64,000 nt of DNA, taken from NCBI RefSeq assembly GCF_023006325.1, contig NZ_JAINDF010000005.1, forward strand, positions 62,001-126,000, read 5' to 3'. The notes under the pieces are model-generated. The model had not been told where the DNA came from. It was given only the letters and a program-made list of their open reading frames with translations, and ran no database searches. The translations under genes and the position numbers were made by a program. Of this stretch, positions 1 to 64,000 are shown piece by piece; the first letter of the stretch is position 1, and every line of letters begins with the position of its first letter. Source of the DNA: Kordiimonas marina. GTDB lineage: Bacteria > Pseudomonadota > Alphaproteobacteria > Sphingomonadales > Kordiimonadaceae.

Positions 1-344
1 ACCCAGTTGCCCTGGTCCTGCTTTTCCCGGACTACATCGACCTTGATGCCGTCCGACCGCAACTCCTGCGACAGGAAGCGCACGGTAACTTTCACGCGTT
101 CTTCCGGCGCATCGGGGGTCGAATACCAGTCGGTCACGATGATGCCGCCCGCGGGCTCAACCCGATCAAATGGCATGAAGGAAAGCGTATCGAGCGTCGC
201 CTGCCACAAATAGCCGTTTACGCCGATCGCGGTCGTCTTGGGCTCAAGACCAGCGCTGGCCTCGTCACCACGATGGAACAGACCACAGGCCCCAAGAGCC
301 AAACCAAGAGACAGGACCAGCATTGATCGGGTCAAAATTCGCAT
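1..344 (-). CDS. DUF3576 family lipoprotein (partial, C-terminus outside window)
   Basis: Reading leftward from ATG at 344, 114 codons are visible before the window ends. The N-terminus is a lipoprotein signal: basic MRILTR, a hydrophobic stretch, then the lipobox LGAC, so Cys20 should be lipidated. The mature part has the DUF3576 hallmarks, a YLWQATLDTLSFMPF-like segment followed by GGIIVTDWYSTPDAPEERVKVTV. The role of the family is unknown. In many alphaproteobacteria it precedes leuS and lptE, which would lie beyond the left edge here; that is inference. The gene diverges from the outer-membrane protein gene that starts at 581. Confidence 0.85.
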   Translation of the reverse strand, partial: MRILTRSMLVLSLGLALGACGLFHRGDEASAGLEPKTTAIGVNGYLWQATLDTLSFMPFDRVEPAGGIIVTDWYSTPDAPEERVKVTVRFLSQELRSDGIKVDVVREKQDQGNW

Positions 345-580
345 ACCACACCCTTCAGATTCGTTTTTCGCGCTCAACGACCGACACCCGTCTTCCGCGT
401 ACCAGCCAGAGCTTTAAGCGGGTTATAGCGGTCCGAGAAGGCGCTGACCAGTCAGAAAAACGTCCAAATCGTGGCAGTAGGGACACAGGTCACCTCATTT
501 TTGTCAGGTCCCCTTGCATCAGGTGGGGGAGATTCAATACCATGGCGTCTAAGGTTTAGGTCATGAGTCGGTATGGAACC

Positions 581-1468
581 ATGAAACGCGTTTTGAAATT
601 TGGAATAGTCGGCCTTCTGATGGCCAGCGCATCCGCCACTGCACAGGCGGACGAAAAGACGCGATTCCAGTCTTCGGGTTTCCTGCAGAGCCTCGACCTT
701 TTCATTTCCGAACAAATGTCCAAGCTGCGCAGCGACCACCAGACGCCGAAAGGCAAGACCACGGAAGACCTGGGTCTCAGCCTCCGCGATACGTCGGACG
801 CGCGCGATAGCGGCTTCCTCTATCTCAGGGACCGCACGGCCCCCGCACAAACCAAGACGGAACACACCCTAACAGCCCGGCCCGATTTCTCGTCGCTGCT
901 GGCACCGTCCGGGACCGTACGTGGCACCTATGGCCAGGATATCTTCGGCGCCAACAGCCGCCTGGGCGTCAGCTTCGGGTCGCCCAAAGCGAAGGCTGAA
1001 GGCAAAGGCCTGGAGATCGCGCTTGAAAGCGCCTACCGCCTGTCGATGCAGGGCATCCCGGCGACGACCGGCTTCGGCGACAATAATTTCGACCTGGCGG
1101 AACGCGAATATAACCTCGGCGTTTCCGTCGGCTATTCCGGGTTCGGGTTCGACGCGTCGATCATGCGCCAGACCAACCTGTTCAAGGGTGACCTGTCCGG
1201 TTACGGCGTCGGCTTCTCCTACCGGTCGACCAGCTGGGCCGCGCGCCTGTCGCTCAACGAATATAAATCCGGCGCCGACCTGTATGGCATCGAGAACGAT
1301 GCCCGCAACTTCATGGCCGTGGAACTGGGCGCCAGCTACCGCCTGACCGACCGAGTCGGCTTCCTGGGCGGCGTGCGCTACTATGATTACGGCAACCGCC
1401 TGATGCTCGACCCGACCACAGGCGACCGGTCGCAAATGATCTTCCTCGGCGGCCGCCTGAAGTTCTGA
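581..1468 (+). CDS. Outer-membrane beta-barrel protein, unknown role
   Basis: The protein starts with a clear Sec signal peptide (MKRVLKFGIVGLLMASASATAQADE). The second half alternates polar and hydrophobic residues in short strands rich in Gly, Tyr and Phe (GYGVGFSYRS, VGFLGGVRYYDYG) and ends in LGGRLKF. A C-terminal Phe after such strands is the usual signal for insertion by the BAM complex. At about 295 residues it is the size of a small porin or OmpA-type barrel without an OmpA domain. ATG at 563 is in frame, but ATG 581 puts the basic signal-peptide start at residue 1. I do not recognise a specific family. Confidence 0.7.
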   Translation: MKRVLKFGIVGLLMASASATAQADEKTRFQSSGFLQSLDLFISEQMSKLRSDHQTPKGKTTEDLGLSLRDTSDARDSGFLYLRDRTAPAQTKTEHTLTARPDFSSLLAPSGTVRGTYGQDIFGANSRLGVSFGSPKAKAEGKGLEIALESAYRLSMQGIPATTGFGDNNFDLAEREYNLGVSVGYSGFGFDASIMRQTNLFKGDLSGYGVGFSYRSTSWAARLSLNEYKSGADLYGIENDARNFMAVELGASYRLTDRVGFLGGVRYYDYGNRLMLDPTTGDRSQMIFLGGRLKF

Positions 1469-1506
1469 TCTTTCCGTTTTCTGGAAAAAATGCCTGATCG
1501 CCGGCC

Positions 1507-2118
1507 CTAGAGGTCGGCGAAACAGCTTATGCCGGCAATAGCATAGAGCCCGAACGGCTTCAGCTGCGGGGCGGTCGTGCGTGTGATACCGCCAAGCGCC
1601 GCGATCGGCAGCCCCGCCCGTGCGATGAGCCCGGCGAAGCGCAGCACCCCGAGCGCGGGCGCATCCGGGTGGCTTGCCGTCGGAAAGACGGGGGAGACCA
1701 GCGCGACATCAAGCCCAAGCCGGGCAGCGCGCACCAGCGCCGGGCGGCTATGGCACGCCGTACTTACGAAATCAAACGCCGGCCGGGCGCCGGTTTTCAT
1801 CAGCTGGTATTCGGGCAGATGCACCCCATCGGCCCGCACGGCGTGCGCGAGATGAGCGTCGCCCGCGACCAGCAGTTTCAGACCAAACTTGCCGGTGACC
1901 GCCCGCAGGGCCTTGGCGAGTCCCCTGCGGTCGGGGTGGTCATAATCCCGGCAGATAACGATGCTGCCTTCAGGCAGGCGGGCGCAGACATCCTCAGGCA
2001 CCGGTACGCGGGCCTGGTCGGTGATGAAGATAAGCTGCTCCACCGCCGCCGCACGCTTGAGCGCGACAGCTTTCTGATAGGCCCGTGGGGCCGCAATTTT
2101 ATGTCCGGTCTTGACCAT
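1507..2118 (-). CDS. Thiamine phosphate synthase/TenI-like protein
   Basis: The fold matches ThiE/TenI (TIM barrel): IFITDQAR near residue 30, a middle segment LLVAGDAHLAHAVRADGVHLPE (the family's DGVHLGQ region), DVALVSPVFPTASHPDAPALG (the SPVFPT phosphate loop) and a C-terminal IAALGGI. ThiE joins the pyrimidine and thiazole moieties of thiamine, while TenI relatives act elsewhere in the pathway, so the exact activity is open. It diverges from yggS with only 72 bp between the starts. No other thiamine gene is nearby. About 203 residues is normal for the family. Confidence 0.75.
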   Translation of the reverse strand: MVKTGHKIAAPRAYQKAVALKRAAAVEQLIFITDQARVPVPEDVCARLPEGSIVICRDYDHPDRRGLAKALRAVTGKFGLKLLVAGDAHLAHAVRADGVHLPEYQLMKTGARPAFDFVSTACHSRPALVRAARLGLDVALVSPVFPTASHPDAPALGVLRFAGLIARAGLPIAALGGITRTTAPQLKPFGLYAIAGISCFADL

Positions 2119-2190
2119 GACCGCTCCTTAGCACATAGGGGGAGAAACGCCAGTGCCGCTTTGACACGCAGTAAAAAGAAAGGCCCCACC

Positions 2191-2862
2191 ATGCAGGGAG
2201 ACATCGCCGCCAACATCGCCCATATCCAGGATGAGGTCGCGAAAATGTGCGCGCACGCCGACGTGCCCCTGAATGAGCCACGGCTGATCGCCGTCTCCAA
2301 GGTGCAGCCGAAGGAACGTGTCGTCGCCGCGCTTGAGGCCGGGCAGCGCGTGTTCGGGGAAAACCGGGTGCAGGAGGCGGAGGAACGCTGGGGCGAGCTG
2401 AAACCGCTTTACCCGGGCGTGGAGCTGCATCTGATCGGTGGGCTGCAGACCAACAAGGCGGCCAAGGCCGTAGAACTGTTCGACTGTATCCAGTCGGTCG
2501 ACCGGCCCAAGCTCGCCCGCGCGCTGGCCGCCGAGATGGACAAGCAGGACAGGCACCTGCCCATCTATCTTCAGGTCAATACCGGACGCGAAGAGCAGAA
2601 AGGCGGCTGCCTGGTCGAAGACCTGCCCGCTCTTCTTGAGACCTGCAAAGAGCTCGGCCTCAAGGTCGTCGGTCTCATGTGCATTCCGCCGGTGGGGGAC
2701 GACCCGAGCCTGCATTTCGCGCTTCTCAGGAAACTTGGCCGCCAGTATGGGCTTGAGCGCCTGTCGATGGGCATGAGCGGCGACTATGCGCTGGCAGCAA
2801 GCATGGGCGCGACCGACATCCGCGTCGGCACCGGCATCTTCGGCGAACGCGATTACGGCTAA
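2191..2862 (+). CDS. yggS: YggS/PROSC family pyridoxal-phosphate homeostasis protein
   Basis: A single-domain PLP-binding TIM barrel of 223 residues that buffers and delivers pyridoxal phosphate rather than catalysing a known reaction. The cofactor lysine sits in LIAVSKVQP, followed by FGENRVQEAEERW, LHLIGGLQTNKA, a SMGMSGDY phosphate-binding segment and the end motif VRVGTGIFGERDYG. The reading frame stays open far upstream, but ATG 2191 gives the family-length protein and the expected N-terminus. Its stop overlaps the stop of the converging L,D-transpeptidase gene by 4 bp. Confidence 0.92.
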   Translation: MQGDIAANIAHIQDEVAKMCAHADVPLNEPRLIAVSKVQPKERVVAALEAGQRVFGENRVQEAEERWGELKPLYPGVELHLIGGLQTNKAAKAVELFDCIQSVDRPKLARALAAEMDKQDRHLPIYLQVNTGREEQKGGCLVEDLPALLETCKELGLKVVGLMCIPPVGDDPSLHFALLRKLGRQYGLERLSMGMSGDYALAASMGATDIRVGTGIFGERDYG

Positions 2863-3380
2863 CCGATTTTCAGGATATCGTCCGGGCTGACGAGGCGCAG
2901 GAAACGGCGCAGGTCAGGCGCGGCGAGGGCGACACAGCCCTCGGTCGGGGTATAGCCCGGCCGTGCCACATGCATGAAGATGGCGCTGCCCTTGCCAGGA
3001 ATAACCGGGGCATCATTGTGGCCGATCACCACCACGAGGTCATAAAGCCCGTCGTCCCGCCACATTTTTTCGTGGCTGGGCCCATAAGGCAGGCGCACGA
3101 GCTTGTTATAATTCGCATCCTCCGGGGCATCGCACCAGCCATAGTCGGCGCTCAAGGCCTCACACGGCAATTTGGTAAAGGGCGGTTCTTCATGGTCCGG
3201 GCGGTAGAAGACCCGGCGGAACGGATAGCGGCCCATCGGTGTGGCGCCGTCGCCTTCCTGTTTGCGGTCCTCAGGCACCATGGCGCCACGGCCAAGCGCG
3301 CAGGGTACATCGAACAGCGGACCGGTAAGGCGCCCCTTGCGGGCGTCCGTGCTGTCCATGCTGACCTGCCAGACGGCCAT
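2859..3380 (-). CDS. YkuD-type L,D-transpeptidase family protein
   Basis: A compact YkuD catalytic domain. The active site is visible as IFMHVARPGYTPTEGCVAL, with the His and the nucleophilic Cys of the H-x(n)-(S/T)xGC motif. Ahead of it are PCALGRGAMV, EGDGATPMGRYPF and IGHNDAPVIPGKGSA, typical of the short alphaproteobacterial members. These enzymes form 3-3 cross-links in peptidoglycan or attach lipoproteins to it; which applies here is unknown. No signal peptide is visible. I chose ATG 3380, just past the ribA stop; ATG 3434 would overlap ribA by about 50 bp. Probably co-transcribed with ribA. Confidence 0.82.
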   Translation of the reverse strand: MAVWQVSMDSTDARKGRLTGPLFDVPCALGRGAMVPEDRKQEGDGATPMGRYPFRRVFYRPDHEEPPFTKLPCEALSADYGWCDAPEDANYNKLVRLPYGPSHEKMWRDDGLYDLVVVIGHNDAPVIPGKGSAIFMHVARPGYTPTEGCVALAAPDLRRFLRLVSPDDILKIG

Positions 3381-3384
3381 GGTG

Positions 3385-4488
3385 TTAAAGGAGATGGCCG
3401 GTCCGGCTCTTCTTGGTCGCCAGATAGCCTTCATTATGGGGGTTGGTCGGGAAGGCGTGGGGCACCCGCTCGGTCACCTCGATGCCGAAACGGCTGAGGC
3501 CTTCCACCTTGGCAGGGTTGTTGGTCATCAGCCGCACGGCCCTGAACCCCAGCGCCTTCAGCATTTCGGCCGCGGGCGCGAAGATGCGTTCGTCGACATC
3601 GAAGCCGAGCCGGGTGTTGGCATCGACGGTGTCATAACCCTGGTCCTGCAGCGAATAGGCCTTCAGCTTGGAGATAAGCCCGATGCCGCGGCCTTCCTGC
3701 GCGAGGTATAGCAGCACACCGCCGCCGGCTTTTTCGATCGCCTTGATCGCACCCCGCAGCTGTTCACCGCAATCGCATTTGAGCGAGCCAAGGAGGTCAC
3801 CGGTGAAGCATTCGCTGTGGATACGCATCAGCACCGGTTCGTGCCTGTTGGGGTCGCCGATCACGATGGCGATATGTTCAATCCCCCCCACCAGCGGCCG
3901 GAAGGAGACAAGCCGGGTGTTTTCCGCGCCCGCGAGCGGCACCCGCGCCGACGCCACCTGGCGGAGCGCTACCGCCTGGGTCATGTCAGCGGCCAGCACG
4001 GTGTCGGCTTCCACCATCATCAGGCCTTCATTTGCGGCGAGGGCCGCACCGTCCGCCACTTCAGCGGCGATCACGGCGGGCAGGAGCCGCGCCCATTTAA
4101 CGAGCTTGACGGCGGCGCGGTCGAGATCCGTATCCGGGTGGTTCAGGCGTTCGAACGGCCCCTTCATCGGGCTTGCGAGATCGAGCGTCGGGTCGGCGAC
4201 CGCGACGATATCCGCCGCCGTCATCCAGGCCGGGCGCTTCAGGCGCACCACGGTCCAGTCTTCCCCCGCGACCTTCAGGGTCGCCGCGCGGTTGTTGGTC
4301 AGCATCAGGAAACTGTCGGGGGCAAGGCCGTCAAAACGCGCGAGCGCCGGGGTGTTGGCCAGTTCGGCCGGCAACAGCACAAGCGCGCGTGCGCCGTCCG
4401 TGACCACGGCGGGCACCCCGCGGCGCAGATCATCGGCCGCACGTTCAAGCTTCAGGAGGCTGGTGTCGTTTTTATCCATGCCCTTCAT
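3385..4488 (-). CDS. ribA: GTP cyclohydrolase II
   Basis: Catalyses the first step of riboflavin synthesis, GTP to 2,5-diamino-6-ribosylamino-pyrimidinone phosphate, formate and pyrophosphate. The C-terminal half carries the catalytic signature: MRIHSECFTGDLLGSLKCDCGEQL with the three zinc cysteines, then LYLAQEGRGIGL and MTNNPAKVEGL. The N-terminal ~170 residues resemble RibB (LERAADDLRRGVPAVV) but lack a recognisable acidic catalytic cluster, so this is the RibA form with a degenerate DHBP-synthase-like domain. At 367 residues it is normal for that form. The L,D-transpeptidase gene follows immediately. Confidence 0.93.
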   Translation of the reverse strand: MKGMDKNDTSLLKLERAADDLRRGVPAVVTDGARALVLLPAELANTPALARFDGLAPDSFLMLTNNRAATLKVAGEDWTVVRLKRPAWMTAADIVAVADPTLDLASPMKGPFERLNHPDTDLDRAAVKLVKWARLLPAVIAAEVADGAALAANEGLMMVEADTVLAADMTQAVALRQVASARVPLAGAENTRLVSFRPLVGGIEHIAIVIGDPNRHEPVLMRIHSECFTGDLLGSLKCDCGEQLRGAIKAIEKAGGGVLLYLAQEGRGIGLISKLKAYSLQDQGYDTVDANTRLGFDVDERIFAPAAEMLKALGFRAVRLMTNNPAKVEGLSRFGIEVTERVPHAFPTNPHNEGYLATKKSRTGHLL

Positions 4489-4610
4489 ATAGGGGAATTT
4501 TCGCCTTTGTCAGCTAAGGATTTTTCTTTCGCTCGCTGGTCGATCAACCAAATGTGACTGGCTGTCATGCGAAAGATTGTTTCCTCTTCATATATAAAGC
4601 CCCGTGCAGC

Positions 4611-4638
4611 ATACTGAAAGAATACTGACAGCATACTG
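4611..4638 (+). promoter_or_regulatory. Three ATACTG repeats at 11-bp spacing before the response regulator gene
   Basis: ATACTG occurs at 4611-4616, 4622-4627 and 4633-4638, exactly one helical turn apart; the outer two are extended to CAGCATACTG. Tandem half-sites spaced 11 bp are what OmpR/PhoB-family dimers bind head to tail. The cluster lies 68-95 bp before the start codon of such a regulator and just after a TATATA at 4591, so autoregulation, probably repression, is the simplest reading. The repeats are seen; their function is inferred. Confidence 0.55.
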
Positions 4639-4705
4639 GGGGACGTCCGCTGGAGATGTCAGGCCAATGGCATACCAGACCGGACCGACAGACGAGGAGA
4701 AAAAA

Positions 4706-5401
4706 ATGGCAGCCAGAAAGCTTTTGCTAGTCGATGACGATGTCGACCTGCGCGAGTCCCTAGCCGAACAATTGGCGCTCTGCGGTGAATTCGCCACCGA
4801 AGAATGTGGTACCGCCGCCGAAACCCTGAAATTCCTGACCGACAATAAAGTCGATATGATCATCCTGGATGTCGGCCTGCCGGACATGGACGGCCGCGAA
4901 CTGTGCAAACGTATCCGCAAAACCGGCGTCAATGTGCCGATCCTGATGCTGACCGGCAATGTCTCTGACGCCGATACCGTGCTCGGGCTCGATGCCGGCG
5001 CCAACGATTATGTCACCAAGCCTTTCAGCTTCACCGTTCTTCTGGCGCGCATCCGCGCCCATTTCCGCCAATATGAGCAAAGCGAAGATGCGGTCTTCGA
5101 GATCGGGCCGTATCACTTTCGCCCCTCGGCGAAAATTCTGGAAGAGCGCGGCGGCGACCGCAAGGTACGGCTGACGGAAAAGGAAACCGCCATCCTGAAG
5201 TATCTCTACCGGGCGAGCGGCAAGCCGGTGGCGCGCGAAGAACTTTTGACCGAAGTGTGGGGCTACAACAGCGGGGTCACCACCCATACGCTGGAAACCC
5301 ATGTCTACCGCCTCAGGCAGAAAATTGAGCCGCAGCCCAACATGGCGCGGCTTCTGGTCACCGAGCCCGGCGGCTATAGCCTGCAGGGCCTGAGCGCCTG
5401 A
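4706..5401 (+). CDS. OmpR/PhoB-family response regulator
   Basis: The receiver domain (about residues 1-120) has the acidic pair in LLLVDDDVD, the phosphoacceptor Asp in MIILDVGLPDMDG, the Thr switch in MLTGN and the Lys in YVTKPFS. A winged-helix DNA-binding domain follows, ending TLETHVYRLRQKIEP...LVTEPGGYSLQ. ATG 4706 is preceded by GAGGAGA at 4694-4700, which decides the start against longer in-frame options. No sensor kinase gene is adjacent, so it is an orphan regulator in this window. The leader contains three 11-bp-spaced repeats that could be its own operator. Confidence 0.9.
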   Translation: MAARKLLLVDDDVDLRESLAEQLALCGEFATEECGTAAETLKFLTDNKVDMIILDVGLPDMDGRELCKRIRKTGVNVPILMLTGNVSDADTVLGLDAGANDYVTKPFSFTVLLARIRAHFRQYEQSEDAVFEIGPYHFRPSAKILEERGGDRKVRLTEKETAILKYLYRASGKPVAREELLTEVWGYNSGVTTHTLETHVYRLRQKIEPQPNMARLLVTEPGGYSLQGLSA

Positions 5402-5417
5402 CCCTTATTCTTTCGTC

Positions 5418-5440
5418 ATTCGCCGGCTCGACCGGCGAAT
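5418..5440. repeat. REP-like palindrome
   Basis: ATTCGCCGG-CTCGA-CCGGCGAAT is a perfect 9-bp inverted repeat 17 bp after the response regulator stop. It resembles the dispersed intergenic palindromes common in alphaproteobacteria and could also end transcription, but no T-run follows on either strand. Only one copy is seen in this window. Confidence 0.45.
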
Positions 5441-5560
5441 CTAGGACCTCTACTGGTGATGTTCCTGGCCCCGCCGATCAAGTGGCGCAAACGCCAGCTT
5501 CGCAAACGGCGGGTGACGAAGATAACGGTAAAACCTATCCCGCAACCCCCTAAAAATGAC

Positions 5561-5582
5561 AAACCCCCACAAAGGGGGGTTC
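5561..5582 (-). terminator. Intrinsic terminator of the small CtrA-linked gene
   Basis: Read leftward, AACCCCCC-TTTG-TGGGGGTTT forms a strong stem, and the transcript then runs into TTTTT. It lies about 50 bp past the stop of the small gene at 5631-5840. Confidence 0.6.
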
Positions 5583-5630
5583 GATCATCTCCCGGCGCCA
5601 GGGTTTCTCCTGACGGCTTCGGAACCGGCC

Positions 5631-5840
5631 TTATGCCAGCAAATTGACACCAAAGCTCGAGCTTTTGCCCGAAGTGCCAACGCCCTCACCAGACTCGGCC
5701 TTGCCGGATGCCTGTTCGGCCCGCTCTTGCGAAGCTGATTCCGAAGCTTCCTTGGCTGCGCTGTCCCCATCAGAGGCTTTTGCGGCCGGACGGAATTGTG
5801 CGTAGGACGCAGCGCCGGAACCAATTGCAGAGATACTCAT
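5631..5840 (-). CDS. Small Ser/Ala/Glu-rich protein, unknown function
   Basis: A 69-residue protein beginning MSISAIGSGAASYAQFRPA and ending SSSFGVNLLA, with a charged Ala/Ser/Glu middle that is probably disordered or helical. It has no signal peptide or membrane segment. The start is supported by GGGAGA six bases before ATG 5840. A perfect CtrA box lies 53-67 bp upstream and a good terminator follows, so this is a monocistronic, probably real gene. Control by CtrA would suggest a cell-cycle, motility or surface role, but the sequence itself shows none. I do not recognise a family. Confidence 0.6.
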   Translation of the reverse strand: MSISAIGSGAASYAQFRPAAKASDGDSAAKEASESASQERAEQASGKAESGEGVGTSGKSSSFGVNLLA

Positions 5841-5892
5841 AAGTTTTCTCCCGTTATGAGTTGTTGGGACGTGCACGCTACGCCTCAATTTA

Positions 5893-5907
5893 TTAACGCC
5901 ATGTTAA
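5893..5907. promoter_or_regulatory. Perfect CtrA-type box
   Basis: TTAACGCCATGTTAA matches the CtrA consensus TTAA-N7-TTAA exactly. It sits 53-67 bp before the start codon of the small leftward gene, a distance that would put it at or near the -35. CtrA is the cell-cycle master regulator of alphaproteobacteria; binding here is inferred from the motif alone. Confidence 0.55.
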
Positions 5908-6007
5908 TTTTTTCGGCCCCGCCCGGATTCTATAAAATTTTAATATTTGGCAGATGCAACCGATTGCGGCCCCGATTACGGTTTAGGCGGCTTGGGCAGG
6001 GGGCGTG

Positions 6008-6853
6008 TCAGCCCAGTTCGAAACTGGTGATGCCGAAGATTTTGCCGTAGGCGAGATCCGGCAGGCCTTTCTGATACATGCGCATGGTGGCAAACACCTT
6101 CTCCATGCCTCTGCTTTCAGCCAAACGAACCGCTTCCGGGTTATTTTCCGGCGTATCGAGGATGATGGGCTCGTCCTCGATATCATCCTGCAGCGCGTCA
6201 AACAGCGCCGCCGCCACGTCTGCATCATCGGCGAACAGCGGGCCGACCTTATGACCTTCCCGGCATGTGCGCCTGAGCGCATAGCCCTTGAGCAGGCCGT
6301 CTTCGACATAGGCCAGCGCCCGCGCTTCCGGCTGGAACAGCCAGGCCTTCAGGAACACGTCGCGGCGGGCGGGGAAACACTGGCGGTCATAGGCGCGGAG
6401 TGCGGCAAATTCATTGATGGTGACCGGACGGATATTGGCGGACACGGCTGTAGGGCGCCTGGCCGGGGCCTGAAAGCGGCAGTTCTGGTAGAAGGGCTTA
6501 TAGCCGATCCGCTCATAGAGGCTGACATTCTCAAGGACTCCGTCGATCCCGACATTGCGGTCGCCTGCGTAGGCGAGCCGGGCCTTGGTGAGCGCGAGGC
6601 CATAGCCTTTGCCCCGGTGTTCGGGGGCGACGATATAGAAACCGCAGAAGGCGTAGGCATCGTCGTAACAGACGGCGCTGCCGGTCGCGACGATCTCACC
6701 GTCCAGCACGCCCTTGAAGAAGCCTTTGGGGTCGGCGGCATAGAAGGTTTCAGCATCATAAAGACCGGGGTTCCAGCCTTCGCGCGCGGCCCAGTCGACC
6801 GCCGTGCGGACATCCGCGCGGGTCATGGTCTCGATCTGATAAGATGCTGTCAT
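6008..6853 (-). CDS. GNAT N-acetyltransferase with C-terminal extension
   Basis: The N-terminal ~130 residues are a GNAT domain: IVATGSAVCYDDAYAFCGFYIVAPEHRGKGYG includes strand beta4 and the acetyl-CoA loop (EHRGKGYG). A second domain of about 140 residues follows, starting near RPVTINEFAALRAYDRQCFPARR, as in two-domain YitI-like acetyltransferases. The substrate is unknown. The gene lies 40 bp downstream of xthA on the same strand and may be the last gene of the ftsK-lolA-xthA run. 281 residues. Confidence 0.8.
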   Translation of the reverse strand: MTASYQIETMTRADVRTAVDWAAREGWNPGLYDAETFYAADPKGFFKGVLDGEIVATGSAVCYDDAYAFCGFYIVAPEHRGKGYGLALTKARLAYAGDRNVGIDGVLENVSLYERIGYKPFYQNCRFQAPARRPTAVSANIRPVTINEFAALRAYDRQCFPARRDVFLKAWLFQPEARALAYVEDGLLKGYALRRTCREGHKVGPLFADDADVAAALFDALQDDIEDEPIILDTPENNPEAVRLAESRGMEKVFATMRMYQKGLPDLAYGKIFGITSFELG

Positions 6854-6893
6854 CCTGCTTTCCCCCCGCAGATGCCGGATGGCGGTCCCTAGA

Positions 6894-7676
6894 CTAGAGG
6901 TCCAGATCCACCATCACCGGCGCATGATCGGACGGTTTGACCCAGCCCCGCGCATCCCTGAGCACCTGCATCGCCGTGGGCGTGCCCTTGAGGCCCGGGC
7001 TCGTCCAGACATGGTCAAGCCGCCGGCCCTTATCGGCGGCGGACCAGTCCTTCGCGCGGTAGGACCACCAGCTGTAGAGCTTCTCATCCTTGGGCACGAA
7101 ATCGCGCATGATGTCCTGCCAGCCGTGGGCGTCGATCAGCTTCAGCATCGCGTCCACCTCGACCGGCGTGTGCGAAACCACCTTCAGCAGTTTCTTGTGG
7201 TCCCAGACGTCGTCCTCATAGGGCGCGATGTTGAGGTCACCGACCAGGATATGATCCCCCTCCAGCCCCGCGGACCAGTCGGTCATTTCCTCCAGGAACT
7301 GGAGCTTGTGGGCGAATTTGTCGTTGATCGCCGGGTCCGGTTCATCGCCGCCCGCGGGAACGTAGAAATTATGGACGGTCGGGCCTTCCGCCAGCTTGAT
7401 CGCGATATGGCGGGCATCGCCCTTTTCGCACCAGTCGATCTTGTAGCTGTCCGCGAACGGTTTCTTCGACGCCGTCGCCACACCGTGATGGCTTTTCTGG
7501 CCGTGGATCGCCAGATGCGGCAGGCCGTGTTCCTCGAAAAAGCCGGTCGGGAACATTTGGTCCTGCACCTTGGTTTCCTGCAGACACAGGATATCCGGGT
7601 CGTAGGTCTTGATCAGTTGGCTGACGATATCAAGCCGAGCGCGGACCGAGTTGATGTTCCAGGTAATAAGCCGCAT
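6894..7676 (-). CDS. xthA: Exodeoxyribonuclease III
   Basis: AP endonuclease and 3' exonuclease of base-excision repair. The endonuclease/exonuclease/phosphatase fold is evident: ITWNINSVRAR with the metal Asn, ILCLQETKV with the catalytic Glu, ILVGDLNIAP (GDxN), RRLDHVWTS and the final SDHAPVMVDLDL with the catalytic Asp-His. At 260 residues it is family length. It is in a leftward run with ftsK, lolA and a hypothetical gene, an order often seen in alphaproteobacteria. Confidence 0.94.
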   Translation of the reverse strand: MRLITWNINSVRARLDIVSQLIKTYDPDILCLQETKVQDQMFPTGFFEEHGLPHLAIHGQKSHHGVATASKKPFADSYKIDWCEKGDARHIAIKLAEGPTVHNFYVPAGGDEPDPAINDKFAHKLQFLEEMTDWSAGLEGDHILVGDLNIAPYEDDVWDHKKLLKVVSHTPVEVDAMLKLIDAHGWQDIMRDFVPKDEKLYSWWSYRAKDWSAADKGRRLDHVWTSPGLKGTPTAMQVLRDARGWVKPSDHAPVMVDLDL

Positions 7677-7702
7677 GGCCCGTCTATCCTTAAGCTAGGG
7701 GG

Positions 7703-8299
7703 TCAAAAAATCAGGAAGCTGTTGCCGACGATGCCGAGGGGCCAATGGCCTTTCTCGAACAGCTGGAAGCGGAGCGCGAACGGATGGTCGTCCTCCGCCC
7801 CGGCCATGGCGACGAGTGCGGCTTGGTGGCAGGCCTGGGCCGCAGCCCCGCTGGCCGCCATGAGGAAGCCTTCATCGACAATGCGCAGGTCCTGGGCGGC
7901 TTCTTCGGTCGAAGCCTCGATCGTTTCCGCCACTGACTGGCCCACATGCGCGACAACCATTTCGAACGTCTGTTCATCGAGCGCATCGAGAAGATCGGTC
8001 GTCAGCGCGGCGCGCAGTTGTTCCTCCGCTTCCCACGCGGGGCTGTTATAATCCGTGCTTTCGGCGGCATCCGCCGCGTCCGCCCAATCGGGCAGGAAGG
8101 CGGGTTCGGCTTCCGGGAAGCCAAGCGCGGCGGCATAGTCGCGCGCAAGCTTGACGGTTTCGGCGTCGGGCGTTTCGCCCAGGGCGCGGAACCAGCGCAC
8201 ATTTTCAGCCAGCGCCAGGAAGGGCGCCACCAGTCTCAGGCTCGGATAATCCTCGAACAGGTCTTCGAGGTCGTCTTCCATATCGGTTATGTCAGTCAT
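7703..8299 (-). CDS. Hypothetical acidic protein between lolA and xthA
   Basis: A 198-residue, strongly acidic soluble protein, starting MTDITDMEDDLEDLFEDYPSLRLV and ending in GHWPLGIVGNSFLIF. It has no signal peptide, membrane span or motif that I recognise, and the middle is Ala/Glu-rich and helical. The coding frame shows the same GC-rich third positions as its neighbours and fits tightly between lolA (47 bp) and xthA (26 bp), so the gene is probably real and co-transcribed. No function is proposed. Confidence 0.7.
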   Translation of the reverse strand: MTDITDMEDDLEDLFEDYPSLRLVAPFLALAENVRWFRALGETPDAETVKLARDYAAALGFPEAEPAFLPDWADAADAAESTDYNSPAWEAEEQLRAALTTDLLDALDEQTFEMVVAHVGQSVAETIEASTEEAAQDLRIVDEGFLMAASGAAAQACHQAALVAMAGAEDDHPFALRFQLFEKGHWPLGIVGNSFLIF

Positions 8300-8345
8300 A
8301 GAGGCGTACCGTCATCCTTGTTGCCTGCCAGGCCTGGGCATTCTG

Positions 8346-9074
8346 TCAATGCACTTTGTGGCGCTGGGCCACGCCGCGCGGGTCCTTGAAGGTCCAGAGG
8401 CCCTTGTCGAGCGGCAGGTTGAGGCTTTCGTTCGAAAGCTTCACATAGGTAAGGCCGCCACGGGCGTCAACCACCGACCAGCTCAACAGTTGCAGGCCGC
8501 TTTTGTCTTCGCTGGCCTTGCCGGGGTTGGTCTTGAAATAGATGGTGATCTGGCCTTGTTCCGGCTGGTCCGCATCCTGCGCGGACAGCGCCAGCATGTC
8601 GGGGATTCCCGCCGGGTTCAGCTCGATATGCGCATTCACGCTCGCGAGATCGACCGAATGGCCGAGAAGCGCTTTCAGCGGCGTGTCCTTGACCGGCCAT
8701 TTGGTCACCTGCCCGACTTCATAGTCGACAAAGCTCAGCGTCTTGCCGTCAGCGACCACCAGGAAGGGCGTGCCGTCGGTATAATCGAAGCGCACCTTGC
8801 CCGGCCGTTCCATATAAAGCGTGCCGTGGGTTTCCTTGCCGTCCGGGGCGCGCTGCGTGAAACTGGCCTTCAGACTGTTAACCTGGTCCATATAGGTCTG
8901 GACCCGGCGGAGCGCCTCGAGGTTGCGGTCGGCCTTGGTCTCCGGCACCGTCTGTTCCTCAACCGGCGGCAGCGCCTTGGCGTCACCCGCAGGCGGCGCG
9001 CCTTCGGCCAACACGGGCCCAGCCGTCATCGGAGCCATCATCAGGGCCATCATTACTCCAAACACTCGCCGCAT
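8346..9074 (-). CDS. lolA: Outer-membrane lipoprotein carrier protein LolA-like
   Basis: Periplasmic chaperone that moves lipoproteins from LolCDE to the outer membrane. A signal peptide (MRRVFGVMMALMMAPMTAGPVLA) is followed by a variable linker, then the LolA core: YMDQVNSLKASFTQRAPDGKETHGTLYMERPGKVRFDY, PFLVVADGKTLSFVDYEVGQVTKWPV and ITIYFKTNP. The length, 242 residues, fits. Its stop is 47 bp from the next gene and its start 14 bp from the ftsK stop, so it is co-transcribed with ftsK, as is usual. Confidence 0.88.
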   Translation of the reverse strand: MRRVFGVMMALMMAPMTAGPVLAEGAPPAGDAKALPPVEEQTVPETKADRNLEALRRVQTYMDQVNSLKASFTQRAPDGKETHGTLYMERPGKVRFDYTDGTPFLVVADGKTLSFVDYEVGQVTKWPVKDTPLKALLGHSVDLASVNAHIELNPAGIPDMLALSAQDADQPEQGQITIYFKTNPGKASEDKSGLQLLSWSVVDARGGLTYVKLSNESLNLPLDKGLWTFKDPRGVAQRHKVH

Positions 9075-9088
9075 GGCGCCTCGCTTTC

Positions 9089-11551
9089 TTAAAATTCTTC
9101 TTCCCGTTCGGGCACCAGCACTTCGCGCTGGCCTTTATGGTTGGGCGCGCTGATCACGCCTTGTTCTTCCATCTCCTCAATCAGAGACGCAGCCTTGTTA
9201 TAGCCGATCTTGAGCCGGCGCTGGATATAACTTGTCGATGCCCGCCTGTCGCGCAGCACCACATCGACCGCCTTGTCATAAAGGCTGTCGCTATCATCGC
9301 CGCCGCCGGATGGACCGGGGATGAACGGGCTGTCGAAGCCTTCTTCAGGTTCTTCGGTCACCGCCTGCAGATATTCGGGCGCGCCCTGCTTCTTGAGGTG
9401 ATTGACGATGCGCTCCACCTCATTGTCGGACACGAAGGCGCCGTGGACGCGGGTAATGCGGCCGCCGCCCGCCATGAACAGCATGTCGCCCATGCCGAGA
9501 AGCTGCTCGGCGCCCTGCTCGCCCAGGATGGTGCGGCTGTCGATCTTACTGGTGACCTGGAAGCTGATCCGGGTCGGGAAGTTGGCCTTGATGGTACCGG
9601 TGATGACGTCGACGGACGGACGCTGGGTCGCCGTGATCATATGGATACCCGCGGCCCGCGCCATCTGCGCCAGGCGCTGGATGGTGGCTTCCACATCCTT
9701 GCCCGCGACCAGCATCAGGTCGGCCATTTCGTCGATAACGATAACGATGAACGGCAGCGGCTGGAAGTCGAACTCCTGCTCCTCCATCACCGGCTGGCCG
9801 GTATCCTTGTCAAACCCGGTCTGGACCTGGCGGCTCAGCCGTTCGCCGTTCGCCTTGGCTTCCTGGATGCGCTTGTTGAAGGCGGCAAGGTTGCGGACCC
9901 CGAGCTTCGACATCGAGCGGTAGCGTTCTTCCATTTCCCGCACCGCCCACTTGAGCGCGACCACCGCCTTCTTGGCCTCGGTCACCACCGGCGTCAGCAG
10001 GTGCGGGATACCGTCATAGATGGACAGTTCCAGCATTTTGGGGTCGACCATGATGAGGCGCAGGCTTTCCGGGCTGTGCCGGTACAGAAGCGACAGGATC
10101 ATGGTGTTGACCCCCACCGACTTACCGGAACCGGTGGTGCCTGCGACCAAAAGGTGCGGCATGGCGGCCAGGTCCGCCACCACGGGCGCGCCGCCGATGT
10201 CTTTCCCGAGCACGATCGCGAGCCGGGCCTTGGTGGCCTCATAATCGCGGCTGGCCAGCAGTTCGCGCAGGAACACGGTCTGCCGGTCCACATTCGGCAG
10301 TTCGATACCGATGGCGTTCCGGCCCGGCACCACGGCGACGCGGGCGGAGACCGCGCTCATCGAGCGGGCGATATCGTCGGCGAGACCAATCACACGGGCA
10401 GACTTCGTGCCGCGGGCGGGCTCCAGCTCATAAAGCGTGACCACGGGGCCGGGGCGCACATCGCGGATTTCGCCTTGAACACCAAAGTCGTCCAGCACAC
10501 CTTCAAGCATCCGGGCGTTTTGTTCGAGCGCTTCCTCGCTGATGCGGCCGAGCTTGTCGGCCGGTGGCGGCGGCGCGAGCAGGTCAAGCGGCGGCAGGGA
10601 GAAATCTCCCACATCGCCGAAATCGAGAAGGGCCTGGGCTTCCTGAACCTCGCGCGTGCCGCGCTTGGGTTTGGCCGGGGTTTTGACGCGCTTTGCAACA
10701 ACAGGGTTCGCCTTTTCTGGCTCCGCCGTTTTCCGCGATGAGCGGGTCATCACCGGTTCGGTGCGGGCGTCTTCCTCGTCCTCATCGAGCGCGGGCGCAG
10801 GCTTGCGGCCAAACAGCCCGATAAACCGCACGATCCCGGCCACAAGCATCCGTGCGGCGGTAACCAGACCGCGCCAAATGGCGGTTGCGACCCTGACGAC
10901 AAAGCGCCAGACAGCCGCCCATTCCTGTTTGTTAAGCGCGAAGGAGAAGGCGTAAATCGGCAGGCCGAGCACCGCGAAGACGATGCCATAAGCCCAGTTG
11001 GGCACGATAATCGGCAGCGCGGCCATCAGCGAGATAACAAGCTGGTAAAGCTCCTGCCCAAGCGCGCCGCCATAGCCTGACTGCACCGGGAAGTCATGGC
11101 CGGGGGCCACCACGCTCATGGCGACGGCAAGCAGGATGACACCCACTGGCACCATGGCAAGGTTGAGCCAGAACATCGGCAACCACTTGAGCCGGATGAG
11201 CTTGAAGCCCCACAGAAAGACCGGCAGCACCAGCAGATATGCGGCATAGGCCAGCACCTGCATCAGCACATCAGCCACATTGGCGCCGATGAAGCCAAGC
11301 CAGTTGGAAACATGCGCATAGGACTGGTTGTTCACAGTGGGATCAGCCGGATTGTAGCTGATAAGCGACAGGACCGCGGCGAGCGCCGTCAGTATCAGCA
11401 CAGCACCAAGCGTGCGCCAGCCGGCGCTTTTCAGGAAAAGCACAAAGGATGGCGGCAAAAGCGGCGCTTTTGCTTTGCTCCCGTTTGGTTTCTTGGCTGG
11501 CCGTTGGGCGGGCTTTTTTGGTACTGCACCGGCCTTGTTGCGTGCTGCCAC
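9089..11551 (-). CDS. ftsK: DNA translocase FtsK
   Basis: Septum-anchored motor that clears and aligns chromosome termini for XerCD. A basic N-terminus precedes four hydrophobic spans in residues ~40-210. A Pro/Lys/acidic linker (~240-310) leads to the motor: LLVAGTTGSGKSVGVN (Walker A, near residue 470), PFIVIVIDEMADLM (Walker B) and QRPSVDVITGTIKANFPTRI. The C-terminal winged-helix gamma domain (ASTSYIQRRLKIGYNKAASLIEEMEEQGVI) reads KOPS. At 820 residues it is a short-linker FtsK. It heads the leftward run with lolA. Confidence 0.96.
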   Translation of the reverse strand: MAARNKAGAVPKKPAQRPAKKPNGSKAKAPLLPPSFVLFLKSAGWRTLGAVLILTALAAVLSLISYNPADPTVNNQSYAHVSNWLGFIGANVADVLMQVLAYAAYLLVLPVFLWGFKLIRLKWLPMFWLNLAMVPVGVILLAVAMSVVAPGHDFPVQSGYGGALGQELYQLVISLMAALPIIVPNWAYGIVFAVLGLPIYAFSFALNKQEWAAVWRFVVRVATAIWRGLVTAARMLVAGIVRFIGLFGRKPAPALDEDEEDARTEPVMTRSSRKTAEPEKANPVVAKRVKTPAKPKRGTREVQEAQALLDFGDVGDFSLPPLDLLAPPPPADKLGRISEEALEQNARMLEGVLDDFGVQGEIRDVRPGPVVTLYELEPARGTKSARVIGLADDIARSMSAVSARVAVVPGRNAIGIELPNVDRQTVFLRELLASRDYEATKARLAIVLGKDIGGAPVVADLAAMPHLLVAGTTGSGKSVGVNTMILSLLYRHSPESLRLIMVDPKMLELSIYDGIPHLLTPVVTEAKKAVVALKWAVREMEERYRSMSKLGVRNLAAFNKRIQEAKANGERLSRQVQTGFDKDTGQPVMEEQEFDFQPLPFIVIVIDEMADLMLVAGKDVEATIQRLAQMARAAGIHMITATQRPSVDVITGTIKANFPTRISFQVTSKIDSRTILGEQGAEQLLGMGDMLFMAGGGRITRVHGAFVSDNEVERIVNHLKKQGAPEYLQAVTEEPEEGFDSPFIPGPSGGGDDSDSLYDKAVDVVLRDRRASTSYIQRRLKIGYNKAASLIEEMEEQGVISAPNHKGQREVLVPEREEEF

Positions 11552-11773
11552 GTATTTCTGCTCCCTGACCGTCCCGTGAGCCTATGACCCTGGGCGGTTC
11601 TGTTCTTGTCCTGTTCGCGCGTGCGCCCACTTTAATGCGCTTCAAGGGTTGAGGACAAGAGCGGCGATTTAATGGCGGGCGTTTTCTCTCTCCTCCGGCG
11701 TCCCTGCGGCAGCGTGGCACTGGACAGCAGGGGCCTATTCGTCCTAGATGGCAGCAAGCACGGAGACAGGCGC

Positions 11774-13000
11774 ATGGCACGGACAAGCGGTAAACACGAC
11801 ATCACTATCATCGGCGGCGGCCTCGGCGGCATGACCGCGGCCATCGGCTTAGCCCAACAGGGCTTCAAGGTGGCGGTTATCGACCGCGCGCCCAAGGGCG
11901 ACCTGACGGCGGCGGCCTATGACGGCCGCGCGAGCGCGCTGGCCTTCGCCACCTGCCGGATGCTCGATGCGCTTGGTATCTGGCAGTATATGGAGCCTTA
12001 CGCCCAGCCGATCCTGGAGATCCGGGTCACCGACGGCCCGTCGCTGATGCACCTGCATTTCGATAATGAATCGCTCGGCGAAGGCCCCTTGGGCCACATG
12101 GTTGAGAACCGCCACACCCGCCTCGCCCTTTTCAAGCGGCTGGAGGACGTTGACGGCATTACGCTTTATGCGCCCGACACGGTTACGGAAATCGTCCGCA
12201 CCCCTGAGATGACCAACGTCACGCTGGCAAGCGGGACGGAAATCACCTCGCCACTTCTTCTCGGCATGGACGGCCGCGCGAGCATGGTCCGCGCCCACGC
12301 CGGTATCGGTGTCGACCATTTCAGCTACAAGCAGCACGGCATCGTCTGTTCGATCGAGCATGAATTCAGCCACTGCGGCATCGCCCATGAGCGCTTCCTG
12401 GCATCCGGCCCGTTCGCGATCCTGCCGCTCACCGGCAACCGGTCTTCGCTGGTCTGGACAGAGAAAGAGCATCTGGTCCCGACGATCATGAAGCTCTCGG
12501 ACCGCGCCTTCGAAGCCGAAGTGAAGCGCCGGGTCGGCGATTTCCTCGGTGAGGTGAAGGTGATCGGCGGCCGCTGGTCCTATCCGCTGACGCTACAATA
12601 TGCCAACCGCTACACCGACACGCGCATGGCGCTTTTGGGCGACGCCGCGCACGGCATCCACCCGATTGCGGGCCAGGGCCTCAACCTCGGCCTCCGCGAT
12701 GTCGCGGCGATGGTCGAGGTGCTGACGGACGCCGCCCGTGCCGGGCTCGACATCGGCGCGCCTGACGTGCTCGACCGCTATGCCCAGTGGCGCCATACCG
12801 ACAACACCACGCTTTATGCCGTGACCGACATCCTGAACCGGCTGTTCTCCAACGACATCGGCCCTATGCGCCTCGCGCGCGATATCGGGCTCGCTGTGGT
12901 CAATGAAATCCCGCCGCTGAAGAATTTCTTCATGGCGCACGCCCGCGGCACGGTCGGCGAGTTGCCGAAATTGTTACAAGGGCAGATGCCCGGCGCGTGA
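11774..13000 (+). CDS. UbiH/UbiF/COQ6-family FAD-dependent ubiquinone hydroxylase
   Basis: Flavin monooxygenase that hydroxylates a ubiquinone precursor ring. FAD motifs are clear: ITIIGGGLGGMTAAIGL (GxGxxG) at the N-terminus, the DG fold in LLLGMDGRASMVR, and LLGDAAHGIHPIAGQGLNLGLRDV near residue 290. Which ring position it serves (C5, C6 or C1) cannot be told. GGAGACAGG before ATG 11774 supports this start against a longer in-frame one; 408 residues is typical. It diverges from ftsK, and the DUF2244 gene follows 15 bp downstream. Confidence 0.88.
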   Translation: MARTSGKHDITIIGGGLGGMTAAIGLAQQGFKVAVIDRAPKGDLTAAAYDGRASALAFATCRMLDALGIWQYMEPYAQPILEIRVTDGPSLMHLHFDNESLGEGPLGHMVENRHTRLALFKRLEDVDGITLYAPDTVTEIVRTPEMTNVTLASGTEITSPLLLGMDGRASMVRAHAGIGVDHFSYKQHGIVCSIEHEFSHCGIAHERFLASGPFAILPLTGNRSSLVWTEKEHLVPTIMKLSDRAFEAEVKRRVGDFLGEVKVIGGRWSYPLTLQYANRYTDTRMALLGDAAHGIHPIAGQGLNLGLRDVAAMVEVLTDAARAGLDIGAPDVLDRYAQWRHTDNTTLYAVTDILNRLFSNDIGPMRLARDIGLAVVNEIPPLKNFFMAHARGTVGELPKLLQGQMPGA

Positions 13001-13015
13001 TAGGCTTCAGCCACC

Positions 13016-13546
13016 ATGATGAGTGATTATTCCGACATCAACGGACGCCTTGAGGCTGCCCACGACATTGAAGAGGCCAGTCGGGACTATCTGTTTTCGA
13101 CCACGCTTTATCCGCGCCGGTCGCTCCCCAAAAAACATTATTGGCGGCTGATTGCCGTGATCGCGGCCTTGAGCACATTCGCCATCGCCCGCTTCATCAT
13201 CGTCGGCGCCTGGCCTGTGACCATCTTTGTTTTTGTCGATATCCTGGGCCTGTGGCTGGCGTTTCACTTGAGCTACCGCCAGGCCCGCCATTCGGAAACG
13301 ATCCAGCTGACCGATAAAGACCTGATCGTCACGCGCATGGCGCCAAGCGGCCGCAGTGAAAGCTGGCGGTTCGACCCCTACTGGTGCCGCATCAAGCTCA
13401 ATCCCACCGACGGCGGCGACAGCAACGAACTGGTCGTGAGCTCCCATGGGGAAACTTTGCGTGTCGGCACGTTCCTGAGCCCGCGTGAGCGCCGCCTGTT
13501 GGCAGACACGCTTCTGCGTGCCATCGCGCCCCTCAAAGGCTATTAA
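13016..13546 (+). CDS. DUF2244 membrane protein
   Basis: Two hydrophobic segments in residues ~40-85 (YWRLIAVIAALSTFAIARFII and VTIFVFVDILGLWLAFHLSY) form a helical hairpin. A cytoplasmic beta-rich domain follows, with the DUF2244 marks SETIQLTDKDLIV and WRFDPYWCRIKL. Function is unknown; relatives often sit near cytochrome oxidase or nth genes. It follows the ubiquinone hydroxylase at 15 bp and probably shares its transcript. 176 residues. Confidence 0.78.
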   Translation: MMSDYSDINGRLEAAHDIEEASRDYLFSTTLYPRRSLPKKHYWRLIAVIAALSTFAIARFIIVGAWPVTIFVFVDILGLWLAFHLSYRQARHSETIQLTDKDLIVTRMAPSGRSESWRFDPYWCRIKLNPTDGGDSNELVVSSHGETLRVGTFLSPRERRLLADTLLRAIAPLKGY

Positions 13547-13550
13547 GCCT

Positions 13551-14378
13551 TCAGCTTGCCTTGCAGTAGACCTGAACCACCGTGCCGTCTTCGCGGTAAG
13601 CCCGGCCGACGGTATCGAAGTTGGCAGGCGTCAGCGGGACCTGGTGGCCACCCCCCCTACCCATGAGGTTGGTTTCATCGAACACGTGCGGGTGCGTGCT
13701 ATAGGCCCTGCCCCGGCGCGGCGCGCCTGCGACCACGGTGCCGATCACATCGCCATCAGCATTGAGAACCGGCCCGCCTGAAATACCGCTGAGCGCGCCT
13801 TCGAAAAACGGACGGCGTTCGCGTTCAACCCAGGCGATGACCGGCTCCCGCGCGCTATAGCGCCCGCGGGAGCGCATTTCGGTAAAACCAAGCACGGTCG
13901 CCCGCACATCTGCCGGTTTCGCTTGCGGGAACCCCATCATGAAGCCGTCATCGCCGCGCTTGGGCGCCTTGTCCGACAGCACCAGCGTGCCCTTGTGCGG
14001 CAGGCCTGCGCGCAAAATGGCGAAATCGCGCTTATGGTCGATTTCAGCGAGCGAGACCTTGGTACGCTTTTGCGGGCCTGTGAGCAGATAGAGCGCACGG
14101 CAACCGTCCGCGACATGGCGCGCGGTGATATAGGTGGCACCGTCGCCGATTGCGAAAGCGGTGCCGACGGAATTCCTGAGATGGCGGTCAAGGTCAACCA
14201 CCACGGTCGCTTCATCCTGGCGCGGCAAGGGGGTCTCATCCGGAGCGGTGCGTTCAATTTGCCGCTGCGGCGTTTCCGGCACAGGACGCTGCGGTACGCC
14301 TATTTCGAAATGCCCATAGCGGCCAACGAAATAGACCAGCACGGCCAGGTAGCCGATGATTTCAAGCCGGCGGCGCAC
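13551..14378 (-). CDS. Trypsin-like serine protease, membrane-anchored
   Basis: A single N-terminal hydrophobic anchor (residues ~7-20) is followed by a Pro-rich spacer and a chymotrypsin-fold domain. The triad is visible: His in YITARHVADGC, Asp in DHKRDFAILRA and Ser in LSGISGGPVLNADG. There is no PDZ domain, so it is not a DegP/HtrA protein. It probably works in the periplasm; the substrate is unknown. It lies 21 bp after the DUF350 gene and its stop is 4 bp from the converging DUF2244 stop. Confidence 0.83.
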   Translation of the reverse strand: MRRRLEIIGYLAVLVYFVGRYGHFEIGVPQRPVPETPQRQIERTAPDETPLPRQDEATVVVDLDRHLRNSVGTAFAIGDGATYITARHVADGCRALYLLTGPQKRTKVSLAEIDHKRDFAILRAGLPHKGTLVLSDKAPKRGDDGFMMGFPQAKPADVRATVLGFTEMRSRGRYSAREPVIAWVERERRPFFEGALSGISGGPVLNADGDVIGTVVAGAPRRGRAYSTHPHVFDETNLMGRGGGHQVPLTPANFDTVGRAYREDGTVVQVYCKAS

Positions 14379-14399
14379 CGGGCAGGCCCTCTCGCGCCC

Positions 14400-14813
14400 T
14401 CAGCCCGCGATCGCGGCGGCGTTGATGCTGGCCGTCGCCAGCTTGAAGGCAACCAGCAGGATCGCCGCGCCCATTTCACCGGCTTCGATGCGCTTGGGCA
14501 GGTCCTTCACCAGCAAGTCGACAAGCCGGAAGGCGACAAGCTGAAACACCAGCGCGACCACGCCCCAAATGAGCAGATCCCACAGCGATACGGACGCCGC
14601 AAGCGAGAAGGAAAGCGGCAGCGCCAGGCCGATCATCGCCCCACCAGCCGACAGGGCCGCCGCCGTGTTGCCCGCGCGGATGAGGGCGATTTCGTCGTGC
14701 GGGGTGATCTTGATATAAATGAGCATCCCGACGATCAGGAGCGCGAGGCTCGCCGCCGAATGCACCATGAAGACCGGCAGGCCGTTCCAGATGGTCAGAA
14801 ACGCGTCTTGCAT
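14400..14813 (-). CDS. DUF350 (YjfL-type) membrane protein
   Basis: A 137-residue protein with about four transmembrane segments, including FMVHSAASLALLIVGMLIYI, a central AALSAGGAMIGLALPLSFSL and a C-terminal AAILLVAFKLATASINAAAIAG. The charged loop KITPHDEIALIRAGNTAAA is typical of DUF350. The function is unknown. It is between dapB (26 bp) and the protease gene on the same strand and probably belongs to the dapB operon. Confidence 0.8.
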   Translation of the reverse strand: MQDAFLTIWNGLPVFMVHSAASLALLIVGMLIYIKITPHDEIALIRAGNTAAALSAGGAMIGLALPLSFSLAASVSLWDLLIWGVVALVFQLVAFRLVDLLVKDLPKRIEAGEMGAAILLVAFKLATASINAAAIAG

Positions 14814-14839
14814 TGTATCCCCCTATCCCTTTTGTGCCC

Positions 14840-15634
14840 TCAAAGGCCGAGCACATCTTTCATGCTGTAGCGGCCCGGTTTCTGCGCCACCGCCCACACC
14901 GCCGCCTTGACCGCGCCATCCGCAAAAAGGCGGCGGTTTTCGGCCCGGTGGCTGAGGGTAAGACGTTCACTGCCGCTCATGAACATGACATCATGGTCGC
15001 CGATCACACCGCCCCCGCGCACGGCGGAAAAGCCGATACTGCCGGGAATGCGTTCGCCAGTCAGGCCTTCACGCGCGGGCGTGCGGACGGTCTCAAGCGC
15101 GACACCGCGGCCTTCAGCCGCCGCTTCCCCGAGCATGATGGCCGTGCCCGACGGCGCGTCGATCTTATGCTTGTGGTGGGTCTCGACGATTTCGATATCG
15201 AAGCCGGTATCCAGCTTGGCGGCGGCATCCTTGACGAGCGCGACCAACAGGTTGACGCCGAGCGAATAATTGCCCGCCTGCACGATGACGGCGCTACCCC
15301 CCGCGGCATCAAGCGCGGCATGGTCTTCATCCGTGAGGCCGGTGGTGCCGACAATCAGCGCCGTGCCGGTCTCTGCGGCGAGTGCTGCGTGGTCTGCCGT
15401 GTTGCCCGGTGGGGTGAAATCCAGCACCACATCGGCGGCCTCGAACACGCTGGCCGCACTGTCTGTGATCATCACGTCGGTGCCGGGGATCACACCACCC
15501 ACAAGCGGATGGACGGAAACTTCGGAGCCCGCCACCAGCGTGAGGCTGCCTTCCTCGCGCACGGCATCGGTCAGCGCCTGGCCCATACGGCCCATGCAGC
15601 CAAGAATGCCCACTTTGGGTGATGTCGTCGCCAT
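14840..15634 (-). CDS. dapB: 4-hydroxy-tetrahydrodipicolinate reductase
   Basis: Reduces the DapA product in the diaminopimelate/lysine pathway with NAD(P)H. The Rossmann motif VGILGCMGRMGQAL is at the N-terminus. The substrate signature IVETHHKHKIDAPSGTA, with the catalytic His-His-Lys-x-Lys pattern, is near residue 155, and DHDVMFMSGSERLTLSHRAENR follows. At 264 residues it is family length. In many relatives dapB is found downstream of dnaK-dnaJ; here a 6.7-kb accessory block separates them. Confidence 0.95.
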   Translation of the reverse strand: MATTSPKVGILGCMGRMGQALTDAVREEGSLTLVAGSEVSVHPLVGGVIPGTDVMITDSAASVFEAADVVLDFTPPGNTADHAALAAETGTALIVGTTGLTDEDHAALDAAGGSAVIVQAGNYSLGVNLLVALVKDAAAKLDTGFDIEIVETHHKHKIDAPSGTAIMLGEAAAEGRGVALETVRTPAREGLTGERIPGSIGFSAVRGGGVIGDHDVMFMSGSERLTLSHRAENRRLFADGAVKAAVWAVAQKPGRYSMKDVLGL

Positions 15635-15692
15635 GTGCCGGATCCTCCTTGAAGTGCGTCTTCGTAGCTAACACGCGTGGACGCCAAAAGAA

Positions 15693-15714
15693 AAGGCCGG
15701 GTGTGCCCCGGCCT
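15693..15714 (-). terminator. Terminator after the TonB-dependent receptor
   Basis: AAGGCCGG-GTGTGC-CCCGGCCTT is a strong stem 26 bp past the receptor stop. Read leftward it is followed by TTTTCTTTTG, giving an intrinsic terminator that separates the accessory module from dapB. The plus strand also has a T-run after it. Confidence 0.75.
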
Positions 15715-15739
15715 TCGCTATTTTTTCTTGTGGTCCGCC

Positions 15740-18475
15740 TTAGAAGGTCGCGGTCAGGTCCACGCCCCAGGTGGCGGGCATACTCAGATGCGCGATCGGC
15801 GTGCCGAAGGTATCGACCGACAGGCCGCCCGCCCCGTCGGCATAGCGGTTGCCGAAGATGTTGCGCCCGAAGAAGGATACGCTGAAGCGGTCATCCGGGT
15901 CGGACCAGGTGATGCGGGCGTTGGTGAGGTTCTGCGCCTTGCCGACCACGAAGCTGCTAGCACCCCAGGTGATGGTGCCGCAGCTTCTGTCATGCAGGCA
16001 GTTGCCGTTGATGCGTTTGGCGCTGGTGTAGGAATGGTCCAGATGGACGCTGAGCGCACCTTTGTCACTGCCGAGACCGAGCGTATAGTCAGCACCGAAG
16101 GAGATGCGCGTCGTCGGTGCGCCCGTCGGGTCACCCGCGTTCGCGTAGCGGCAGTTTTTGGTGCAGGTAATATCCTGGTAACCACCGTTGGCGAAGAGGC
16201 GCAGTCCAACCGCAGGGGCCCACAGGAATTCGACATCGACACCCTTGCCTTCGACATCCTGGTTCTCGGTCACGTACCGGGGCACGCTGGAGCTGTCGAC
16301 GCTCACCAGATGGATCGACTGTTTGTCGCTATATTTATACTTCCATACCGAGGTGTTGAAACGGACGCGGTTGTCGAACCACTGGGACTTGAGCCCGGCC
16401 TCCACGTTCCAGACGCTTTCATTGCCAAAATAGCTGTTGATCTCCACGGTGTTGAAACCGCCGGCCTTATAGCCGCGCGCCCAGGAGACATAGACCATGG
16501 CGTCGTCGCCGATCTTATAATCGAGCGCCACGCGTGGGCTGACATTGTTCCAGCTTGCCTTGCGGGTGAAGGGCACGCCTTCAAGCCCGCCGACATCGAA
16601 GACGATATCGCCCGATGCGGTCGGCCCGACAAAGGCCCGGAAAATGCTGGTCAACAGCTGTTGCTGGATATCGGCGAGGTTGCCGACGCCGGGGATCGAA
16701 AGCCTGTCATAGCCTTCGATCTGACGGAGGCCGTTTTCCCAGGTCCAGCTTTTGTCGTCATGGGTATAACGAAGGCCCGCGCTCAGGTTCAGCCGGTCGG
16801 TGATGGCATAGGTGGCATCCGCGAACGCCGCGTAAGCCTTGAAGCTGCCTTCGCCATACATGGTCTCGGTCCACTTACGGCCGCTGAGGGTTGTGAGGCC
16901 AAGGTTGGCGAGTTGTTCAAGCGAATAGCCGGGCAGGCTGGAATCCAGGCAGTTGAGCGGCAGGTTGTTGAAGCTGATGAAGCCGCCGAGTGAATCCAGG
17001 AAAGTCGCCTCGCACGAATTTATCCCGTCCATCGGGTTGAAGCTGGCGGCCAGCACACCCGGTGTGACGCCGAGGTTATAAAGCACGGTATCGATGCTAT
17101 CCATCGTCGCGTGGGTCTGGCTCTGCTGTTTGGCGTTTTCCCAATAATAGCTGGCACCGACCGTCCAGGTCAGGCGGCCGCGGTTCCCGTTGAGCCGAAG
17201 CTCCTGATAGAAGTTCTTGTTGTTTTCGACATTGTTGGTGTCGAAATAGAAGTTCGGGTCGTTGGTGCCGTCCTCATCCTGCAGGTTATCTGTGGCAAAA
17301 TGCTTATAGGCCGAAATGGACGTGAGCTTGGCCCAGTCGAAATCATGGGTGATGGTGAGCGTGAGGCCGTCCAGGTCCCGATGTTCGGCGCCATTGGCGA
17401 TGTCGGAGCTGACCGGCCCGAACGGGTTGGCGCCACCGACGCTTGAGGCATCGCGGAAGAAGTTCCAGTCCGCATTCGGGTTTGCAGGCGTATAGCCGAA
17501 GGCGCCGAAGCCCGCATAGATGCTTGAGAGCGGGATGCTATAGAGCGTGCTGAGCGGCGTATCCTTGGTGATCGGCAGGCCAAAGAGCGGCGCGATCCCG
17601 GCAAGGAAATCACCATGGCCCGGCAGGTCCCCCACCGTCTGGGCGCCAAGCGGCGCGCGCATGTGACCATCGGCAAGGCCGACCACCGGCGGGTTTTCAT
17701 CCTGCGATGTATGGTCGAACTCATAAGCCAGGTTGAAGGCGGTCTTGTCGTCCGGCTCCCAGCGCAGCTGCACCCGGCCGGTGACATTATGGCGGCGGCC
17801 GTAATCCTTGCCGGTGAAGCTGTCCCTTACCGTGCCGTCCTGGCTGTTGATCAGGAGGTTCGCGCGCATCGCCAGGGTTTTCGCGAGCGGCAGGTTGATC
17901 ATGCCGTCGAACTGGCGCTCATTGAAGCGGCCATAACGCAGCTTCACCCGGGCTTCGGTCTCATCCATCTTCGGCTTGTTGGTGATGATGGAAATCGCCC
18001 CTGCCGCGGTGTTACGGCCGAAAAGCGTGCCCTGCGGACCCTTGAGCACCTCGACGCGCTCAACGTCCGAGAAGAAGACCACCCCGGCGCCGGAGCGCGA
18101 GGAATAGACGCCATCGATGAACACGCCGACCGCCGGGTCGGTACCGACACCGAAGTCGTCGGTCTGGACACCGCGGATGCTGTAGTTCGGCTGGGTGACA
18201 CCGCTGACCTGCAGGCCCGGCGTGTAGGACGATAGGTCGGTGATGTCATAAGCGGCGATGGTATCGATGAAGCTGCTTGAGAAAGCATTGAGCGCGATCG
18301 GCACATCCTGGGCCGATTGTTCGCGCTTCTGCGCCGTGACGACGATTTCCTCAAGACCGGATGTTTTTTTCGCGGCACTCACGTCCGCCGGTTCGGCGGC
18401 AAAAGACGCGGATGTCAGCAAGACGAAGGCGCTGACGCCCGCCAACAATTTATGGGCTATATGGTTCGTGTGCAT
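15740..18475 (-). CDS. TonB-dependent outer-membrane receptor
   Basis: Signal peptide (KLLAGVSAFVLLTSASFAAEP), a TonB-box-like EEIVVTAQKREQ, then the plug: YSIRGVQTDDFG, DGVYSSRSG, DVERVEVLKGPQGTLFGRNTAAGAISIIT. A long beta-barrel follows, ending in VDLTATF with the C-terminal Phe. ATG 18475 follows a G-rich ribosome site, giving 911 residues; the frame is open further upstream but that part is not signal-like. The plug type is the one common in Sphingomonas/Hyphomonas receptors for organic substrates; the ligand is unknown. It is last in a leftward run with the cytochrome and beta-helix genes. Confidence 0.93.
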   Translation of the reverse strand: MHTNHIAHKLLAGVSAFVLLTSASFAAEPADVSAAKKTSGLEEIVVTAQKREQSAQDVPIALNAFSSSFIDTIAAYDITDLSSYTPGLQVSGVTQPNYSIRGVQTDDFGVGTDPAVGVFIDGVYSSRSGAGVVFFSDVERVEVLKGPQGTLFGRNTAAGAISIITNKPKMDETEARVKLRYGRFNERQFDGMINLPLAKTLAMRANLLINSQDGTVRDSFTGKDYGRRHNVTGRVQLRWEPDDKTAFNLAYEFDHTSQDENPPVVGLADGHMRAPLGAQTVGDLPGHGDFLAGIAPLFGLPITKDTPLSTLYSIPLSSIYAGFGAFGYTPANPNADWNFFRDASSVGGANPFGPVSSDIANGAEHRDLDGLTLTITHDFDWAKLTSISAYKHFATDNLQDEDGTNDPNFYFDTNNVENNKNFYQELRLNGNRGRLTWTVGASYYWENAKQQSQTHATMDSIDTVLYNLGVTPGVLAASFNPMDGINSCEATFLDSLGGFISFNNLPLNCLDSSLPGYSLEQLANLGLTTLSGRKWTETMYGEGSFKAYAAFADATYAITDRLNLSAGLRYTHDDKSWTWENGLRQIEGYDRLSIPGVGNLADIQQQLLTSIFRAFVGPTASGDIVFDVGGLEGVPFTRKASWNNVSPRVALDYKIGDDAMVYVSWARGYKAGGFNTVEINSYFGNESVWNVEAGLKSQWFDNRVRFNTSVWKYKYSDKQSIHLVSVDSSSVPRYVTENQDVEGKGVDVEFLWAPAVGLRLFANGGYQDITCTKNCRYANAGDPTGAPTTRISFGADYTLGLGSDKGALSVHLDHSYTSAKRINGNCLHDRSCGTITWGASSFVVGKAQNLTNARITWSDPDDRFSVSFFGRNIFGNRYADGAGGLSVDTFGTPIAHLSMPATWGVDLTATF

Positions 18476-18592
18476 CGGGTTCCCCCCTCTTCCCTGTTTC
18501 CTGCTTATCTGGTGGCCGCACCTTTTTCCCCTCCGGCACGGCCGTGCCCTTCCCCAAGGGCCTTTCAAGCATCTACACTCTGAACAATCGTT

Positions 18593-19642
18593 TTATTTCA
18601 TGCTGTTAATCCACTCCTTCAGCATGGCGACACCTTCCTGGTGCACCATGGTGCGGCCCGCCTCCGGCATCATGATGCCGGGGTCGTTGGACGACAGGCG
18701 GAAGATCATGATCGACTGGTCGGCGTGGCCGGGCACGATGTCGAAATCGAGCCCACCGGCACCGCGGCCCGCCGCCACCGGGCGTTTCATGATGCCGCGG
18801 TGGGTTTTGTTGGTTGTCCCCCAGGTGAGGAACAGGCCGGACGTGGAGCCAGGGCCTTCAAGCCGGTGGCAGTGCGCGCAGTTGACATCCAGGTAAGCGC
18901 GTGCGCGGGATGCGAGGTCAGCGGACGCGTCATCCCAGCGCGGGACCGACGGTACATGGGCGGGCACACCGGTGAGCTTCCCGGCCTTTACCCAATGCTG
19001 GATCTGGTTTTCCGCCCCGGCCTTGTAGGCGAACACATGGTTGAGGTTGCGCGCCTTCGGGCCGATCGGCGTGAAGGCGCGGTCGAAACTGTGGCAGCCC
19101 TTGCACTGGTTTTTGTTCGGGACAACATAATTAGTGCCGCGCGGATGCCCTGAGGTGTCGCGCCAGGCCACCGGAAGTGTTGCTCCGGCAACAGAAAGCG
19201 TCGCGTCGCTCATGTCCGCGTTCCAGATATAGGCCCAGGCGTTCCAGCCCTTCTTCTGATGGATCAGGAGCCGGGTTTCGATGAGCCGGACATTCTTATC
19301 CGGCCGCCTGAAGTCCGCAGGATACGCGAAGGTTTTCATCAGCACGGTGCCGACCGGAAAATGCAGCACTTCCGTGTCGTCATAAGACGCCTTCTGCCCC
19401 TTCGGAATATAGACGAAGCGGAACTTGTGGGCGTAATCGGTGAAGAGCGGCGTCGCCAGGTCATAGGGCATGACCCCAACGTTCGGCAGCTGCGCCGCGC
19501 CGTTGATGAACAGGTGATAGTCCGACAAGTGCCGGGCCGGACGCGGGTTCAGGAGCGCGGCTTCATTGACCGGCTCGGCGGCATGACCCGCCCCTGAGAG
19601 CGCCAGGAACACGCTGAACAGACTGAAAACAAACGCTTTCAC
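18593..19642 (-). CDS. Diheme c-type cytochrome, SO2930/HNE_0200-like family
   Basis: A Sec signal peptide (VKAFVFSLFSVFLALSGAGHA) leads into a periplasmic protein with two heme c sites, CKGCH (about residue 180) and CAHCH (about 255), plus a Met-rich PGIMMPEAGR near 321 that could give an axial ligand. The N-terminal ~170 residues (MPYDLATPLFTDYAHKFRFVYIPKG) are typical of the family I know as TIGR03806, usually encoded beside beta-helix proteins of TIGR03805, as here. I chose GTG 19642 because GGAAGGGGG precedes it; ATG 19747 would overlap the upstream gene. Its redox partner is unknown. Confidence 0.85.
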   Translation of the reverse strand: MKAFVFSLFSVFLALSGAGHAAEPVNEAALLNPRPARHLSDYHLFINGAAQLPNVGVMPYDLATPLFTDYAHKFRFVYIPKGQKASYDDTEVLHFPVGTVLMKTFAYPADFRRPDKNVRLIETRLLIHQKKGWNAWAYIWNADMSDATLSVAGATLPVAWRDTSGHPRGTNYVVPNKNQCKGCHSFDRAFTPIGPKARNLNHVFAYKAGAENQIQHWVKAGKLTGVPAHVPSVPRWDDASADLASRARAYLDVNCAHCHRLEGPGSTSGLFLTWGTTNKTHRGIMKRPVAAGRGAGGLDFDIVPGHADQSIMIFRLSSNDPGIMMPEAGRTMVHQEGVAMLKEWINSMK

Positions 19643-19661
19643 GTGAAACCCCCTTCCCGGC

Positions 19662-20996
19662 TTACTGGCTGTCGGATCGACTGTCGGATCGACTGGCGGA
19701 CTGACTGCCGGACGGTGCGGAGGCCGAAGCCCCCGCAGCGCCAGCATCCTGATCCTGGGGCAGTTTCACTGCCGCGCGGCCCGGGAAGGAGCCACCATAG
19801 TCCTCGATGTCAAAGTCGGGCGAGGCGCCCCAGGGCAGGACATGGTCTTTCGCCATCTGGAGATTGACGAAAGTAGTGCCTTTTTTCTCATGAATGCGGA
19901 TGCCGTCTTCGGCCGACGGACCAAAGAGCGCGGCCCAGAAGCTGTTTACAACACCGTCCCAGATGATGTCCGGGAGCGGCAGGCCGGTCTTGGGCTCGAT
20001 CAGCGTTTTTGCCAGCTTGTCCGGCGCATAGCCCGCCTTGCCATAGCGGTTGTCATGGATATAAATCCGGCGCGGCATCGGGATATAGGTCGGGTCGGTA
20101 AAGTCCCGCGGGTAGGATGCCAGAAGCACGTTGGTGGTGGCATTGCCGCCAATATCATTGTCGAAAATTTCCACATCGCGGTTCGCCATCACCATGATGC
20201 CGGTGCCCATGGGCACGGTGCCGACGATGTTGCCTTCGGGCGCGAAGTTGGCGGTGTCGTTATCGACCGACCGGTTATGGTAGATGCGGATCGAATGGCC
20301 GCCCATCTGCGGCAGGTTCGGCATGTCGAACGCCAGAATGCCGCCGGTATTGTGGGTGGCAACATTGTCGTGCACGTCGGCGAAATAGCAGTTTTCGATC
20401 TCGATGCCGGCGACGTTATATTCGGCGCGGCTGTTGCGGACGATGATGTGCTGGCTTTGGCCAACATAAATGCCCGCGTCCGACGCACCCTTCACCACGG
20501 CGCCGTCGATCAGCACATTTTTGGATTGGACCGGGTAAAGGCCGTAGGAGCCATTGTTCGGGCTGGGACCGCCGGTCCATTCAACCCGCACCCCGATCAT
20601 GGAAACCGTATCGACGCCTTTGGTCTTGATGCCGTCACCGGGTGTGTCCTCGATGGCGAAGCCTTCGAGCCGAACCCCGTCAGACGTGACCAGAAGGCCT
20701 TCGCCACCGTTCGTCTGCCCCTTGTAGGAAAAGACGGTCTGGTCCATGCCCGCGCCTTTGAGGGTGATACCCTGGACGTCGATCGACAGCCCGCCAGTCA
20801 TGTCAAAATGGCCGGGGCCGATCTCGATCGTCGTGCCCGGTTCCGCCATGATGAGCGCTTCCTGTAACCGTCCTTCGAAATTGTCGCCCGCGGCGATCTG
20901 CACCACCTTGTCGGCGGCGTGCGCGGCGAATCCAAAATTCATCACGAATAGGGCCACCATGAACATGGCGGCCGACATGCTTGTCAGCTTTTTCAT
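19662..20996 (-). CDS. Right-handed parallel beta-helix repeat protein (TIGR03805-like)
   Basis: A signal peptide ending AAHAAD is followed by successive ~23-residue rungs typical of a pectate-lyase-like beta-helix: IDVQGITLKGAGMDQTVFSYKG, VRLEGFAIEDTPGDGIKTKG, IIVRNSRAEYNVAGIEIENC, VHDNVATHNTGGILAFD and VEIFDNDIGGNATTNVLLASY. The C-terminus is a low-complexity Ser/Arg/Asp tail encoded by a 12-bp DNA repeat. GGAGGAAT before ATG 20996 fixes the start; 444 residues. It lies 19 bp upstream of the diheme cytochrome gene. Such folds bind or cleave polysaccharides, but no catalytic residues are assigned. Confidence 0.85.
   Translation of the reverse strand: MKKLTSMSAAMFMVALFVMNFGFAAHAADKVVQIAAGDNFEGRLQEALIMAEPGTTIEIGPGHFDMTGGLSIDVQGITLKGAGMDQTVFSYKGQTNGGEGLLVTSDGVRLEGFAIEDTPGDGIKTKGVDTVSMIGVRVEWTGGPSPNNGSYGLYPVQSKNVLIDGAVVKGASDAGIYVGQSQHIIVRNSRAEYNVAGIEIENCYFADVHDNVATHNTGGILAFDMPNLPQMGGHSIRIYHNRSVDNDTANFAPEGNIVGTVPMGTGIMVMANRDVEIFDNDIGGNATTNVLLASYPRDFTDPTYIPMPRRIYIHDNRYGKAGYAPDKLAKTLIEPKTGLPLPDIIWDGVVNSFWAALFGPSAEDGIRIHEKKGTTFVNLQMAKDHVLPWGASPDFDIEDYGGSFPGRAAVKLPQDQDAGAAGASASAPSGSQSASRSDSRSDSQ
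19669..19716. repeat. Degenerate 12-bp tandem repeat at the 3' end of the beta-helix gene
   Basis: CTGTCGGATCGA occurs twice head to tail (19669-19692), followed by two diverged units (CTGGCGGACTGA, then CTGCCGGACGGT). On the coding strand it encodes the Ser-Arg/Ser-Asp tail. Copy-number change here would lengthen or shorten the tail without shifting the frame. Confidence 0.7.
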
Positions 20997-21089
20997 TATT
21001 CCTCCCCCCGCCCCACGCCTGTCCAAAAGCAATGGGACTCATTAATTCCTCCTTTGCAACTGTGCCGAAGCCAAATGCCCGCGTCAAGG

Positions 21090-21112
21090 TAAAGTGAAAC
21101 ATTTTCACTTTA
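21090..21112. promoter_or_regulatory. Palindromic operator between the beta-helix and TetR genes
   Basis: TAAAGTGAAA-CAT-TTTCACTTTA is a perfect inverted repeat with 10-bp arms and a 3-bp spacer. It lies in the 181-bp divergent gap, 94 bp from the beta-helix start and 66 bp from the TetR start. That size and placing are typical for a TetR-family dimer pair controlling both itself and the divergent operon. Confidence 0.72.
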
Positions 21113-21177
21113 TGAGGCTTGAATTAGGCTTGGGGCTATGGCAAGGCCTTGGCTCGCAACCTCCGACAAAGGAAGGG

Positions 21178-21798
21178 ATGAGGGTGACCAAAATCACCAG
21201 TGCCGCGACCAAAAAGACGCCGAAGCAGGCCCGCGCCCGTGCGCGTGTGGACGCTATCCTCACGGCGACCGAGCAGCTGCTCGTGGCGGAAGGCCCGAAC
21301 GGGCTGACCACAACGGCGATCGCGCGCGCGGCCGACATCCCCGTGGGCTCGGTCTATCAATATTTCGCCGACCGCGACGATATCCTCGAACAGCTGTACC
21401 ATGCGGCCTACGACCATGTGATCGGCCAAGTGGCGGATCATCTGGAAACCCTGTCAGGCCCCATGGACCTGAAGACAATCATCCACGGGCTTCTGACCAC
21501 CTTCTGGCAGGAAGCCCGCGCCCACACAACCTTCCGGCCGCTGACCCGCTGGGCCAACAGCAGCCATTCCCTGTGGGAGGTCACCCCCGGGGTTCACAGC
21601 AGCCTCGACGACCTGATTGCCCGCGTGCTTGAAAAAGCCGGTGTATCTGTGGCCGAGGCGCGGCAGCTTGCCGTGATGAAAACCGTGAGCACGACGGTCT
21701 CGATCCTGGTCGATCAGGCGATCGAGGAGCAGGACGAAATCCTGGCAGAACAACTTATCGACGAGCTTGCACATCTTGTGTCTTCCTATCTATCCTGA
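21178..21798 (+). CDS. TetR-family transcriptional regulator
   Basis: The N-terminal helix-turn-helix is intact: ARVDAILTATEQLLVAEGPNGLTTTAIARAADIPVGSVYQYFADRDDILEQLY. The C-terminal ligand domain contains QEARAHTTFRPLTRWANSSHSLWEV and is not assigned to a ligand class. AAAGGAAGGG before ATG 21178 supports this start; 206 residues. It is divergent from the beta-helix/cytochrome/receptor genes across a 23-bp palindrome, so it most likely represses them. The start region is Thr/Lys/Ala-rich. Confidence 0.9.
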   Translation: MRVTKITSAATKKTPKQARARARVDAILTATEQLLVAEGPNGLTTTAIARAADIPVGSVYQYFADRDDILEQLYHAAYDHVIGQVADHLETLSGPMDLKTIIHGLLTTFWQEARAHTTFRPLTRWANSSHSLWEVTPGVHSSLDDLIARVLEKAGVSVAEARQLAVMKTVSTTVSILVDQAIEEQDEILAEQLIDELAHLVSSYLS

Positions 21799-21858
21799 GG
21801 CGCGCCCCAAAGCGGGCCCCGCAACGATAGACCTGCGACGATAGAGAGGAAAACGACC

Positions 21859-22350
21859 ATGCTGAAAATAGCCAAAAGCGGCGCAATGGACTGGATGCTG
21901 AGGGAAGGCCCCGGCAATTACCGGATCGAGCGCCGCCCGCTGACCCCGGAAACCCACGCCTGCAACCTTGGCTGCAGCCGCTACCGGCTGGAGCCCGGCA
22001 AGAAATCCTGCCCGGCGCATTATCATTATGGCAACGACGAAGCGATTTACGTCCTGTCCGGCGAGCTGACGCTGCTGTTCGACGGCCAGCCCCATACCCT
22101 GACGGAAGGCGACTATGTCACCCTGCCGCGCGGCACGGGAGATGCGCACCAGCTTGAAAACCGTTCCCTCACGCCTGTTGAATATCTGTGCTTCTCGACC
22201 ATGGAGCCCGCCGACGTCATCATGTATCCGAATTCCGGCAAGATCGGCGTGTTCGGCGGCGGTGCCCCCGGTGGCGCGGAGAGCGAAGTAAGCGTCCGCC
22301 AATGGGTGAAGGATGACGCCATCGATTATTGGGCCGGTGAAGAAGACTGA
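21859..22350 (+). CDS. Cupin-domain protein
   Basis: A single cupin_2 barrel of 163 residues. Motif 1 is CPAHYHYGNDEAIYVLSGELTLLFDG, with the His/His/Glu metal ligands in H-x-H-x(5)-E spacing, and motif 2 is around PRGTGDAHQLENRS. The C-terminal ADVIMYPNSGKIGVFGG resembles a group of cupins annotated only by fold. It lies 60 bp after the TetR gene and may share its transcript; whether it belongs to the receptor module is unclear. The substrate is unknown. Confidence 0.8.
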   Translation: MLKIAKSGAMDWMLREGPGNYRIERRPLTPETHACNLGCSRYRLEPGKKSCPAHYHYGNDEAIYVLSGELTLLFDGQPHTLTEGDYVTLPRGTGDAHQLENRSLTPVEYLCFSTMEPADVIMYPNSGKIGVFGGGAPGGAESEVSVRQWVKDDAIDYWAGEED

Positions 22351-22374
22351 GGCATAAAAAAGCAAAGCCAAAGA

Positions 22375-22407
22375 AAAAGGGCCGGTCCATTTGGGCCAGC
22401 CCTTTTT
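22375..22407. terminator. Bidirectional terminator between the cupin gene and dnaJ
   Basis: AAAAAGGGCCGG ... GGGCCAGCCCTTTTT forms an imperfect stem with A-run and T-run flanks, placed between the converging stops at 22350 and 22431. Confidence 0.65.
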
Positions 22408-22430
22408 GTCGTTGATAAAGCCTGCACAGC

Positions 22431-23570
22431 CTATTCGGTCAGGTCGTCCCACAGGTCCTTGACCTTGGAGAAGAAGCCTTCCGAGCGCGGCGAAACCTGA
22501 TCACCGCCTTCGGCCGCAAACTCTTCCATCAGCTCGCGCTGGCGTTTGGTCAGGTTAACCGGGGTTTCGACCACGGTTTCGATGATCATGTCGCCCACGA
22601 AGCCGCCGTTGAGTTCCGGCATACCCTTGCCCTTGAGGCGGAACTGACGGCCCGATTGGGTGCCATCCGGGATTTTGATGCGCGCGCGTTTGCCTTCGAT
22701 GGTCGGCACCTCGATATGCCCGCCGAGCGTGGCTGTCGTCATCGGGATCGGTACCTGGCAATAGAGCATGTCGCCGTCCCTTTTGAACAAGGGATGCGGC
22801 TTGATCGAGAGGAAGATGTAAAGGTCACCCGGCGGAGCGCCGCGGCTGCCGGCTTCGCCTTCGCCCGACAGGCGGATGCGGGTGCCTTCTTCAACCCCTT
22901 GCGGGATCTTGACCTGAAGCGTCTTGTCCTTGTGCACTGTGCCCGCGCCCCGGCAGGTCTTGCACGGGTTGATGATGATACGGCCGGAGCCATGACATTT
23001 CGGACAGGTCCGTTCGACCATGAAGAAGCCCTGGGTCGCGCGCACTTTACCGGCGCCGCCGCAGGTATCACAGGCTTCCGGGCTGGAGCCGGGTTCGGCG
23101 CCTGAACCCTCACAGGTTTCACACGGGACCGAGGTCGGCACCGTGATCTGCTCGGTCTTGCCGTTGTAGGCTTCTTCAAGCGTGATTTCCATGTTGAAGC
23201 GCAGGTCCGAGCCGCGCTGGGCCTGAGGTCCACGACCCCCGCCGCGGCGACGGCCGCCGCCCATGAAATCACCGAAGAATTCCTCAAACACGTCGGAGAA
23301 ATCGAACCCGCCAGCACCGGGGCCGCCAGCGCCGCCCATGCCGCCTTCAAAGGCTGCATGACCGTAGCGGTCATAGGCCGCGCGCTTGTCCTTATCCTTC
23401 AGGACATCGTAGGCCTGGTTGATTTCCTTGAATTTCTGTTCCGCTTCCGCGTTATCCGGGTTGCGGTCGGGGTGATATTGCATCGCGAGCTTACGGAACG
23501 CCTTTTTAAGTGCGGCGTCATCAACGTCGCGGCTCACGCCCAATAGTTCATAATAATCTTGCTGGGACAC
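22431..23570 (-). CDS. dnaJ: Chaperone protein DnaJ
   Basis: Type I Hsp40 co-chaperone that delivers clients to DnaK and stimulates its ATPase. The J domain has YHPDRNP (HPD near residue 33), followed by a Gly/Phe linker and the zinc region with four CxxCxGxG repeats ([32 protein letters not shown]). The C-terminal substrate domain is complete. 379 residues. It is downstream of dnaK on the same strand after a 119-bp gap containing a strong hairpin, so it can be read through or partly terminated. Confidence 0.97.
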
Positions 23571-23631
23571 AGACGATCTCCGTGAAATCTGTCCTTCCGC
23601 CCTGAACCTTGCCTATCTCTATGACAGGCAA

Positions 23632-23661
23632 GCGCCGCCCCCAAGCCTTTGGAGGCGGCGC
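23632..23661 (-). terminator. GC-rich hairpin in the dnaK-dnaJ gap
   Basis: GCGCCGCC and GGCGGCGC are perfect 8-bp arms around a 14-nt loop, 28 bp past the dnaK stop. No T-run follows, so it is more likely a transcript-stabilising or attenuating hairpin that lowers dnaJ output relative to dnaK than a full terminator. Confidence 0.45.
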
Positions 23662-23689
23662 CAGCGTTCTTTGGCGTCAGGCAACCACC

Positions 23690-25615
23690 TTACTTTTTGT
23701 TGTCGTCGACTTCTTCGAAGTCCACATCGACAACATCGTCTGCGTCACCGCCTTCGGCCTTATGCTCGTCGGTCACTTCCTGTTCCGACCCGGCCTGCGC
23801 GGCTTCTTCCTGGCTTGCCTTGTAGATCTGTTCGCCAAGCTTCATCGAGGCCTGCGCCAGCGCTTCGGACTTCTGCTTGATGGCATCGGCATCGTCGCCT
23901 TCAAGCGCGGTCTTCAGGTCGGCAATTGCGGTCTCAATGGCTTTCTTGTCGTCATCCGACACTTTGTCGCCATGCTCGGCAAGGTTCTTTTCGGCCGAGT
24001 GAACGAGGGCTTCACCCTGGTTCTTGGCTTCAACCATTTCCTTGCGCTGCTTGTCGGCTTCGGCGTTGGCTTCAGCGTCCTTGACCATGCGCTCGATGTC
24101 GTCGTCCGAGAGACCACCCGAGGCCTGGATGCGGATCTGCTGTTCCTTGCCGGTGCCTTTGTCCTTCGCCGAGACGTTGACGATACCGTTGGCGTCGATG
24201 TCGAAGGTCACCTCAATCTGCGGTACGCCGCGCGGTGCGGGCGGAATGCCGACGAGGTCGAACTGGCCGAGGACTTTGTTGTCCGCTGCCATTTCGCGTT
24301 CACCCTGGAACACGCGGATGGTCACGGCTCCCTGGTTGTCCTCAGCGGTCGAGAAGACCTGGGACTTCTTGGTCGGGATCGTGGTGTTGCGGTCGATGAG
24401 GCGGGTAAACACGCCACCGAGCGTTTCGATACCGAGCGACAGCGGGGTTACGTCCAGAAGCAGAACGTCTTTGACGTCGCCCTGCAGAACACCGGCCTGG
24501 ATGGCGGCACCCATGGCAACCACTTCGTCCGGGTTCACACCCTTGTGCGGCTCGCGGCCGAAGAATTCCTTCACGACTTCCTGGATTTTCGGCATGCGGG
24601 TCTGACCGCCGACGAGAACGACGTCGTCGATTTCACCGGCTGCGAGACCAGCGTCCTTCAGGGCCTTCTTGCAGGGCTCGAGCGTGCGCTTGACCAGATC
24701 CTCAACCAGGCTTTCGAGCTTGGCGCGGGTCAGTTTGATCTGCAGGTGCTTCGGACCGGAAGCGTCCGCCGTGATGAACGGCAGGTTGACTTCGGTCTGC
24801 TGCGACGAGGAAAGCTCGATCTTGGCTTTTTCAGCCGCTTCCTTCAGACGCTGGAGCGCCATCCGGTCGCCTTTAAGGTCGATGCCGTTTTCCTTTTTGA
24901 ACTCACCGGCCAGATAGTCGACGATGCGCATGTCGAAGTCTTCACCGCCGAGGAACGTGTCACCGTTCGTCGACTTCACTTCGAAGACGCCGTCACCGAT
25001 TTCCAGAACCGATACGTCGAAGGTACCGCCGCCAAGGTCGAACACGGCGATGGTGTGGCCGTCTTCTTTCTCAAGCCCGTAGGCGAGCGCGGCCGCGGTC
25101 GGCTCGTTGATGATACGCAGTACTTCAAGGCCCGCGATCTTGCCGGCGTCTTTCGTCGCCTGGCGCTGAGCGTCGTTGAAGTATGCAGGTACGGTGATCA
25201 CGGCCTGGTCAACATTCTCGCCGAGGTAGCTTTCAGCGGTTTCCTTCATTTTCTGAAGGATCATCGCCGAAACCTGGCTCGGGGAATATTTCTCACCCTT
25301 GGCTTCGACCCAGGCATCGCCGTTCGGCGCCTTGACGATCGAATAGGGGACCATGTCCAGATCTTTTTGCGTGGTCGGGTCGTCGAAGGTACGGCCGATA
25401 AGACGCTTGATGGCAAACAGCGTGTCAGCCGGGTTAGTGACCGCCTGGCGCTTTGCCGGCTGGCCAACGAGACGCTCTGCTTCGCCGGTGAAACCGACGA
25501 TCGACGGCGTGGTGCGGGCACCTTCCGCGTTTTCGATAACTTTAGGTTTGGACCCGTCCATGATGGCAACGCACGAGTTGGTGGTGCCGAGATCGATACC
25601 GATTACTTTACCCAT
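23690..25615 (-). CDS. dnaK: Chaperone protein DnaK (Hsp70)
   Basis: The N-terminus [18 protein letters not shown] fixes the start at ATG 25615, preceded by GAAGAGGT. The ATPase domain has [14 protein letters not shown]-type phosphate motifs ([12 protein letters not shown]), [12 protein letters not shown] and [13 protein letters not shown]. The [14 protein letters not shown] linker leads to the substrate domain, and the acidic tail ends [16 protein letters not shown]. 641 residues. A heat-shock-type promoter lies about 130 bp upstream. No CIRCE element was found before it, although hrcA is present elsewhere in the window. Confidence 0.98.
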
Positions 25616-25930
25616 TTTATACCTCTTCCCTTTGCAGCCGACTGCCCCGGGCCCATACGGCACCCTTTTGCAGCCTCTTGGGGTTAGCGTTCTTTGGTTA
25701 ATGGCAGGTCCCCAAAACATCCGGGTAACTACCTGTTTCAGGGCCTATATAAGGTTGCCCCGAGGGCCCCGCAAGGGCGGGGACGTATAAAATTTGCCTT
25801 TTCCAGCATTGTTTTCCAGCGTATAGGGCCAAAGAAGAAACGGCGGTGTGGGCAAACCCGGCCCGTCAAAAAATTCAACCGGTACCATTCTGTGATTGAA
25901 AAAGGGCGGTTCGCCGCTAAACTCCGGCCC
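25616..25930. other. 315-bp divergent intergenic region between dnaK and lepB genes
   Basis: No gene is supported here: the frame running into the signal peptidase from 25694 has no family-like N-terminus. The region holds the dnaK heat-shock promoter (25744-25775), a CCCCGC-AAGG-GCGGGG hairpin at 25767-25782, and an AT-richer part at 25790-25820 that may carry the lepB promoter. Confidence 0.6.
25744..25775 (-). promoter_or_regulatory. Heat-shock (RpoH-type) promoter of dnaK
   Basis: Read leftward: CTTG (25775-25772), a 17-bp spacer, then CCTTATATAGG (25754-25744). This matches the alphaproteobacterial sigma-32 pattern of a CTTG -35 and a C(C/Y)TATnT -10. It implies a dnaK leader of about 120 nt. 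Assigned from sequence pattern only. Confidence 0.5.
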
Positions 25931-26725
25931 ATGACAACAAAAGAAAAAGCACCTTCAGGCAACGGCGGGGAAGACAAAGCAGAGCCAAAAGCCCGCTCCG
26001 GCGGCAGCGAAGCGCTCATGCTCCTCAAAGACCTTGCGGTCATCATTCTTATCTATCTGCTGTTCACCACATTCGGCTGGGGCAGCTATCATATTCCGTC
26101 AAGCAGCATGGAACCGACGCTCGAGGTCGGTGACCGGATTTTCGTTTCCAAGCTCGTTTACGGCTACAATAAATATTCCTTTCCGTTCCAGGTCGTTCCC
26201 ATCGAGAAGCGCATTTTCGATGGTGAGCCCAAGCGCGGCGATGTCGTTGTCTTCACGCTGCCCTACCGGAACAACACCGACTTCATCAAACGCGTGATCG
26301 GCCTGCCGGGCGACACGGTCCAGATGAAGGGCGGCCGGCTTTATATCAACGGCACGATGGTGCCGCGCACACTGATCCGCGAAGTCAATTACACCGACTA
26401 TCAGGGAACCCAGCGCCGGGTGAAGGAATATGAAGAAACCCTGCCCGGTGGGGTGAAGCACCGTATCTATGAACAGACCGACAAAGGCGACATGGATACG
26501 ACGATGCTCTATCTCGTGCCGGAAGGCACCTATTTCATGATGGGTGACAACCGCGACAACTCGATGGACAGCCGCTACCTGACCCACATGGGCTTCGTCA
26601 AGCACCAGTATCTGGTCGGCCGCGCCGATATCACCTCCATCAGTTTCTATAACTGTGCCGAAGGCAAGGATATCTGGTGCCCGCTCCATATCCCGCTTGG
26701 GCGCTTCTTCAAGCGTATCCACTGA
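25931..26725 (+). CDS. lepB: Signal peptidase I, first of three tandem copies
   Basis: Membrane Ser/Lys protease that removes Sec signal peptides at the periplasmic face. A charged N-terminus (residues 1-30) precedes one membrane span (VIILIYLLFTTFGWG). The catalytic Ser59 is in SSSMEPTLEVGD and the general-base Lys120 in DFIKRVIGLPGD; box E is MGDNRDNSMDSR. The C-terminal tail has two Cys (YNCAEGKDIWC) shared in position with the other copies. 264 residues. ATG 25931 was chosen from the hydrophilic start; the ribosome site is weak. First gene of a three-gene run divergent from dnaK. Confidence 0.92.
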   Translation: MTTKEKAPSGNGGEDKAEPKARSGGSEALMLLKDLAVIILIYLLFTTFGWGSYHIPSSSMEPTLEVGDRIFVSKLVYGYNKYSFPFQVVPIEKRIFDGEPKRGDVVVFTLPYRNNTDFIKRVIGLPGDTVQMKGGRLYINGTMVPRTLIREVNYTDYQGTQRRVKEYEETLPGGVKHRIYEQTDKGDMDTTMLYLVPEGTYFMMGDNRDNSMDSRYLTHMGFVKHQYLVGRADITSISFYNCAEGKDIWCPLHIPLGRFFKRIH

Positions 26726-26739
26726 ACAAGTAGGCCGCA

Positions 26740-27423
26740 GTGAAACGTCACCTCATCAAAAACTGGCCGATATACCTGGGGGCGATGGGGACGGCAGTCA
26801 TCATCTATGTGGTCTTGACCTTCAACAGCTACCGCATCCTGTCCGGCAGCATGGAACCGACTTTGGAAGTCGGCGACCGGCTGGTCACGGACAGGTTCGC
26901 CTACCGGATGGACGGCACCGATGCCGCCCAAAAACCCCAGCGGGGCGATATCATCGTCTTCACCCTTCGGAACACCCCTTATCTCAAGCGGGTCGAAGGC
27001 CTGCCCGGAGACAGCTTGCAGCTTAAAGATGGCCGGCTTTATATCAATGGCACGCTGGTGCAGCGGGATTATGTCCGCGACCTTGATTATATCGATTATC
27101 GGGGCGCCCCACAGCATGTGAAGCTGTATCGGGAAACCCTGCCGGGCGGCCGGTCCTACCCAATATATGAGCATACCGACCAGGGCAGGGCGGACAACAC
27201 GCCGCTTTACATCGTGCCGAACGGACATTATTTCGTGCTCGGCGACAACCGCGACAATTCGCTCGACAGCCGCTTTCTGACCCACATGGGCTTTATCAAG
27301 TCCAATGAGATCGGCGGAAAAGCGCGCTTCATTACGTTCAGCCTGTATGACTGCACACCACGAAGGGGCGCGGCTTGCCCCGGCGGCACAGCCTTCAGCC
27401 GTTTTTTCACGCGTCTTCAGTAA
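26740..27423 (+). CDS. Signal peptidase I, second tandem copy
   Basis: The start codon is GTG, 14 bp after the first copy. One N-terminal membrane span (WPIYLGAMGTAVIIYVVLTF), catalytic Ser37 in SGSMEPTLEVGD, Lys83 in PYLKRVEGLPGD and box E LGDNRDNSLDSR are all intact, so it should be active. It is the shortest (227 residues) and most diverged copy: the region between Ser and Lys is shorter, and IKRVIG has become LKRVEG. The tail keeps two Cys (YDCTPRRGAAC). It may have a narrower or distinct substrate range; that is inference. Confidence 0.9.
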   Translation: MKRHLIKNWPIYLGAMGTAVIIYVVLTFNSYRILSGSMEPTLEVGDRLVTDRFAYRMDGTDAAQKPQRGDIIVFTLRNTPYLKRVEGLPGDSLQLKDGRLYINGTLVQRDYVRDLDYIDYRGAPQHVKLYRETLPGGRSYPIYEHTDQGRADNTPLYIVPNGHYFVLGDNRDNSLDSRFLTHMGFIKSNEIGGKARFITFSLYDCTPRRGAACPGGTAFSRFFTRLQ

Positions 27424-27441
27424 AGGGGGGATATCCCTGCC

Positions 27442-28170
27442 ATGACAACCCAGATCCGCCGTTTCCTAATGGACCTTGTGACCATCTTCGCCTTCTGGCT
27501 CATCTTCACGACCGCCGGCTGGCAAAGTTTCAATATCGTCTCCGGCAGCCTGGAGCCGACGCTCGAGGTTGGCGACCGCATCATGGTCCGGAAATTCGCC
27601 TACGGCTATAACCGCTTCTCGGTGCCCTTCAACCCGAAATTCCTCGGCGACCACCGCATCTTCTTCACCGCGCCCAAGCGCGGCGATATCGCGCTGTTCC
27701 GCCTGCCCTACATGCAGAACGAGGACCTGATCAAACGGGTGATCGGCTTGCCGGGCGACACGGTGCAGATGAAACAAGGCCGGCTTTACATCAACGGCAA
27801 GATCGTCCCGCGCACCAAAATCCGCGACGTTAATTACACCGACTATCAGGGCATGCCCCAGCATGCGACCGAATATGAGGAAACGCTGCCGAACGGGGTC
27901 AAACACCGGATTTACGAGCGGACGGATGAAGGCGAGGTAGACAATACCGGCCTCTATGTCGTCCCCGCCGGGCATTATTTCATGATGGGCGATAACCGCG
28001 ACGATTCCCTGGATAGCCGCTTCCTTTCCCACATGGGCTATGTCGACCAGAAATACCTGGTCGGCCGCGCCGATATCACCACCTTCAGCCTCTATGACTG
28101 CGACCAGGGCAAGGCGATCAGCTGTTCGGCGGGTATTCCGCTCGGCCGCTTCTTCAAAGTGATCCACTGA
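27442..28170 (+). CDS. Signal peptidase I, third tandem copy
   Basis: It starts 18 bp after the second copy. A single N-terminal span (LVTIFAFWLIFTTAGW), Ser36 in SGSLEPTLEVGD (Leu replaces the usual Met after the nucleophile), Lys98 in DLIKRVIGLPGD and box E MGDNRDDSLDSR. It is closer to the first copy than to the second, sharing RLYING, DVNYTDYQG and GRADIT segments, which points to local duplication. The tail has the same Cys pair (YDCDQGKAISC). 242 residues. Catalytic residues look complete. Confidence 0.9.
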   Translation: MTTQIRRFLMDLVTIFAFWLIFTTAGWQSFNIVSGSLEPTLEVGDRIMVRKFAYGYNRFSVPFNPKFLGDHRIFFTAPKRGDIALFRLPYMQNEDLIKRVIGLPGDTVQMKQGRLYINGKIVPRTKIRDVNYTDYQGMPQHATEYEETLPNGVKHRIYERTDEGEVDNTGLYVVPAGHYFMMGDNRDDSLDSRFLSHMGYVDQKYLVGRADITTFSLYDCDQGKAISCSAGIPLGRFFKVIH

Positions 28171-28177
28171 TCAGTAT

Positions 28178-28202
28178 TTGGGGCGCGAAAGACGCGCCCC
28201 AA
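28178..28202. terminator. Hairpin after the signal peptidase run
   Basis: TTGGGGCGCG-AAAGA-CGCGCCCCAA is a perfect 10-bp stem between the converging stops at 28170 and 28236. There is no clear T-run, so it may stop RNA decay or depend on Rho. Confidence 0.55.
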
Positions 28203-28235
28203 CACCAGTCCTGAAATTTCACCCGACCGGACGGA

Positions 28236-28613
28236 TTACATCCGGTACAGGGCGCAGATTTTGTTGCCCGACGGATCACGCAGGTAAGCGAGATAGAGTT
28301 TCCGGCCGCCGCCTTCGCGGACGCCCGGCGGGTCTTCGATCGCGCGCCCGCCATGGGCGAGGCCGGCCGCATGCCAGGCATCAACCATTTCCGGGCTGTC
28401 GGCGGCGAAGCCGAGCGTGCTGCCGTTGCCGCAGCTTGCCGGTGCGCCGTCGATTGGTTTCGTCAGCGCGAAAACACTGCCCTTGTCGACGTAGAAGCAG
28501 CGGCCCTTTTCATCCATCACACCGGCCGGATGACCCAGCACTTCCATCGTTGCGTCGTAAAATTTCTTGGATTCGGCCACATCGTCGGCCCCGAGCATTA
28601 CATGGCTGAACAT
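28236..28613 (-). CDS. VOC/glyoxalase-superfamily protein
   Basis: A single vicinal-oxygen-chelate domain of 125 residues: FSHVMLGADDVAESKKFYDATMEVLG at the start with the first metal-ligand His, FALTKPIDG in the middle, and YLAYLRDPSGNKICALYRM at the end. It is similar to small lactoylglutathione-lyase-like proteins of unknown substrate. It reads toward the signal peptidase run and has a 90-bp gap to the upstream SDR gene. Confidence 0.8.
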   Translation of the reverse strand: MFSHVMLGADDVAESKKFYDATMEVLGHPAGVMDEKGRCFYVDKGSVFALTKPIDGAPASCGNGSTLGFAADSPEMVDAWHAAGLAHGGRAIEDPPGVREGGGRKLYLAYLRDPSGNKICALYRM

Positions 28614-28701
28614 ACGCTCACCCCTTTCCTTGCATAAAAGACTATGTCGTTTTCATCAGATAACGCCGAATGGCGCGCGGTCAATTTTTATGACCCGAAC
28701 T

Positions 28702-29451
28702 TCATGCACACAGCCCACCATCGATCAGCATTGCGGTGCCGTTGATCTGCGCCGCGGCGTCCGACGCCAGATAGAGGATCAGCGCCGCCACCTCATCGGG
28801 CTGGGTCATCCGGCCGCTCGGGCTTTCAGAATCCCACGTCTTCAGGGCTTCCGAAAGCGCGAGCCCCTCATCCGCCGCTTCCTTTTCCAGCATCGGCGTG
28901 ACCACATCACCGGGGCAGACAGCATTGATAGTGATGCCTTCGCGGGCATGGTCCCGCGCCATCGCACGTGTGAGCAGCACAAGCCCGCCCTTGCTGGCGC
29001 AGTAAGCCGCGGCATGTTCACCGCCCCGGAGGCCCCAGTCGGACGCGACATTGATGATGCGGCCCTTTGTCTCCCGAAGGTGCGGCAGTGCCGCGCGGCT
29101 CAGGTAAAAAGGCGCGTCCAGATTGACGCCCATGATGCTGCGCCAGTCTGCATCCGTGGTGTGTTCCACATCCGCGCGCTTGATGATGCCCGCGCAGTTG
29201 ACCAGCACATCCAGCCGCCCGAAGCGGGAAACACAGGTTTCCACAAGGTCAGCACAGGCTTTGGGGCCATCGATATCACCGACGACCGTTTCGATCCCGT
29301 CAGGGTGCGCCGCCGTCAACAGGTCAAGCCGGGCCTGGTCCCGTCCGGTGGCGAGCACGCGGTAGCCCGCGATGGCGAAAGCAAGCGCGGTCGCGCGGCC
29401 AATGCCGGAACTGGCCCCGGTCACGAGGGCGGTTTTGGTCACAGGTTCCAA
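28702..29451 (-). CDS. Short-chain dehydrogenase/reductase
   Basis: A classical SDR of 249 residues: cofactor motif VTGASSGIGRATAL, structural VNCAGI, catalytic Ser in INVASDWG and Tyr-Lys in AYCASKGG, ending INGTAMLIDGGLCA. An Arg-type residue after the Gly motif (TGRDQARLD) suggests NADP(H). The substrate is unknown. Its start overlaps the dnaQ end by 13 bp, so it is probably the last gene of the ppsR-maf-aroE-coaE-dnaQ transcript. Confidence 0.88.
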   Translation of the reverse strand: MEPVTKTALVTGASSGIGRATALAFAIAGYRVLATGRDQARLDLLTAAHPDGIETVVGDIDGPKACADLVETCVSRFGRLDVLVNCAGIIKRADVEHTTDADWRSIMGVNLDAPFYLSRAALPHLRETKGRIINVASDWGLRGGEHAAAYCASKGGLVLLTRAMARDHAREGITINAVCPGDVVTPMLEKEAADEGLALSEALKTWDSESPSGRMTQPDEVAALILYLASDAAAQINGTAMLIDGGLCA

Positions 29452-30113
29452 ATCGGGTCCTTCAGTTTTTCGATGAAAGCGGCATGAACCGCGCGTTCCT
29501 CGGCACTGACCGGGAAGCTGCGGCGTTCACGGGTTTTTCTTTCGCGCACGACCATGGCAGCGCCGGCATCGACCGCAAGGTCAAGCCCGGCCTGACGGCC
29601 GCCCATCAGCTCGACATACACATCGGCGAGGATTTCGGAATCGAGCAGGGCGCCGTGAAGCGTCCGGTGGCTGTTCGACACCCCGAAACGTTTGCAGAGC
29701 GCATCAAGGCTGTTGGGCTGGCCCGGGAATTTGCTGCGCGCGATGGCGAGCGTATCGATGAAACGCTTGGGGTGGATGATCTTGCGCCCGGCGTTCTCCA
29801 GCTCCCAGTTGATGAAGCGCATATCGAACTCGGCATTGTGGGCGACAAGCACGCTGTCATCGCCGACATATTCCAGGAATTCGTCCATCACTTCGGTGAA
29901 GCGCGGTTTGTCCTTAAGGAACTCGGTGGTGATGCCATGGACCTTCACCGCCGCTTCCGGCACGTCCCGGTCCGGGTTTACATAGGCATGATAGTGGCTG
30001 CCGGTCAGCCGCTTTTCGACCATCTCGACAAGGCCGATTTCAATGAGCCGGTCGCCGGTCATCGGGTCGAAGCCGGTGGTTTCGGTATCGAATATCAGCT
30101 CACGTGCAGTCAT
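29439..30113 (-). CDS. dnaQ: DNA polymerase III epsilon subunit
   Basis: The proofreading 3'-5' exonuclease of the replicase. DEDDh motifs are present: [11 protein letters not shown] (Exo I), [17 protein letters not shown] (Exo II) and [15 protein letters not shown] (Exo III with His and Asp). The C-terminal part, about 50 residues, would bind PolC alpha. 224 residues. Its ATG overlaps the coaE stop by 4 bp, consistent with translational coupling. Confidence 0.95.
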
Positions 30114-30703
30114 GAAATGGCCTCTAGCTCTTCAACGATTTTTTTCACCTGCGCCCGGGCGTCCTCGAGCCCACGGCTGGTGTCGACAATATAGTCGGCG
30201 CCCACGCGCTTGTCAGCGTCCGGTGTCTGGCGCGCGAGAATATGCTCGAACTTTTCCACGGTCATGCCGGGCCGGGCCAATACGCGCGCGCGCTGCACAT
30301 CCGCAGGAGCGGAGACCACCACCACCTTGTCGCACGCCGCATTGCCGCCGGTCTCGAACAAAAGCGGGATATCGAGGATGACGAATTTGGCGCCCTGTTT
30401 TTCAGCGTCAGCAAAAAAGCCGACGCGTTCGTCAGCCACCATCGGGTGCATGATGGCCTCGAGCCGCTTCTTGGCTTCGGGGTCGGCGAACACCTGCGCG
30501 CCCAGCTTTTGCCGGTCGAGCACACCGTCCGCCACCACGCCCGGGAAGGCGGCGTCGATCGCGGGGATCGCGCGGCCATTCTTAACCTGAAGTTTGTGGA
30601 CCGCGGCGTCGGCATCGAACACCGGCACACCGAGGGCCGCAAACATTTTCGCGGTTTCGCTTTTGCCCATGCCGATGGAGCCGGTGAGACCGATGATCTT
30701 CAT
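30110..30703 (-). CDS. coaE: Dephospho-CoA kinase
   Basis: Last step of coenzyme A synthesis, phosphorylating dephospho-CoA at the 3' hydroxyl of ribose. Walker [19 protein letters not shown] is at the N-terminus, then [23 protein letters not shown] and [21 protein letters not shown]. 197 residues, normal length. It overlaps aroE by 4 bp upstream and dnaQ by 4 bp downstream. Confidence 0.95.
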
Positions 30704-31539
30704 TTTATCGCCGCCTCCAGAAGGGTTTTCAGCGCATCGTCATAGCCGACATCCTCACCGAACCAGATTTTGAAGGCCGCCGCCCCCTGGTGAACCAGCA
30801 TACCAAGGCCGTCAACGGTGCGAAGCCCGCGTGCCCGGGCCGCCGCCAGAAGCGGCGTTTCCAAAGGCTTGTAGACGATATCATAGACGACCGTGTCGGA
30901 CGCGGCCGCGCTGAGGTCCAGCTCCAGCGGCGGCTGGCCAACCATGCCAAGCGTCGTGGTGTTAACCACAAGGCCCGCAGCGGCAACCGCGCTGTTCCTG
31001 TCCTGCCAGTCGACCACGGTCATGCGGCCCCGGCCAATGTCCTCGGCGATTTTTTCGGCCTTTAACCGGGTGCGGTTCGAAATCATCACAAAGGGCAGGT
31101 CCTCAAGCAGCAGGCCCAGCGCGGCTGCCCGCGCGGCGCCCCCGGCCCCAAGGATGAGTGCCGGTTTGTCCTTCGGCCAATCAGGCACGCTGGTCTTGAG
31201 GTGGGTGACAAGGCCGATGCCGTCGGTGTTGAACCCGGTGAGCGTGCCGTCCGCTTCCACCTTCACCGTGTTGACCGCGCCCATCTGGCGGGCGAGCGGC
31301 GCAAGCTTGGTGATATACGGCAGGATTTTTTCCTTGTGCGGCACGGTGACATTGAAACCGCTATAGCCCTCAGCCACAAGGCGCTGAACCCCGGCCGCCA
31401 GGTTTTCCGGCTCAACCGCGACCGCTTCATACGCCCCCTCGATCCCCACCTCATGCATCCAGTGATTATGGATGAGGGGAGAAAGCGAATGGAAGATGGG
31501 CCAACCGATGACCGCTGCTTTTTTTAAGGTCTGCGTCAT
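30700..31539 (-). CDS. aroE: Shikimate dehydrogenase
   Basis: Reduces 3-dehydroshikimate with NADPH in aromatic amino acid synthesis. The substrate domain has [11 protein letters not shown] and [13 protein letters not shown], with the catalytic Lys; the cofactor domain has [16 protein letters not shown] and [13 protein letters not shown] (NADP-type NRT). The C-terminus [18 protein letters not shown] is typical. 279 residues. It overlaps maf and coaE by 4 bp each. Confidence 0.95.
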
Positions 31540-32135
31540 AGCGGCAGCATCTCCACCCGGCGCAGATAGTCAAGCACCGGCAACAAAGGCAGCCCGAGAA
31601 TGGTGAAAAAATCGCCTTCGACGCGGGTGAATAGCTGGGCGCCAAGGCCTTCGAGCTGGTAGCAGCCGACACTCCAGAAGGCGGCATCGCCGATTTTATC
31701 CAGATAGTCCTCAATATACGCGCCACTGAGCGGCCGCATGACAAGCCGGGCTTCATCGAGCGCGCGCCACACCGGCTCCCCGTCCCGGCAGATGACCGCA
31801 GCCGAGATGAGCCTATGTTCACCACCCGCAAGCAAAGCCAGCTTCCCTGCGGCATCGGCTTTATCCTTGGCCTTGGAAAAAAGCTTGCCGTCCTTGACCA
31901 GCACCTGGTCGGCGCCGAGAACAAGCGCCCCCGGATGGCGGAAGCTGGTGGTGCGGGCTTTCAGTTCGGCGAGCGCATCGGCGATATCGCGCGCGGGCGC
32001 GCCTTCGGCCAGAAGCGCGTCTTTGATCTCACCTTCATCCACATGGGGCGGGTCAGTTTCAACTGGAACACCGACGCGAGCCAGCATGTCCGCCCGGGTG
32101 GTGCTGGCGGAGGCCAAAATCAGCTTGTCTGACAT
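31536..32135 (-). CDS. maf: Maf-like nucleotide pyrophosphatase
   Basis: House-cleaning hydrolase of non-canonical or methylated nucleoside triphosphates. The N-terminal LILASASTTRADML carries the phosphate loop, ALVLGADQVLVKDGKLFSKA the catalytic Asp, and IEDYLDKIGDAAFWSVGCYQLEGLG the substrate end motif. ATG 32135 overlaps the ppsR stop codon by one base (TGATG), which fixes the start and implies coupled translation; 199 residues. The subfamily (dTTP/UTP or m7GTP) is not assigned. Confidence 0.92.
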   Translation of the reverse strand: MSDKLILASASTTRADMLARVGVPVETDPPHVDEGEIKDALLAEGAPARDIADALAELKARTTSFRHPGALVLGADQVLVKDGKLFSKAKDKADAAGKLALLAGGEHRLISAAVICRDGEPVWRALDEARLVMRPLSGAYIEDYLDKIGDAAFWSVGCYQLEGLGAQLFTRVEGDFFTILGLPLLPVLDYLRRVEMLPL

Positions 32136-32992
32136 CAGGCCTGCTCCAGCTTGGCTTCGAGCCACTGGTTATAGCGGTTGATGATCGCGGCCGCGGTTTC
32201 CTCGATCGAGCGGCGGGAAACATCGATGATCGGCCAGCCGCGCTTGGTGCAGAAGCGGCGGCATTCCTTGATCTCATCCTGGATATGGTCGAGGTCGGTA
32301 TAGTCGCCGTCCTCGCTTTCATGGATGGAGCGCAAGCGGCTGGTGCGGATCGCCGCCAGCCGGTCCGGGCTGGCGGTCAGGCCGATGACGAATTTACCGT
32401 GGTTATCATCCAGCTCCTTCGGCATCGGGCAGCTGGGGACGAACGGCACATTGAGGGTTTTATAGCCCTTGTTGGCAAGATAGATGCTGGTCGGCGTTTT
32501 CGAGGAGCGCGACACACCGACGAGGACAATATCGGCGAGCGGAATATCATGGGTGAGCTGGCCGTCATCATGCGCCATGGTGAAATGAAGCGCGTCGATC
32601 CGCTCAAAATAATGGGTGTCGAGCACATGCTGGCGCCCGGACTGGTGCGACGCCTCAACCCCGAAATAGGACCCCAGCAGGTTGATGACCGGATCGAGGA
32701 TCGAGAGCACCGGCAGGTTGGCTTCCATACAGCCACGTTCCAGCGTTTCCCGGATCGTCGGGTTGACGATGGTGTACATAATCAGCCCCGGGTCTTCACG
32801 AATGTCCTCCATCAACCGTTCCATCTGCATGGAGGAGCGGACAAGCGGCCAGTAATGCTTGTGGACATTCACGCCCTCGAACTGGACCAGCGCGGCGGAG
32901 ATGATCGCTTCAAGCGTTTCCCCCGTGGAGTCCGAAACAAGATGCAGGTGAAATTCCTGGTTATGAAGGGTCTCGGGCGGTGGAAGACTCAT
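32135..32992 (-). CDS. ppsR: PEP synthase/PPDK regulatory kinase-pyrophosphorylase (DUF299)
   Basis: Bifunctional ADP-dependent kinase and phosphate-dependent pyrophosphorylase that switches phosphoenolpyruvate synthase or pyruvate phosphate dikinase off and on. The start FHLHLVSDSTGETLE and the ADP-binding loop IVLVGVSRSSKTPTSIYLA are diagnostic; RSIHESEDGDYTDLDHI and GWPIIDVSRRSIEETAA follow. ATG 32992 gives 285 residues; an in-frame extension upstream enters the origin region and is not family-like. It is the first gene left of oriC and heads a five- or six-gene operon. Confidence 0.93.
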   Translation of the reverse strand: MSLPPPETLHNQEFHLHLVSDSTGETLEAIISAALVQFEGVNVHKHYWPLVRSSMQMERLMEDIREDPGLIMYTIVNPTIRETLERGCMEANLPVLSILDPVINLLGSYFGVEASHQSGRQHVLDTHYFERIDALHFTMAHDDGQLTHDIPLADIVLVGVSRSSKTPTSIYLANKGYKTLNVPFVPSCPMPKELDDNHGKFVIGLTASPDRLAAIRTSRLRSIHESEDGDYTDLDHIQDEIKECRRFCTKRGWPIIDVSRRSIEETAAAIINRYNQWLEAKLEQA

Positions 32993-33403
32993 GGGAATAG
33001 CCTGTGGATAACTTGTTGGCGAAGCTGTTGAGAAAGGCAAAAGCTACCTTACCCCCAATTTGGAAAGCCATTGTCCATAAATTTGTTTTATCTGTCCACA
33101 GGCGAGCGTGTGTGGGGAAAATTTGCTATGGAGAGCCTCTATTTTGAGGTTATCCTCGTTATCCACAGCTAAATATGCCGTGGAATCCGTCGCTATTCAC
33201 AGCTAATCCATAGGTTTACCAACAACTTGCCCCACCCTTGGCCAGATGAAGGGGATAATGTTGATAAGACTGTGGATAAGTAGTTTTCCACATGATTCAC
33301 AGGCAACTACTACCGCTACAAATTCCTTTTATATAATTATATGTGTAGTAAGTAGAGCGGAGCGAAATTCCCGTTCCGTGTTCTAAATTCAAGGTCCGAC
33401 CCT
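32993..33403. other. Chromosomal replication origin (oriC)
   Basis: A 411-bp gene-free gap between divergent ppsR and hemE. DnaA boxes (TTATCCACA) are perfect at 33003-33011 (reverse), 33159-33167 (forward) and 33271-33279 (reverse). TTTTCCACA is at 33284-33292, and one-mismatch copies are at 33193-33201 and 33293-33301. Weaker ones are at 33092-33100 and 33111-33119. GANTC methylation sites lie at 33183-33187 and 33294-33298. An AT-rich stretch sits on the hemE side. The hemE-side position is the known place of oriC in alphaproteobacteria such as Caulobacter and Sinorhizobium, and parABS lies 8-12 kb away. Confidence 0.9.
33319..33346. other. AT-rich candidate DNA unwinding element of oriC
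   Basis: A run that includes CCTTTTATATAATTATATG is the most AT-rich stretch of the origin and is next to the DnaA-box cluster at 33271-33301. Between them, CTACTACCGCTAC reads as TAG-type triplets on the other strand, like the DnaA-trio motif. Unwinding here is inferred. Confidence 0.55.
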
Positions 33404-34435
33404 ATGGCAAAAATCCTTCTAGAGACTCTCAAGGGGAACCCCGGTGAACGCGTGCCCTTCTGGTTCATGCGCCAGGCCGGTCGGTATTTGCCCGAATATA
33501 GGGAGGTGCGGGCGACGGCACCGTCCTTTATGGATTTTTGTTATGATCCGGCCAAGGCCACGGAAGTGACCCTGCAGCCGATCCGCCGGTATGGCATGGA
33601 CGGCGCCATCCTGTTTGCCGATATTCTGGTGGTGCCGGATGCCTTGGGCCAGAAAGTCTGGTTCGAGAGCGGAAAAGGACCGCAGTTGGACCCGGTCCGC
33701 GAAGAAGATGCCTTTTCGAAGCTTTCCTTTGGCCATTTTCACGACCGGGCCGCGCCCGTTTATGAAACAGTGGGGCGGCTGCGGGCATCCTTGCCTGCAG
33801 AGGTGACCTTGCTTGGCTTCGCGGGCGCGCCCTGGACGGTTGCCACCTATATGGTGGAAGGTGCGGGCAGCAAGGACCACGCGGCCGCGCGCCAGCTTGG
33901 CTACGGTAACCCAGCGCTTTTCGACAAGATGCTCCAGCTGTTGGTGGATGCGACGGCAAGTTATCTGATCCGTCAGATTGAAGCTGGCGCCGATGCCGTG
34001 CAGATATTCGACAGCTGGGCCGCGGCACTGCCGGAACCGGCGTTTGAAAAATGGGTGATCGCGCCCACCAAGGCGATTGTCGACAAGGTCAAGCGCGCGC
34101 ACCCGGAAACGCCGATCATCGGTTTCCCCCGGCTTGCCGGCGCCATGTTGCCGCGGTTCGTTGAAGAAACGGGTGTCGATGCCGTTTCGCTCGATACCGG
34201 TGTGCCGCTGGGCTGGGCGCGCGATGAAATCCAGAGCAAGGTTTGCGTCCAGGGCAACCTGGACCCGCATCTTGTCGTCTCCGGCGGCCAGCCGATGGTC
34301 GATGAAGCCAACCGCATTCTGGAAAATCTGAAGGGCGGGGCCCATGTTTTCAATCTCGGCCATGGTTTCGTGCCTGAAACACTGCCCGAAAATGTCGGGC
34401 TGCTCGCGGACACCATCAAGAATTTCCGGCGCTGA
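33404..34435 (+). CDS. hemE: Uroporphyrinogen decarboxylase
   Basis: Removes four carboxyl groups from uroporphyrinogen III to make coproporphyrinogen III in heme synthesis. The N-terminal VPFWFMRQAGRYLPEYR holds the substrate Arg/Lys signature, with AILFADILVVPDALG, GFAGAPWTVATYM (second signature) and VQGNLDPHLVV later. 343 residues. It is the first gene to the right of oriC, 33 bp before hemJ, and gives the usual hemE-oriC linkage. Confidence 0.97.
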   Translation: MAKILLETLKGNPGERVPFWFMRQAGRYLPEYREVRATAPSFMDFCYDPAKATEVTLQPIRRYGMDGAILFADILVVPDALGQKVWFESGKGPQLDPVREEDAFSKLSFGHFHDRAAPVYETVGRLRASLPAEVTLLGFAGAPWTVATYMVEGAGSKDHAAARQLGYGNPALFDKMLQLLVDATASYLIRQIEAGADAVQIFDSWAAALPEPAFEKWVIAPTKAIVDKVKRAHPETPIIGFPRLAGAMLPRFVEETGVDAVSLDTGVPLGWARDEIQSKVCVQGNLDPHLVVSGGQPMVDEANRILENLKGGAHVFNLGHGFVPETLPENVGLLADTIKNFRR

Positions 34436-34468
34436 TCGTTGGCGCTGACGGTTTAAGGGGGGACACAG

Positions 34469-34930
34469 ATGGATTATCTCGACAGTCTGGTTGGCTATCT
34501 CGGCGGCGCTTACCTTTGGGTGAAAGCGCTTCACATCATCTGTGTCATCTTCTGGATGGCGGGCATGTTCATGCTGCCGCGCTATTTCGCCTATCATAGC
34601 GAATGCCCGGCAGGCTCCGACGAAGACGCCAAATGGATCGAGCGCGAACGGCGGCTGATGCGGATCATCATCAACCCGGCGATGAGCTTGGCCTGGTTGT
34701 TCGGCCTGATGCTGGTGGTGAATATCGGCCTGAAGACAGGCGGATGGCTGCATGTCAAACTCACGCTGGTGCTTCTGCTGTCGGGCTTTCACGGCATGTT
34801 GTCCAAATACCGCAAGGAATTTGCCGCGGGCGAGCGCAAGCGCGAGGGCAAATTCTATCGCATGATCAATGAAGTGCCGGCCTTTTTCATTATTGCCATC
34901 GTGCTTTTGGTAGTGACCAAAGCCTTCTGA
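34469..34930 (+). CDS. hemJ: Protoporphyrinogen IX oxidase HemJ
   Basis: Heme-containing integral membrane oxidase that replaces HemG/HemY in most alphaproteobacteria. Four transmembrane segments are visible. The conserved His is in VKALHIICVIFWMAGMFMLPR and the conserved Lys in HVKLTLVLLLSGFHGMLSKY. 153 residues. AAGGGGGG precedes the ATG. It is 33 bp after hemE, and the two form a heme operon beside oriC. Confidence 0.93.
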   Translation: MDYLDSLVGYLGGAYLWVKALHIICVIFWMAGMFMLPRYFAYHSECPAGSDEDAKWIERERRLMRIIINPAMSLAWLFGLMLVVNIGLKTGGWLHVKLTLVLLLSGFHGMLSKYRKEFAAGERKREGKFYRMINEVPAFFIIAIVLLVVTKAF

Positions 34931-34956
34931 TCAGTCCCGCGTGCAACCCTATTTGC

Positions 34957-34984
34957 TTGACAGTCAGGCCCAAAATGATAGCTT
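34957..34984 (+). promoter_or_regulatory. Possible rho promoter
   Basis: TTGACA (34957-34962) and TAGCTT (34979-34984) are 16 bp apart in the 218-bp hemJ-rho gap. It would leave a leader of about 155 nt, fitting the known habit of rho genes to regulate themselves through a long leader. The -10 is a weak match. Confidence 0.35.
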
Positions 34985-35148
34985 ATGCGGGTTCGGGTTT
35001 CACCGCCCGCACGTATCATCTTATAAAAATCCCACAGATTGCCGGTTTGTATTAGTCTCAGCGAAACTGCTATTCATAAAATATTAGGCGTTTCCACCGG
35101 TTTCCAATCTGGAATAATCCCATAATATCAACAGTGTTGGACGATCCC

Positions 35149-36405
35149 ATGCATCTTCAGGATCTCAAGAAGAAAACCCCAGCGGACCTTCTCTCGCTTG
35201 CCGAGGAAGTCGGCGTCGAAAACGCATCGAGCATGCGCAAACAGGATATGATGTTTGCCATTCTCAAACATCTTGCGGAAGACGATGTCGAAATCATGGG
35301 CGGCGGGGTCATTGAAATCCTGTCGGACGGTTTTGGCTTCCTCCGGAGCCCTGAGGCAAACTATCTGCCCGGCCCCGATGATATCTACGTAAGCCCGAGC
35401 CAGATCCGCCGTTTTGCCCTGCGTACCGGGGACACGATCGAAGGCCAAATCCGCGCGCCGAAGGATGGCGAGCGGTATTTTGCGCTTCTCAAAGTCTCCA
35501 AAATCAATTTCGACGAGCCGGAGAAAACCAAACACAAGGTTCACTTCGATAACCTGACGCCGCTATATCCGGATGAGAAGCTGAAGCTTGATCCCGATGA
35601 TCCGACGGTGAAGGACAAAAGCCCGCGGGTCATTGACCTGGTCGCCCCGATCGGCAAGGGCCAGCGTGCGCTTATTGTCGCACCGCCCCGGACCGGTAAA
35701 ACCGTGCTCCTGCAGAATATCGCCAAGTCGATCACGGCAAACCATCCGGAATGCTATCTGATCGTGCTTCTGATCGACGAACGTCCGGAGGAAGTGACCG
35801 ACATGCAGCGCAGCGTGAAGGGTGAGGTTGTGTCCTCGACCTTTGATGAGCCTGCAAGCCGCCACGTCCAGGTCGCCGAGATGGTGATCGAGAAAGCCAA
35901 GCGTCTTGTCGAACACGGCAAGGATGTCGTGATCCTTCTCGACAGCATCACCCGCCTCGCGCGGGCCTACAACACCGTTGTGCCGTCTTCTGGCAAGGTC
36001 CTCACCGGTGGTGTCGACGCCAACGCGCTCCAGCGTCCGAAGCGTTTCTTCGGTGCCGCGCGGAATATCGAGGAAGGCGGATCGCTGTCGATCATCGCGA
36101 CCGCGCTCATCGAGACCGGCAGCCGCATGGACGAAGTAATCTTCGAGGAATTCAAAGGCACCGGCAACAGCGAGATCATTCTCGACCGCAAGGTGGCAGA
36201 CAAGCGCATCTTCCCGGCGATCGACATCCTCAAGTCCGGTACCCGGAAAGAGGAACTGCTGGTCGATCCGGCCACGCTGTCGAAAATGTGGGTGCTGCGC
36301 CGTATCCTCACGCCGATGGGCACGGTCGACGCCATGGAATTCCTGCTGTCCAAACTCAAGGATAGCAAAAACAATGACGATTTCTTCTCCAGCATGAACA
36401 ACTGA
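35149..36405 (+). CDS. rho: Transcription termination factor Rho
   Basis: Hexameric RNA helicase that ends transcription. N-terminal helical part [39 protein letters not shown], cold-shock-like RNA-binding domain ([29 protein letters not shown]), Walker [16 protein letters not shown], Walker [18 protein letters not shown], and the Q/R-loop region up to [19 protein letters not shown] 35149 gives 418 residues and the family N-terminus; an in-frame GTG at 35134 is less likely. A strong terminator follows. Confidence 0.97.
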
Positions 36406-36426
36406 CGAAGAAATAGTAATGAAATC

Positions 36427-36457
36427 AAGGGCTTGCATTAAGATGCGAGCCCTTTTT
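36427..36457 (+). terminator. Intrinsic terminator of rho
   Basis: AAGGGCTTGCAT-TAAG-ATGCGAGCCCTT followed by TTT is a long stem with one internal mismatch and a T-run, 22 bp after the rho stop. Confidence 0.85.
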
Positions 36458-36477
36458 CGTTTGGAGGATTTGCCAGG

Positions 36478-36963
36478 ATGACAGGGACAATCAGGGCTTA
36501 TGCAGCGGCGGACAAGGATGCGGTCCGGGATGTGATCCTGCCGATCCAGCGTGAGGAATTCGGCGTTGACATCACGTACGAGGACCAGCCGGACCTCGCC
36601 GATGTGCCCGGGTTTTACGGCAAGGGAAACGGTGGTTTCTGGGTCGCGGATATGGACGGGGATGTGGTTGGCACCATCGCGCTTATCGACATCGGGGACG
36701 GCCAGGGCGCGCTGCGCAAGATGTTCGTGAAGGCCGAATACCGCGGCCGCACGCATGGGATCGCCCAGCATCTGCTCGAAGGCCTGATTGCCCACGCGCG
36801 GGCGAGGGGCATGAAAACCATCCTCCTCGGCACGGTAGAAAGCTACCACGCCGCCCACCGTTTCTATGAAAAGAACGGCTTTGAACGCATTGAGGCCGAA
36901 GGCTTGCCGGCAAGCTTCCCGCGCATGGCGGTCGACACACGGTTTTACCGCCTGGCGCTTTAG
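36478..36963 (+). CDS. GNAT N-acetyltransferase
   Basis: A single GNAT domain of 161 residues: GFWVADMDGDVVGTIALIDIG, the acetyl-CoA loop in FVKAEYRGRTHGIAQHLLEGLIAHAR, and YHAAHRFYEKNGFERIEAEGLP near the end. It resembles small acetyltransferases acting on amines, with no specific substrate assigned. TTTGGAGGA precedes the ATG. It converges on the alpha/beta-hydrolase gene with a 4-bp overlap and starts the accessory block between rho and mnmE. Confidence 0.85.
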   Translation: MTGTIRAYAAADKDAVRDVILPIQREEFGVDITYEDQPDLADVPGFYGKGNGGFWVADMDGDVVGTIALIDIGDGQGALRKMFVKAEYRGRTHGIAQHLLEGLIAHARARGMKTILLGTVESYHAAHRFYEKNGFERIEAEGLPASFPRMAVDTRFYRLAL

Positions 36964-37655
36964 TCCAATATATCAATGAGAAGACCGGCGAGTTCCGCCG
37001 GTGCTTCAAGCGGGATCATATGGCCGGTGGTGCCCTTGATCCGGTGAAGCGTGATCCGCTCGCTTTTGGCCGCCAGCTTTTCGATCGCGCCGATGGGCAC
37101 AAGCGCGTCATCTTCCGCCATGATGAAATGAACCGGGAACGGCAGGTCCAGAAGGCCCGCCGCGATGTTCGGTCTTTCGATCGGCGCGATCAATTGGCGG
37201 ATCAGCACCTCCTGGCCCAGGTCCCGCTCCATCGCGAGGATGGTGCCGGTGATGGCTTCATCGTCCAGATGGCTTTCATGGACAAACTGTTTGAGCCGGG
37301 CAGGCGACATGCCCTTGTAGGTAAGACGGGTCAACATCTCACCATTCCGTCGCCTGAGCGCCTTCTCAGCGTCCGTGAGGCCGTAAGGTGAGGCGGCGAT
37401 GACCGTGAGGCTCTCGAACCGGTGAGGCGCACTGATGGCCGCTTCTATGGCCAAATAGCCACCGAGCGAAAAGCCGATAAGATGGCTAAGCGCCGGAGAT
37501 TGGTCGAGCACGGCCTCGGCCATGTCCTCCATCGTCTCGGCAGCCGAATAATCACAGAACACAGGCTGACAGCCGGGCAGATGCGTGAGCATAGGCCGCC
37601 ACAGGCGGTCGTCACACATGGTGCCAGGCACGAAGGTCAGGGGCAGGGCCATCAT
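36960..37655 (-). CDS. Alpha/beta hydrolase
   Basis: A 231-residue alpha/beta hydrolase. The nucleophile elbow is LIGFSLGGYLAIEAA (G-F-S-L-G), the acid is in FIMAEDDALVP and the catalytic His in IKGTTGHMIPLEAP. The N-terminal FVPGTMCDDRLWRPM carries the oxyanion loop. The substrate is unknown; relatives include esterases and BioH/MenH-like enzymes. It is 6 bp after the quinone oxidoreductase gene on the same strand, in a leftward accessory group. Confidence 0.85.
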   Translation of the reverse strand: MMALPLTFVPGTMCDDRLWRPMLTHLPGCQPVFCDYSAAETMEDMAEAVLDQSPALSHLIGFSLGGYLAIEAAISAPHRFESLTVIAASPYGLTDAEKALRRRNGEMLTRLTYKGMSPARLKQFVHESHLDDEAITGTILAMERDLGQEVLIRQLIAPIERPNIAAGLLDLPFPVHFIMAEDDALVPIGAIEKLAAKSERITLHRIKGTTGHMIPLEAPAELAGLLIDILD

Positions 37656-37661
37656 ACGCCT

Positions 37662-38636
37662 TTAAGGAACCAGAATGGTCTGGCCGGTGGTTTGCCGGGC
37701 TTCCAGCGCCTTGTGCGCCTCAGCGGCATCCTTGAGGGCGAAGCGCTGGTTGATCGCGGGCTTGAGCGTGCCGTCCGCCAGGCGGGCGAAAACCGCATCG
37801 GTGGAGGCGACCAGGTCTTCGCGGCTGGCGACATAATCCATCAGCGTCGGGCGCGTCAGGAACAACGATCCTTTTTTGGAAAGCAGGCCCGGGTCAACAG
37901 GCGGCACCATCCCGGTGGCGTTCCCGAACGTGACCATCATGCCGCGGCGGGACAGGCAATCGAGCGACTTCATGAAGGTGGCCTTGCCGACGCCGTCATA
38001 GACAACGGGTACGCCTTTGCCGTCCGTGATCTCCATCACTTTGGCTTGGAAATCCTCATCCTTATACAGAATGGTGTGGGTGCAGCCGTTCGCGCGCGCG
38101 AGGGCGGCTTTTTCTTCGCTGCCGACCGTGCCTATGATCGTGACACCCTTGGCGCTCAGCCACTGGCAGGCGATGGTGCCAATGCCGCCCGCGGCGGCGT
38201 GCAACAGCACGGTGTCCCCCGGCTTTACCGGATAAAGCCGCTCAACGAGATATTCGACCGTGCAGCCTTTCAGGAAAAGCGCTGCAGCCGCTTCGTCGTT
38301 CACGCCTTCGGGAATTTTAACGAGGCGGCTTGCCGGCATCAGACGGGCTTCAGAATAGGCCCCCAACGGACCGGCCGGATAGCCGACCCGGTCGCCAACC
38401 TTAAGGTCAGTCACTCCCGCGCCGACGGCTTCAACCAGGCCGGCGGCTTCGAGGCCCAATATGGCGGGCAGGGAAATGGGGTATAGCCCGGTGCGGTGAT
38501 AGGTGTCGATATAGTCGACGCCGATGGCTGTGTGGCGCACGCGAACCTGGCCTTCACCGGGGTCGCCGACCTCCGTTTCAATCCACTCGAGAACGTCAGG
38601 GCCGCCGGTTTCTGTAATCTGGATCGCGTGGGTCAT
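37662..38636 (-). CDS. qor: NADPH:quinone oxidoreductase (zeta-crystallin type)
   Basis: A medium-chain reductase without the zinc sites: VRVRHTAIGVDYIDTYHRTGLYP and PAILGLEAAGLVEAVGAGVTD in the N-terminal domain, the Rossmann motif VLLHAAAGGIGTIACQWLSAKG, then VVYDGVGKATF. 324 residues, close to E. coli Qor in length. It reduces quinones by one electron with NADPH. It lies 7 bp after the dienelactone-hydrolase gene and before the alpha/beta hydrolase, so the three are probably one operon. Confidence 0.9.
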   Translation of the reverse strand: MTHAIQITETGGPDVLEWIETEVGDPGEGQVRVRHTAIGVDYIDTYHRTGLYPISLPAILGLEAAGLVEAVGAGVTDLKVGDRVGYPAGPLGAYSEARLMPASRLVKIPEGVNDEAAAALFLKGCTVEYLVERLYPVKPGDTVLLHAAAGGIGTIACQWLSAKGVTIIGTVGSEEKAALARANGCTHTILYKDEDFQAKVMEITDGKGVPVVYDGVGKATFMKSLDCLSRRGMMVTFGNATGMVPPVDPGLLSKKGSLFLTRPTLMDYVASREDLVASTDAVFARLADGTLKPAINQRFALKDAAEAHKALEARQTTGQTILVP

Positions 38637-38643
38637 GGCCTTC

Positions 38644-39348
38644 TCAGCCTTTCAGATTTTTTTCGAAAAACTCTTTCGTGCGGCTGTTGGCGAGGTTTGC
38701 TGCCTGGCCGTTCCAGTTGATGCCATCGGGCCGCGCGAAGGCATGATCGACCCCGGCATAGTCAAAAAGGCTGACAAGCGGGTGACCGTCGAGCCCCTTA
38801 TGGATGCGGGCCTGGGCGTCCTTGTCGACAAAGCCGTCTTCCTCGGCGATATGCATCATCAGCGGCTTCTTGATGTTGCCGGCTTCGTCCAAGAGCGTGT
38901 CGATGCCGACACCATAATAGGAAACGCTGGCGTCAATATCCGTGCGCGCGGCGGTCATATAGGCTAGGCGTCCACCCAGGCAGTAGCCGACGGCGCCGAC
39001 CTTGCCGCTGCAGCCGTCCATCGCGCGGACGACGTCGATGGTCGCGGCAATGTCCTCAATGCCTTTGTCCATGTCGAAGCCCTGCATGAGTGAGAAGGCC
39101 TTGTCCCACTCTTCCTTGCTTTTGTCGGTGATGTCGACACCGGGTTCCTGGCGCCAGAACAGGTCCGGGCAGATGGCGATATAGCCCTGGGCCGCGAGGT
39201 CATCGCTGATCTGGCGCATCCCGCCGTTGACCCCGAAAATTTCCTGGATCGCCACCACGGCCGGGCCGGTACCGCCTGCGGGCTTGGCGACATAGGCCTT
39301 GAAGCTGCCGCTGCCGTCGGTTGCTTGAATGTCGATATACTCAGCCAT
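38644..39348 (-). CDS. Dienelactone hydrolase family protein
   Basis: A 234-residue alpha/beta hydrolase with a Cys nucleophile in VGAVGYCLGGRLAY, Asp in HIAEEDGFVDK and His in YAGVDHAFARP, the dienelactone hydrolase triad. AIQEIFGVNGGMRQI carries the conserved Glu of the family. Dienelactone hydrolases open chlorocatechol-derived lactones, but many such genes have no aromatic pathway around them, as here, so the substrate is uncertain. It is first of the leftward three-gene group with qor. Confidence 0.87.
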   Translation of the reverse strand: MAEYIDIQATDGSGSFKAYVAKPAGGTGPAVVAIQEIFGVNGGMRQISDDLAAQGYIAICPDLFWRQEPGVDITDKSKEEWDKAFSLMQGFDMDKGIEDIAATIDVVRAMDGCSGKVGAVGYCLGGRLAYMTAARTDIDASVSYYGVGIDTLLDEAGNIKKPLMMHIAEEDGFVDKDAQARIHKGLDGHPLVSLFDYAGVDHAFARPDGINWNGQAANLANSRTKEFFEKNLKG

Positions 39349-39398
39349 GGGTGATCTCCCTCAGGAATTGGATGGATTGGGGATTGGTTGAAGAGAGC

Positions 39399-39890
39399 CT
39401 AGTCAAGCGCGCCCGATTGCTCAAGCGCAATACCTTCCTCAACCGTCAGCGCACCTTCAAGGACCAGAAGCGCGCGTTTGGTTTGAAGCCCGCCTTCGCC
39501 GGAATAACCGCCGAGCTTACCGGCTGATGCTATCACACGGTGACAGGGCACCAAGATCGGGAGCGGGTTGCGGCCGCAGGCGCTGCCGACCGCTTGCGCG
39601 GACGATCCGATTTCTTTCGCGAGCTCGCCATAGGTGCGGGTTTCGCCGTAGGGGATCTGGCACATGGCCTGCCAGACTTTCTCCTGATGCTTTGTCCCCA
39701 TCGGGTTGATCGGCAGGTCGAACTCGGTGAGCTCACCATCGAAATAAAGGTCGATCTGGCGCTTGGCTTCGCGGAGCAGGGGCGTCGGTTCCTGGAACGG
39801 ACTCCAGCCCCAGTCGACCGCGATGATCGCGCCTTCAAGCTCGGTGAGTGTGATATCGATCACCGGGGTATGCATGGAAATCTGGGACAT
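39399..39890 (-). CDS. ogt: Methylated-DNA--protein-cysteine methyltransferase
   Basis: Suicide repair protein that removes methyl from O6-methylguanine. The acceptor Cys is in ILVPCHRVIASAGKLGGYSGEGG; the recognition helix is GETRTYGELAKEIGSSAQAVGSACGRNPLP. The N-terminal ~70 residues have no zinc-binding or Ada AraC domain, so it is an Ogt type. 163 residues; ATG 39890 is used, with a second ATG five codons inside. It is opposite in direction to mnmE and ends the accessory block. Confidence 0.93.
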   Translation of the reverse strand: MSQISMHTPVIDITLTELEGAIIAVDWGWSPFQEPTPLLREAKRQIDLYFDGELTEFDLPINPMGTKHQEKVWQAMCQIPYGETRTYGELAKEIGSSAQAVGSACGRNPLPILVPCHRVIASAGKLGGYSGEGGLQTKRALLVLEGALTVEEGIALEQSGALD

Positions 39891-40031
39891 GGCCTGGTGT
39901 CCTGTCTAAAAGGTGGCACTTGCTTTGTCTGTTGCTATTGTGTCAGAAGGCCGGGCGCAAGCGGCAAGTGTGAAGGACACACGATTGTGCCTAGAAATCA
40001 TCTGAAAATCATGAGGATGGCGGGTAAGCCG

Positions 40032-41378
40032 ATGGAGACGATTTTTGCCCTTTCAAGCGGGGCCGGTGTGGCCGGTGTGGCGGTGGTGCGCCTGTCGGGT
40101 GACCGGGCTTTTGCCTGCCTTGAAGCGCTGACCGGCAAGCCCTTGCCGCCGGTCCGCAAGGCGGCGGTGCGGCTGCTGAAGGACCCTGAAAATGGGGCGC
40201 GGCTTGACCAGGCGCTTGTCCTTACCTTTGAAGGCCCGGCGAGCTTCACCGGTGAAGATGTCGTTGAACTGCACCTTCATGGCGGCCGGGCGGTGGTCGC
40301 CGGGGTGCTCGATGCGCTCGCCGCGATGGACGGTTTGCGCGTCGCCGAACCGGGTGAATTTTCCCGCCGGGCGTTCGAACACGGGAAGCTCGACCTTACC
40401 GAAGCCGAGGGCTTGAATGACCTGATCCATGCCCAAACCGCCGCGCAGCGTGAGCAGGCGCTCCGCCAGATGGATGGCGCGCTCAAGGATCTGTATGAGG
40501 ATTGGCGCGGCCGGTTGGTCGCGCACCTCGCGCATCTGGAAGCCGACATCGATTTCCCGGACGAAGACCTGCCGGAAGGCGTGGCTGGCGCTGTTAGACC
40601 GCAAATATTGCGTCTTCGTGATGATATAGCACAATATCTTGTGGATGGACGCCGGGGTGAGGCACTGCGGGAAGGCTACCGCATCGTCATCCTGGGCGAA
40701 CCCAATGCCGGCAAGTCCACGCTCCTGAATGCGCTCGCCCGGTCGGACGTCGCCATCGTTTCCGATGAGGCTGGCACCACGCGCGACAGCATCGAAGTCC
40801 AGCTCGACCTTGCCGGGTTCCCGGTGCGCTTGATCGATACCGCCGGCGTGCGCGAAGGCGGTGGTGCGATTGAGCAGGAAGGCATTCGCCGCGCACTCAA
40901 GAAAGCAGGGGAGGCGGATCTCAAGCTCATCCTCGTCCGCGCCGATGACTGGCCGGCTATCCCGGCAACGCTCAAGGATTGGGTCGATGAGCGTGCCTTC
41001 ATCGTTATCACCCAGACGGACCGCGTCTCGATGTTTCACGTGAAACATGAGGATGTGCCGGTAGGCGTTGCCGGTTTCGCGGCTGTCTCCGCCAAGGCGG
41101 ATCACGGCCTCGACGAGCTGTTCGATCATCTGACCGACACGGTGCGGGATGCCATGGGGCCGCGCGAAGTGCCGTCGCTCACCCGTGTGCGTCATCGGCG
41201 CGCGCTCGAAGAAGCGGTCGAGCATCTGATGCGGTTCGACCAGAATGCTGGCATCGATGCCGTGCTCGCCGCTGAAGACGTGCGCATGGCCGCCCGCGCG
41301 CTTGGCCGCATCACCGGCCGCGTCGGGGTCGAAGATGTGCTCGATGTGGTCTTCTCGGACTTCTGCATCGGTAAATGA
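40032..41378 (+). CDS. mnmE: tRNA modification GTPase MnmE
   Basis: With MnmG it makes cmnm5U34 in tRNA wobble positions. The N-terminal tetrahydrofolate domain (METIFALSSGAGVAGVAVVRLSG) leads to a helical region and a GTPase domain: G1 LGEPNAGKST, G2 GTTRD, G3 DTAG, and the G4 position IVITQTD, which keeps the Asp but not the usual Asn-Lys. The C-terminus is the catalytic CIGK. A parS site lies inside the gene just after G4 and encodes MFHVKH. 448 residues; ATGs at 40011 and 40017 are alternatives. Confidence 0.96.
   Translation: METIFALSSGAGVAGVAVVRLSGDRAFACLEALTGKPLPPVRKAAVRLLKDPENGARLDQALVLTFEGPASFTGEDVVELHLHGGRAVVAGVLDALAAMDGLRVAEPGEFSRRAFEHGKLDLTEAEGLNDLIHAQTAAQREQALRQMDGALKDLYEDWRGRLVAHLAHLEADIDFPDEDLPEGVAGAVRPQILRLRDDIAQYLVDGRRGEALREGYRIVILGEPNAGKSTLLNALARSDVAIVSDEAGTTRDSIEVQLDLAGFPVRLIDTAGVREGGGAIEQEGIRRALKKAGEADLKLILVRADDWPAIPATLKDWVDERAFIVITQTDRVSMFHVKHEDVPVGVAGFAAVSAKADHGLDELFDHLTDTVRDAMGPREVPSLTRVRHRRALEEAVEHLMRFDQNAGIDAVLAAEDVRMAARALGRITGRVGVEDVLDVVFSDFCIGK
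41032..41047. promoter_or_regulatory. parS site 1, inside mnmE
   Basis: TGTTTCACGTGAAACA is the exact bacterial parS consensus, recognised by ParB for chromosome segregation. It falls in the coding part of the MnmE GTPase domain, encoding MFHVKH, and is about 7.8 kb from oriC. Confidence 0.95.
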
Positions 41379-41388
41379 TCCGCGTGCA

Positions 41389-41404
41389 TGTTTCACGTGA
41401 AACA
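41389..41404. promoter_or_regulatory. parS site 2, between mnmE and mnmG
   Basis: TGTTTCACGTGAAACA is the exact parS consensus, 11 bp after the mnmE stop and just upstream of the CtrA box and promoter of mnmG. Confidence 0.95.
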
Positions 41405-41427
41405 TCACAGGTGAAAGGGAGCGCGGC

Positions 41428-41462
41428 TTAACTTTGACTTAAAGGAAAAAGCCGATTATAGA
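41428..41462 (+). promoter_or_regulatory. mnmG-rsmG-parAB promoter with overlapping CtrA box
   Basis: TTGACT (41434-41439), a 17-bp spacer and TATAGA (41457-41462) make a good sigma-70 promoter 72 bp before mnmG. TTAACTTTGACTTAA at 41428-41442 is a perfect CtrA box (TTAA-N7-TTAA) and covers the -35. Such placing is known for CtrA-controlled promoters; whether it activates or represses here is not shown by sequence. Confidence 0.6.
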
Positions 41463-41533
41463 GCAGCGTCCGAGACTGCCTCTGAAGCGGTTTCGGTATG
41501 ATCTTTTAGGTTTGACGGAACGAGCGCATAATC

Positions 41534-43402
41534 ATGACGAGCTATGATGTCATTGTTATCGGGGGTGGACACGCAGGCGCGGAAGCGGCGGCGGCCTCTG
41601 CGCGCGTGGGCGCGAAGACGCTCCTTGTCACCCACAAGCCGGAAACCATCGGCGAGATGTCCTGTAACCCGGCGATCGGCGGCCTCGGCAAGGGCCACCT
41701 GGTGCGGGAGATCGACGCACTCGACGGCGTCATGGGCCGGGTCGCGGACGCTTCCGGAATCCAGTTCAAGCTTCTCAACCAGCGCAAGGGTCCCGCAGTG
41801 CAGGGACCGCGCTGCCAGTCGGACCGCAAGCTGTACCGCGAAGCGATGCAGGCGACGCTCGGCGCTTACCCGAACCTCACTATCCTAGGTGCGGCGGTTG
41901 AGGACCTGATGGTCGACCGCACGGGTGACAAGCCGCGCGTGACCGGTGTTATCACCGCCGATGGCACCGAGATCAAAGCGGGCGCGGTGATCCTGACGAC
42001 TGGGACATTCCTCCGCGGCCTCATCCATATCGGCGAGAAGAAAATCCCCGCGGGCCGCGTTGGCGAAGCGCCGGCGATGGGGCTCAGCGACACGCTGATG
42101 AGTATCGGCTTTGAGCTCGGCCGCCTCAAGACCGGTACACCCGCGCGTCTCGATGGCAGGACGATCAATTGGGCCGCGTGTGAGGAACAGCCGGGCGATA
42201 CGCCGCCGGTGCCTTTCTCGTTCATGACCCGTGAAATCACTGTGCCGCAGATCAGCTGTTACATGACCCGCACGCTCGAGACCACCCATGCAGTGATCCG
42301 GGAGAACCTGCACCGGGCGCCGATGTATTCCGGCCAGATCGACAGCAAGGGCCCGCGCTATTGCCCGTCGATCGAGGACAAGGTTGTCCGCTTCGCTGAC
42401 AAGACCAGCCACCAGGTGTTCCTGGAACCCGAGGGCCTCGATGACCACACGGTCTATCCGAACGGCATTTCGACCAGCCTGCCGGAAGAGGTGCAGGAGC
42501 AACTGATCCGCTCCATCCCCGGGCTCGAGAATGTCACCATCATCCGCCCGGGCTATGCGATTGAATATGACTATATCGACCCGCGCGAGCTGAAGCCGAC
42601 ATTGGAGACCCGCCGGGCCGATGGCCTCTATCTCGCGGGCCAGATCAACGGCACCACGGGCTATGAGGAAGCGGCGGCGCAAGGCCTGATGGCGGGTGCG
42701 AACGCCGCGCGCGCGACCGGTGGTTCCGCGCCTTTCATCCTCGACCGCGCCGATGCTTATATCGGGGTGATGATCGATGACCTGGTCACCCAGGGCACGC
42801 GGGAGCCATACCGTATGTTCACGAGCCGGGCGGAATACCGCCTGCTCTTGCGTGCGGATAATGCCGACCAGCGGCTGACTGAAAAGGGCGAGGCTGTCGG
42901 GCTTGTCGGGACCGAACGGTCTGATGCCTACGCGCTCAAGAAAGCTGCACTGATGGCGGGCAGGGCGAAGCTGCATGGTGTGTCGCTCACGCCCAATGAA
43001 GCGGTGAAGCACGGCCTGAAGATCAATCAGGACGGTATCCGCCGGGACGGCGAAACCCTGCTGGCCTTCAATGATATTGATTACGCCAAGCTGCAGACGA
43101 TCTGGCCGGAGGAGCTTTCGGGCGTTGACGCGGCGACGGTGAAACAGCTTGAAATCGACGCCATGTATAAAAGCTATCTGGAACGCCAGGCGCAGGACGT
43201 TGCCGCCTTCCGCCGTGACGAAGCGCTGGAGATTCCGGAAAGCCTGGACTTCGACAGCGTCATTGGCCTTTCCAATGAAATGCGTGAGAAATTCAAAGCG
43301 GCCCGGCCGACCACGCTGGGGGCTGCGGCCCGGATCGCGGGGGTGACCCCGGCGGCGCTTACGCTCATCCTCGGGCACATCAAAAAGCGCAAGGCCGCCT
43401 GA
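41534..43402 (+). CDS. mnmG: tRNA uridine-5-carboxymethylaminomethyl modification enzyme MnmG
   Basis: FAD-dependent partner of MnmE. The dinucleotide motif is [21 protein letters not shown], followed by the [24 protein letters not shown] signature, [17 protein letters not shown], and the GidA 2 segment [23 protein letters not shown]. The C-terminal helical domain is complete. 622 residues. It is transcribed with mnmE, rsmG, parA and parB in the order usual for oriC-proximal alphaproteobacterial chromosomes. Confidence 0.97.
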
Positions 43403-43416
43403 ACGGACAGTGATGT

Positions 43417-44040
43417 ATGACCTATGGTCCCGATGAGTTTGCCGCAGAAACCCATGTTTCACGTGAAACACTCGACAAGCTGAAAATCTACGCCAGGCTT
43501 CTGGCTAAGTGGCAGAAGGCGAAAAATCTTGTCGCCAATTCGACCATCGAAGCCATGTGGCAGCGCCATTTCCTCGATTCGGCCCAGATGGCCCCGCACC
43601 TCAAATCGGTGTTCGGGGACAGGAAACTGACCATGCTGGATATCGGTTCTGGCGCCGGTTTTCCCGGTCTTGTCCTCGCGATCATGGGTGTGGGCCATGC
43701 CCATATGGTTGAAGCGAACGGACGCAAATGCATTTTCATGGGCCAGGTTTCACGTGAAACATCGGCCGAAGCGACCATCCATAATGTCAGAATCGAGGAA
43801 ATCGAGCCGTTTCCAGTGGATGTTGTGATATCCCGGGCATGTGCGCGTGTCAGCCAACTGCTCGATTGGGCGGCGCCTTTCCTGTCGGATACCACAGAAA
43901 TGTGGCTCCTGAAGGGGGAAGGGGCGGATGAGGAATTGACCGAAGCGCAAAGCTGTTGGAAGATGACGGTAGACCGTTATGGAAGCCTTTCGGACCCGGG
44001 TGGGGTGGTTCTCAGGCTTTCTGGCATAAAAAAGCTATAA
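43417..44040 (+). CDS. rsmG: 16S rRNA (guanine527-N7)-methyltransferase RsmG
   Basis: Methylates G527 of 16S rRNA with SAM; its loss gives low-level streptomycin resistance in many bacteria. SAM motif LDIGSGAGFPGLVLAIMG, preceded by WQRHFLDSAQM, and later VISRACARVSQLLDWAAPFL. 207 residues. Two parS sites fall within the coding sequence and encode VSRET in both places, near residue 13 and near residue 110. It is 14 bp after mnmG and 49 bp before parA. Confidence 0.96.
   Translation: MTYGPDEFAAETHVSRETLDKLKIYARLLAKWQKAKNLVANSTIEAMWQRHFLDSAQMAPHLKSVFGDRKLTMLDIGSGAGFPGLVLAIMGVGHAHMVEANGRKCIFMGQVSRETSAEATIHNVRIEEIEPFPVDVVISRACARVSQLLDWAAPFLSDTTEMWLLKGEGADEELTEAQSCWKMTVDRYGSLSDPGGVVLRLSGIKKL
43455..43470. 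promoter_or_regulatory. parS site 3, 5' part of rsmG
   Basis: TGTTTCACGTGAAACA is the exact parS consensus, inside the rsmG reading frame at codons for HVSRET. Confidence 0.95.
43746..43761. promoter_or_regulatory. parS site 4, middle of rsmG
   Basis: GGTTTCACGTGAAACA differs from parS at one outer base, with the CACGTG core and both TTTC/GAAA arms intact. It also encodes VSRET in RsmG. Confidence 0.88.
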
Positions 44041-44089
44041 CAGTTTGTTTTGGGGGCACTTCTTCTGCCCACCCGAAGGGAGTGACGGG

Positions 44090-44887
44090 ATGCAGCACGG
44101 GGCTGGCGCACATATCATTGCCGTAGCCAATCAAAAAGGCGGAGTCGGCAAAACCACCACCGCAATTAACCTGGCAACCGCGATGGCCGCGGTCAAAAAG
44201 AGGGTCCTGATCCTCGATCTCGACCCACAGGGTAACGCCAGCACCGGCTTCGGCATCAACCGCCACAACCGCGAAATCACCTCCTATGATGTGGTTCTGG
44301 GCGCGGCGCCGCTCGATGATGCGGTCATGCCCACGGAAGTGCCTGGGCTTTCGATCGTGCCGTCGACTGTCGACCTGTCCGGCGCCGACCTTGAGCTGGC
44401 CGAGCTGCCGCACCGAAATTTCCGTCTGCGCTATGCGCTTGAAAAAGCCCAGGCGCGTGAGACATATGACTATATTCTCATTGATTGCCCGCCGTCCTTG
44501 TCGCTCCTGACCATCAATGCGCTGGTGGCGGCCGATTCTGTTCTGGTGCCGCTCCAGTGTGAGTTTTTCGCGCTCGAAGGTCTCAGCCTGCTTCTGAGAA
44601 CGGTTGAGCAGGTACGCGAAAGCCTCAACCCGCACCTCACCATCAACGGTGTCGTGCTGACCATGTTCGACAAGCGCAACAACCTGTCCGACCAGGTGGC
44701 GGGCGATGTGCGCGACTATCTGGGCGACAAGGTCTATAAAACTGTGATTCCGCGTAATGTGCGCATTTCCGAGGCGCCAAGCCACGGCAAACCGGCGCTT
44801 CTGTATGATCACCGCTGCGTTGGCAGCCAGGCTTATATCAAGCTCGCGCGGGAGCTTCTTGGCCGTGACCGCAAGGTTGCTGCATAA
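44090..44887 (+). CDS. parA: Chromosome partitioning ATPase ParA
   Basis: Walker-type ATPase that moves ParB-parS complexes to segregate origins. IIAVANQKGGVGKTTTAINLATAMA holds the deviant Walker A; LILDLDPQGNASTGFG and YDYILIDCPPSLSLLTINAL follow, and ISEAPSHGKPALLYD is near the end. There is no N-terminal DNA-binding domain, so it is the short chromosomal (Soj) type, 265 residues. GGGAGTG precedes ATG 44090. It is 33 bp before parB. Confidence 0.96.
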   Translation: MQHGAGAHIIAVANQKGGVGKTTTAINLATAMAAVKKRVLILDLDPQGNASTGFGINRHNREITSYDVVLGAAPLDDAVMPTEVPGLSIVPSTVDLSGADLELAELPHRNFRLRYALEKAQARETYDYILIDCPPSLSLLTINALVAADSVLVPLQCEFFALEGLSLLLRTVEQVRESLNPHLTINGVVLTMFDKRNNLSDQVAGDVRDYLGDKVYKTVIPRNVRISEAPSHGKPALLYDHRCVGSQAYIKLARELLGRDRKVAA

Positions 44888-44920
44888 GTCAATAAAAACA
44901 ATAAGTTAGGGTATGTTGTT

Positions 44921-45829
44921 ATGGTAAAAACAGTCCGTAAAGGCTTGGGGAAGGGCCTGTCCGCTCTGCTGGCTGACGATCGGCCGCCGCTTGAGGGACA
45001 GGATATCTCGATCGGGAAACCGACAGCGTCTGGCTCTGGTCGCCGCCACTTGCCGATTGAATTCCTCGAACGCAATGCCGCCCAGCCGCGCCGTCATTTT
45101 GACGAAGCCGCGATTGGTGAGCTGGCCGCGTCGATCAAGGACAAGGGGCTGTTGCAGCCGATCCTGGTGCGGGAGGTTGGCCCCGAACGTTATCAGATCG
45201 TCGCAGGCGAACGCCGCTGGCGCGCGGCCCAGAAGGCAGGCATCCACGAAGTCCCTGTCGTCGTGCGGGAACTGACGGACAGTGAAGTCCTTGAGATCGC
45301 CATTATCGAGAATATCCAGCGTCAGGACCTGACCGCGATCGAGGAAGCCCTCGGGTTCAGGGCGCTGATGGAAGAATTCGGCCACACCCAGGAAGCGGTG
45401 GCCGAGCTTGTCGGCAAAAGCCGCAGCCATGTCACAAACCTGATGCGTCTCCTGACCTTGCCTGAAAAGGTTCAGGTCATGGTGGAAGCTGCGGAGCTTT
45501 CCATGGGCCATGCCCGGGCACTCATCGGGGCCGAGGATCCGGTTGCCCTGGCGCAGCGTATCGTGCGGGAGGGCCTGAGCGTCCGCCAGACCGAGGCGCT
45601 CGCCAATGAAGCCAAGGGCAAGGTAAAGCGCGAGCCGCGTCCGGGCGGCAGCGGATCTGGCAAGAAGAAGGATGCCGATACCGTCGCGCTGGAGAAAGAC
45701 CTCAGCGCTGCGACCGGCCTCAAGGTGTCCATCGACCATGAAGGTGAAGGCGGCCGTGTGACCATTGTGTACGAAACGCTTGAGGAGCTGGACGAGCTGT
45801 GCTCGAAACTGGGCGTTTGCGGCTTCTGA
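44921..45829 (+). CDS. parB: Chromosome partitioning protein ParB
   Basis: CTP-dependent clamp that loads at parS. The N-terminal ParA-interacting KGLGKGLSALLAD is followed by PRRHFDEAAIGELAASIKDKGLLQPILVR, the GERRWRAAQKAG CTP-binding box, IENIQRQDLTAIEEALGF, and the helix-turn-helix QEAVAELVGKSRSHVTNLMRLL. The C-terminal dimer domain ends VTIVYETLEELDELCSKL. 302 residues. Four parS sites lie within 4 kb upstream. A bidirectional terminator follows. Confidence 0.96.
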   Translation: MVKTVRKGLGKGLSALLADDRPPLEGQDISIGKPTASGSGRRHLPIEFLERNAAQPRRHFDEAAIGELAASIKDKGLLQPILVREVGPERYQIVAGERRWRAAQKAGIHEVPVVVRELTDSEVLEIAIIENIQRQDLTAIEEALGFRALMEEFGHTQEAVAELVGKSRSHVTNLMRLLTLPEKVQVMVEAAELSMGHARALIGAEDPVALAQRIVREGLSVRQTEALANEAKGKVKREPRPGGSGSGKKKDADTVALEKDLSAATGLKVSIDHEGEGGRVTIVYETLEELDELCSKLGVCGF

Positions 45830-45852
45830 TAAACCCCGCAGGTTAAAATGCA

Positions 45853-45883
45853 AAAGGCCCGGCAATGCGACCGGGCCTTTTTA
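45853..45883. terminator. Bidirectional terminator between parB and gshB
   Basis: AAAGGCCCGG-CAATGCGA-CCGGGCCTTT followed by TTA is a 10-bp stem with A and T flanks, lying between converging stops at 45829 and 45904. Confidence 0.85.
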
Positions 45884-45903
45884 TAACATATTGATATTAC
45901 TGG

Positions 45904-46857
45904 CTATTTATCGATTTTCCATTCAATCGCGTTCCAGATGTCAGCCTCCAGCTTCACATCATCGAAGCGGTTGATCGCCAGAATACCGGTCGGTGAGGTG
46001 ACGTTGACTTCGGTCAGCCAGCCGTCGATCACATCGATACCGACGAAAATCAGCCCCAGCCGCTTGAGTTCGGGGCCAAGCCGGTTACAGATTTCCTTCT
46101 CCCGTGGCGTCAGGTCGGACTTTTCCGCCCGACCGCCAGCCACCAGGTTCGACCGGACTTCGCCGCGCGCGGGTACGCGGTTGATGGCGCCGAGCGGTTC
46201 ACCGTCGATCAGGATAATGCGCTTGTCGCCTTCGCGGACTTGCGGCAGGAAACGCTGCACCATCACGGGTTCCCGGCTCAGGTTGGTGAACATTTCCATC
46301 AGGCTGCTGAGGTTGGAATCGTCCGTCTTCAGGTGGAAAATGCCTTCGCCGCCGTTGCCATAAAGCGGTTTGACGATGATTTCGCCATGTTCCTTGCGGA
46401 AAGCCTGCACTTCATCGAGCCGGCGAGTGATCAGGGTCGGGGGCATCAGGTCGGCGAATTTGGTGACGAACAGCTTTTCGGGCGCGTTCCTGACCGAAAC
46501 CGGGTCATTGACCACCAGCGTGCCGGGCTGCACCAGTTCAAGCAGGTGGGTCGCGGTGATATAGGCCATGTCAAACGGTGGGTCCTGGCGCATCAGCACC
46601 ACGTCCATATCGCTGATGTCGATAATCTCCGGATCGCCGAAGCTATAGTGATTATCCTTCTCCTGCCGCACGATCATGCGGTGGGCCCGGGCAACCACCT
46701 GGCCGTGGCGGTAGCTCAGGTCCTCCGGCAGATAGTGCCACAGCGTATGGCCGCGGGCCTGGGCCTCGAGCGCGAGCGCGAAGCTGCTGTCGCCTTCGAT
46801 ATTGATGCCGTGCATCGGGTCCATCTGGATCGCGACCTTGAGGGACTGTGCTGTCAT
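45904..46857 (-). CDS. gshB: Glutathione synthetase
   Basis: Joins gamma-glutamylcysteine and glycine with ATP. ATP-grasp fold: [25 protein letters not shown] at the start, [38 protein letters not shown] (ATP-binding Gly loop), [32 protein letters not shown] and [20 protein letters not shown] with metal ligands. 317 residues, the bacterial GshB length. It is downstream of yraN and rsmI in a leftward run, an order common in alphaproteobacteria. Confidence 0.96.
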
Positions 46858-46915
46858 AATGGTTTGGCCTTTTTAAACGGCGCCCGGAGGATGGGCGGCT
46901 TGCTGATCGTTTTTG

Positions 46916-47281
46916 TTAATACCCGGTTGGGCGCCAGGCGTCCATGATATGGGCGGGCAGGCGCCAGGGTACAATGGCGATAACATCAAATCTTAGCGAG
47001 AAAACGCCTTGGGGCTGCCTTGCGAGCCATTCGCTGGCGGCGCGCTCGATACGCTGGCGCTGGGTCGTGCTGATGGCCTCAAGGGCGGTTTCACGTCTTG
47101 CGCGCGCCTTGACCTCGACAATGGCAATCCGCCTACCGCGCCGTGCGATGAGGTCAATTTCCCCGGTGCGGCCCCGGAAGCGCCGCGCGACAATATGGTA
47201 GCCTTTAAGGCTGAGCCACGCCGCCGCGAGGGTTTCGGCCCGGCGTCCGCGTCTTTCCGCGTCTTTCCGTTTCTCGCTCAT
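46916..47281 (-). CDS. yraN: UPF0102/YraN family protein
   Basis: A 121-residue predicted nuclease-fold protein. RFRGRTGEIDLIARRGRRIAIVEVKARARRE has the Glu-Asp...Glu-x-Lys pattern of the PD-(D/E)XK fold, preceded by ETLAAAWLSLKGYHIVARR. Function is not established; structural relatives are Holliday-junction resolvases. Its start overlaps the rsmI stop by 4 bp, so translation is probably coupled. Confidence 0.9.
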   Translation of the reverse strand: MSEKRKDAERRGRRAETLAAAWLSLKGYHIVARRFRGRTGEIDLIARRGRRIAIVEVKARARRETALEAISTTQRQRIERAASEWLARQPQGVFSLRFDVIAIVPWRLPAHIMDAWRPTGY

Positions 47282-48150
47282 CCGTCCCTTGCACCTGTAA
47301 GCTCAAGCGCCTTGTTATATATGTCTTTTTTTCGTTCACCGGTGAGTTCTGCGACAAAGGCTGCAGCCGATTTCACGCTCATATGTTCAAGGGATACTTT
47401 AAGAAGCTTCTCGGTTTCAAATTCAGTCGTTCCAGACGACTTATGTTTTTCACCGGCGCCGATGACCACGACGACTTCCCCTTTCGGGGACCCGGCTTCG
47501 GCATAATGGGCGGATAGTTCCTCAAGCGTGCCGCGCCGGACTTCCTCGAACTTTTTGGTCAGTTCCCGGCACACGGCGGCGGGGCGGGGGCCCAGAGACG
47601 CATAGGCATCTTTAAGGCAGTCGGGCAGGCGTTTGGCGCTTTCATAGAAAACCAGGCTGGCGGGTGTGTGTTCTTCCCCCGTGAACCAGGTCTGACGGGC
47701 TTGGCTTTTCACCGGCGGAAAGCCCATGAACAGAAACCTGTCTGTCGGCAGACCGGCGAGCGACAGCGCGGTAATAGCTGCGCACGGCCCAGGGATTGAG
47801 GTGACGAAATGGCCGGCATCCTGGGCTTCGGCGACCAGCTTGAAGCCCGGGTCGGAGATCAGCGGCGTGCCTGCATCGGAGACAAGAGCCACGCTTTTGC
47901 CTTCCGCGATGGCGGCCAGAAGCTTCGGCCGCTGGTGGGCACCATTGTGCTCATGATAGGGCAGAAGCGGCTTTTTGATGAGGTAGGCGGTCAAAAGCTT
48001 GGCGGTAAGCCGCGTGTCCTCGCAGGCGATCATATCGACATTCGATAGCACGTGGCGGGCGCGGCTGCTGATATCGGCGAGGTTGCCGATCGGCGTCGCG
48101 ACCACATAAAGGCCGGAGACAATTTTTTGGTCGCACCTGATTTCAGCCAT
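47278..48150 (-). CDS. rsmI: 16S rRNA (cytidine1402-2'-O)-methyltransferase RsmI
   Basis: Methylates the ribose of C1402 in 16S rRNA with SAM. LYVVATPIGNLADISSRARHVL is the N-terminal signature; IACEDTRLTAKLL, SVALVSDAGTPLISDPGF and VTSIPGPCAAITALSLAGLPTDRFLFMGFPP follow. 290 residues. It is divergent from an LpoA-type lipoprotein gene, the same pairing seen in enterobacteria (rsmI/lpoA), and overlaps yraN by 4 bp. Confidence 0.95.
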   Translation of the reverse strand: MAEIRCDQKIVSGLYVVATPIGNLADISSRARHVLSNVDMIACEDTRLTAKLLTAYLIKKPLLPYHEHNGAHQRPKLLAAIAEGKSVALVSDAGTPLISDPGFKLVAEAQDAGHFVTSIPGPCAAITALSLAGLPTDRFLFMGFPPVKSQARQTWFTGEEHTPASLVFYESAKRLPDCLKDAYASLGPRPAAVCRELTKKFEEVRRGTLEELSAHYAEAGSPKGEVVVVIGAGEKHKSSGTTEFETEKLLKVSLEHMSVKSAAAFVAELTGERKKDIYNKALELTGARDG

Positions 48151-48261
48151 CTTTTATGTCCATGTTTGCAATAATTTACACCGTGGGTATTTCCCGATAG
48201 GGTGCAGCCCGGATAGGGTGTAAAGGAACTTAACCCCAGCCACAAAACACCAAGGTCGGAC

Positions 48262-49632
48262 ATGGTTGCAAGAGGCATCGGACATTTCCTGCAAAAGCTG
48301 CTGATTTTCGCGGGTCTTATCATGCTTTCTGCTTGTGGCCCGGAAACGCCGCCGCCCTCGGCTCGGGTGTCAGCGCCTGAAAAGGCGGCAGCTTCCCAGA
48401 CGACAAGATCAGACCAAGCGGCGCCGGCGGATGTCACTGCTCCTTCTGAAGCGTCTTTCAAGGTGGCGATCCTGCTGCCGCTTTCCGGTCCCGAACGGGA
48501 TGCCGGGTCTGCGCTTTTGAAGGCGGCGGCGATGGCGCTTTTCGACGCCTATGACCCGCGGATCAGCTTGATGCCGTTCGATACCAAGGGCGACCCGGCC
48601 GGGGCGGCTGACGCGGCCCGGAAGGCTGTTGATTCCGGCGCGCAGATCGTGCTTGGTCCGCTGTTGGGGGACAATGTGCGCGCGGCGGGGGAGGTGCTTA
48701 CGCCTCTCCATATCCCGCTTCTTGGGTTTTCGAATGACAGCCGGGTCGCGGCGCCCGGCCGCTATATCCTTGGTTTTCTGCCGGAAACCGAAATCCAGCG
48801 CGTGATCGACTATACCACCAGCAAGGGCCTGGAACGCTATGCGGCGCTGCTGCCCGAAGGCCTTTATGGCGATAGGGTCCGCGCGGCGTTCGGGGATGCG
48901 GTCTCGGCAGGTGGCGGCCAGATCATGGCGATGGAAAGTTATCCCCCGGACGCGAAAGAGGCGGAAGAGCCGATCAAGGCGCTCGCGCGGTATGACGCCC
49001 GGCGCCGGGCGCTCAGGAGCGAGGTGCGGTTTTTGCGGTCGCTCGACGATGACATGACCGATGAAGTCGCGGAAAACCTTGAAAAGGCTGAGAAGCTGGA
49101 CCCAGTCCCCTATGACGTGGTGCTGGTGCCGGAAGGTGGGTCGCTCTTGAGGACCGTGGCGACGCTCCTGTCCTTTTATGAGGTTGACCCCGACAAGGTG
49201 AAATATATCGGCACAGGGCTGTGGAACGACCCTGCGATCCTGAAGGAACCGTCCCTGCAGGGTGGTTGGTTCGCGGCCCCCGATCCTGAAAAACCGTCTG
49301 CCTTCATGGCCCGGTTCCAGAAAATGTATGACGAGACCCCGCCGCGCATTACCACCATCGCCTATGATGCCATGAGCCTGGTGGCGACGCTGGCGCGCGG
49401 CTGGAGCGGTAAGGCGGACGACAATCCCTTTGATGCCAAATACTTAACGGACGAACACGGTTTCTCAGGCGTTGATGGCCTGTTCCGGCTGCAGCCGGAT
49501 GGTCTGAACGAACGGGCGCTGGCGATTTTGGAGGTCGCGAAAGACGGCTTCCATGTGGTCGACCCGGCCGAGACGGCGTTCCCGGCGTTTGGCTTTTCGC
49601 TCAGGCAAGCAGTTTCCCAAGGAGATAATTGA
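48262..49632 (+). CDS. Penicillin-binding-protein activator (LpoA-like lipoprotein)
   Basis: Lipoprotein signal with lipobox LSAC near residue 24, a Pro/Ala-rich tether, then a type 1 periplasmic-binding fold from about residue 65: FKVAILLPLSGPERDAGSALLKAAAMALFD, AQIVLGPLLGDNVRAAGEVL, IPLLGFSNDSRVAAPGRYILGF and KYIGTGLWNDPAILKEPSL. This is the C-terminal domain of E. coli LpoA, which stimulates PBP1A; the N-terminal TPR half is absent, as usual in alphaproteobacteria. 456 residues. Its last 32 bp overlap the converging hemW gene. Confidence 0.85.
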   Translation: MVARGIGHFLQKLLIFAGLIMLSACGPETPPPSARVSAPEKAAASQTTRSDQAAPADVTAPSEASFKVAILLPLSGPERDAGSALLKAAAMALFDAYDPRISLMPFDTKGDPAGAADAARKAVDSGAQIVLGPLLGDNVRAAGEVLTPLHIPLLGFSNDSRVAAPGRYILGFLPETEIQRVIDYTTSKGLERYAALLPEGLYGDRVRAAFGDAVSAGGGQIMAMESYPPDAKEAEEPIKALARYDARRRALRSEVRFLRSLDDDMTDEVAENLEKAEKLDPVPYDVVLVPEGGSLLRTVATLLSFYEVDPDKVKYIGTGLWNDPAILKEPSLQGGWFAAPDPEKPSAFMARFQKMYDETPPRITTIAYDAMSLVATLARGWSGKADDNPFDAKYLTDEHGFSGVDGLFRLQPDGLNERALAILEVAKDGFHVVDPAETAFPAFGFSLRQAVSQGDN

Positions 49633-50812
49633 GAAGCGGCCGCCCCTTGGGGGTGAGCGCAAGGCGGGAGCCTGACTGTTGCAGGTAGCCGCCTGCCGTC
49701 AGCTCCTGCAACATTTCCGCGTTTATTACTGTTGCCGCTGCAACACCGAAGCGGTTTTCGAGCGCTTTCAGGTCAATCCCCTCCATGAGCCTGAGGCCCA
49801 TCATCAAAGCTTCGACCATCCGATCTTCCGCTAAGACGGTTTCGATGTCTTGGGTGCCATGACCATGGGCGCGGACGGAGGCGAGCCAATCTTCCGGGCG
49901 TTTGATCTGCGCGGTCGCCGATGCGGCGCCGAAATCAGGGTGCGGGGCGCGGCCATGGGCGCCGGGGCCGATGCCGAGATAGAAATCCCCCTGCCAATAG
50001 GACAGATTGTGGCGCGATTCCTCGCCCGGCCGGGCGTGGTTCGAGATTTCGTAGGCGGGGAGCCCGGCTTTGTCGGTCATCTCCAGCGTGAGGTCATAAA
50101 GCGCGGCGGCTTCGTCTTCATCCGGTAGGGTGAATTTCCCGCGCTGGAACTGGTGGTAGAAGGCGGTGCCTTCCTCGATGGTCAGCTGATAGAGTGACAG
50201 GTGGCTCATGCCGAAAGCCAGCGCTTCGGAAAGCTCCTGCCGCCAGTCAGTAAGGCTTTGGCCAGGACGGGCATAGATCAAGTCGAAGCTGGCGCGGCCA
50301 AAATTGTCCCGCGCGACTTCTAAAGCCTTCAGGGCTTCTTCGACAGTATGCAGGCGGCCAAGAAACTGGAGTGCGTCATCCCTCAGCGACTGGATGCCGA
50401 TCGAAAGCCGGTTGACCCCAGCCTGCCGGTAAGCCCGGAAGCGCCCGGCTTCAACGCTCGACGGGTTGGCTTCCAGCGTGATCTCGATCTCGCTTTCGGG
50501 GGCCCAGGCGGAACGGACCTCATCGATCACCGCGGCGACGGTGTCCGGCTCCATCAGGCTCGGGGTGCCGCCGCCAAAAAAGATCGAACTGGCTTTCAGG
50601 TTGGGGTAAAGCCCGGTGAAATGGCGGATTTCAGTCACGAGTGCATTCCGCCAGTCAGCGTGGGAGATTTCATCCCGCACATGGCTGTTGAAGTCGCAGT
50701 AAGGGCATTTCTTCAGGCAGAAGGGCCAATGCACATAAATGGCGGCCGGCCCTTCGTGCGGGCTGGCGGGAAGCGCGGGCGCTTCCACGTCAGGCCTGTT
50801 TGAAGCAGGCAT
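49601..50812 (-). CDS. hemW: Radical SAM heme chaperone HemW
   Basis: Delivers heme to respiratory proteins; formerly annotated as HemN-like. [21 protein letters not shown] contains the CxxxCxxC 4Fe-4S motif in the HemW order, then [59 protein letters not shown] and [14 protein letters not shown]. The C-terminal winged-helix part ends [17 protein letters not shown]. 403 residues from ATG 50812, overlapping rdgB by 23 bp; GTG 50788 is a possible later start. It lacks the extra N-terminal Cys of true HemN. Confidence 0.93.
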
Positions 50813-51392
50813 CGATCAACTGCCGGAAGGCGTTCGCCCGGTGGCTCATGGCGTGTTTGGCCTGGGGTTCCATTTCGGCGAAGGTGATGTCATGGCCTTC
50901 GGGGATGAAGACGGGGTCATAGCCGAAGCCCTTGTCGCCGCGCATCGGCCAGGTGAGCGTGCCGAACACCTTGCCCTCGAAGCTTTCCATATGGCCGTCG
51001 GGCCAGGCGAGCGTGAGCGCGCAGGTGAAATTGGCGCTTTTGTCCGGGTTGTCGCCCAGGCGGTCATGCACCAGCTGCATCGCGAGGGTGAAGTCTTTTT
51101 CGGGCCCGGCCCAGCGTGCGCTATAGATGCCCGGCGCGCCGTCAAGTCCGGCGACCTCAAGCCCGCTGTCGTCCGCAAGCGCGGGCAGGCCGGAGGCTTT
51201 GGCGGCGGCGAGCGCCTTGATCTCGGCGTTGGCGATGAAGGTGGTGCCGTCCTCGACCGGCTCCGGCAGGCCAAGGTCCCCGGCGGAGACGGTCTCAACG
51301 CCGAACGGCGCCAGAAGCTCGCCGATTTCGCGGACCTTGCCTTTATTGTGGCTGGCGATGACCAGCTTGCTGCCGTCGAAATGCCGCGCCAT
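50790..51392 (-). CDS. rdgB: dITP/XTP pyrophosphatase RdgB
   Basis: Hydrolyses inosine, xanthosine and deoxy-inosine triphosphates to keep them out of nucleic acids. [22 protein letters not shown] is the N-terminal signature; [55 protein letters not shown] and [13 protein letters not shown]-type end ([13 protein letters not shown]). 200 residues. It starts 3 bp after rph and overlaps hemW, forming the rph-rdgB-hemW operon. Confidence 0.95.
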
Positions 51393-51395
51393 GGA

Positions 51396-52112
51396 TCAGA
51401 GCCCCAGCACTTTATTCTGGTGGGATTTGATCTCGTCACAGCCGATGCGGGCGAGACGCAGCAGACGCAGGAATTCCTCTTCGGAGAAGGGCTCCTTCTC
51501 AGCCGTACCCTGGATCTCGACGATGCCGCCCTTGCCGGTCAGCACGAAATTGGCATCGGTGTGGGCGCTGCTGTCCTCGTCATAATCCAGGTCCAGAACC
51601 GGGGTGCCTTCATAGATGCCGCAGGAAACCGCGGCGACGCTGTCGGTGAAGGGCATGGTGTCGATATGGCCTTTCTCTAAGGCCCATTCGAAACACTGGT
51701 GCAAAGCGACATAGGCGCCGGAGATGGAGGCCGTGCGCGTGCCGCCATCCGCCTGGATGACGTCACAGTCGAGCCGGACCTGCTTTTCCTTCAGCTTGGA
51801 AAGGTCGACGATTGCCCGCATGGAGCGGCCGATCAGACGCTGGATTTCCTGGGTGCGGCCCGATTGCCCGCCGCGGGCGGCTTCGCGGTTCATGCGGCCG
51901 TGGGTCGAGCGCGGTAACATGCCATATTCGGCGGTCACCCAACCTTGGCCACTGTCCCGAAGCCAGGATGGCGCACGTTCCTCGAAACTGGCGGTGACGA
52001 GCACGTGGGTATCACCAAACTTCACCATGCAGCTGCCTTCGGCATGCTTGGAAAAGCCGGGGATCATTTCAAGGGAGCGCATTTCGTCGTTGGCACGGCC
52101 GGAGGGTCGCAT
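51396..52112 (-). CDS. rph: Ribonuclease PH
   Basis: Phosphorolytic 3' trimming of tRNA precursors. The N-terminus [30 protein letters not shown] fits the family and is preceded by GAAGGACAC, so ATG 52112 is the start. Further motifs: [65 protein letters not shown] and [33 protein letters not shown]. 238 residues. In many relatives rph is next to, and divergent from, hrcA; here four genes separate them. Confidence 0.96.
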
Positions 52113-52135
52113 TCTGTGTCCTTCAGTTTTTAAGA

Positions 52136-52151
52136 GCGTCAAGTTTGACGC
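52136..52151. promoter_or_regulatory. Perfect palindrome in the rph leader
   Basis: GCGTCAA-GT-TTGACGC lies 24-39 bp upstream of the rph start codon. It may be an operator or a leader hairpin; the weak AT-rich bases after it do not make a good terminator for the upstream cytochrome gene. Confidence 0.4.
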
Positions 52152-52214
52152 CTCTTCTACTGCCAGCGGAGGCTGAGGTCAAAGGACAAAGCCATTGAAG
52201 GGCTGCGGGTCGGC

Positions 52215-52721
52215 TTAATGGCTTTGCGGCCGGAAGTCCTGATCCGGGAATGAGACGCTTGAGGGGACGCGGACCACAATGAACGGATGCTCGGCTTCCT
52301 TGTGGCAGCTGTTGCAGCTTTTGGTCAGCGCGATATAGGCCTGGATGAAGGCGGCTTCGTTCTTGTCGTCGATGGTTTTCTTGAGGTTGGCCAGCGGTTT
52401 TGCCGTGTTCTGTTCGATCATCTCGCCGATATCGAGGTCCTTCCAGCGCGGCTGGTAGGTTTTTGCGTCGGCCAGGGCTTCGAGAAGCTCGTTATATTCG
52501 TAAGCTGCGAGGGGCCAGTTTTTCTGCCGGGCGGCGAACCATAGCTTGATATGCCGGGGCTGGACCCCCGCGGTCATGATATCGCCGAGGCCTGGAACAT
52601 AGCTTTGGGCTGGTGTGGCAGCCTTGTCGGCCGCGACCGTTTTGCTCATGCTTCCCACGCCGAGGGCTAGACCGAGGGTGAGACATACCGCCGCTACGGC
52701 TTTTATTGGGCTTTTCACCAT
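52215..52721 (-). CDS. Monoheme c-type cytochrome-like periplasmic protein
   Basis: A Sec signal peptide (MVKSPIKAVAAVCLTLGLALGVGSMSKTVAA) is followed by a helical domain of about 135 residues and a single C-terminal heme c motif, ALTKSCNSCHKEAEHPFIVVRVP. The segment QPRHIKLWFAARQKNWPLAAYEYNELLEALADA is typical of a cytochrome family known to me only as hypothetical. 168 residues. The upstream SBP gene starts at 53666 on the same strand, and this is the first gene of the accessory block between rph and hrcA. Confidence 0.82.
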   Translation of the reverse strand: MVKSPIKAVAAVCLTLGLALGVGSMSKTVAADKAATPAQSYVPGLGDIMTAGVQPRHIKLWFAARQKNWPLAAYEYNELLEALADAKTYQPRWKDLDIGEMIEQNTAKPLANLKKTIDDKNEAAFIQAYIALTKSCNSCHKEAEHPFIVVRVPSSVSFPDQDFRPQSH

Positions 52722-52832
52722 GTCTGTTGGCCTTCCGCTTATTGTCCCGGCACGGCGGGGTCAGCCTTCATCTTAGGGGCTGAGACGGATGAGGATCAAG
52801 CCATGCTTGCGGGGGGTGGTTGCTTTCGCGTC

Positions 52833-53666
52833 TTAGTCGGCCTCTTGGCCGGCCTTGCCCGCGATATAATCAGCCATGTCAGGGGAGGCATAGGCACGGA
52901 TGGTGTTCATATAGTCCGGGCTGGCGCGGAAGGCCTTGAGCGCCGCATTGATTTTGGCGACGTCGGCTTCCGTGACCGTCTTTTTACTCAGCATCATGGA
53001 AAGATTGTCGGTGTTGACCGGAAAGGGAAGCGCAAGGATGGGGCCGAGCGTGGGGTGATCCTTGAGGATCTGACGCCCAATCAGGATATCGACGACGGCA
53101 ATGTCCGTCAGACCGGCATGAAGGGCTTTGAACAGGGTTTCAAAATCGGTAACCGTGCGGACCCGGCGTTTGAAGTTTGCATTATGCTCCACCGCGTCCA
53201 TGAAGGCCTTGCCGTGCCAGCCGCCCAGCACATAACTGACCTTCAGGTTTGAGGCGATGAGCCCGTCAAGGGAAGTCATCGCCAGGGCCCGGCTGTCGTC
53301 GGCCCGGACAAAGGCGGCGATGAATTCATGACGCATGGTCAGGGTGAAATAGCCGGTTTTGGCCCGCTCCGGGTTTTGGGAGACAACCGGCATCCCGTCG
53401 AGCGCCCCGAAGGCGACATCGCGGAGCGCGCGCTTGAACGGCACCCATTTGAAACGGTAAGCGCAGCCCGCCCGTTTCATGACGCCGGCGAGCAGGTCGG
53501 CATCGAGCCCGCTGACACGACCATCTTTTTGCCAGATGACATAAGGGGGATAGTCAGTGGTGCCGAAAACCAAGGTTTTCGAGCAGGCAAAGGAAGCCTC
53601 AGAAGCCGCAAGCGTTCCAGCCGCGGCTGCCAGTACCCAAACCAACAGTCGAAAGAACCGTGTCAT
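52833..53666 (-). CDS. Periplasmic solute-binding protein, family 3
   Basis: Signal peptide MTRFFRLLVWVLAAAAGTLAASEASFA, then the family-3 fold: TLVFGTTDYPPYVIWQKDGRVSGLDADLLAGVMKRAG, GALDGMPVVSQNPERAKTGYFT and DFETLFKALHAGLTDIAVVD. No permease or ATPase gene is near, so it is an orphan binding protein; such orphans may be sensors or enzymes rather than transport parts. GGGGGAGACG before ATG 53666 supports this start over one at 53693. 277 residues. A TTTA-N7-TTAA near-CtrA site lies about 50 bp upstream. Confidence 0.83.
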   Translation of the reverse strand: MTRFFRLLVWVLAAAAGTLAASEASFACSKTLVFGTTDYPPYVIWQKDGRVSGLDADLLAGVMKRAGCAYRFKWVPFKRALRDVAFGALDGMPVVSQNPERAKTGYFTLTMRHEFIAAFVRADDSRALAMTSLDGLIASNLKVSYVLGGWHGKAFMDAVEHNANFKRRVRTVTDFETLFKALHAGLTDIAVVDILIGRQILKDHPTLGPILALPFPVNTDNLSMMLSKKTVTEADVAKINAALKAFRASPDYMNTIRAYASPDMADYIAGKAGQEAD

Positions 53667-53750
53667 CGGCGTCTCCCCCATCCGGAGTCCCAATATCTTT
53701 CGTGATGTCCGTTAATGTACGGTAAACCGGGCCGCACTCTGCAACTTTAG

Positions 53751-54197
53751 TTAGCTGAGTGCAACAAGCTTCTGCCTGAGCATATCGGTGTTTTTGGACC
53801 CCAAACGGCGCTCAACCTCTTCAAGGGTCGTCTGCCAGATCGGATAAGCCTCGGCCAGGAGTGCATCGCCTGCCTCCGTGAGGCTCAGCCGGCGGCTCCG
53901 TTTGTCGCTCTTGTCGACCGTGACAGCCACAAGCCCGCGGCGTTCCAGGGGCTTCAGGTTGGCGGTCAGCGTGGTGCGGTCCATCGCCAGGATGTCGGCA
54001 ACCCGGCCGATGGTCGGGGCTTCCGGTTGGTTCAGCGCCATCAGGATGGAAAACTGCCCGTTGGTCAGGCCGAGAGGCCGGAAGGCGTCGTCGAACAGGC
54101 GTGCAGTTACCCGCGCGGCACGTTGAAGCTGCATACACAAACAGTGGTCGTGCACGTGGAGGGTCCGGTCGAACGGCAATTTTTCTTTCTTTGTCAT
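53751..54197 (-). CDS. MarR-family transcriptional regulator
   Basis: A 148-residue winged-helix dimer protein. LFDDAFRPLGLTNGQFSILMALNQPEAPTIGRVADILAMDRTTLTANLKPLERRGLVAVTVDKSDKRSRRLSLTEAGDALL covers the HTH and wing. The Cys pair HDHCLCMQLQRAARV at the N-terminus could sense oxidants, by analogy with OhrR-type regulators; that is inference. ATG 54197 gives the family length; the frame is open upstream. It is divergent from a PhnB-like gene with TTGA/TCAA repeats between. Confidence 0.88.
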   Translation of the reverse strand: MTKKEKLPFDRTLHVHDHCLCMQLQRAARVTARLFDDAFRPLGLTNGQFSILMALNQPEAPTIGRVADILAMDRTTLTANLKPLERRGLVAVTVDKSDKRSRRLSLTEAGDALLAEAYPIWQTTLEEVERRLGSKNTDMLRQKLVALS

Positions 54198-54209
54198 GTC
54201 AATAATAGT

Positions 54210-54240
54210 GTTGACATCAACGCGAAAGTCAATAGGTTGA
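54210..54240. promoter_or_regulatory. TTGA/TCAA inverted repeats between marR and the PhnB-like gene
   Basis: GTTGACATCAAC (54210-54221) is a palindrome, and TCAATAGGTTGA (54229-54240) is a second one. Read leftward, TTGACT with a 17-bp spacer and ACTATT overlaps them, so a MarR dimer here could block its own promoter and affect the divergent gene. Confidence 0.45.
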
Positions 54241-54308
54241 TATAAACATAAATCATAAAAAGCGGGAATGAACCTCGGCCTGGGTCCGGCAGCAGTGGAA
54301 CGAACAGC

Positions 54309-54713
54309 ATGAAAACAAACCCTTATATATTTTTTGACGGCGACTGCCGTGAGGCTTTTGCGCTTTATGAAAAATTGCTCGGGGCCAGGGTCTTGTCGCT
54401 GATGACCTACGCTGATGGCCCCGAACCGAACCCAGGCATGATGGATAAGGTCATGCATGGCCGGATCGATGTGGGCGGCACGATCATCATGGCGTCCGAC
54501 GCCCCCTCGGACCGCTATGACAAGCCCGCGGGCTTCACCCTCAATGTGGATACATCTAGCGTGGCCGAGGCCGAGCGTGTGTTCGCGGGCCTTTCAGAAG
54601 GCGGCACGGTGAGGATGCCGATCGGCGAGACCTTCTGGGCCGAACGCTTCGGCATGACCGTGGACCGGTTCGGCATTCCCTGGATGGTCAATTTCGAAAA
54701 ACCAACTGAATAA
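54309..54713 (+). CDS. PhnB-like VOC protein
   Basis: A 134-residue VOC-fold protein: MKTNPYIFFDGDCREAFALYEKLLGARVLSLMTY at the start, DVGGTIIMASDAPSDRY in the middle and EGGTVRMPIGETFWAERFGMTVDRFGIPWMVNF at the end, the pattern of the PhnB/YjdN group. Despite the name these have no proven link to phosphonates. It is divergent from the MarR gene, suggesting that MarR controls it, and is 74 bp before hrcA. Confidence 0.85.
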   Translation: MKTNPYIFFDGDCREAFALYEKLLGARVLSLMTYADGPEPNPGMMDKVMHGRIDVGGTIIMASDAPSDRYDKPAGFTLNVDTSSVAEAERVFAGLSEGGTVRMPIGETFWAERFGMTVDRFGIPWMVNFEKPTE

Positions 54714-54734
54714 CGGACTTGGGTGCGGCGGCAA

Positions 54735-54763
54735 TTGACGCCGGGCCTCGCCGTTCCTACATT
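54735..54763 (+). promoter_or_regulatory. hrcA-grpE promoter
   Basis: TTGACG (54735-54740), a 17-bp spacer and TACATT (54758-54763). Transcription would start near 54770, leaving a leader of about 18 nt before ATG 54788. No CIRCE inverted repeat is present. Confidence 0.5.
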
Positions 54764-54787
54764 CTGGGCATGGATAAAGGTGTACCC

Positions 54788-55831
54788 ATGTCGCTTGCCC
54801 AGATGAATGACCGTTCCAGAGAGATTTTCCGCCGGATTGTCGAGACCTATCTCGAAACCGGCGATCCCGTTGGCTCGCGTACGATCAGCCGTACGGACGG
54901 GATCGGCGTCTCGCCCGCGACCATCCGCAATGTCATGGCGGACCTGGAGGAGCTTGGGCTTCTGGCGGCTCCGCATACCTCGGCGGGCCGGGTACCGACC
55001 GATATCGGTCTGCGCTTTTTCGTCGACGGGTTGATGGAAGTCGGCAACCTGACGAAAGATGAACGCGAAAGTATCCGCGGCCGCTGCGCCACCATTGGCC
55101 GTTCGGTCGAGGATGTGCTCGGGGAAGCAACCAAGGCGCTTTCGGGCCTGTCGCGCTGTGCGTCGGTGGTGATGGTGCCGAAAACCGACCAGGCGGTGCG
55201 CCATATCGAATTCGTCCCCATGGGGCCTGACCGGGCCTTGGTGGTGATGGTGGCCGAAGACGGTTCGGTCGAAAACCGTATGGTCACTTTGCCCGCGGGC
55301 CTGCCGCCCTATGCGCTGGTGCAGGCGGGGAACTATCTCAATGCCCGGCTTGCGGGCCAGACGCTCGAAGAAGCCGCCATCCAGGTCAAGCGTGAGCTTG
55401 CGACCCACGAGGCCGAGCTGGACGCCCTGTCGACACGCGTGGTCGAGGCCGGGCTCGCCGTCTGGTCCGGCAAGGCGGATGAGAAGCTGCCGGCGTCGCT
55501 GATTGTCTCCGGCACCGCCAATCTCCTCGACAATGTCGAAGCCGCGGAGGACCTTGAGCGTATCCGCCAGGTTTTCGATGAGCTTGAGCGCAAAAAAGAC
55601 TTGATCAAACTGATGGAACTGGCCAAAGACGGGCGCGGCGTACGGCTGTTCATTGGAGCGGAGAATAATTTATTTTCGCTTTCGGGTTCATCGCTCGTGG
55701 TTTCTCCCTATATGAATGGCGCGAACAAGATTGTTGGTGTGATCGGCGTCATCGGGCCCACGCGGCTCAATTACGCCAGGATTGTGCCCATGGTGGACTA
55801 TACCGCCCGTGTGGTAAGCCGCCTTCTGTAA
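54788..55831 (+). CDS. hrcA: Heat-inducible transcription repressor HrcA
   Basis: Repressor of chaperonin genes through CIRCE. Winged helix RSREIFRRIVETYLETGDPVGSRTISRTDGIGVSPATIRNVMADLEELGLLAAPHTSAGRVPTDIGLRFFVD-like region is at the N-terminus, and GTANLLDN, VRLFIGAENNLFSLSGSSLVVSPY and GVIGVIGPTRLNYARIVPMVDYTA near the end. AAGGTG precedes ATG 54788, giving 347 residues; ATG 54770 coincides with the likely transcription start and is less likely. Followed 23 bp later by grpE. Confidence 0.95.
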   Translation: MSLAQMNDRSREIFRRIVETYLETGDPVGSRTISRTDGIGVSPATIRNVMADLEELGLLAAPHTSAGRVPTDIGLRFFVDGLMEVGNLTKDERESIRGRCATIGRSVEDVLGEATKALSGLSRCASVVMVPKTDQAVRHIEFVPMGPDRALVVMVAEDGSVENRMVTLPAGLPPYALVQAGNYLNARLAGQTLEEAAIQVKRELATHEAELDALSTRVVEAGLAVWSGKADEKLPASLIVSGTANLLDNVEAAEDLERIRQVFDELERKKDLIKLMELAKDGRGVRLFIGAENNLFSLSGSSLVVSPYMNGANKIVGVIGVIGPTRLNYARIVPMVDYTARVVSRLL

Positions 55832-55854
55832 CGAAATGGTAGGGTAAAGACGCA

Positions 55855-56430
55855 ATGAGCGAAGACCAGAAGAACGAGATGGCTGAAGACGCCGCCGAAG
55901 AGATGGCAGCTGAAGAGATGCAGGCCGAAGCCCAGGACGGCGACGACCTCGTGGCCCAGCTTCAGGCCGAAAACGCCGATTTGAAGGACAAGCTCCTGCG
56001 CGCGGTTGCCGAAACCGAGAATGTGCGCCGCCGCGCCGACAAGGACAAGCAGGACGCCAGCGCTTATGCCGTCACCGGCTTCGCCCGCGACATGCTGAAC
56101 GTCAGCGACAACCTCCGCCGCGCGCTTGATACGCTGCCGGAAGAGATCGAAGGCACGCTCAAAAGCTTTGTCGAAGGCGTGACCATGACCGAGCGTGAGC
56201 TTCTGAACACGCTTGAGCGCCACGGCATCCGCGAAGTGAAGCCGGAAGCTGGCGACAAGTTTGACCCGCTGCTCCACCAGGCCATGTTCGAGGTGCCGAC
56301 CGATGAGGTTGCGCCCGGCAGTGTGGTGCAGGTCGTGACCGCGGGTTATGTCATCAAGGATCGGCTTCTTCGCCCCGCCATGGTTGGTGTCGCCAAGGGT
56401 GCCGCCCAGAAGGTGGACACCGAAGCCTGA
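55855..56430 (+). CDS. grpE: Nucleotide exchange factor GrpE
   Basis: Releases ADP from DnaK. An acidic, disordered start ([21 protein letters not shown]) precedes the long coiled coil ([56 protein letters not shown]) and the beta domain with [50 protein letters not shown]. 191 residues. It is paired with hrcA, away from dnaK-dnaJ, which is the usual alphaproteobacterial split. Confidence 0.96.
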
Positions 56431-56454
56431 GGCTTTGACGCTTGAATATTTTGG

Positions 56455-56485
56455 AAGCCCCGTCCCTTAAGGATGGGGCTTTTCT
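56455..56485 (+). terminator. Intrinsic terminator of hrcA-grpE
   Basis: AAGCCCCGTCC-CTTAA-GGATGGGGCTT with one internal unpaired base, followed by TTTT, 25 bp after the grpE stop. Confidence 0.85.
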
Positions 56486-56513
56486 CATTGGGAATGTTTT
56501 AGGGGAAAGACAT

Positions 56514-56999
56514 ATGGTCGGGGATGTGACGATCAGGCTGAGCGGACCGGCGGACAGGCCCGCGTGCGTGCGCATGATGGCGGCGCTCAATACTTATGAG
56601 AATGCCTTCATCGGCGACCGGCTCACCGATCTGGCGTCGGCGGACACGCACATGACCTTCCTGGAAGAAGAAGCCGTGCGCACCGGTGGCTTCACCCTGG
56701 TCGCCGAGGAGGACGGCGCGGTTATCGGTTTTCTCGTCTGCTTCGCCGAAGCGGAAGAGGGCAGCTATGTGAAACCCGAGAAGGGCCGCTACGGTTTTAT
56801 CTCCGACCTGTATCTGGTGCCGGAAAAGCGTGGGCAGGGGATCGCGCAGGCGCTTCTGAAGGAATCCGAGGACCGCTGCCGCGCGCTCGGGCTTGCCGAT
56901 CTGCGGATATCGGCGCTTGTTGCCAACACGGGCGCGCTCAGGGCCTATGAAAAATTCGGTTTCAGGCCGAAGGAAATCGTGCTTGCCAAACCGCTCTGA
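56514..56999 (+). CDS. GNAT N-acetyltransferase
   Basis: A 161-residue GNAT protein: VTIRLSGPADRPACVRMMAALNTYENAF, FTLVAEEDGAVIGFLVCFAEAEEGSY, the acetyl-CoA loop ISDLYLVPEKRGQGIAQALLKESEDRCRALGLADLRI and NTGALRAYEKFGFRPKEIVL. AGGGGAAAG six bases before ATG 56514 decides the start. The substrate is unknown. It is separated from grpE by a terminator, so it is probably transcribed from its own weak promoter or by read-through. Confidence 0.85.
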   Translation: MVGDVTIRLSGPADRPACVRMMAALNTYENAFIGDRLTDLASADTHMTFLEEEAVRTGGFTLVAEEDGAVIGFLVCFAEAEEGSYVKPEKGRYGFISDLYLVPEKRGQGIAQALLKESEDRCRALGLADLRISALVANTGALRAYEKFGFRPKEIVLAKPL

Positions 57000-57002
57000 C
57001 GC

Positions 57003-57033
57003 AAAAGGCCGCCCCGGTGTGGGACGGCCTTTT
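57003..57033. terminator. Bidirectional terminator between GNAT and lysS
   Basis: AAAAGGCCG ... CGGCCTTTT, a 9-bp perfect stem with A and T runs, between converging stops at 56999 and 57060. Confidence 0.85.
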
Positions 57034-57059
57034 CTCGTTTCTGACGGAAAGCGGTAGCC

Positions 57060-58643
57060 TTAGCCGACCAGCTCGCCCGTGATGGCTTTTTCGAGCAGCG
57101 CGAGCGTTTCCTTGATGCCGTAAAGCGCGATGAAGCCGCCCATGCGCGGGCCCTGGCTCTGGCCGAGCAGAACTTCGTAGCAGGCCTTGAACCAATCCCG
57201 CAGGTTGTCGAACTGGGCGTCTTTCCCGGCCGAGTAAACCTCGGTCATGATCAGCTCGGCGTCGGTCTCGTTCGGATTCAGGGCCTCCAGGCGGTGCTTG
57301 AGGCTTTCGAAGCCCGCGCGTTCCTGCGCGTTTGCCTCGCGGAAGGCCTTATTCGGCCGGACGAAATCGTCATAATAGCGGATGGCATAGCCCATCAGGC
57401 GGTCGAGCTCCGGATGGTTCTCGGCCGTGGCGCCTTCGACATAGCGGCCGACGAAGCCCCACAGCGCGGCCTTGTCCTCGGTGTTGGCGGCCGAGACGAG
57501 GTTGAGGAGGAGCGCGAAGCTGACCGGCAGTTCCACATCCGGCACGTTGCCGCCGTGGATATGCCAGGCCGGGTTCTTATAGTGCTCGGCTTCCGTCTGC
57601 TGGTGATAGGCGGTGATGAAGGCATAATAATCATCGACCGCTTTCGGAATCACATCGAAATAAAGCCGCTTGGCCTTCTTCGGCGCCTGATACATGTAAA
57701 GCGACAGGCTTTCCGGGCTCGCATAGGCCAGCCAGTCCTCGATCGACAGGCCGTTGCCTTTCGACTTGGAAATCTTCTGGCCCTGGTCGTCGAGGAACAG
57801 TTCGTAGTTGAAGCCCTCAGGCGGTTGGCCGCCGAGGATGCGCCGGATGATCGACGACAGCTTGACGCTGTCGATCAGGTCCTTGCCGGCCATTTCATAG
57901 TCAACGTCGAGCGCGTCCCAGCGCATCGCCCAGTCGACTTTCCACTGGCACTTGACCTTGCCGCCGGTCACCGAGGTCTCATAGCGTTTGCCGGCGCGTG
58001 TTTCGAACGAGATGATCCCGGCTTCCGGGTCCTCGACGCGGACAGGCACCTGCAGCACCTCACCCGTGTCCGGGCACAAAGGCAGGAACGGGCTGTAGGT
58101 CTGGCGGCGTTCCTCACCCAGCGTCGGCAGGATGACGTTGATCACCTTGTCGTAGTTCCGGCAGATCTTGAGGAGCGTCTCATCGAAGCGGCCGGACTTG
58201 TAACAGTCGGTCGCCGAATAGAAATCATATTTGAACCCGAACTGGTCCAGGAAGGCCTGCAGGCGCGCGTTATTGTGCGCGCCGAAGCTCGGGTGCGTGC
58301 CGAACGGGTCCGGCACCTGCGTCAGCGGCTTGCCGATCGCAGTGGCCAAAAGGTCCTGGTTCGGCACGTTGGTCGGCACTTTACGGAGCCCGTCCATGTC
58401 ATCCGAGAAGCAGATCAGCTTGGTCGGGATGTCGGAGATTTCCTGGAAGGCGCGCATCACCATGGTCGTGCGCGCAACCTCGCCAAAGGTGCCCAGGTGC
58501 GGCAGGCCCGACGGACCATAGCCGGTCTCAAAAAGCACATAGCCTTTCTCGGGTTTCTTGCCCTTGTACCGTTTGACCAGCTTTTCCGCTTCCTGGAAAG
58601 GCCAGGCATTGGAGGAAAGAGCGAGTTCGATATTGCCAGTCAT
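57060..58643 (-). CDS. lysS: Lysyl-tRNA synthetase, class I
   Basis: Class I LysRS, found in archaea and in alphaproteobacteria among others, in place of the common class II enzyme. The HIGH-like motif is GYGPSGLPHLGTFGEVART and the KMSKS-like motif GQKISKSKGNGLSIEDWL. A helix-bundle anticodon domain ends the protein. 527 residues. It is divergent from the DinG-type helicase gene. A single-gene leftward unit with a terminator. Confidence 0.96.
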   Translation of the reverse strand: MTGNIELALSSNAWPFQEAEKLVKRYKGKKPEKGYVLFETGYGPSGLPHLGTFGEVARTTMVMRAFQEISDIPTKLICFSDDMDGLRKVPTNVPNQDLLATAIGKPLTQVPDPFGTHPSFGAHNNARLQAFLDQFGFKYDFYSATDCYKSGRFDETLLKICRNYDKVINVILPTLGEERRQTYSPFLPLCPDTGEVLQVPVRVEDPEAGIISFETRAGKRYETSVTGGKVKCQWKVDWAMRWDALDVDYEMAGKDLIDSVKLSSIIRRILGGQPPEGFNYELFLDDQGQKISKSKGNGLSIEDWLAYASPESLSLYMYQAPKKAKRLYFDVIPKAVDDYYAFITAYHQQTEAEHYKNPAWHIHGGNVPDVELPVSFALLLNLVSAANTEDKAALWGFVGRYVEGATAENHPELDRLMGYAIRYYDDFVRPNKAFREANAQERAGFESLKHRLEALNPNETDAELIMTEVYSAGKDAQFDNLRDWFKACYEVLLGQSQGPRMGGFIALYGIKETLALLEKAITGELVG

Positions 58644-58795
58644 GACAGTACATCCTTCTAAAGGGGTTAAAGCCCGCGGAAGCTATGGATTCTTGCGGCT
58701 TTCGTCAAGCGAAAGACAAAAATCCGCGCGACCGTGTTTCCCCGCTGTTTTTTATGCGCCTGGCTGATTATGCTGCCCGCCATGAAAGTGCTGTC

Positions 58796-61576
58796 ATGGA
58801 AGACCTGATCGTTAATGCGGAAGCCGAAGCCGCCCGGCTCGATGCCATCCCCGCCGCCATCGTTGGCGTGCGCGGGGCTACGGTGCTGTCGGCCGATGGC
58901 GAATTCGAGCTTTTAAGCCTCGACGCGGCCGCCGAACGGCTGAGCCGAGTGCCACACCTGCTGGTCAACCGGGTGTTGGCCGCGCGCCGGCTTTCCCTGC
59001 CGCCGGGGCTGATGGCCTATGACCTGTTGGAGCTGTATGCCTTCGTCCGCCCGGCGCGTTACTGTTTGCCGACGATCACGGGGCTCATCCATGCGCTGCA
59101 GCTGACGACGGCCCCCCTCGGCACGGATGAGGATAAATGCCTCGCGCTGCAGGCCGCCGCCGCGCGGCTGATGGCCGATATGGAAGCCCAGACCTACCGC
59201 TACCGGGCGGGGGGCGGCCAGGTCGCGGTGATGATGGCGCGCGCCGGGTGGCCCTGGGGGCCGCTGGTCCTGAAGGCGCTTGAGGCCTTTGCCGACCATA
59301 GCCGGGAGGACGGCCTGCGGGTCTGGCAGAACCTGACCGACTGGGAAGAGCCGGGACCGCCGCCACCCGCGGGTGATGACCCGGTAAGCCCGGAAGACAG
59401 CCAAAATCGCCTGAGCCAACTTTTGGGCGAAGACGCCGAGGTGCGGGAAGGCCAGCGCCGTTATGCTGCGGCCGCGACCCACGCCTTCCGCCCGCGTGAG
59501 TTTGAGGACGGGCCCAACCTCCAGCTTCTCGAAGCCGGGACGGGCACGGGCAAGACGCTCGGCTATATCGCGCCCGCCAGCCTGTGGGCGGAGGCGAATG
59601 ACGCGCCGGTATGGCTCGCTACCTTCACCAAGAACCTGCAGCGCCAGCTCGACCAGGAACTCAGCCGTCTGTACCCGGACCCGGCGGTCAAGGCCAAGCG
59701 CGCGGTGATCCGCAAGGGGCGGGAGAATTACGCCTGCCTCCTCAATATTGAGGAAACCCTGCGCGCAGTAATGATGCGCGCCGAAACCCAGGGCCGCGGC
59801 TGGGACAGGGACAAGGTGCTGGTCGGCCTCGTGCTCCGCTGGGCGCGCTATAGCCGGGACGGTGATATGATCGGCGGCGATTTCCCCAGCTGGCTGGGCG
59901 GTCACTTCGGCGCCGCCCGCATCGCGGGGCTCACCGACCGCCGCGGCGAATGCCTCTATTCCGCCTGCGCCCATTTCCGCAAATGCTTCATCGAGAAGGT
60001 GGCGCGCAAAGCCAAACACGCAGACCTGGTGGTCGCGAACCATGCGCTCGTTGTGGCGCAAGCCGCGACCCGCGGGGACGACCCGGACCTGCCTAAACGC
60101 CTTGTCTTCGATGAGGGACACCATCTGTTCGATGCTGCCGACAGCGCTTTCGCAGTGCATCTGACCGGGCTTGAAGGCGCGGAACTCCGGCGTTGGCTGA
60201 GGGGTAAGGAACAGGGCGGCAGCACCCGCGCCCGTGGCCTCAAGAACCGGCTGGATGAGCTGATTACCGACGATATGGACGCCCAGAAGCTCTTGGATGA
60301 GGTACTGGAGGCCGCGCGCATCCTGCCCGCCGACAATTGGATGGGCCGGGTGACGGGGGCGGCGGCCATGACCCGGTTTGAAACCTTCCTGATGCTGTGC
60401 CGCGCGCAGGTGATGGCGCGCGCCGACGCCCACGGCCCGCATTCGGTTGAGGCGACGGTGAATGATCCGGTGGAAGGGCTGACCGATGCGGCGCACGCGC
60501 TCGGCACCGCGCTTCTGGGTCTCGCACGGCCCCTGTCTGCGCTCAGCAATCTGCTCCTGCACCGGCTTGAGGAGGATTCGGATGTGCTGGACAGTGGCGC
60601 GCGCGGGCGGCTTGAAAGTTCGGCGCGCTCCCTGAAGCTCCGGGCCGATATGGTCATGGCCTGGGCGCAGATGGCCGAGGGCTTCGGCGCGCCGGTCCCG
60701 GAAGAATTCGTCGAATGGCTGGAGGTGGACCGCGTCGACGGGCGCGAACGCGACGTCGGCCTCGCCCGCCATTTCATCGACCCGACCAAACCCTTCGCAG
60801 ACCTGGTGCTTCAGAAGGCCCACGGGGTGGTCATCACCTCGGCGACGCTTCGGGACAAGGCTGCCGAGGAAGGGGATTGGTCAACCGCCGACATGCGCAC
60901 CGGTGCCCAGCATCTGACGCTGCCGCCCAAACGGCTGAGCCTGCCCTCACCATTTGATTATCCGAAGCAGACGCGGGTGCTGATCGTCGGTGACGTCAAC
61001 AAGATGGACCCGGGGCAGGTCGCGGCCGCCTACCGCGCGCTTTTCATGGCGTCGGGCGGGGGTGCGCTCGGCCTGTTCACTGCCATCAGCCGGTTGCGCG
61101 CGGCCTATGAGCGGCTGGCGGCCCCCCTCGATGACGCGGGCCTCACGCTCTATGCCCAGCATGTGGACCCGGTGGATACCGCCACGCTTGTGGATATCTT
61201 CCGCGATGAGAAGAACGCCTGCCTCCTGGGCACAGACGCCGTGCGCGACGGTGTCGATGTGCCGGGGGAAAGTCTTAGACTCATCGTGTTCGACCGGGTG
61301 CCGTGGCCCAGGCCGACGCTGCTGCACCGCGCCCGGCGTGCAGCCTTTGGCGGCCGTCAGTATGATGAGATGCTGACTCGGCTCAAACTCGCGCAGGCCT
61401 ACGGCCGCCTGATCCGCCGCGCAGGCGACAAGGGGGTGTTCGTCATGCTCGACGGTCAGACCCCGACCCGGCTTCTCGATGCCCTGCCGGAAGGCGTGGA
61501 AGTGGTGCGCTGCGGGCTTGCTGACGCAGTTGCCACGGTGAAAGAGTTTTTCGCCGACCAAGGCACGCCAGTTTAA
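58796..61576 (+). CDS. DinG/XPD-type ATP-dependent DNA helicase
   Basis: A superfamily 2 helicase of about 926 residues. After ~240 N-terminal residues of unknown fold comes QLLEAGTGTGKTLGYIAPASLW (Walker A), then the iron-sulphur Cys set (GRENYACLL; GECLYSACAHFRKC), RLVFDEGHHLFD (DEGH in place of DEAH) and C-terminal motifs GTDAVRDGVDVPGESLRLIVFDRVPWPRP and LAQAYGRLIRRAGDKGVFVMLDGQ. Such helicases act in repair or R-loop removal. ATGs at 58685 and 58754 are possible earlier starts; 58796 leaves promoter room opposite lysS. Confidence 0.9.
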   Translation: MEDLIVNAEAEAARLDAIPAAIVGVRGATVLSADGEFELLSLDAAAERLSRVPHLLVNRVLAARRLSLPPGLMAYDLLELYAFVRPARYCLPTITGLIHALQLTTAPLGTDEDKCLALQAAAARLMADMEAQTYRYRAGGGQVAVMMARAGWPWGPLVLKALEAFADHSREDGLRVWQNLTDWEEPGPPPPAGDDPVSPEDSQNRLSQLLGEDAEVREGQRRYAAAATHAFRPREFEDGPNLQLLEAGTGTGKTLGYIAPASLWAEANDAPVWLATFTKNLQRQLDQELSRLYPDPAVKAKRAVIRKGRENYACLLNIEETLRAVMMRAETQGRGWDRDKVLVGLVLRWARYSRDGDMIGGDFPSWLGGHFGAARIAGLTDRRGECLYSACAHFRKCFIEKVARKAKHADLVVANHALVVAQAATRGDDPDLPKRLVFDEGHHLFDAADSAFAVHLTGLEGAELRRWLRGKEQGGSTRARGLKNRLDELITDDMDAQKLLDEVLEAARILPADNWMGRVTGAAAMTRFETFLMLCRAQVMARADAHGPHSVEATVNDPVEGLTDAAHALGTALLGLARPLSALSNLLLHRLEEDSDVLDSGARGRLESSARSLKLRADMVMAWAQMAEGFGAPVPEEFVEWLEVDRVDGRERDVGLARHFIDPTKPFADLVLQKAHGVVITSATLRDKAAEEGDWSTADMRTGAQHLTLPPKRLSLPSPFDYPKQTRVLIVGDVNKMDPGQVAAAYRALFMASGGGALGLFTAISRLRAAYERLAAPLDDAGLTLYAQHVDPVDTATLVDIFRDEKNACLLGTDAVRDGVDVPGESLRLIVFDRVPWPRPTLLHRARRAAFGGRQYDEMLTRLKLAQAYGRLIRRAGDKGVFVMLDGQTPTRLLDALPEGVEVVRCGLADAVATVKEFFADQGTPV

Positions 61577-61648
61577 TCCGAAAGCGCTTGAGCAAACCCC
61601 AGCCGCGCCATAGGCTAGCGGTTAAACAACACATGAGGAAAAAGACCT

Positions 61649-62071
61649 ATGTCCACGATCAGCCCGGAAACCGCGCTCGTTTACACGCTTGTCACCATGT
61701 CGGCGTCCGACGACACCATGACCGACAGCGAACTGACCCGGATGACCGGCATCCTCGGGTACCTGCCGGCGTTCCGGAATTACAATATCGAGCGCCTGCG
61801 CGCCGATACCGACAGCTGCATCGAAATCCTGCAAAGCGAGGAAGGGCTTGATGCCGTCATGGGCCTCATCGAAGAAGCCGTGCCGGAAAGCCACCGCGAC
61901 CTGGTTTATGCGCTGGCGTGCGAAGTGGCAGCCTCCGATGGCAACCTGAGCCAGGAAGAATTGCGGCTTCTGGAAATGATTCGCTATTCGCTCAATGTCG
62001 ACCGGCTGACTGCGGCGGCGATCGAACGGGCGACGGCGGCGCGGCAGAAAACTTTCGAGGGCATGGCCTGA
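61649..62071 (+). CDS. TerB-like protein
   Basis: A 140-residue all-helical protein resembling TerB: ALVYTLVTMSASDDTMTDSELTRM and later ALACEVAASDGNLSQEELRLLEMIRYSLNVD, two copies of the acidic D-x-x-(M/L)-(T/S)-x-x-E metal-site pattern. TerB proteins are linked with tellurite resistance and stress responses, but here no other ter gene is visible. GAGGAAAAAG precedes the ATG. It is 72 bp after the helicase gene and may be co-transcribed. Confidence 0.82.
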   Translation: MSTISPETALVYTLVTMSASDDTMTDSELTRMTGILGYLPAFRNYNIERLRADTDSCIEILQSEEGLDAVMGLIEEAVPESHRDLVYALACEVAASDGNLSQEELRLLEMIRYSLNVDRLTAAAIERATAARQKTFEGMA

Positions 62072-62080
62072 CCGAATGGC

Positions 62081-62860
62081 CTAATAGGCGACATCTTCGG
62101 GTGTCAGTGCCCTGAGGGTGCGCCAATCCCGGATACCATGGAAGGCGGTGGCTTTTGCGACCGCCTTTTTTATCGCCTTCTTGTCTCCTGAGCGGAGAGC
62201 GGTAGCGAGCGCGGCGGCGCGGCTGTCCAGAATGGCGTTCAGCGGACCGTCAGCGGGCGGCAACGTCAGATACCGGCCGTAGGTTTCAAGCGCGGTGGCG
62301 CGGTCCTGTTTACTGCCGCGGGCGAGGAATTTGATATATTCCAGCATCAGGGGCTTCTTCGGCGCACCAAGCGCAAAAGAGGCCTCGAACTCTTCATGGG
62401 CCCGCCGTCTGCTGCCGCCAAGCGCCAGCCGCGCAAACAGCCCGGCCCGGGAAACATGGGCGTTCCACACGGCCAGGGCCGCATGGGGGAGCGGATCGTT
62501 GGGGCGTTCCTCGATCAGCTTTTCAAACAGCTTTTTGGCAAGGCGGGCGAGCTCGGGCTTGTGGGTGCGCTTGCTTTCGAAGCTGAGCCCGATGCCATAG
62601 CTGAGGCTGGCCTCCAGATGATCGGGCTTTATCTTCAGGGCCGCGCGGCAATCGTCGATCGCGAGATGGAGGCTGCGGACAGCGGGGTCGCCGGTTTCCA
62701 TGAACCCGCCGAGCGTCAGCCCGGCTTCACAGGCCTTGGTATAGCCGTCAGCGGTGCGGGCCAAGCGGCCGGAGGTGATTTCGGCGGCATAATAGCTGCT
62801 GAGGCCCGCGGCACGCGCAGGCAGGCTTAAGGCAATCAACATCAAAAGGATCAGGCGCAT
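62081..62860 (-). CDS. TPR-like periplasmic protein, unknown function
   Basis: A signal peptide (MRLILLMLIALSLPARAAG) is followed by a helical repeat-type domain: AIDDCRAALKIKPDHLEASLSYGIGL, ARLAKKLFEKLIEERPNDPLPHAALAVWNAHVSR and AHEEFEASFALGAPKKPLMLEYIKFLARG look like tetratricopeptide units. The C-terminus is Lys/Ala-rich. 259 residues. It has no partner gene that gives a role. It is on the same strand as apaG, whose stop is 55 bp upstream, and its 3' end is 9 bp from the converging TerB gene. Confidence 0.72.
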   Translation of the reverse strand: MRLILLMLIALSLPARAAGLSSYYAAEITSGRLARTADGYTKACEAGLTLGGFMETGDPAVRSLHLAIDDCRAALKIKPDHLEASLSYGIGLSFESKRTHKPELARLAKKLFEKLIEERPNDPLPHAALAVWNAHVSRAGLFARLALGGSRRRAHEEFEASFALGAPKKPLMLEYIKFLARGSKQDRATALETYGRYLTLPPADGPLNAILDSRAAALATALRSGDKKAIKKAVAKATAFHGIRDWRTLRALTPEDVAY

Positions 62861-62915
62861 GGGCACAAGCTTAGCGCATTTTCCTGAACAAGGCTTAAAC
62901 GGAGGGGGCTGACCA

Positions 62916-63344
62916 TCAATTGATGTTCATGGTCATGTGCGGGCTGTCGAGCGAAAAAGCCGGAACTTCCACCTCGAAATGGCTGCCGTCCTCGCGCACC
63001 ATGTCATAGCTGCCGCGCATGAAGCCTGTCGGCGTGTTCAGCGGCGTTCCGCTTGTGTAGACGAAGCTTTCGCCGGGCTGCAGCACCGGTTTTTCGCCAA
63101 TGACGCCGGGGCCGCGGACTTCCTTCACGTGGCCGTGGCCGTCGGTGATGACCCAGTGACGGTTCAGAAGCTGAGCCGTCTTATCGCCGTCGTTGGTGAT
63201 GCGGATCCGGTAAGCCCACAGATACTGCCCGGCGTCGGGGCGCGACTGTTCGTTGAGATAGAAGGACTGGACCTCAACATGGATGCCTTCCGTGACTGCG
63301 TCAAAGGTCAGCACACCATCGATAAGGTCGTCGTCATCCGTCAT
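62916..63344 (-). CDS. apaG: ApaG family protein
   Basis: A fibronectin-III-like beta-sandwich of 142 residues: IHVEVQSFYLNEQSRPDAGQYLWAYRIRITNDGDKTAQLLNRHWVITDGHG, VRGPGVIGEKPVLQPGESFVYTSGTPLNTPTGFMRGSYDMV with the ApaG signature. It is named for magnesium/cobalt phenotypes in enterobacteria, with no settled biochemical role. It sits next to metZ, 43 bp after its stop, as in many alphaproteobacteria. Confidence 0.92.
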   Translation of the reverse strand: MTDDDDLIDGVLTFDAVTEGIHVEVQSFYLNEQSRPDAGQYLWAYRIRITNDGDKTAQLLNRHWVITDGHGHVKEVRGPGVIGEKPVLQPGESFVYTSGTPLNTPTGFMRGSYDMVREDGSHFEVEVPAFSLDSPHMTMNIN

Positions 63345-63387
63345 AAAATTCCTGTCCGGGTTATGGCTGCGCCCAAAAAGGGACGCC

Positions 63388-64000
63388 TTATTTGACGCCC
63401 GCTTTATCGAGCGCCTGCATCACATCCTTGACCAGATCGTCGCCATCTTCAAGCCCAACCGAGAAACGGATCAGGCCCGGGGTAACCCCAACCTCAAGCC
63501 GTGCGTCTTCCGAAAGCGCCTTGTGGGTGGTGCTCCAGGGGTGGGTGGCGATCGAGCGGCTGTCCCCCAGGTTGTTGGAAATATCGACAATCTCCAGCGC
63601 ATTCATGAACTTGAACGCCTGGTCGCGGCCGCCCGGCAGCTCGAAAATCACCATGGTGCCGCCACGCTTCATCTGCTTTTTGGCAAGCGCGGCCTGCTTG
63701 AAGCCCGGCAGGCTGGGGTGACGCACATCATCAAGCCGCGGGGCGATGGCGGCGGCCAGCTTGTCGGCATTGTCGCACATGGCGTTCACACGGATGCCCA
63801 GCGTCTCCAGGCCCTTCAGCATCACCCAGGCGTTGAACGGCGACATGGCACAGCCGGTGTGGCGGTAGAAGGGATAGAGATGCTGTTCGTCGAACTCCTT
63901 GTCGCACAGCACGATGCCGCCGAGGCAGCGGCCCTGGCCATCGATATGCTTGGTGGTCGAATAGCAGACGATATCGGCACCCAGCTTCATCGGCTGCTGG
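63388..64000 (-). CDS. metZ: O-succinylhomoserine sulfhydrylase, partial (N-terminus outside window)
   Basis: The C-terminal ~204 codons of a Cys/Met-metabolism PLP enzyme. The cofactor lysine is in VCYSTTKHIDGQGRCLGGIVL; FYRHTGCAMSPFNAWVMLKGLETLGIRV and the C-terminal SLGDSRSIATHP equivalent (NLGDSRSIATHPWSTTHKAL), with GLIRFSVGLEDGDDLVKDVMQAL, fit MetZ, which makes homocysteine directly from sulphide. Proximity to apaG supports MetZ over MetB/MetC. The frame continues past 64000. Confidence 0.9.
   Translation of the reverse strand, partial: QQPMKLGADIVCYSTTKHIDGQGRCLGGIVLCDKEFDEQHLYPFYRHTGCAMSPFNAWVMLKGLETLGIRVNAMCDNADKLAAAIAPRLDDVRHPSLPGFKQAALAKKQMKRGGTMVIFELPGGRDQAFKFMNALEIVDISNNLGDSRSIATHPWSTTHKALSEDARLEVGVTPGLIRFSVGLEDGDDLVKDVMQALDKAGVK

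Follow-up and report, generated by a model that had tools for sequence, protein, structure and literature searches.

The window, the 64,000-nucleotide stretch of DNA that was analyzed as a whole, contains a locus in which a TetR gene lies opposite a leftward run of genes for a beta-helix protein (TIGR03805), a diheme cytochrome (TIGR03806), and a TonB-dependent receptor, in that order. Its designation as a regulated uptake-plus-redox module is supported. Judging from comparisons of related loci, we lean slightly toward the specific reading that the module is repressed by TetR, has the exported beta-helix protein and the diheme cytochrome as its core, and combines uptake through the receptor with redox chemistry on a compound. 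The features are as follows.

15692–15716, no strand assigned: two-way terminator-like hairpin 3′ of the receptor gene (consensus match only)
15740–18475, minus strand: TonB-dependent receptor, 911 amino acids from the ATG at 18475, member of a dedicated clade and optional part (ORF 15740–18568, Plug and barrel domains above the Pfam cut-offs)
18593–19642, minus strand: SO2930-family diheme c-type cytochrome, likely start GTG at 19642, core part (ORF 18593–19747, TIGR03806 above its cut-off)
18866–18880, minus strand: heme 2 site CAHCH, ORF residues 290–294
19091–19105, minus strand: heme 1 site CKGCH, ORF residues 215–219
19662–20996, minus strand: TIGR03805 right-handed beta-helix protein, likely start ATG at 20996, core partner (ORF 19662–21032, TIGR03805 above its cut-off)
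21090–21112, no strand assigned: probable TetR operator, inverted repeat TAAAGTGAAA-cat-TTTCACTTTA
21178–21798, plus strand: TetR-family repressor, likely start ATG at 21178 (ORF 21094–21798, open from 21094)
21859–22350, plus strand: single-domain cupin following TetR, accessory (Cupin_2, 64.7 bits; cut-off, 27.2)

All four genes named in the first-pass annotation (receptor, cytochrome, beta-helix, and TetR) are present where it had placed them, and their products exceed the NCBIfam or Pfam cut-offs. The beta-helix ORF scored 392.7 bits with TIGR03805 (cut-off, 141.5), the cytochrome ORF 405.6 bits with TIGR03806 (cut-off, 313.3), the receptor ORF 56.2 with Plug (PF07715; cut-off, 23.9) and 87 with TonB_dep_Rec_b-barrel (PF00593; cut-off, 27), and the TetR ORF 42 with TetR_N (PF00440; cut-off, 24) and 30.7 with TetR_C_15 (PF17918; cut-off, 26.8). 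ORFs in our scripts came from a simple ORF caller rather than a gene finder, and the likely start codons of the four genes were chosen by eye from the sequence. The GTG at 21094 in the TetR ORF falls within the operator. A consensus search detected no terminator-like site in the 117-nt gap between the cytochrome and receptor genes; the six such sites in the region are not above the number in shuffled sequences (mean 5.7).

The beta-helix protein and the cytochrome are closely associated. Among 289 genomes of the class, every one of the 12 with TIGR03806 above its cut-off (excluding G140 and G238, which have marginal scores of about 23 bits) also belongs to the 14 with TIGR03805. The beta-helix gene immediately precedes the cytochrome gene, or is joined with it in one frame, in 82 of 93 loci (77 adjacent by script, three with overlapping ORF calls, and two fused), the named loci being the best 80 of at least 589 and hence close to the window protein. 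In the remaining 11, TIGR03805 is found above its cut-off elsewhere in every genome. The NCBI model text states that the two families are adjacent, and the window proteins resemble these neighbor families in that both exceed the curated cut-offs. Among the 30 loci retrieved from the Halioglobus family, 25 encode the beta-helix and the cytochrome as a single fused protein, and 32 of 38 matches above the cut-off have open frames of at least 794 amino acids. Because of this close co-occurrence and the fusion, the two proteins very probably form one physical unit, and where they are separate chains we infer that they would assemble into a complex. Literature searches found no published description of the fusion, the TetR operator, or the dedicated receptor for these families.

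The cytochrome has a signal peptide recognized by eye, a strand-rich N-terminal domain, and two CxxCH motifs, and its AlphaFold2 model is of high confidence (pLDDT 94.9, pTM 0.91). The heme-binding residues (Cys215, Cys218, and His219 for heme 1; Cys290, Cys293, and His294 for heme 2) and Met360 are all conserved at 1.00 of 161 sequences. From its spacing, Met360 appears to pair with heme 2, which would be a His/Met heme. Electrons would move through it and through the other heme, which has no conserved His/Met partner and may be the reactive site. Against the sequences of solved structures, the cytochrome gave four weak cytochrome c matches (E 0.82–0.97), and the beta-helix protein gave none at E 0.01. 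The latter also carries a signal peptide recognized by eye, and the regular strand stack of its AlphaFold2 model (pLDDT 93.7) is that of a predicted parallel beta-helix.

The inverted repeat between the beta-helix and TetR genes had been described as a perfect 23-bp palindrome. The two 10-bp arms are indeed perfect, but the site is not a perfect 23-mer because its 3-nt center, CAT, is not itself palindromic. The operator scan covered 114 loci (11 loci without a beta-helix gene, those with less than 300 bp upstream, and the duplicates L193, L196, L200, L207, and L209 were left out; the same duplicates were removed from the receptor-distance count below). An exact copy of the core TGAAANNNTTTCA precedes the beta-helix gene in 26 of the 30 loci that have the TetR and in 0 of the 84 that lack it, counts that, like those for the receptor, are not independent because the loci are related by descent. 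Six permuted control palindromes gave 0 hits in 684 in the same scan. With up to three mismatches, the window has a single copy of the 21-base core and 0 of 100 shuffles have any, and the 23-base pattern occurs in the whole 3.68-Mb genome here (exact) and at one other place (three mismatches). Exact copies of the operator number 18 in 555 kb of 43 order-sample loci, and all of them lie upstream of the beta-helix gene; order-sample loci outside the window's family lack it. Its conservation alongside the TetR gene makes it very probable that the palindrome serves as the operator of TetR, and the earlier proposal of a single TetR operator ahead of the run is supported.

Of the 21 loci in the window's own family, 19 have a TetR gene of the window type that diverges from the beta-helix gene; beyond the alphaproteobacterial loci, the operator scan found no such TetR beside the pair. 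None of the eight listed models of ligand-specific TetR types (FadR, BetI, and others) was matched above its cut-off, the best score being 27.9 bits (cut-off, 200). Two loci with a rearranged gene order, L217 and L221, have the exact operator before the beta-helix gene and sites with one mismatch in the gap between the TetR and receptor genes; the operator-like site before the receptor is strong in L221 (0 of 2000 shuffles) and weak in L217 (P 0.046). Such sites before the receptor are found only at two mismatches in L305 and L306 and only at three in L307.

The receptor is optional but dedicated, as judged by its distribution and phylogeny. Within the window's own family, it adjoins the pair in nine of 21 loci and is absent from the other 12; in the eight further receptor-bearing loci, receptors 60–76% identical follow the cytochrome. 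In Kordiimonas gwangyangensis (L017), TetR, the pair, and the receptor are all present. In a quick tree, from which three rows of the preceding set were omitted, window-type receptors form one clade of 16 rows (SH-aLRT 100). Thirteen of them accompany the pair, with three different gene orders among them. Another (G331) is beside a TetR of the window type, a beta-helix protein, and a MauG-like diheme enzyme, and the last two (G317 and G338) adjoin TetR and dapB with no pair present. Since G317 and G338 keep TetR and the receptor without the pair, and the pair occurs without the receptor, neither half needs the other.

In a set of 84 alphaproteobacterial loci, hand-picked by record titles and handles, 27 receptor ORFs lie within 2 kb of the pair (24 loci) and four lie 2–6.4 kb away, over nearly twice as much DNA; pieces of broken genes (L015 and L022) count as several ORFs, and some receptors are on the opposite strand or belong to other clades. 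Alphaproteobacterial sequences served as seeds for the receptor profile, which is weak in Bacteroidota. On a Novosphingobium plasmid, the receptor gene adjoining the pair is in two pieces, and these outrank all the other matches among 84 candidate places. In the four genomes searched from the window's family that lack the receptor beside the pair, no close copy turned up at another place, the best partial matches being 39–43%. None of the other 288 genomes of the class, 11 of which carry the pair, yielded the receptor at E ≤ 1e-100, with up to three candidates scored per genome (up to nine in another receptor scan).

The pair is thus distributed as a core to which TetR is an addition and the receptor an optional one. 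It is widespread without either: no window-type TetR is nearby in 84 of the 114 scored loci, and 20 Halioglobus-family loci have a receptor within five genes in three cases and TetR in one. Related genomes therefore do carry the pair without a linked receptor or TetR, an observation that the first-pass annotation had itself named as contrary to its view, and because of these 84 loci and the 12 without the receptor, a complete, obligate uptake-and-redox system is not supported. This distribution, together with the separate occurrence of receptor and pair, would fit a stand-alone respiratory or redox-housekeeping unit, such as an outer-membrane electron outlet, with the receptor as a passing neighbor that shares the promoter for another purpose. 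We regard this as rather unlikely: the 13 pair-linked receptors fall in one clade whose three other members are beside a window-type TetR, receptor and pair stay together through three gene orders, and the clade also adjoins a different beta-helix/diheme set. The more limited claim that the receptor and the pair belong to one regulated set holds up, given the dedicated clade and the operator-like sites that precede each of them where they lie apart.

A distant form of the beta-helix protein has its own heme motif and is found beside a MauG/MbnH-like enzyme in eight of eight loci examined, directly after it in seven and one gene away in Ruegeria. The best model for these enzymes, TIGR04039, gave 231.2 bits in L307 and 195.2 bits in Ruegeria, both below the cut-off of 362.85. 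The constant association suggests that a beta-helix plus a c-type heme is a wider theme. It also recalls methanobactin uptake, and a passage of PMC3621798 describes operons in which a TonB-dependent transporter (MbnT), the diheme enzyme MbnH, and a partner protein (MbnP) occur together, as receptor, diheme protein, and partner do in the window. By analogy, the receptor might import a metal or metal chelate, with the cytochrome reducing the metal or altering the ligand; a weak resemblance of the window beta-helix to NosD also points this way. We find this improbable. The window differs in having a TetR regulator, a beta-helix partner, and a cytochrome with no MauG/CCP match (PF03150, E 0.001), and no precursor or chelate gene is present among the five window proteins scanned. 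Its receptor scored 103.4 bits with the siderophore receptor model TIGR01783 (cut-off, 223.5) and fell short of all the other 24 receptor models listed. NosD, a nitrous oxide reductase maturation protein, is likewise a right-handed beta-helix, but the window protein is far below the cut-off of its model (TIGR04247, 35.6 vs 300 bits) and is partnered by a diheme cytochrome. As the distant form adjoins MauG-like enzymes, modification of an invariant tryptophan by them was considered as a shared mechanism and rejected: Trp152, present in 99% of form A (118 sequences) and 100% of form B (25 sequences), is not conserved in the MauG-linked form C (eight sequences), where a gap is the commonest state at its column.

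A broader reading is possible, if doubtful: TIGR03805 beta-helices would be the substrate-holding half of exported heme enzymes in three builds, namely with a separate SO2930-type diheme cytochrome, fused to it as in the Halioglobus family, or carrying a C-terminal c-type heme motif of their own and accompanied by a diheme enzyme of the MauG-like kind. TetR and the dedicated receptor would serve more than one build, and this reading would so define a new class of regulated outer-membrane uptake and extracytoplasmic heme chemistry.

Neighborhoods were compiled for 91 of the 93 loci (the fused L052 and L074 were left out), and no common substrate gene is present among the 30 neighbor genes classified. 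Loci of the window's own family continue with dapB and additional genes; other neighbors (GlmM, sulfatase, RNA helicase, P450, amidohydrolase, transporter, and others) are housekeeping or mixed, as are those of the 20 Halioglobus-family loci. In Bacteroidota, several loci have a sulfatase next to the pair, and one has a rhamnosidase-like protein. Since the beta-helix fold is common among glycan enzymes, these neighbors would suit a polysaccharide redox module, in which a glycan would be bound or cut by the beta-helix, with the cytochrome supplying or withdrawing electrons and the receptor importing oligosaccharides. We give this little credence, as no glycan-active enzyme was matched in the five proteins of the run or among the classified alphaproteobacterial neighbors. 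The extracellular diheme rubber oxygenases RoxA and RoxB offer a parallel in concept, in that a diheme enzyme is exported and its product taken up; RoxA is a member of the CCP/MauG superfamily, to which the window cytochrome gave no match.

For the favored TetR-repressed module, a working sequence of events can be proposed. Without ligand, TetR would sit on the palindrome and keep the beta-helix–cytochrome–receptor run off; a small compound or its cytoplasmic metabolite would release it. Passage of the compound, or of a product, through the outer membrane would then fall to the receptor, and the beta-helix would bind the compound on the cell surface or within the periplasm. The cytochrome would pass electrons between the compound and the respiratory chain, and the direction of this flow, like the induction, is one that we infer. 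As a first guess, the substrate may be an organic compound oxidized outside the cytoplasm. Two widespread, uncharacterized families would thereby gain a testable joint function. The pair is a single chain in some bacteria and fixed in others, and the repressor site and the receptor could be used to find the inducer, the identity of which would name the substrate and show whether a beta-helix plus a c-type heme is a general design for extracytoplasmic enzymes.

An aldehyde dehydrogenase gene lies inside the run in G331, and aldehyde and alcohol dehydrogenase genes adjoin the split receptor on the Novosphingobium plasmid. The idea of an aldehyde product is kept only as a weak hint: in the pooled ORF files, relatives of the aldehyde dehydrogenase occur in only five loci, and those of G331 and Novosphingobium are only 27–32% alike. 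The cupin gene downstream of TetR, absent from the first-pass annotation, adjoins TetR in three relatives as well (L194, L205, and L206).

Linkage, fusion, co-inheritance and operator conservation, as seen in the comparisons, support a reading of the locus in Kordiimonas marina as a TetR-repressed module, which would combine a fixed redox core with an optional, dedicated uptake receptor. A literature search, outside which most subscription papers lay, returned no description of this assembly of TetR, receptor, beta-helix protein and cytochrome. The source genome consists of 3.68 Mb in 25 contigs, and the proteins were assigned to families by curated cut-offs. From an inverted repeat, three genes run leftward and two rightward:

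15692-15716, terminator-like hairpin downstream of the receptor gene
15740-18475, minus strand, TonB-dependent receptor
18593-19642, minus strand, diheme cytochrome (TIGR03806)
19662-20996, minus strand, beta-helix protein (TIGR03805)
21090-21112, inverted repeat (probable TetR operator)
21178-21798, plus strand, TetR
21859-22350, plus strand, cupin

The spacers, as read from the sequence, are 19 nt between the beta-helix stop codon and the likely start of the cytochrome gene and 117 nt between the cytochrome stop codon and the likely start of the receptor gene; the 117-nt spacer contains no terminator-like site. The cupin gene lies directly 3' of TetR, an arrangement seen in only three compared relatives (loci L194, L205 and L206). 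Further along the window (25694-28170, plus strand), three consecutive open reading frames resemble, by eye, tandem copies of signal peptidase I.

The first-pass annotation described the operator as a perfect 23-bp palindrome. Its 10-bp arms are indeed perfect, but the repeat does not extend through the 3-nt centre. The site is unique in the 3.68-Mb genome save for one place with three mismatches. Its core, TGAAANNNTTTCA, is conserved 5' of the beta-helix gene, being exact in 26 of the 30 loci with this type of TetR within 4 kb and carrying one mismatch in the other four. These TetR-bearing loci span Kordiimonadaceae, Mesorhizobium and other alphaproteobacteria. At 84 loci without TetR of this type, no exact core and four with one mismatch were observed; six permuted palindromes, used as a control, gave 0 of 684. 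The 43 loci of the order sample (555 kb) hold 18 exact copies, which are identical to the 18 found 5' of beta-helix genes. In loci L217 and L221, TetR is located beyond the cytochrome gene, yet the exact operator remains 5' of the beta-helix gene; therefore, the operator follows the target promoter. The interval between TetR and the receptor contains two sites with one mismatch in L221 and one in L217, which were matched in 0% and 4.6%, respectively, of 2000 shuffles. The best operator-like site in this interval has two mismatches in loci L305 and L306 and three in L307. One genome (G359) carries two copies of the beta-helix/cytochrome pair (L202 and L221) that are arranged differently, with an exact operator core at each.

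The beta-helix protein and the cytochrome are co-inherited. Among 289 evenly sampled genomes of the class, 12 had TIGR03806 over its cut-off and 14 had TIGR03805 at E ≤ 1e-30, the 14 including all 12; the other two (G116 and G220) have a distant TIGR03805 subtype scoring near 197 bits. We also compiled 93 loci, comprising 80 named loci (the best 80 of at least 589), one plasmid, 11 class-sample loci and the window. The beta-helix gene is immediately 5' of the cytochrome gene or fused to it in 82 of them (77 identified by an adjacency script, three with genes overlapped by the simple ORF caller and two single-frame). The remaining 11 have no beta-helix gene locally, and TIGR03805 is over the cut-off elsewhere in their genomes; the genome-wide search, which did not include the genome of locus L022, was positive in 19 of 19 genomes. 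Fusion was surveyed in 120 genomes of the family of Halioglobus japonicus (Halieaceae). Of the 38 over-cut-off matches, which came from 34 genomes, 32 lie in open frames of 794 amino acids or longer. Both profiles occupy one frame, with the beta-helix N-terminal, in 25 of 30 retrieved loci; the five unfused loci comprise three with separate neighbouring genes, one cut by a contig end and one cytochrome alone. Among the sequence data, this fusion is the best indication that the beta-helix protein and the cytochrome act as one physical unit. Two fused proteins of Haliea and Halioglobus (L052:302-2854 and L074:8531-11077) have acidic N-terminal repeats that resemble, by eye, dockerin/EF-hand calcium-binding loops.

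The receptor is linked to the pair less constantly. We named the window's own family Kordiimonadaceae after its member Kordiimonas gwangyangensis, the nearest named relative by cytochrome among the matches listed. The order sample contains 21 Kordiimonadaceae loci, including the window, with the pair in this setting. TetR is present in 19 of these, and dapB lies downstream in 20, L211 stopping at a contig edge; the receptor is 3' of the cytochrome in nine and absent from 12. Searches of four receptor-less genomes revealed no close copy elsewhere, the best partial matches having 39-43% identity. Across 84 alphaproteobacterial loci, 27 receptor frames lie within 2 kb of the pair (320 kb), compared with four at 2-6.4 kb (602 kb).

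In a quick tree, 16 of the 47 rows are window-type receptors and group as a single clade (SH-aLRT 100); the best unlinked receptors from nine genomes or records fall outside it. Thirteen members are beside the pair, two are with TetR only (genomes G317 and G338) and one is in genome G331. A window-type receptor at E ≤ 1e-60 occurs in 16 of 99 order-sample genomes, 13 with the cytochrome and these three without. In G317 and G338, TetR and the receptor stand back to back and adjoin dapB, with no TIGR03806 match. Among the pair-linked members, those of Kordiimonadaceae follow the pair, those of L217 and L221 are divergent from TetR, and those of L223 and a Novosphingobium plasmid lie upstream. 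In that plasmid (pABRDHK22 of Novosphingobium sp. EMRT-2, L015:8681-12497), an IS5-family transposase gene interrupts the receptor gene. Five loci from a different family within the order (L218, L219, L220, L226 and L233) have a receptor of another clade 3' of the cytochrome, and receptor pairing therefore arose more than once.

The run in G331 continues beyond this type of TetR and the receptor with genes for aldehyde dehydrogenase, diheme cytochrome c, a MauG/MbnH-like enzyme with two hemes and a TIGR03805 protein of a distant subtype, which scores 197.5 bits against a cut-off of 141.5. Eight loci with this distant subtype were examined (L016 and L307-L313), namely six over-cut-off places, a Ruegeria plasmid and G331. 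All eight have a MauG-like gene with two CxxCH motifs nearby, directly 5' of the beta-helix gene in seven and with one gene between in Ruegeria pomeroyi, and in all eight the beta-helix protein has one CxxCH near its C-terminus. The corresponding part of the Ruegeria protein matches Cytochrome_CBB3 at 25.9 bits, slightly under the cut-off of 27. Thus, c-type heme accompanies all three TIGR03805 builds seen (separate pair, fused pair and distant form). In L310 (Halioglobus), a divergent receptor gene adjoins the set and is closest to the window clade, at 28% identity.

The AlphaFold2 model of the window cytochrome (pLDDT 94.9, pTM 0.91, 54 rows) predicts a strand-rich N-terminal part of approximately 150 residues and a C-terminal part with both CxxCH motifs. 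Among 161 cytochrome sequences, both motifs and Met360 are conserved at 1.00 and His292, inside the second motif, at 0.97; every other His or Met stays below 0.85. Based on this pattern and the spacing, heme 2 is likely His/Met-ligated, whereas heme 1 appears to lack a conserved His/Met partner. K108, R110, K138, E157, T158, R159 and W168 in the N-terminal part are conserved at 1.00, and a conserved lysine (K108, K138 or K321) is a possible heme ligand. In sequence searches against solved structures, the cytochrome gave only weak cytochrome c matches and the beta-helix protein had no hit at E 0.01. The beta-helix protein is predicted by AlphaFold2 (pLDDT 93.7, 49 rows) as a regular strand stack with a weakly predicted tail. 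Asp185, Glu211, Glu213 and Asn214 are at least 98% conserved across all three beta-helix builds and are candidate binding- or active-site residues.
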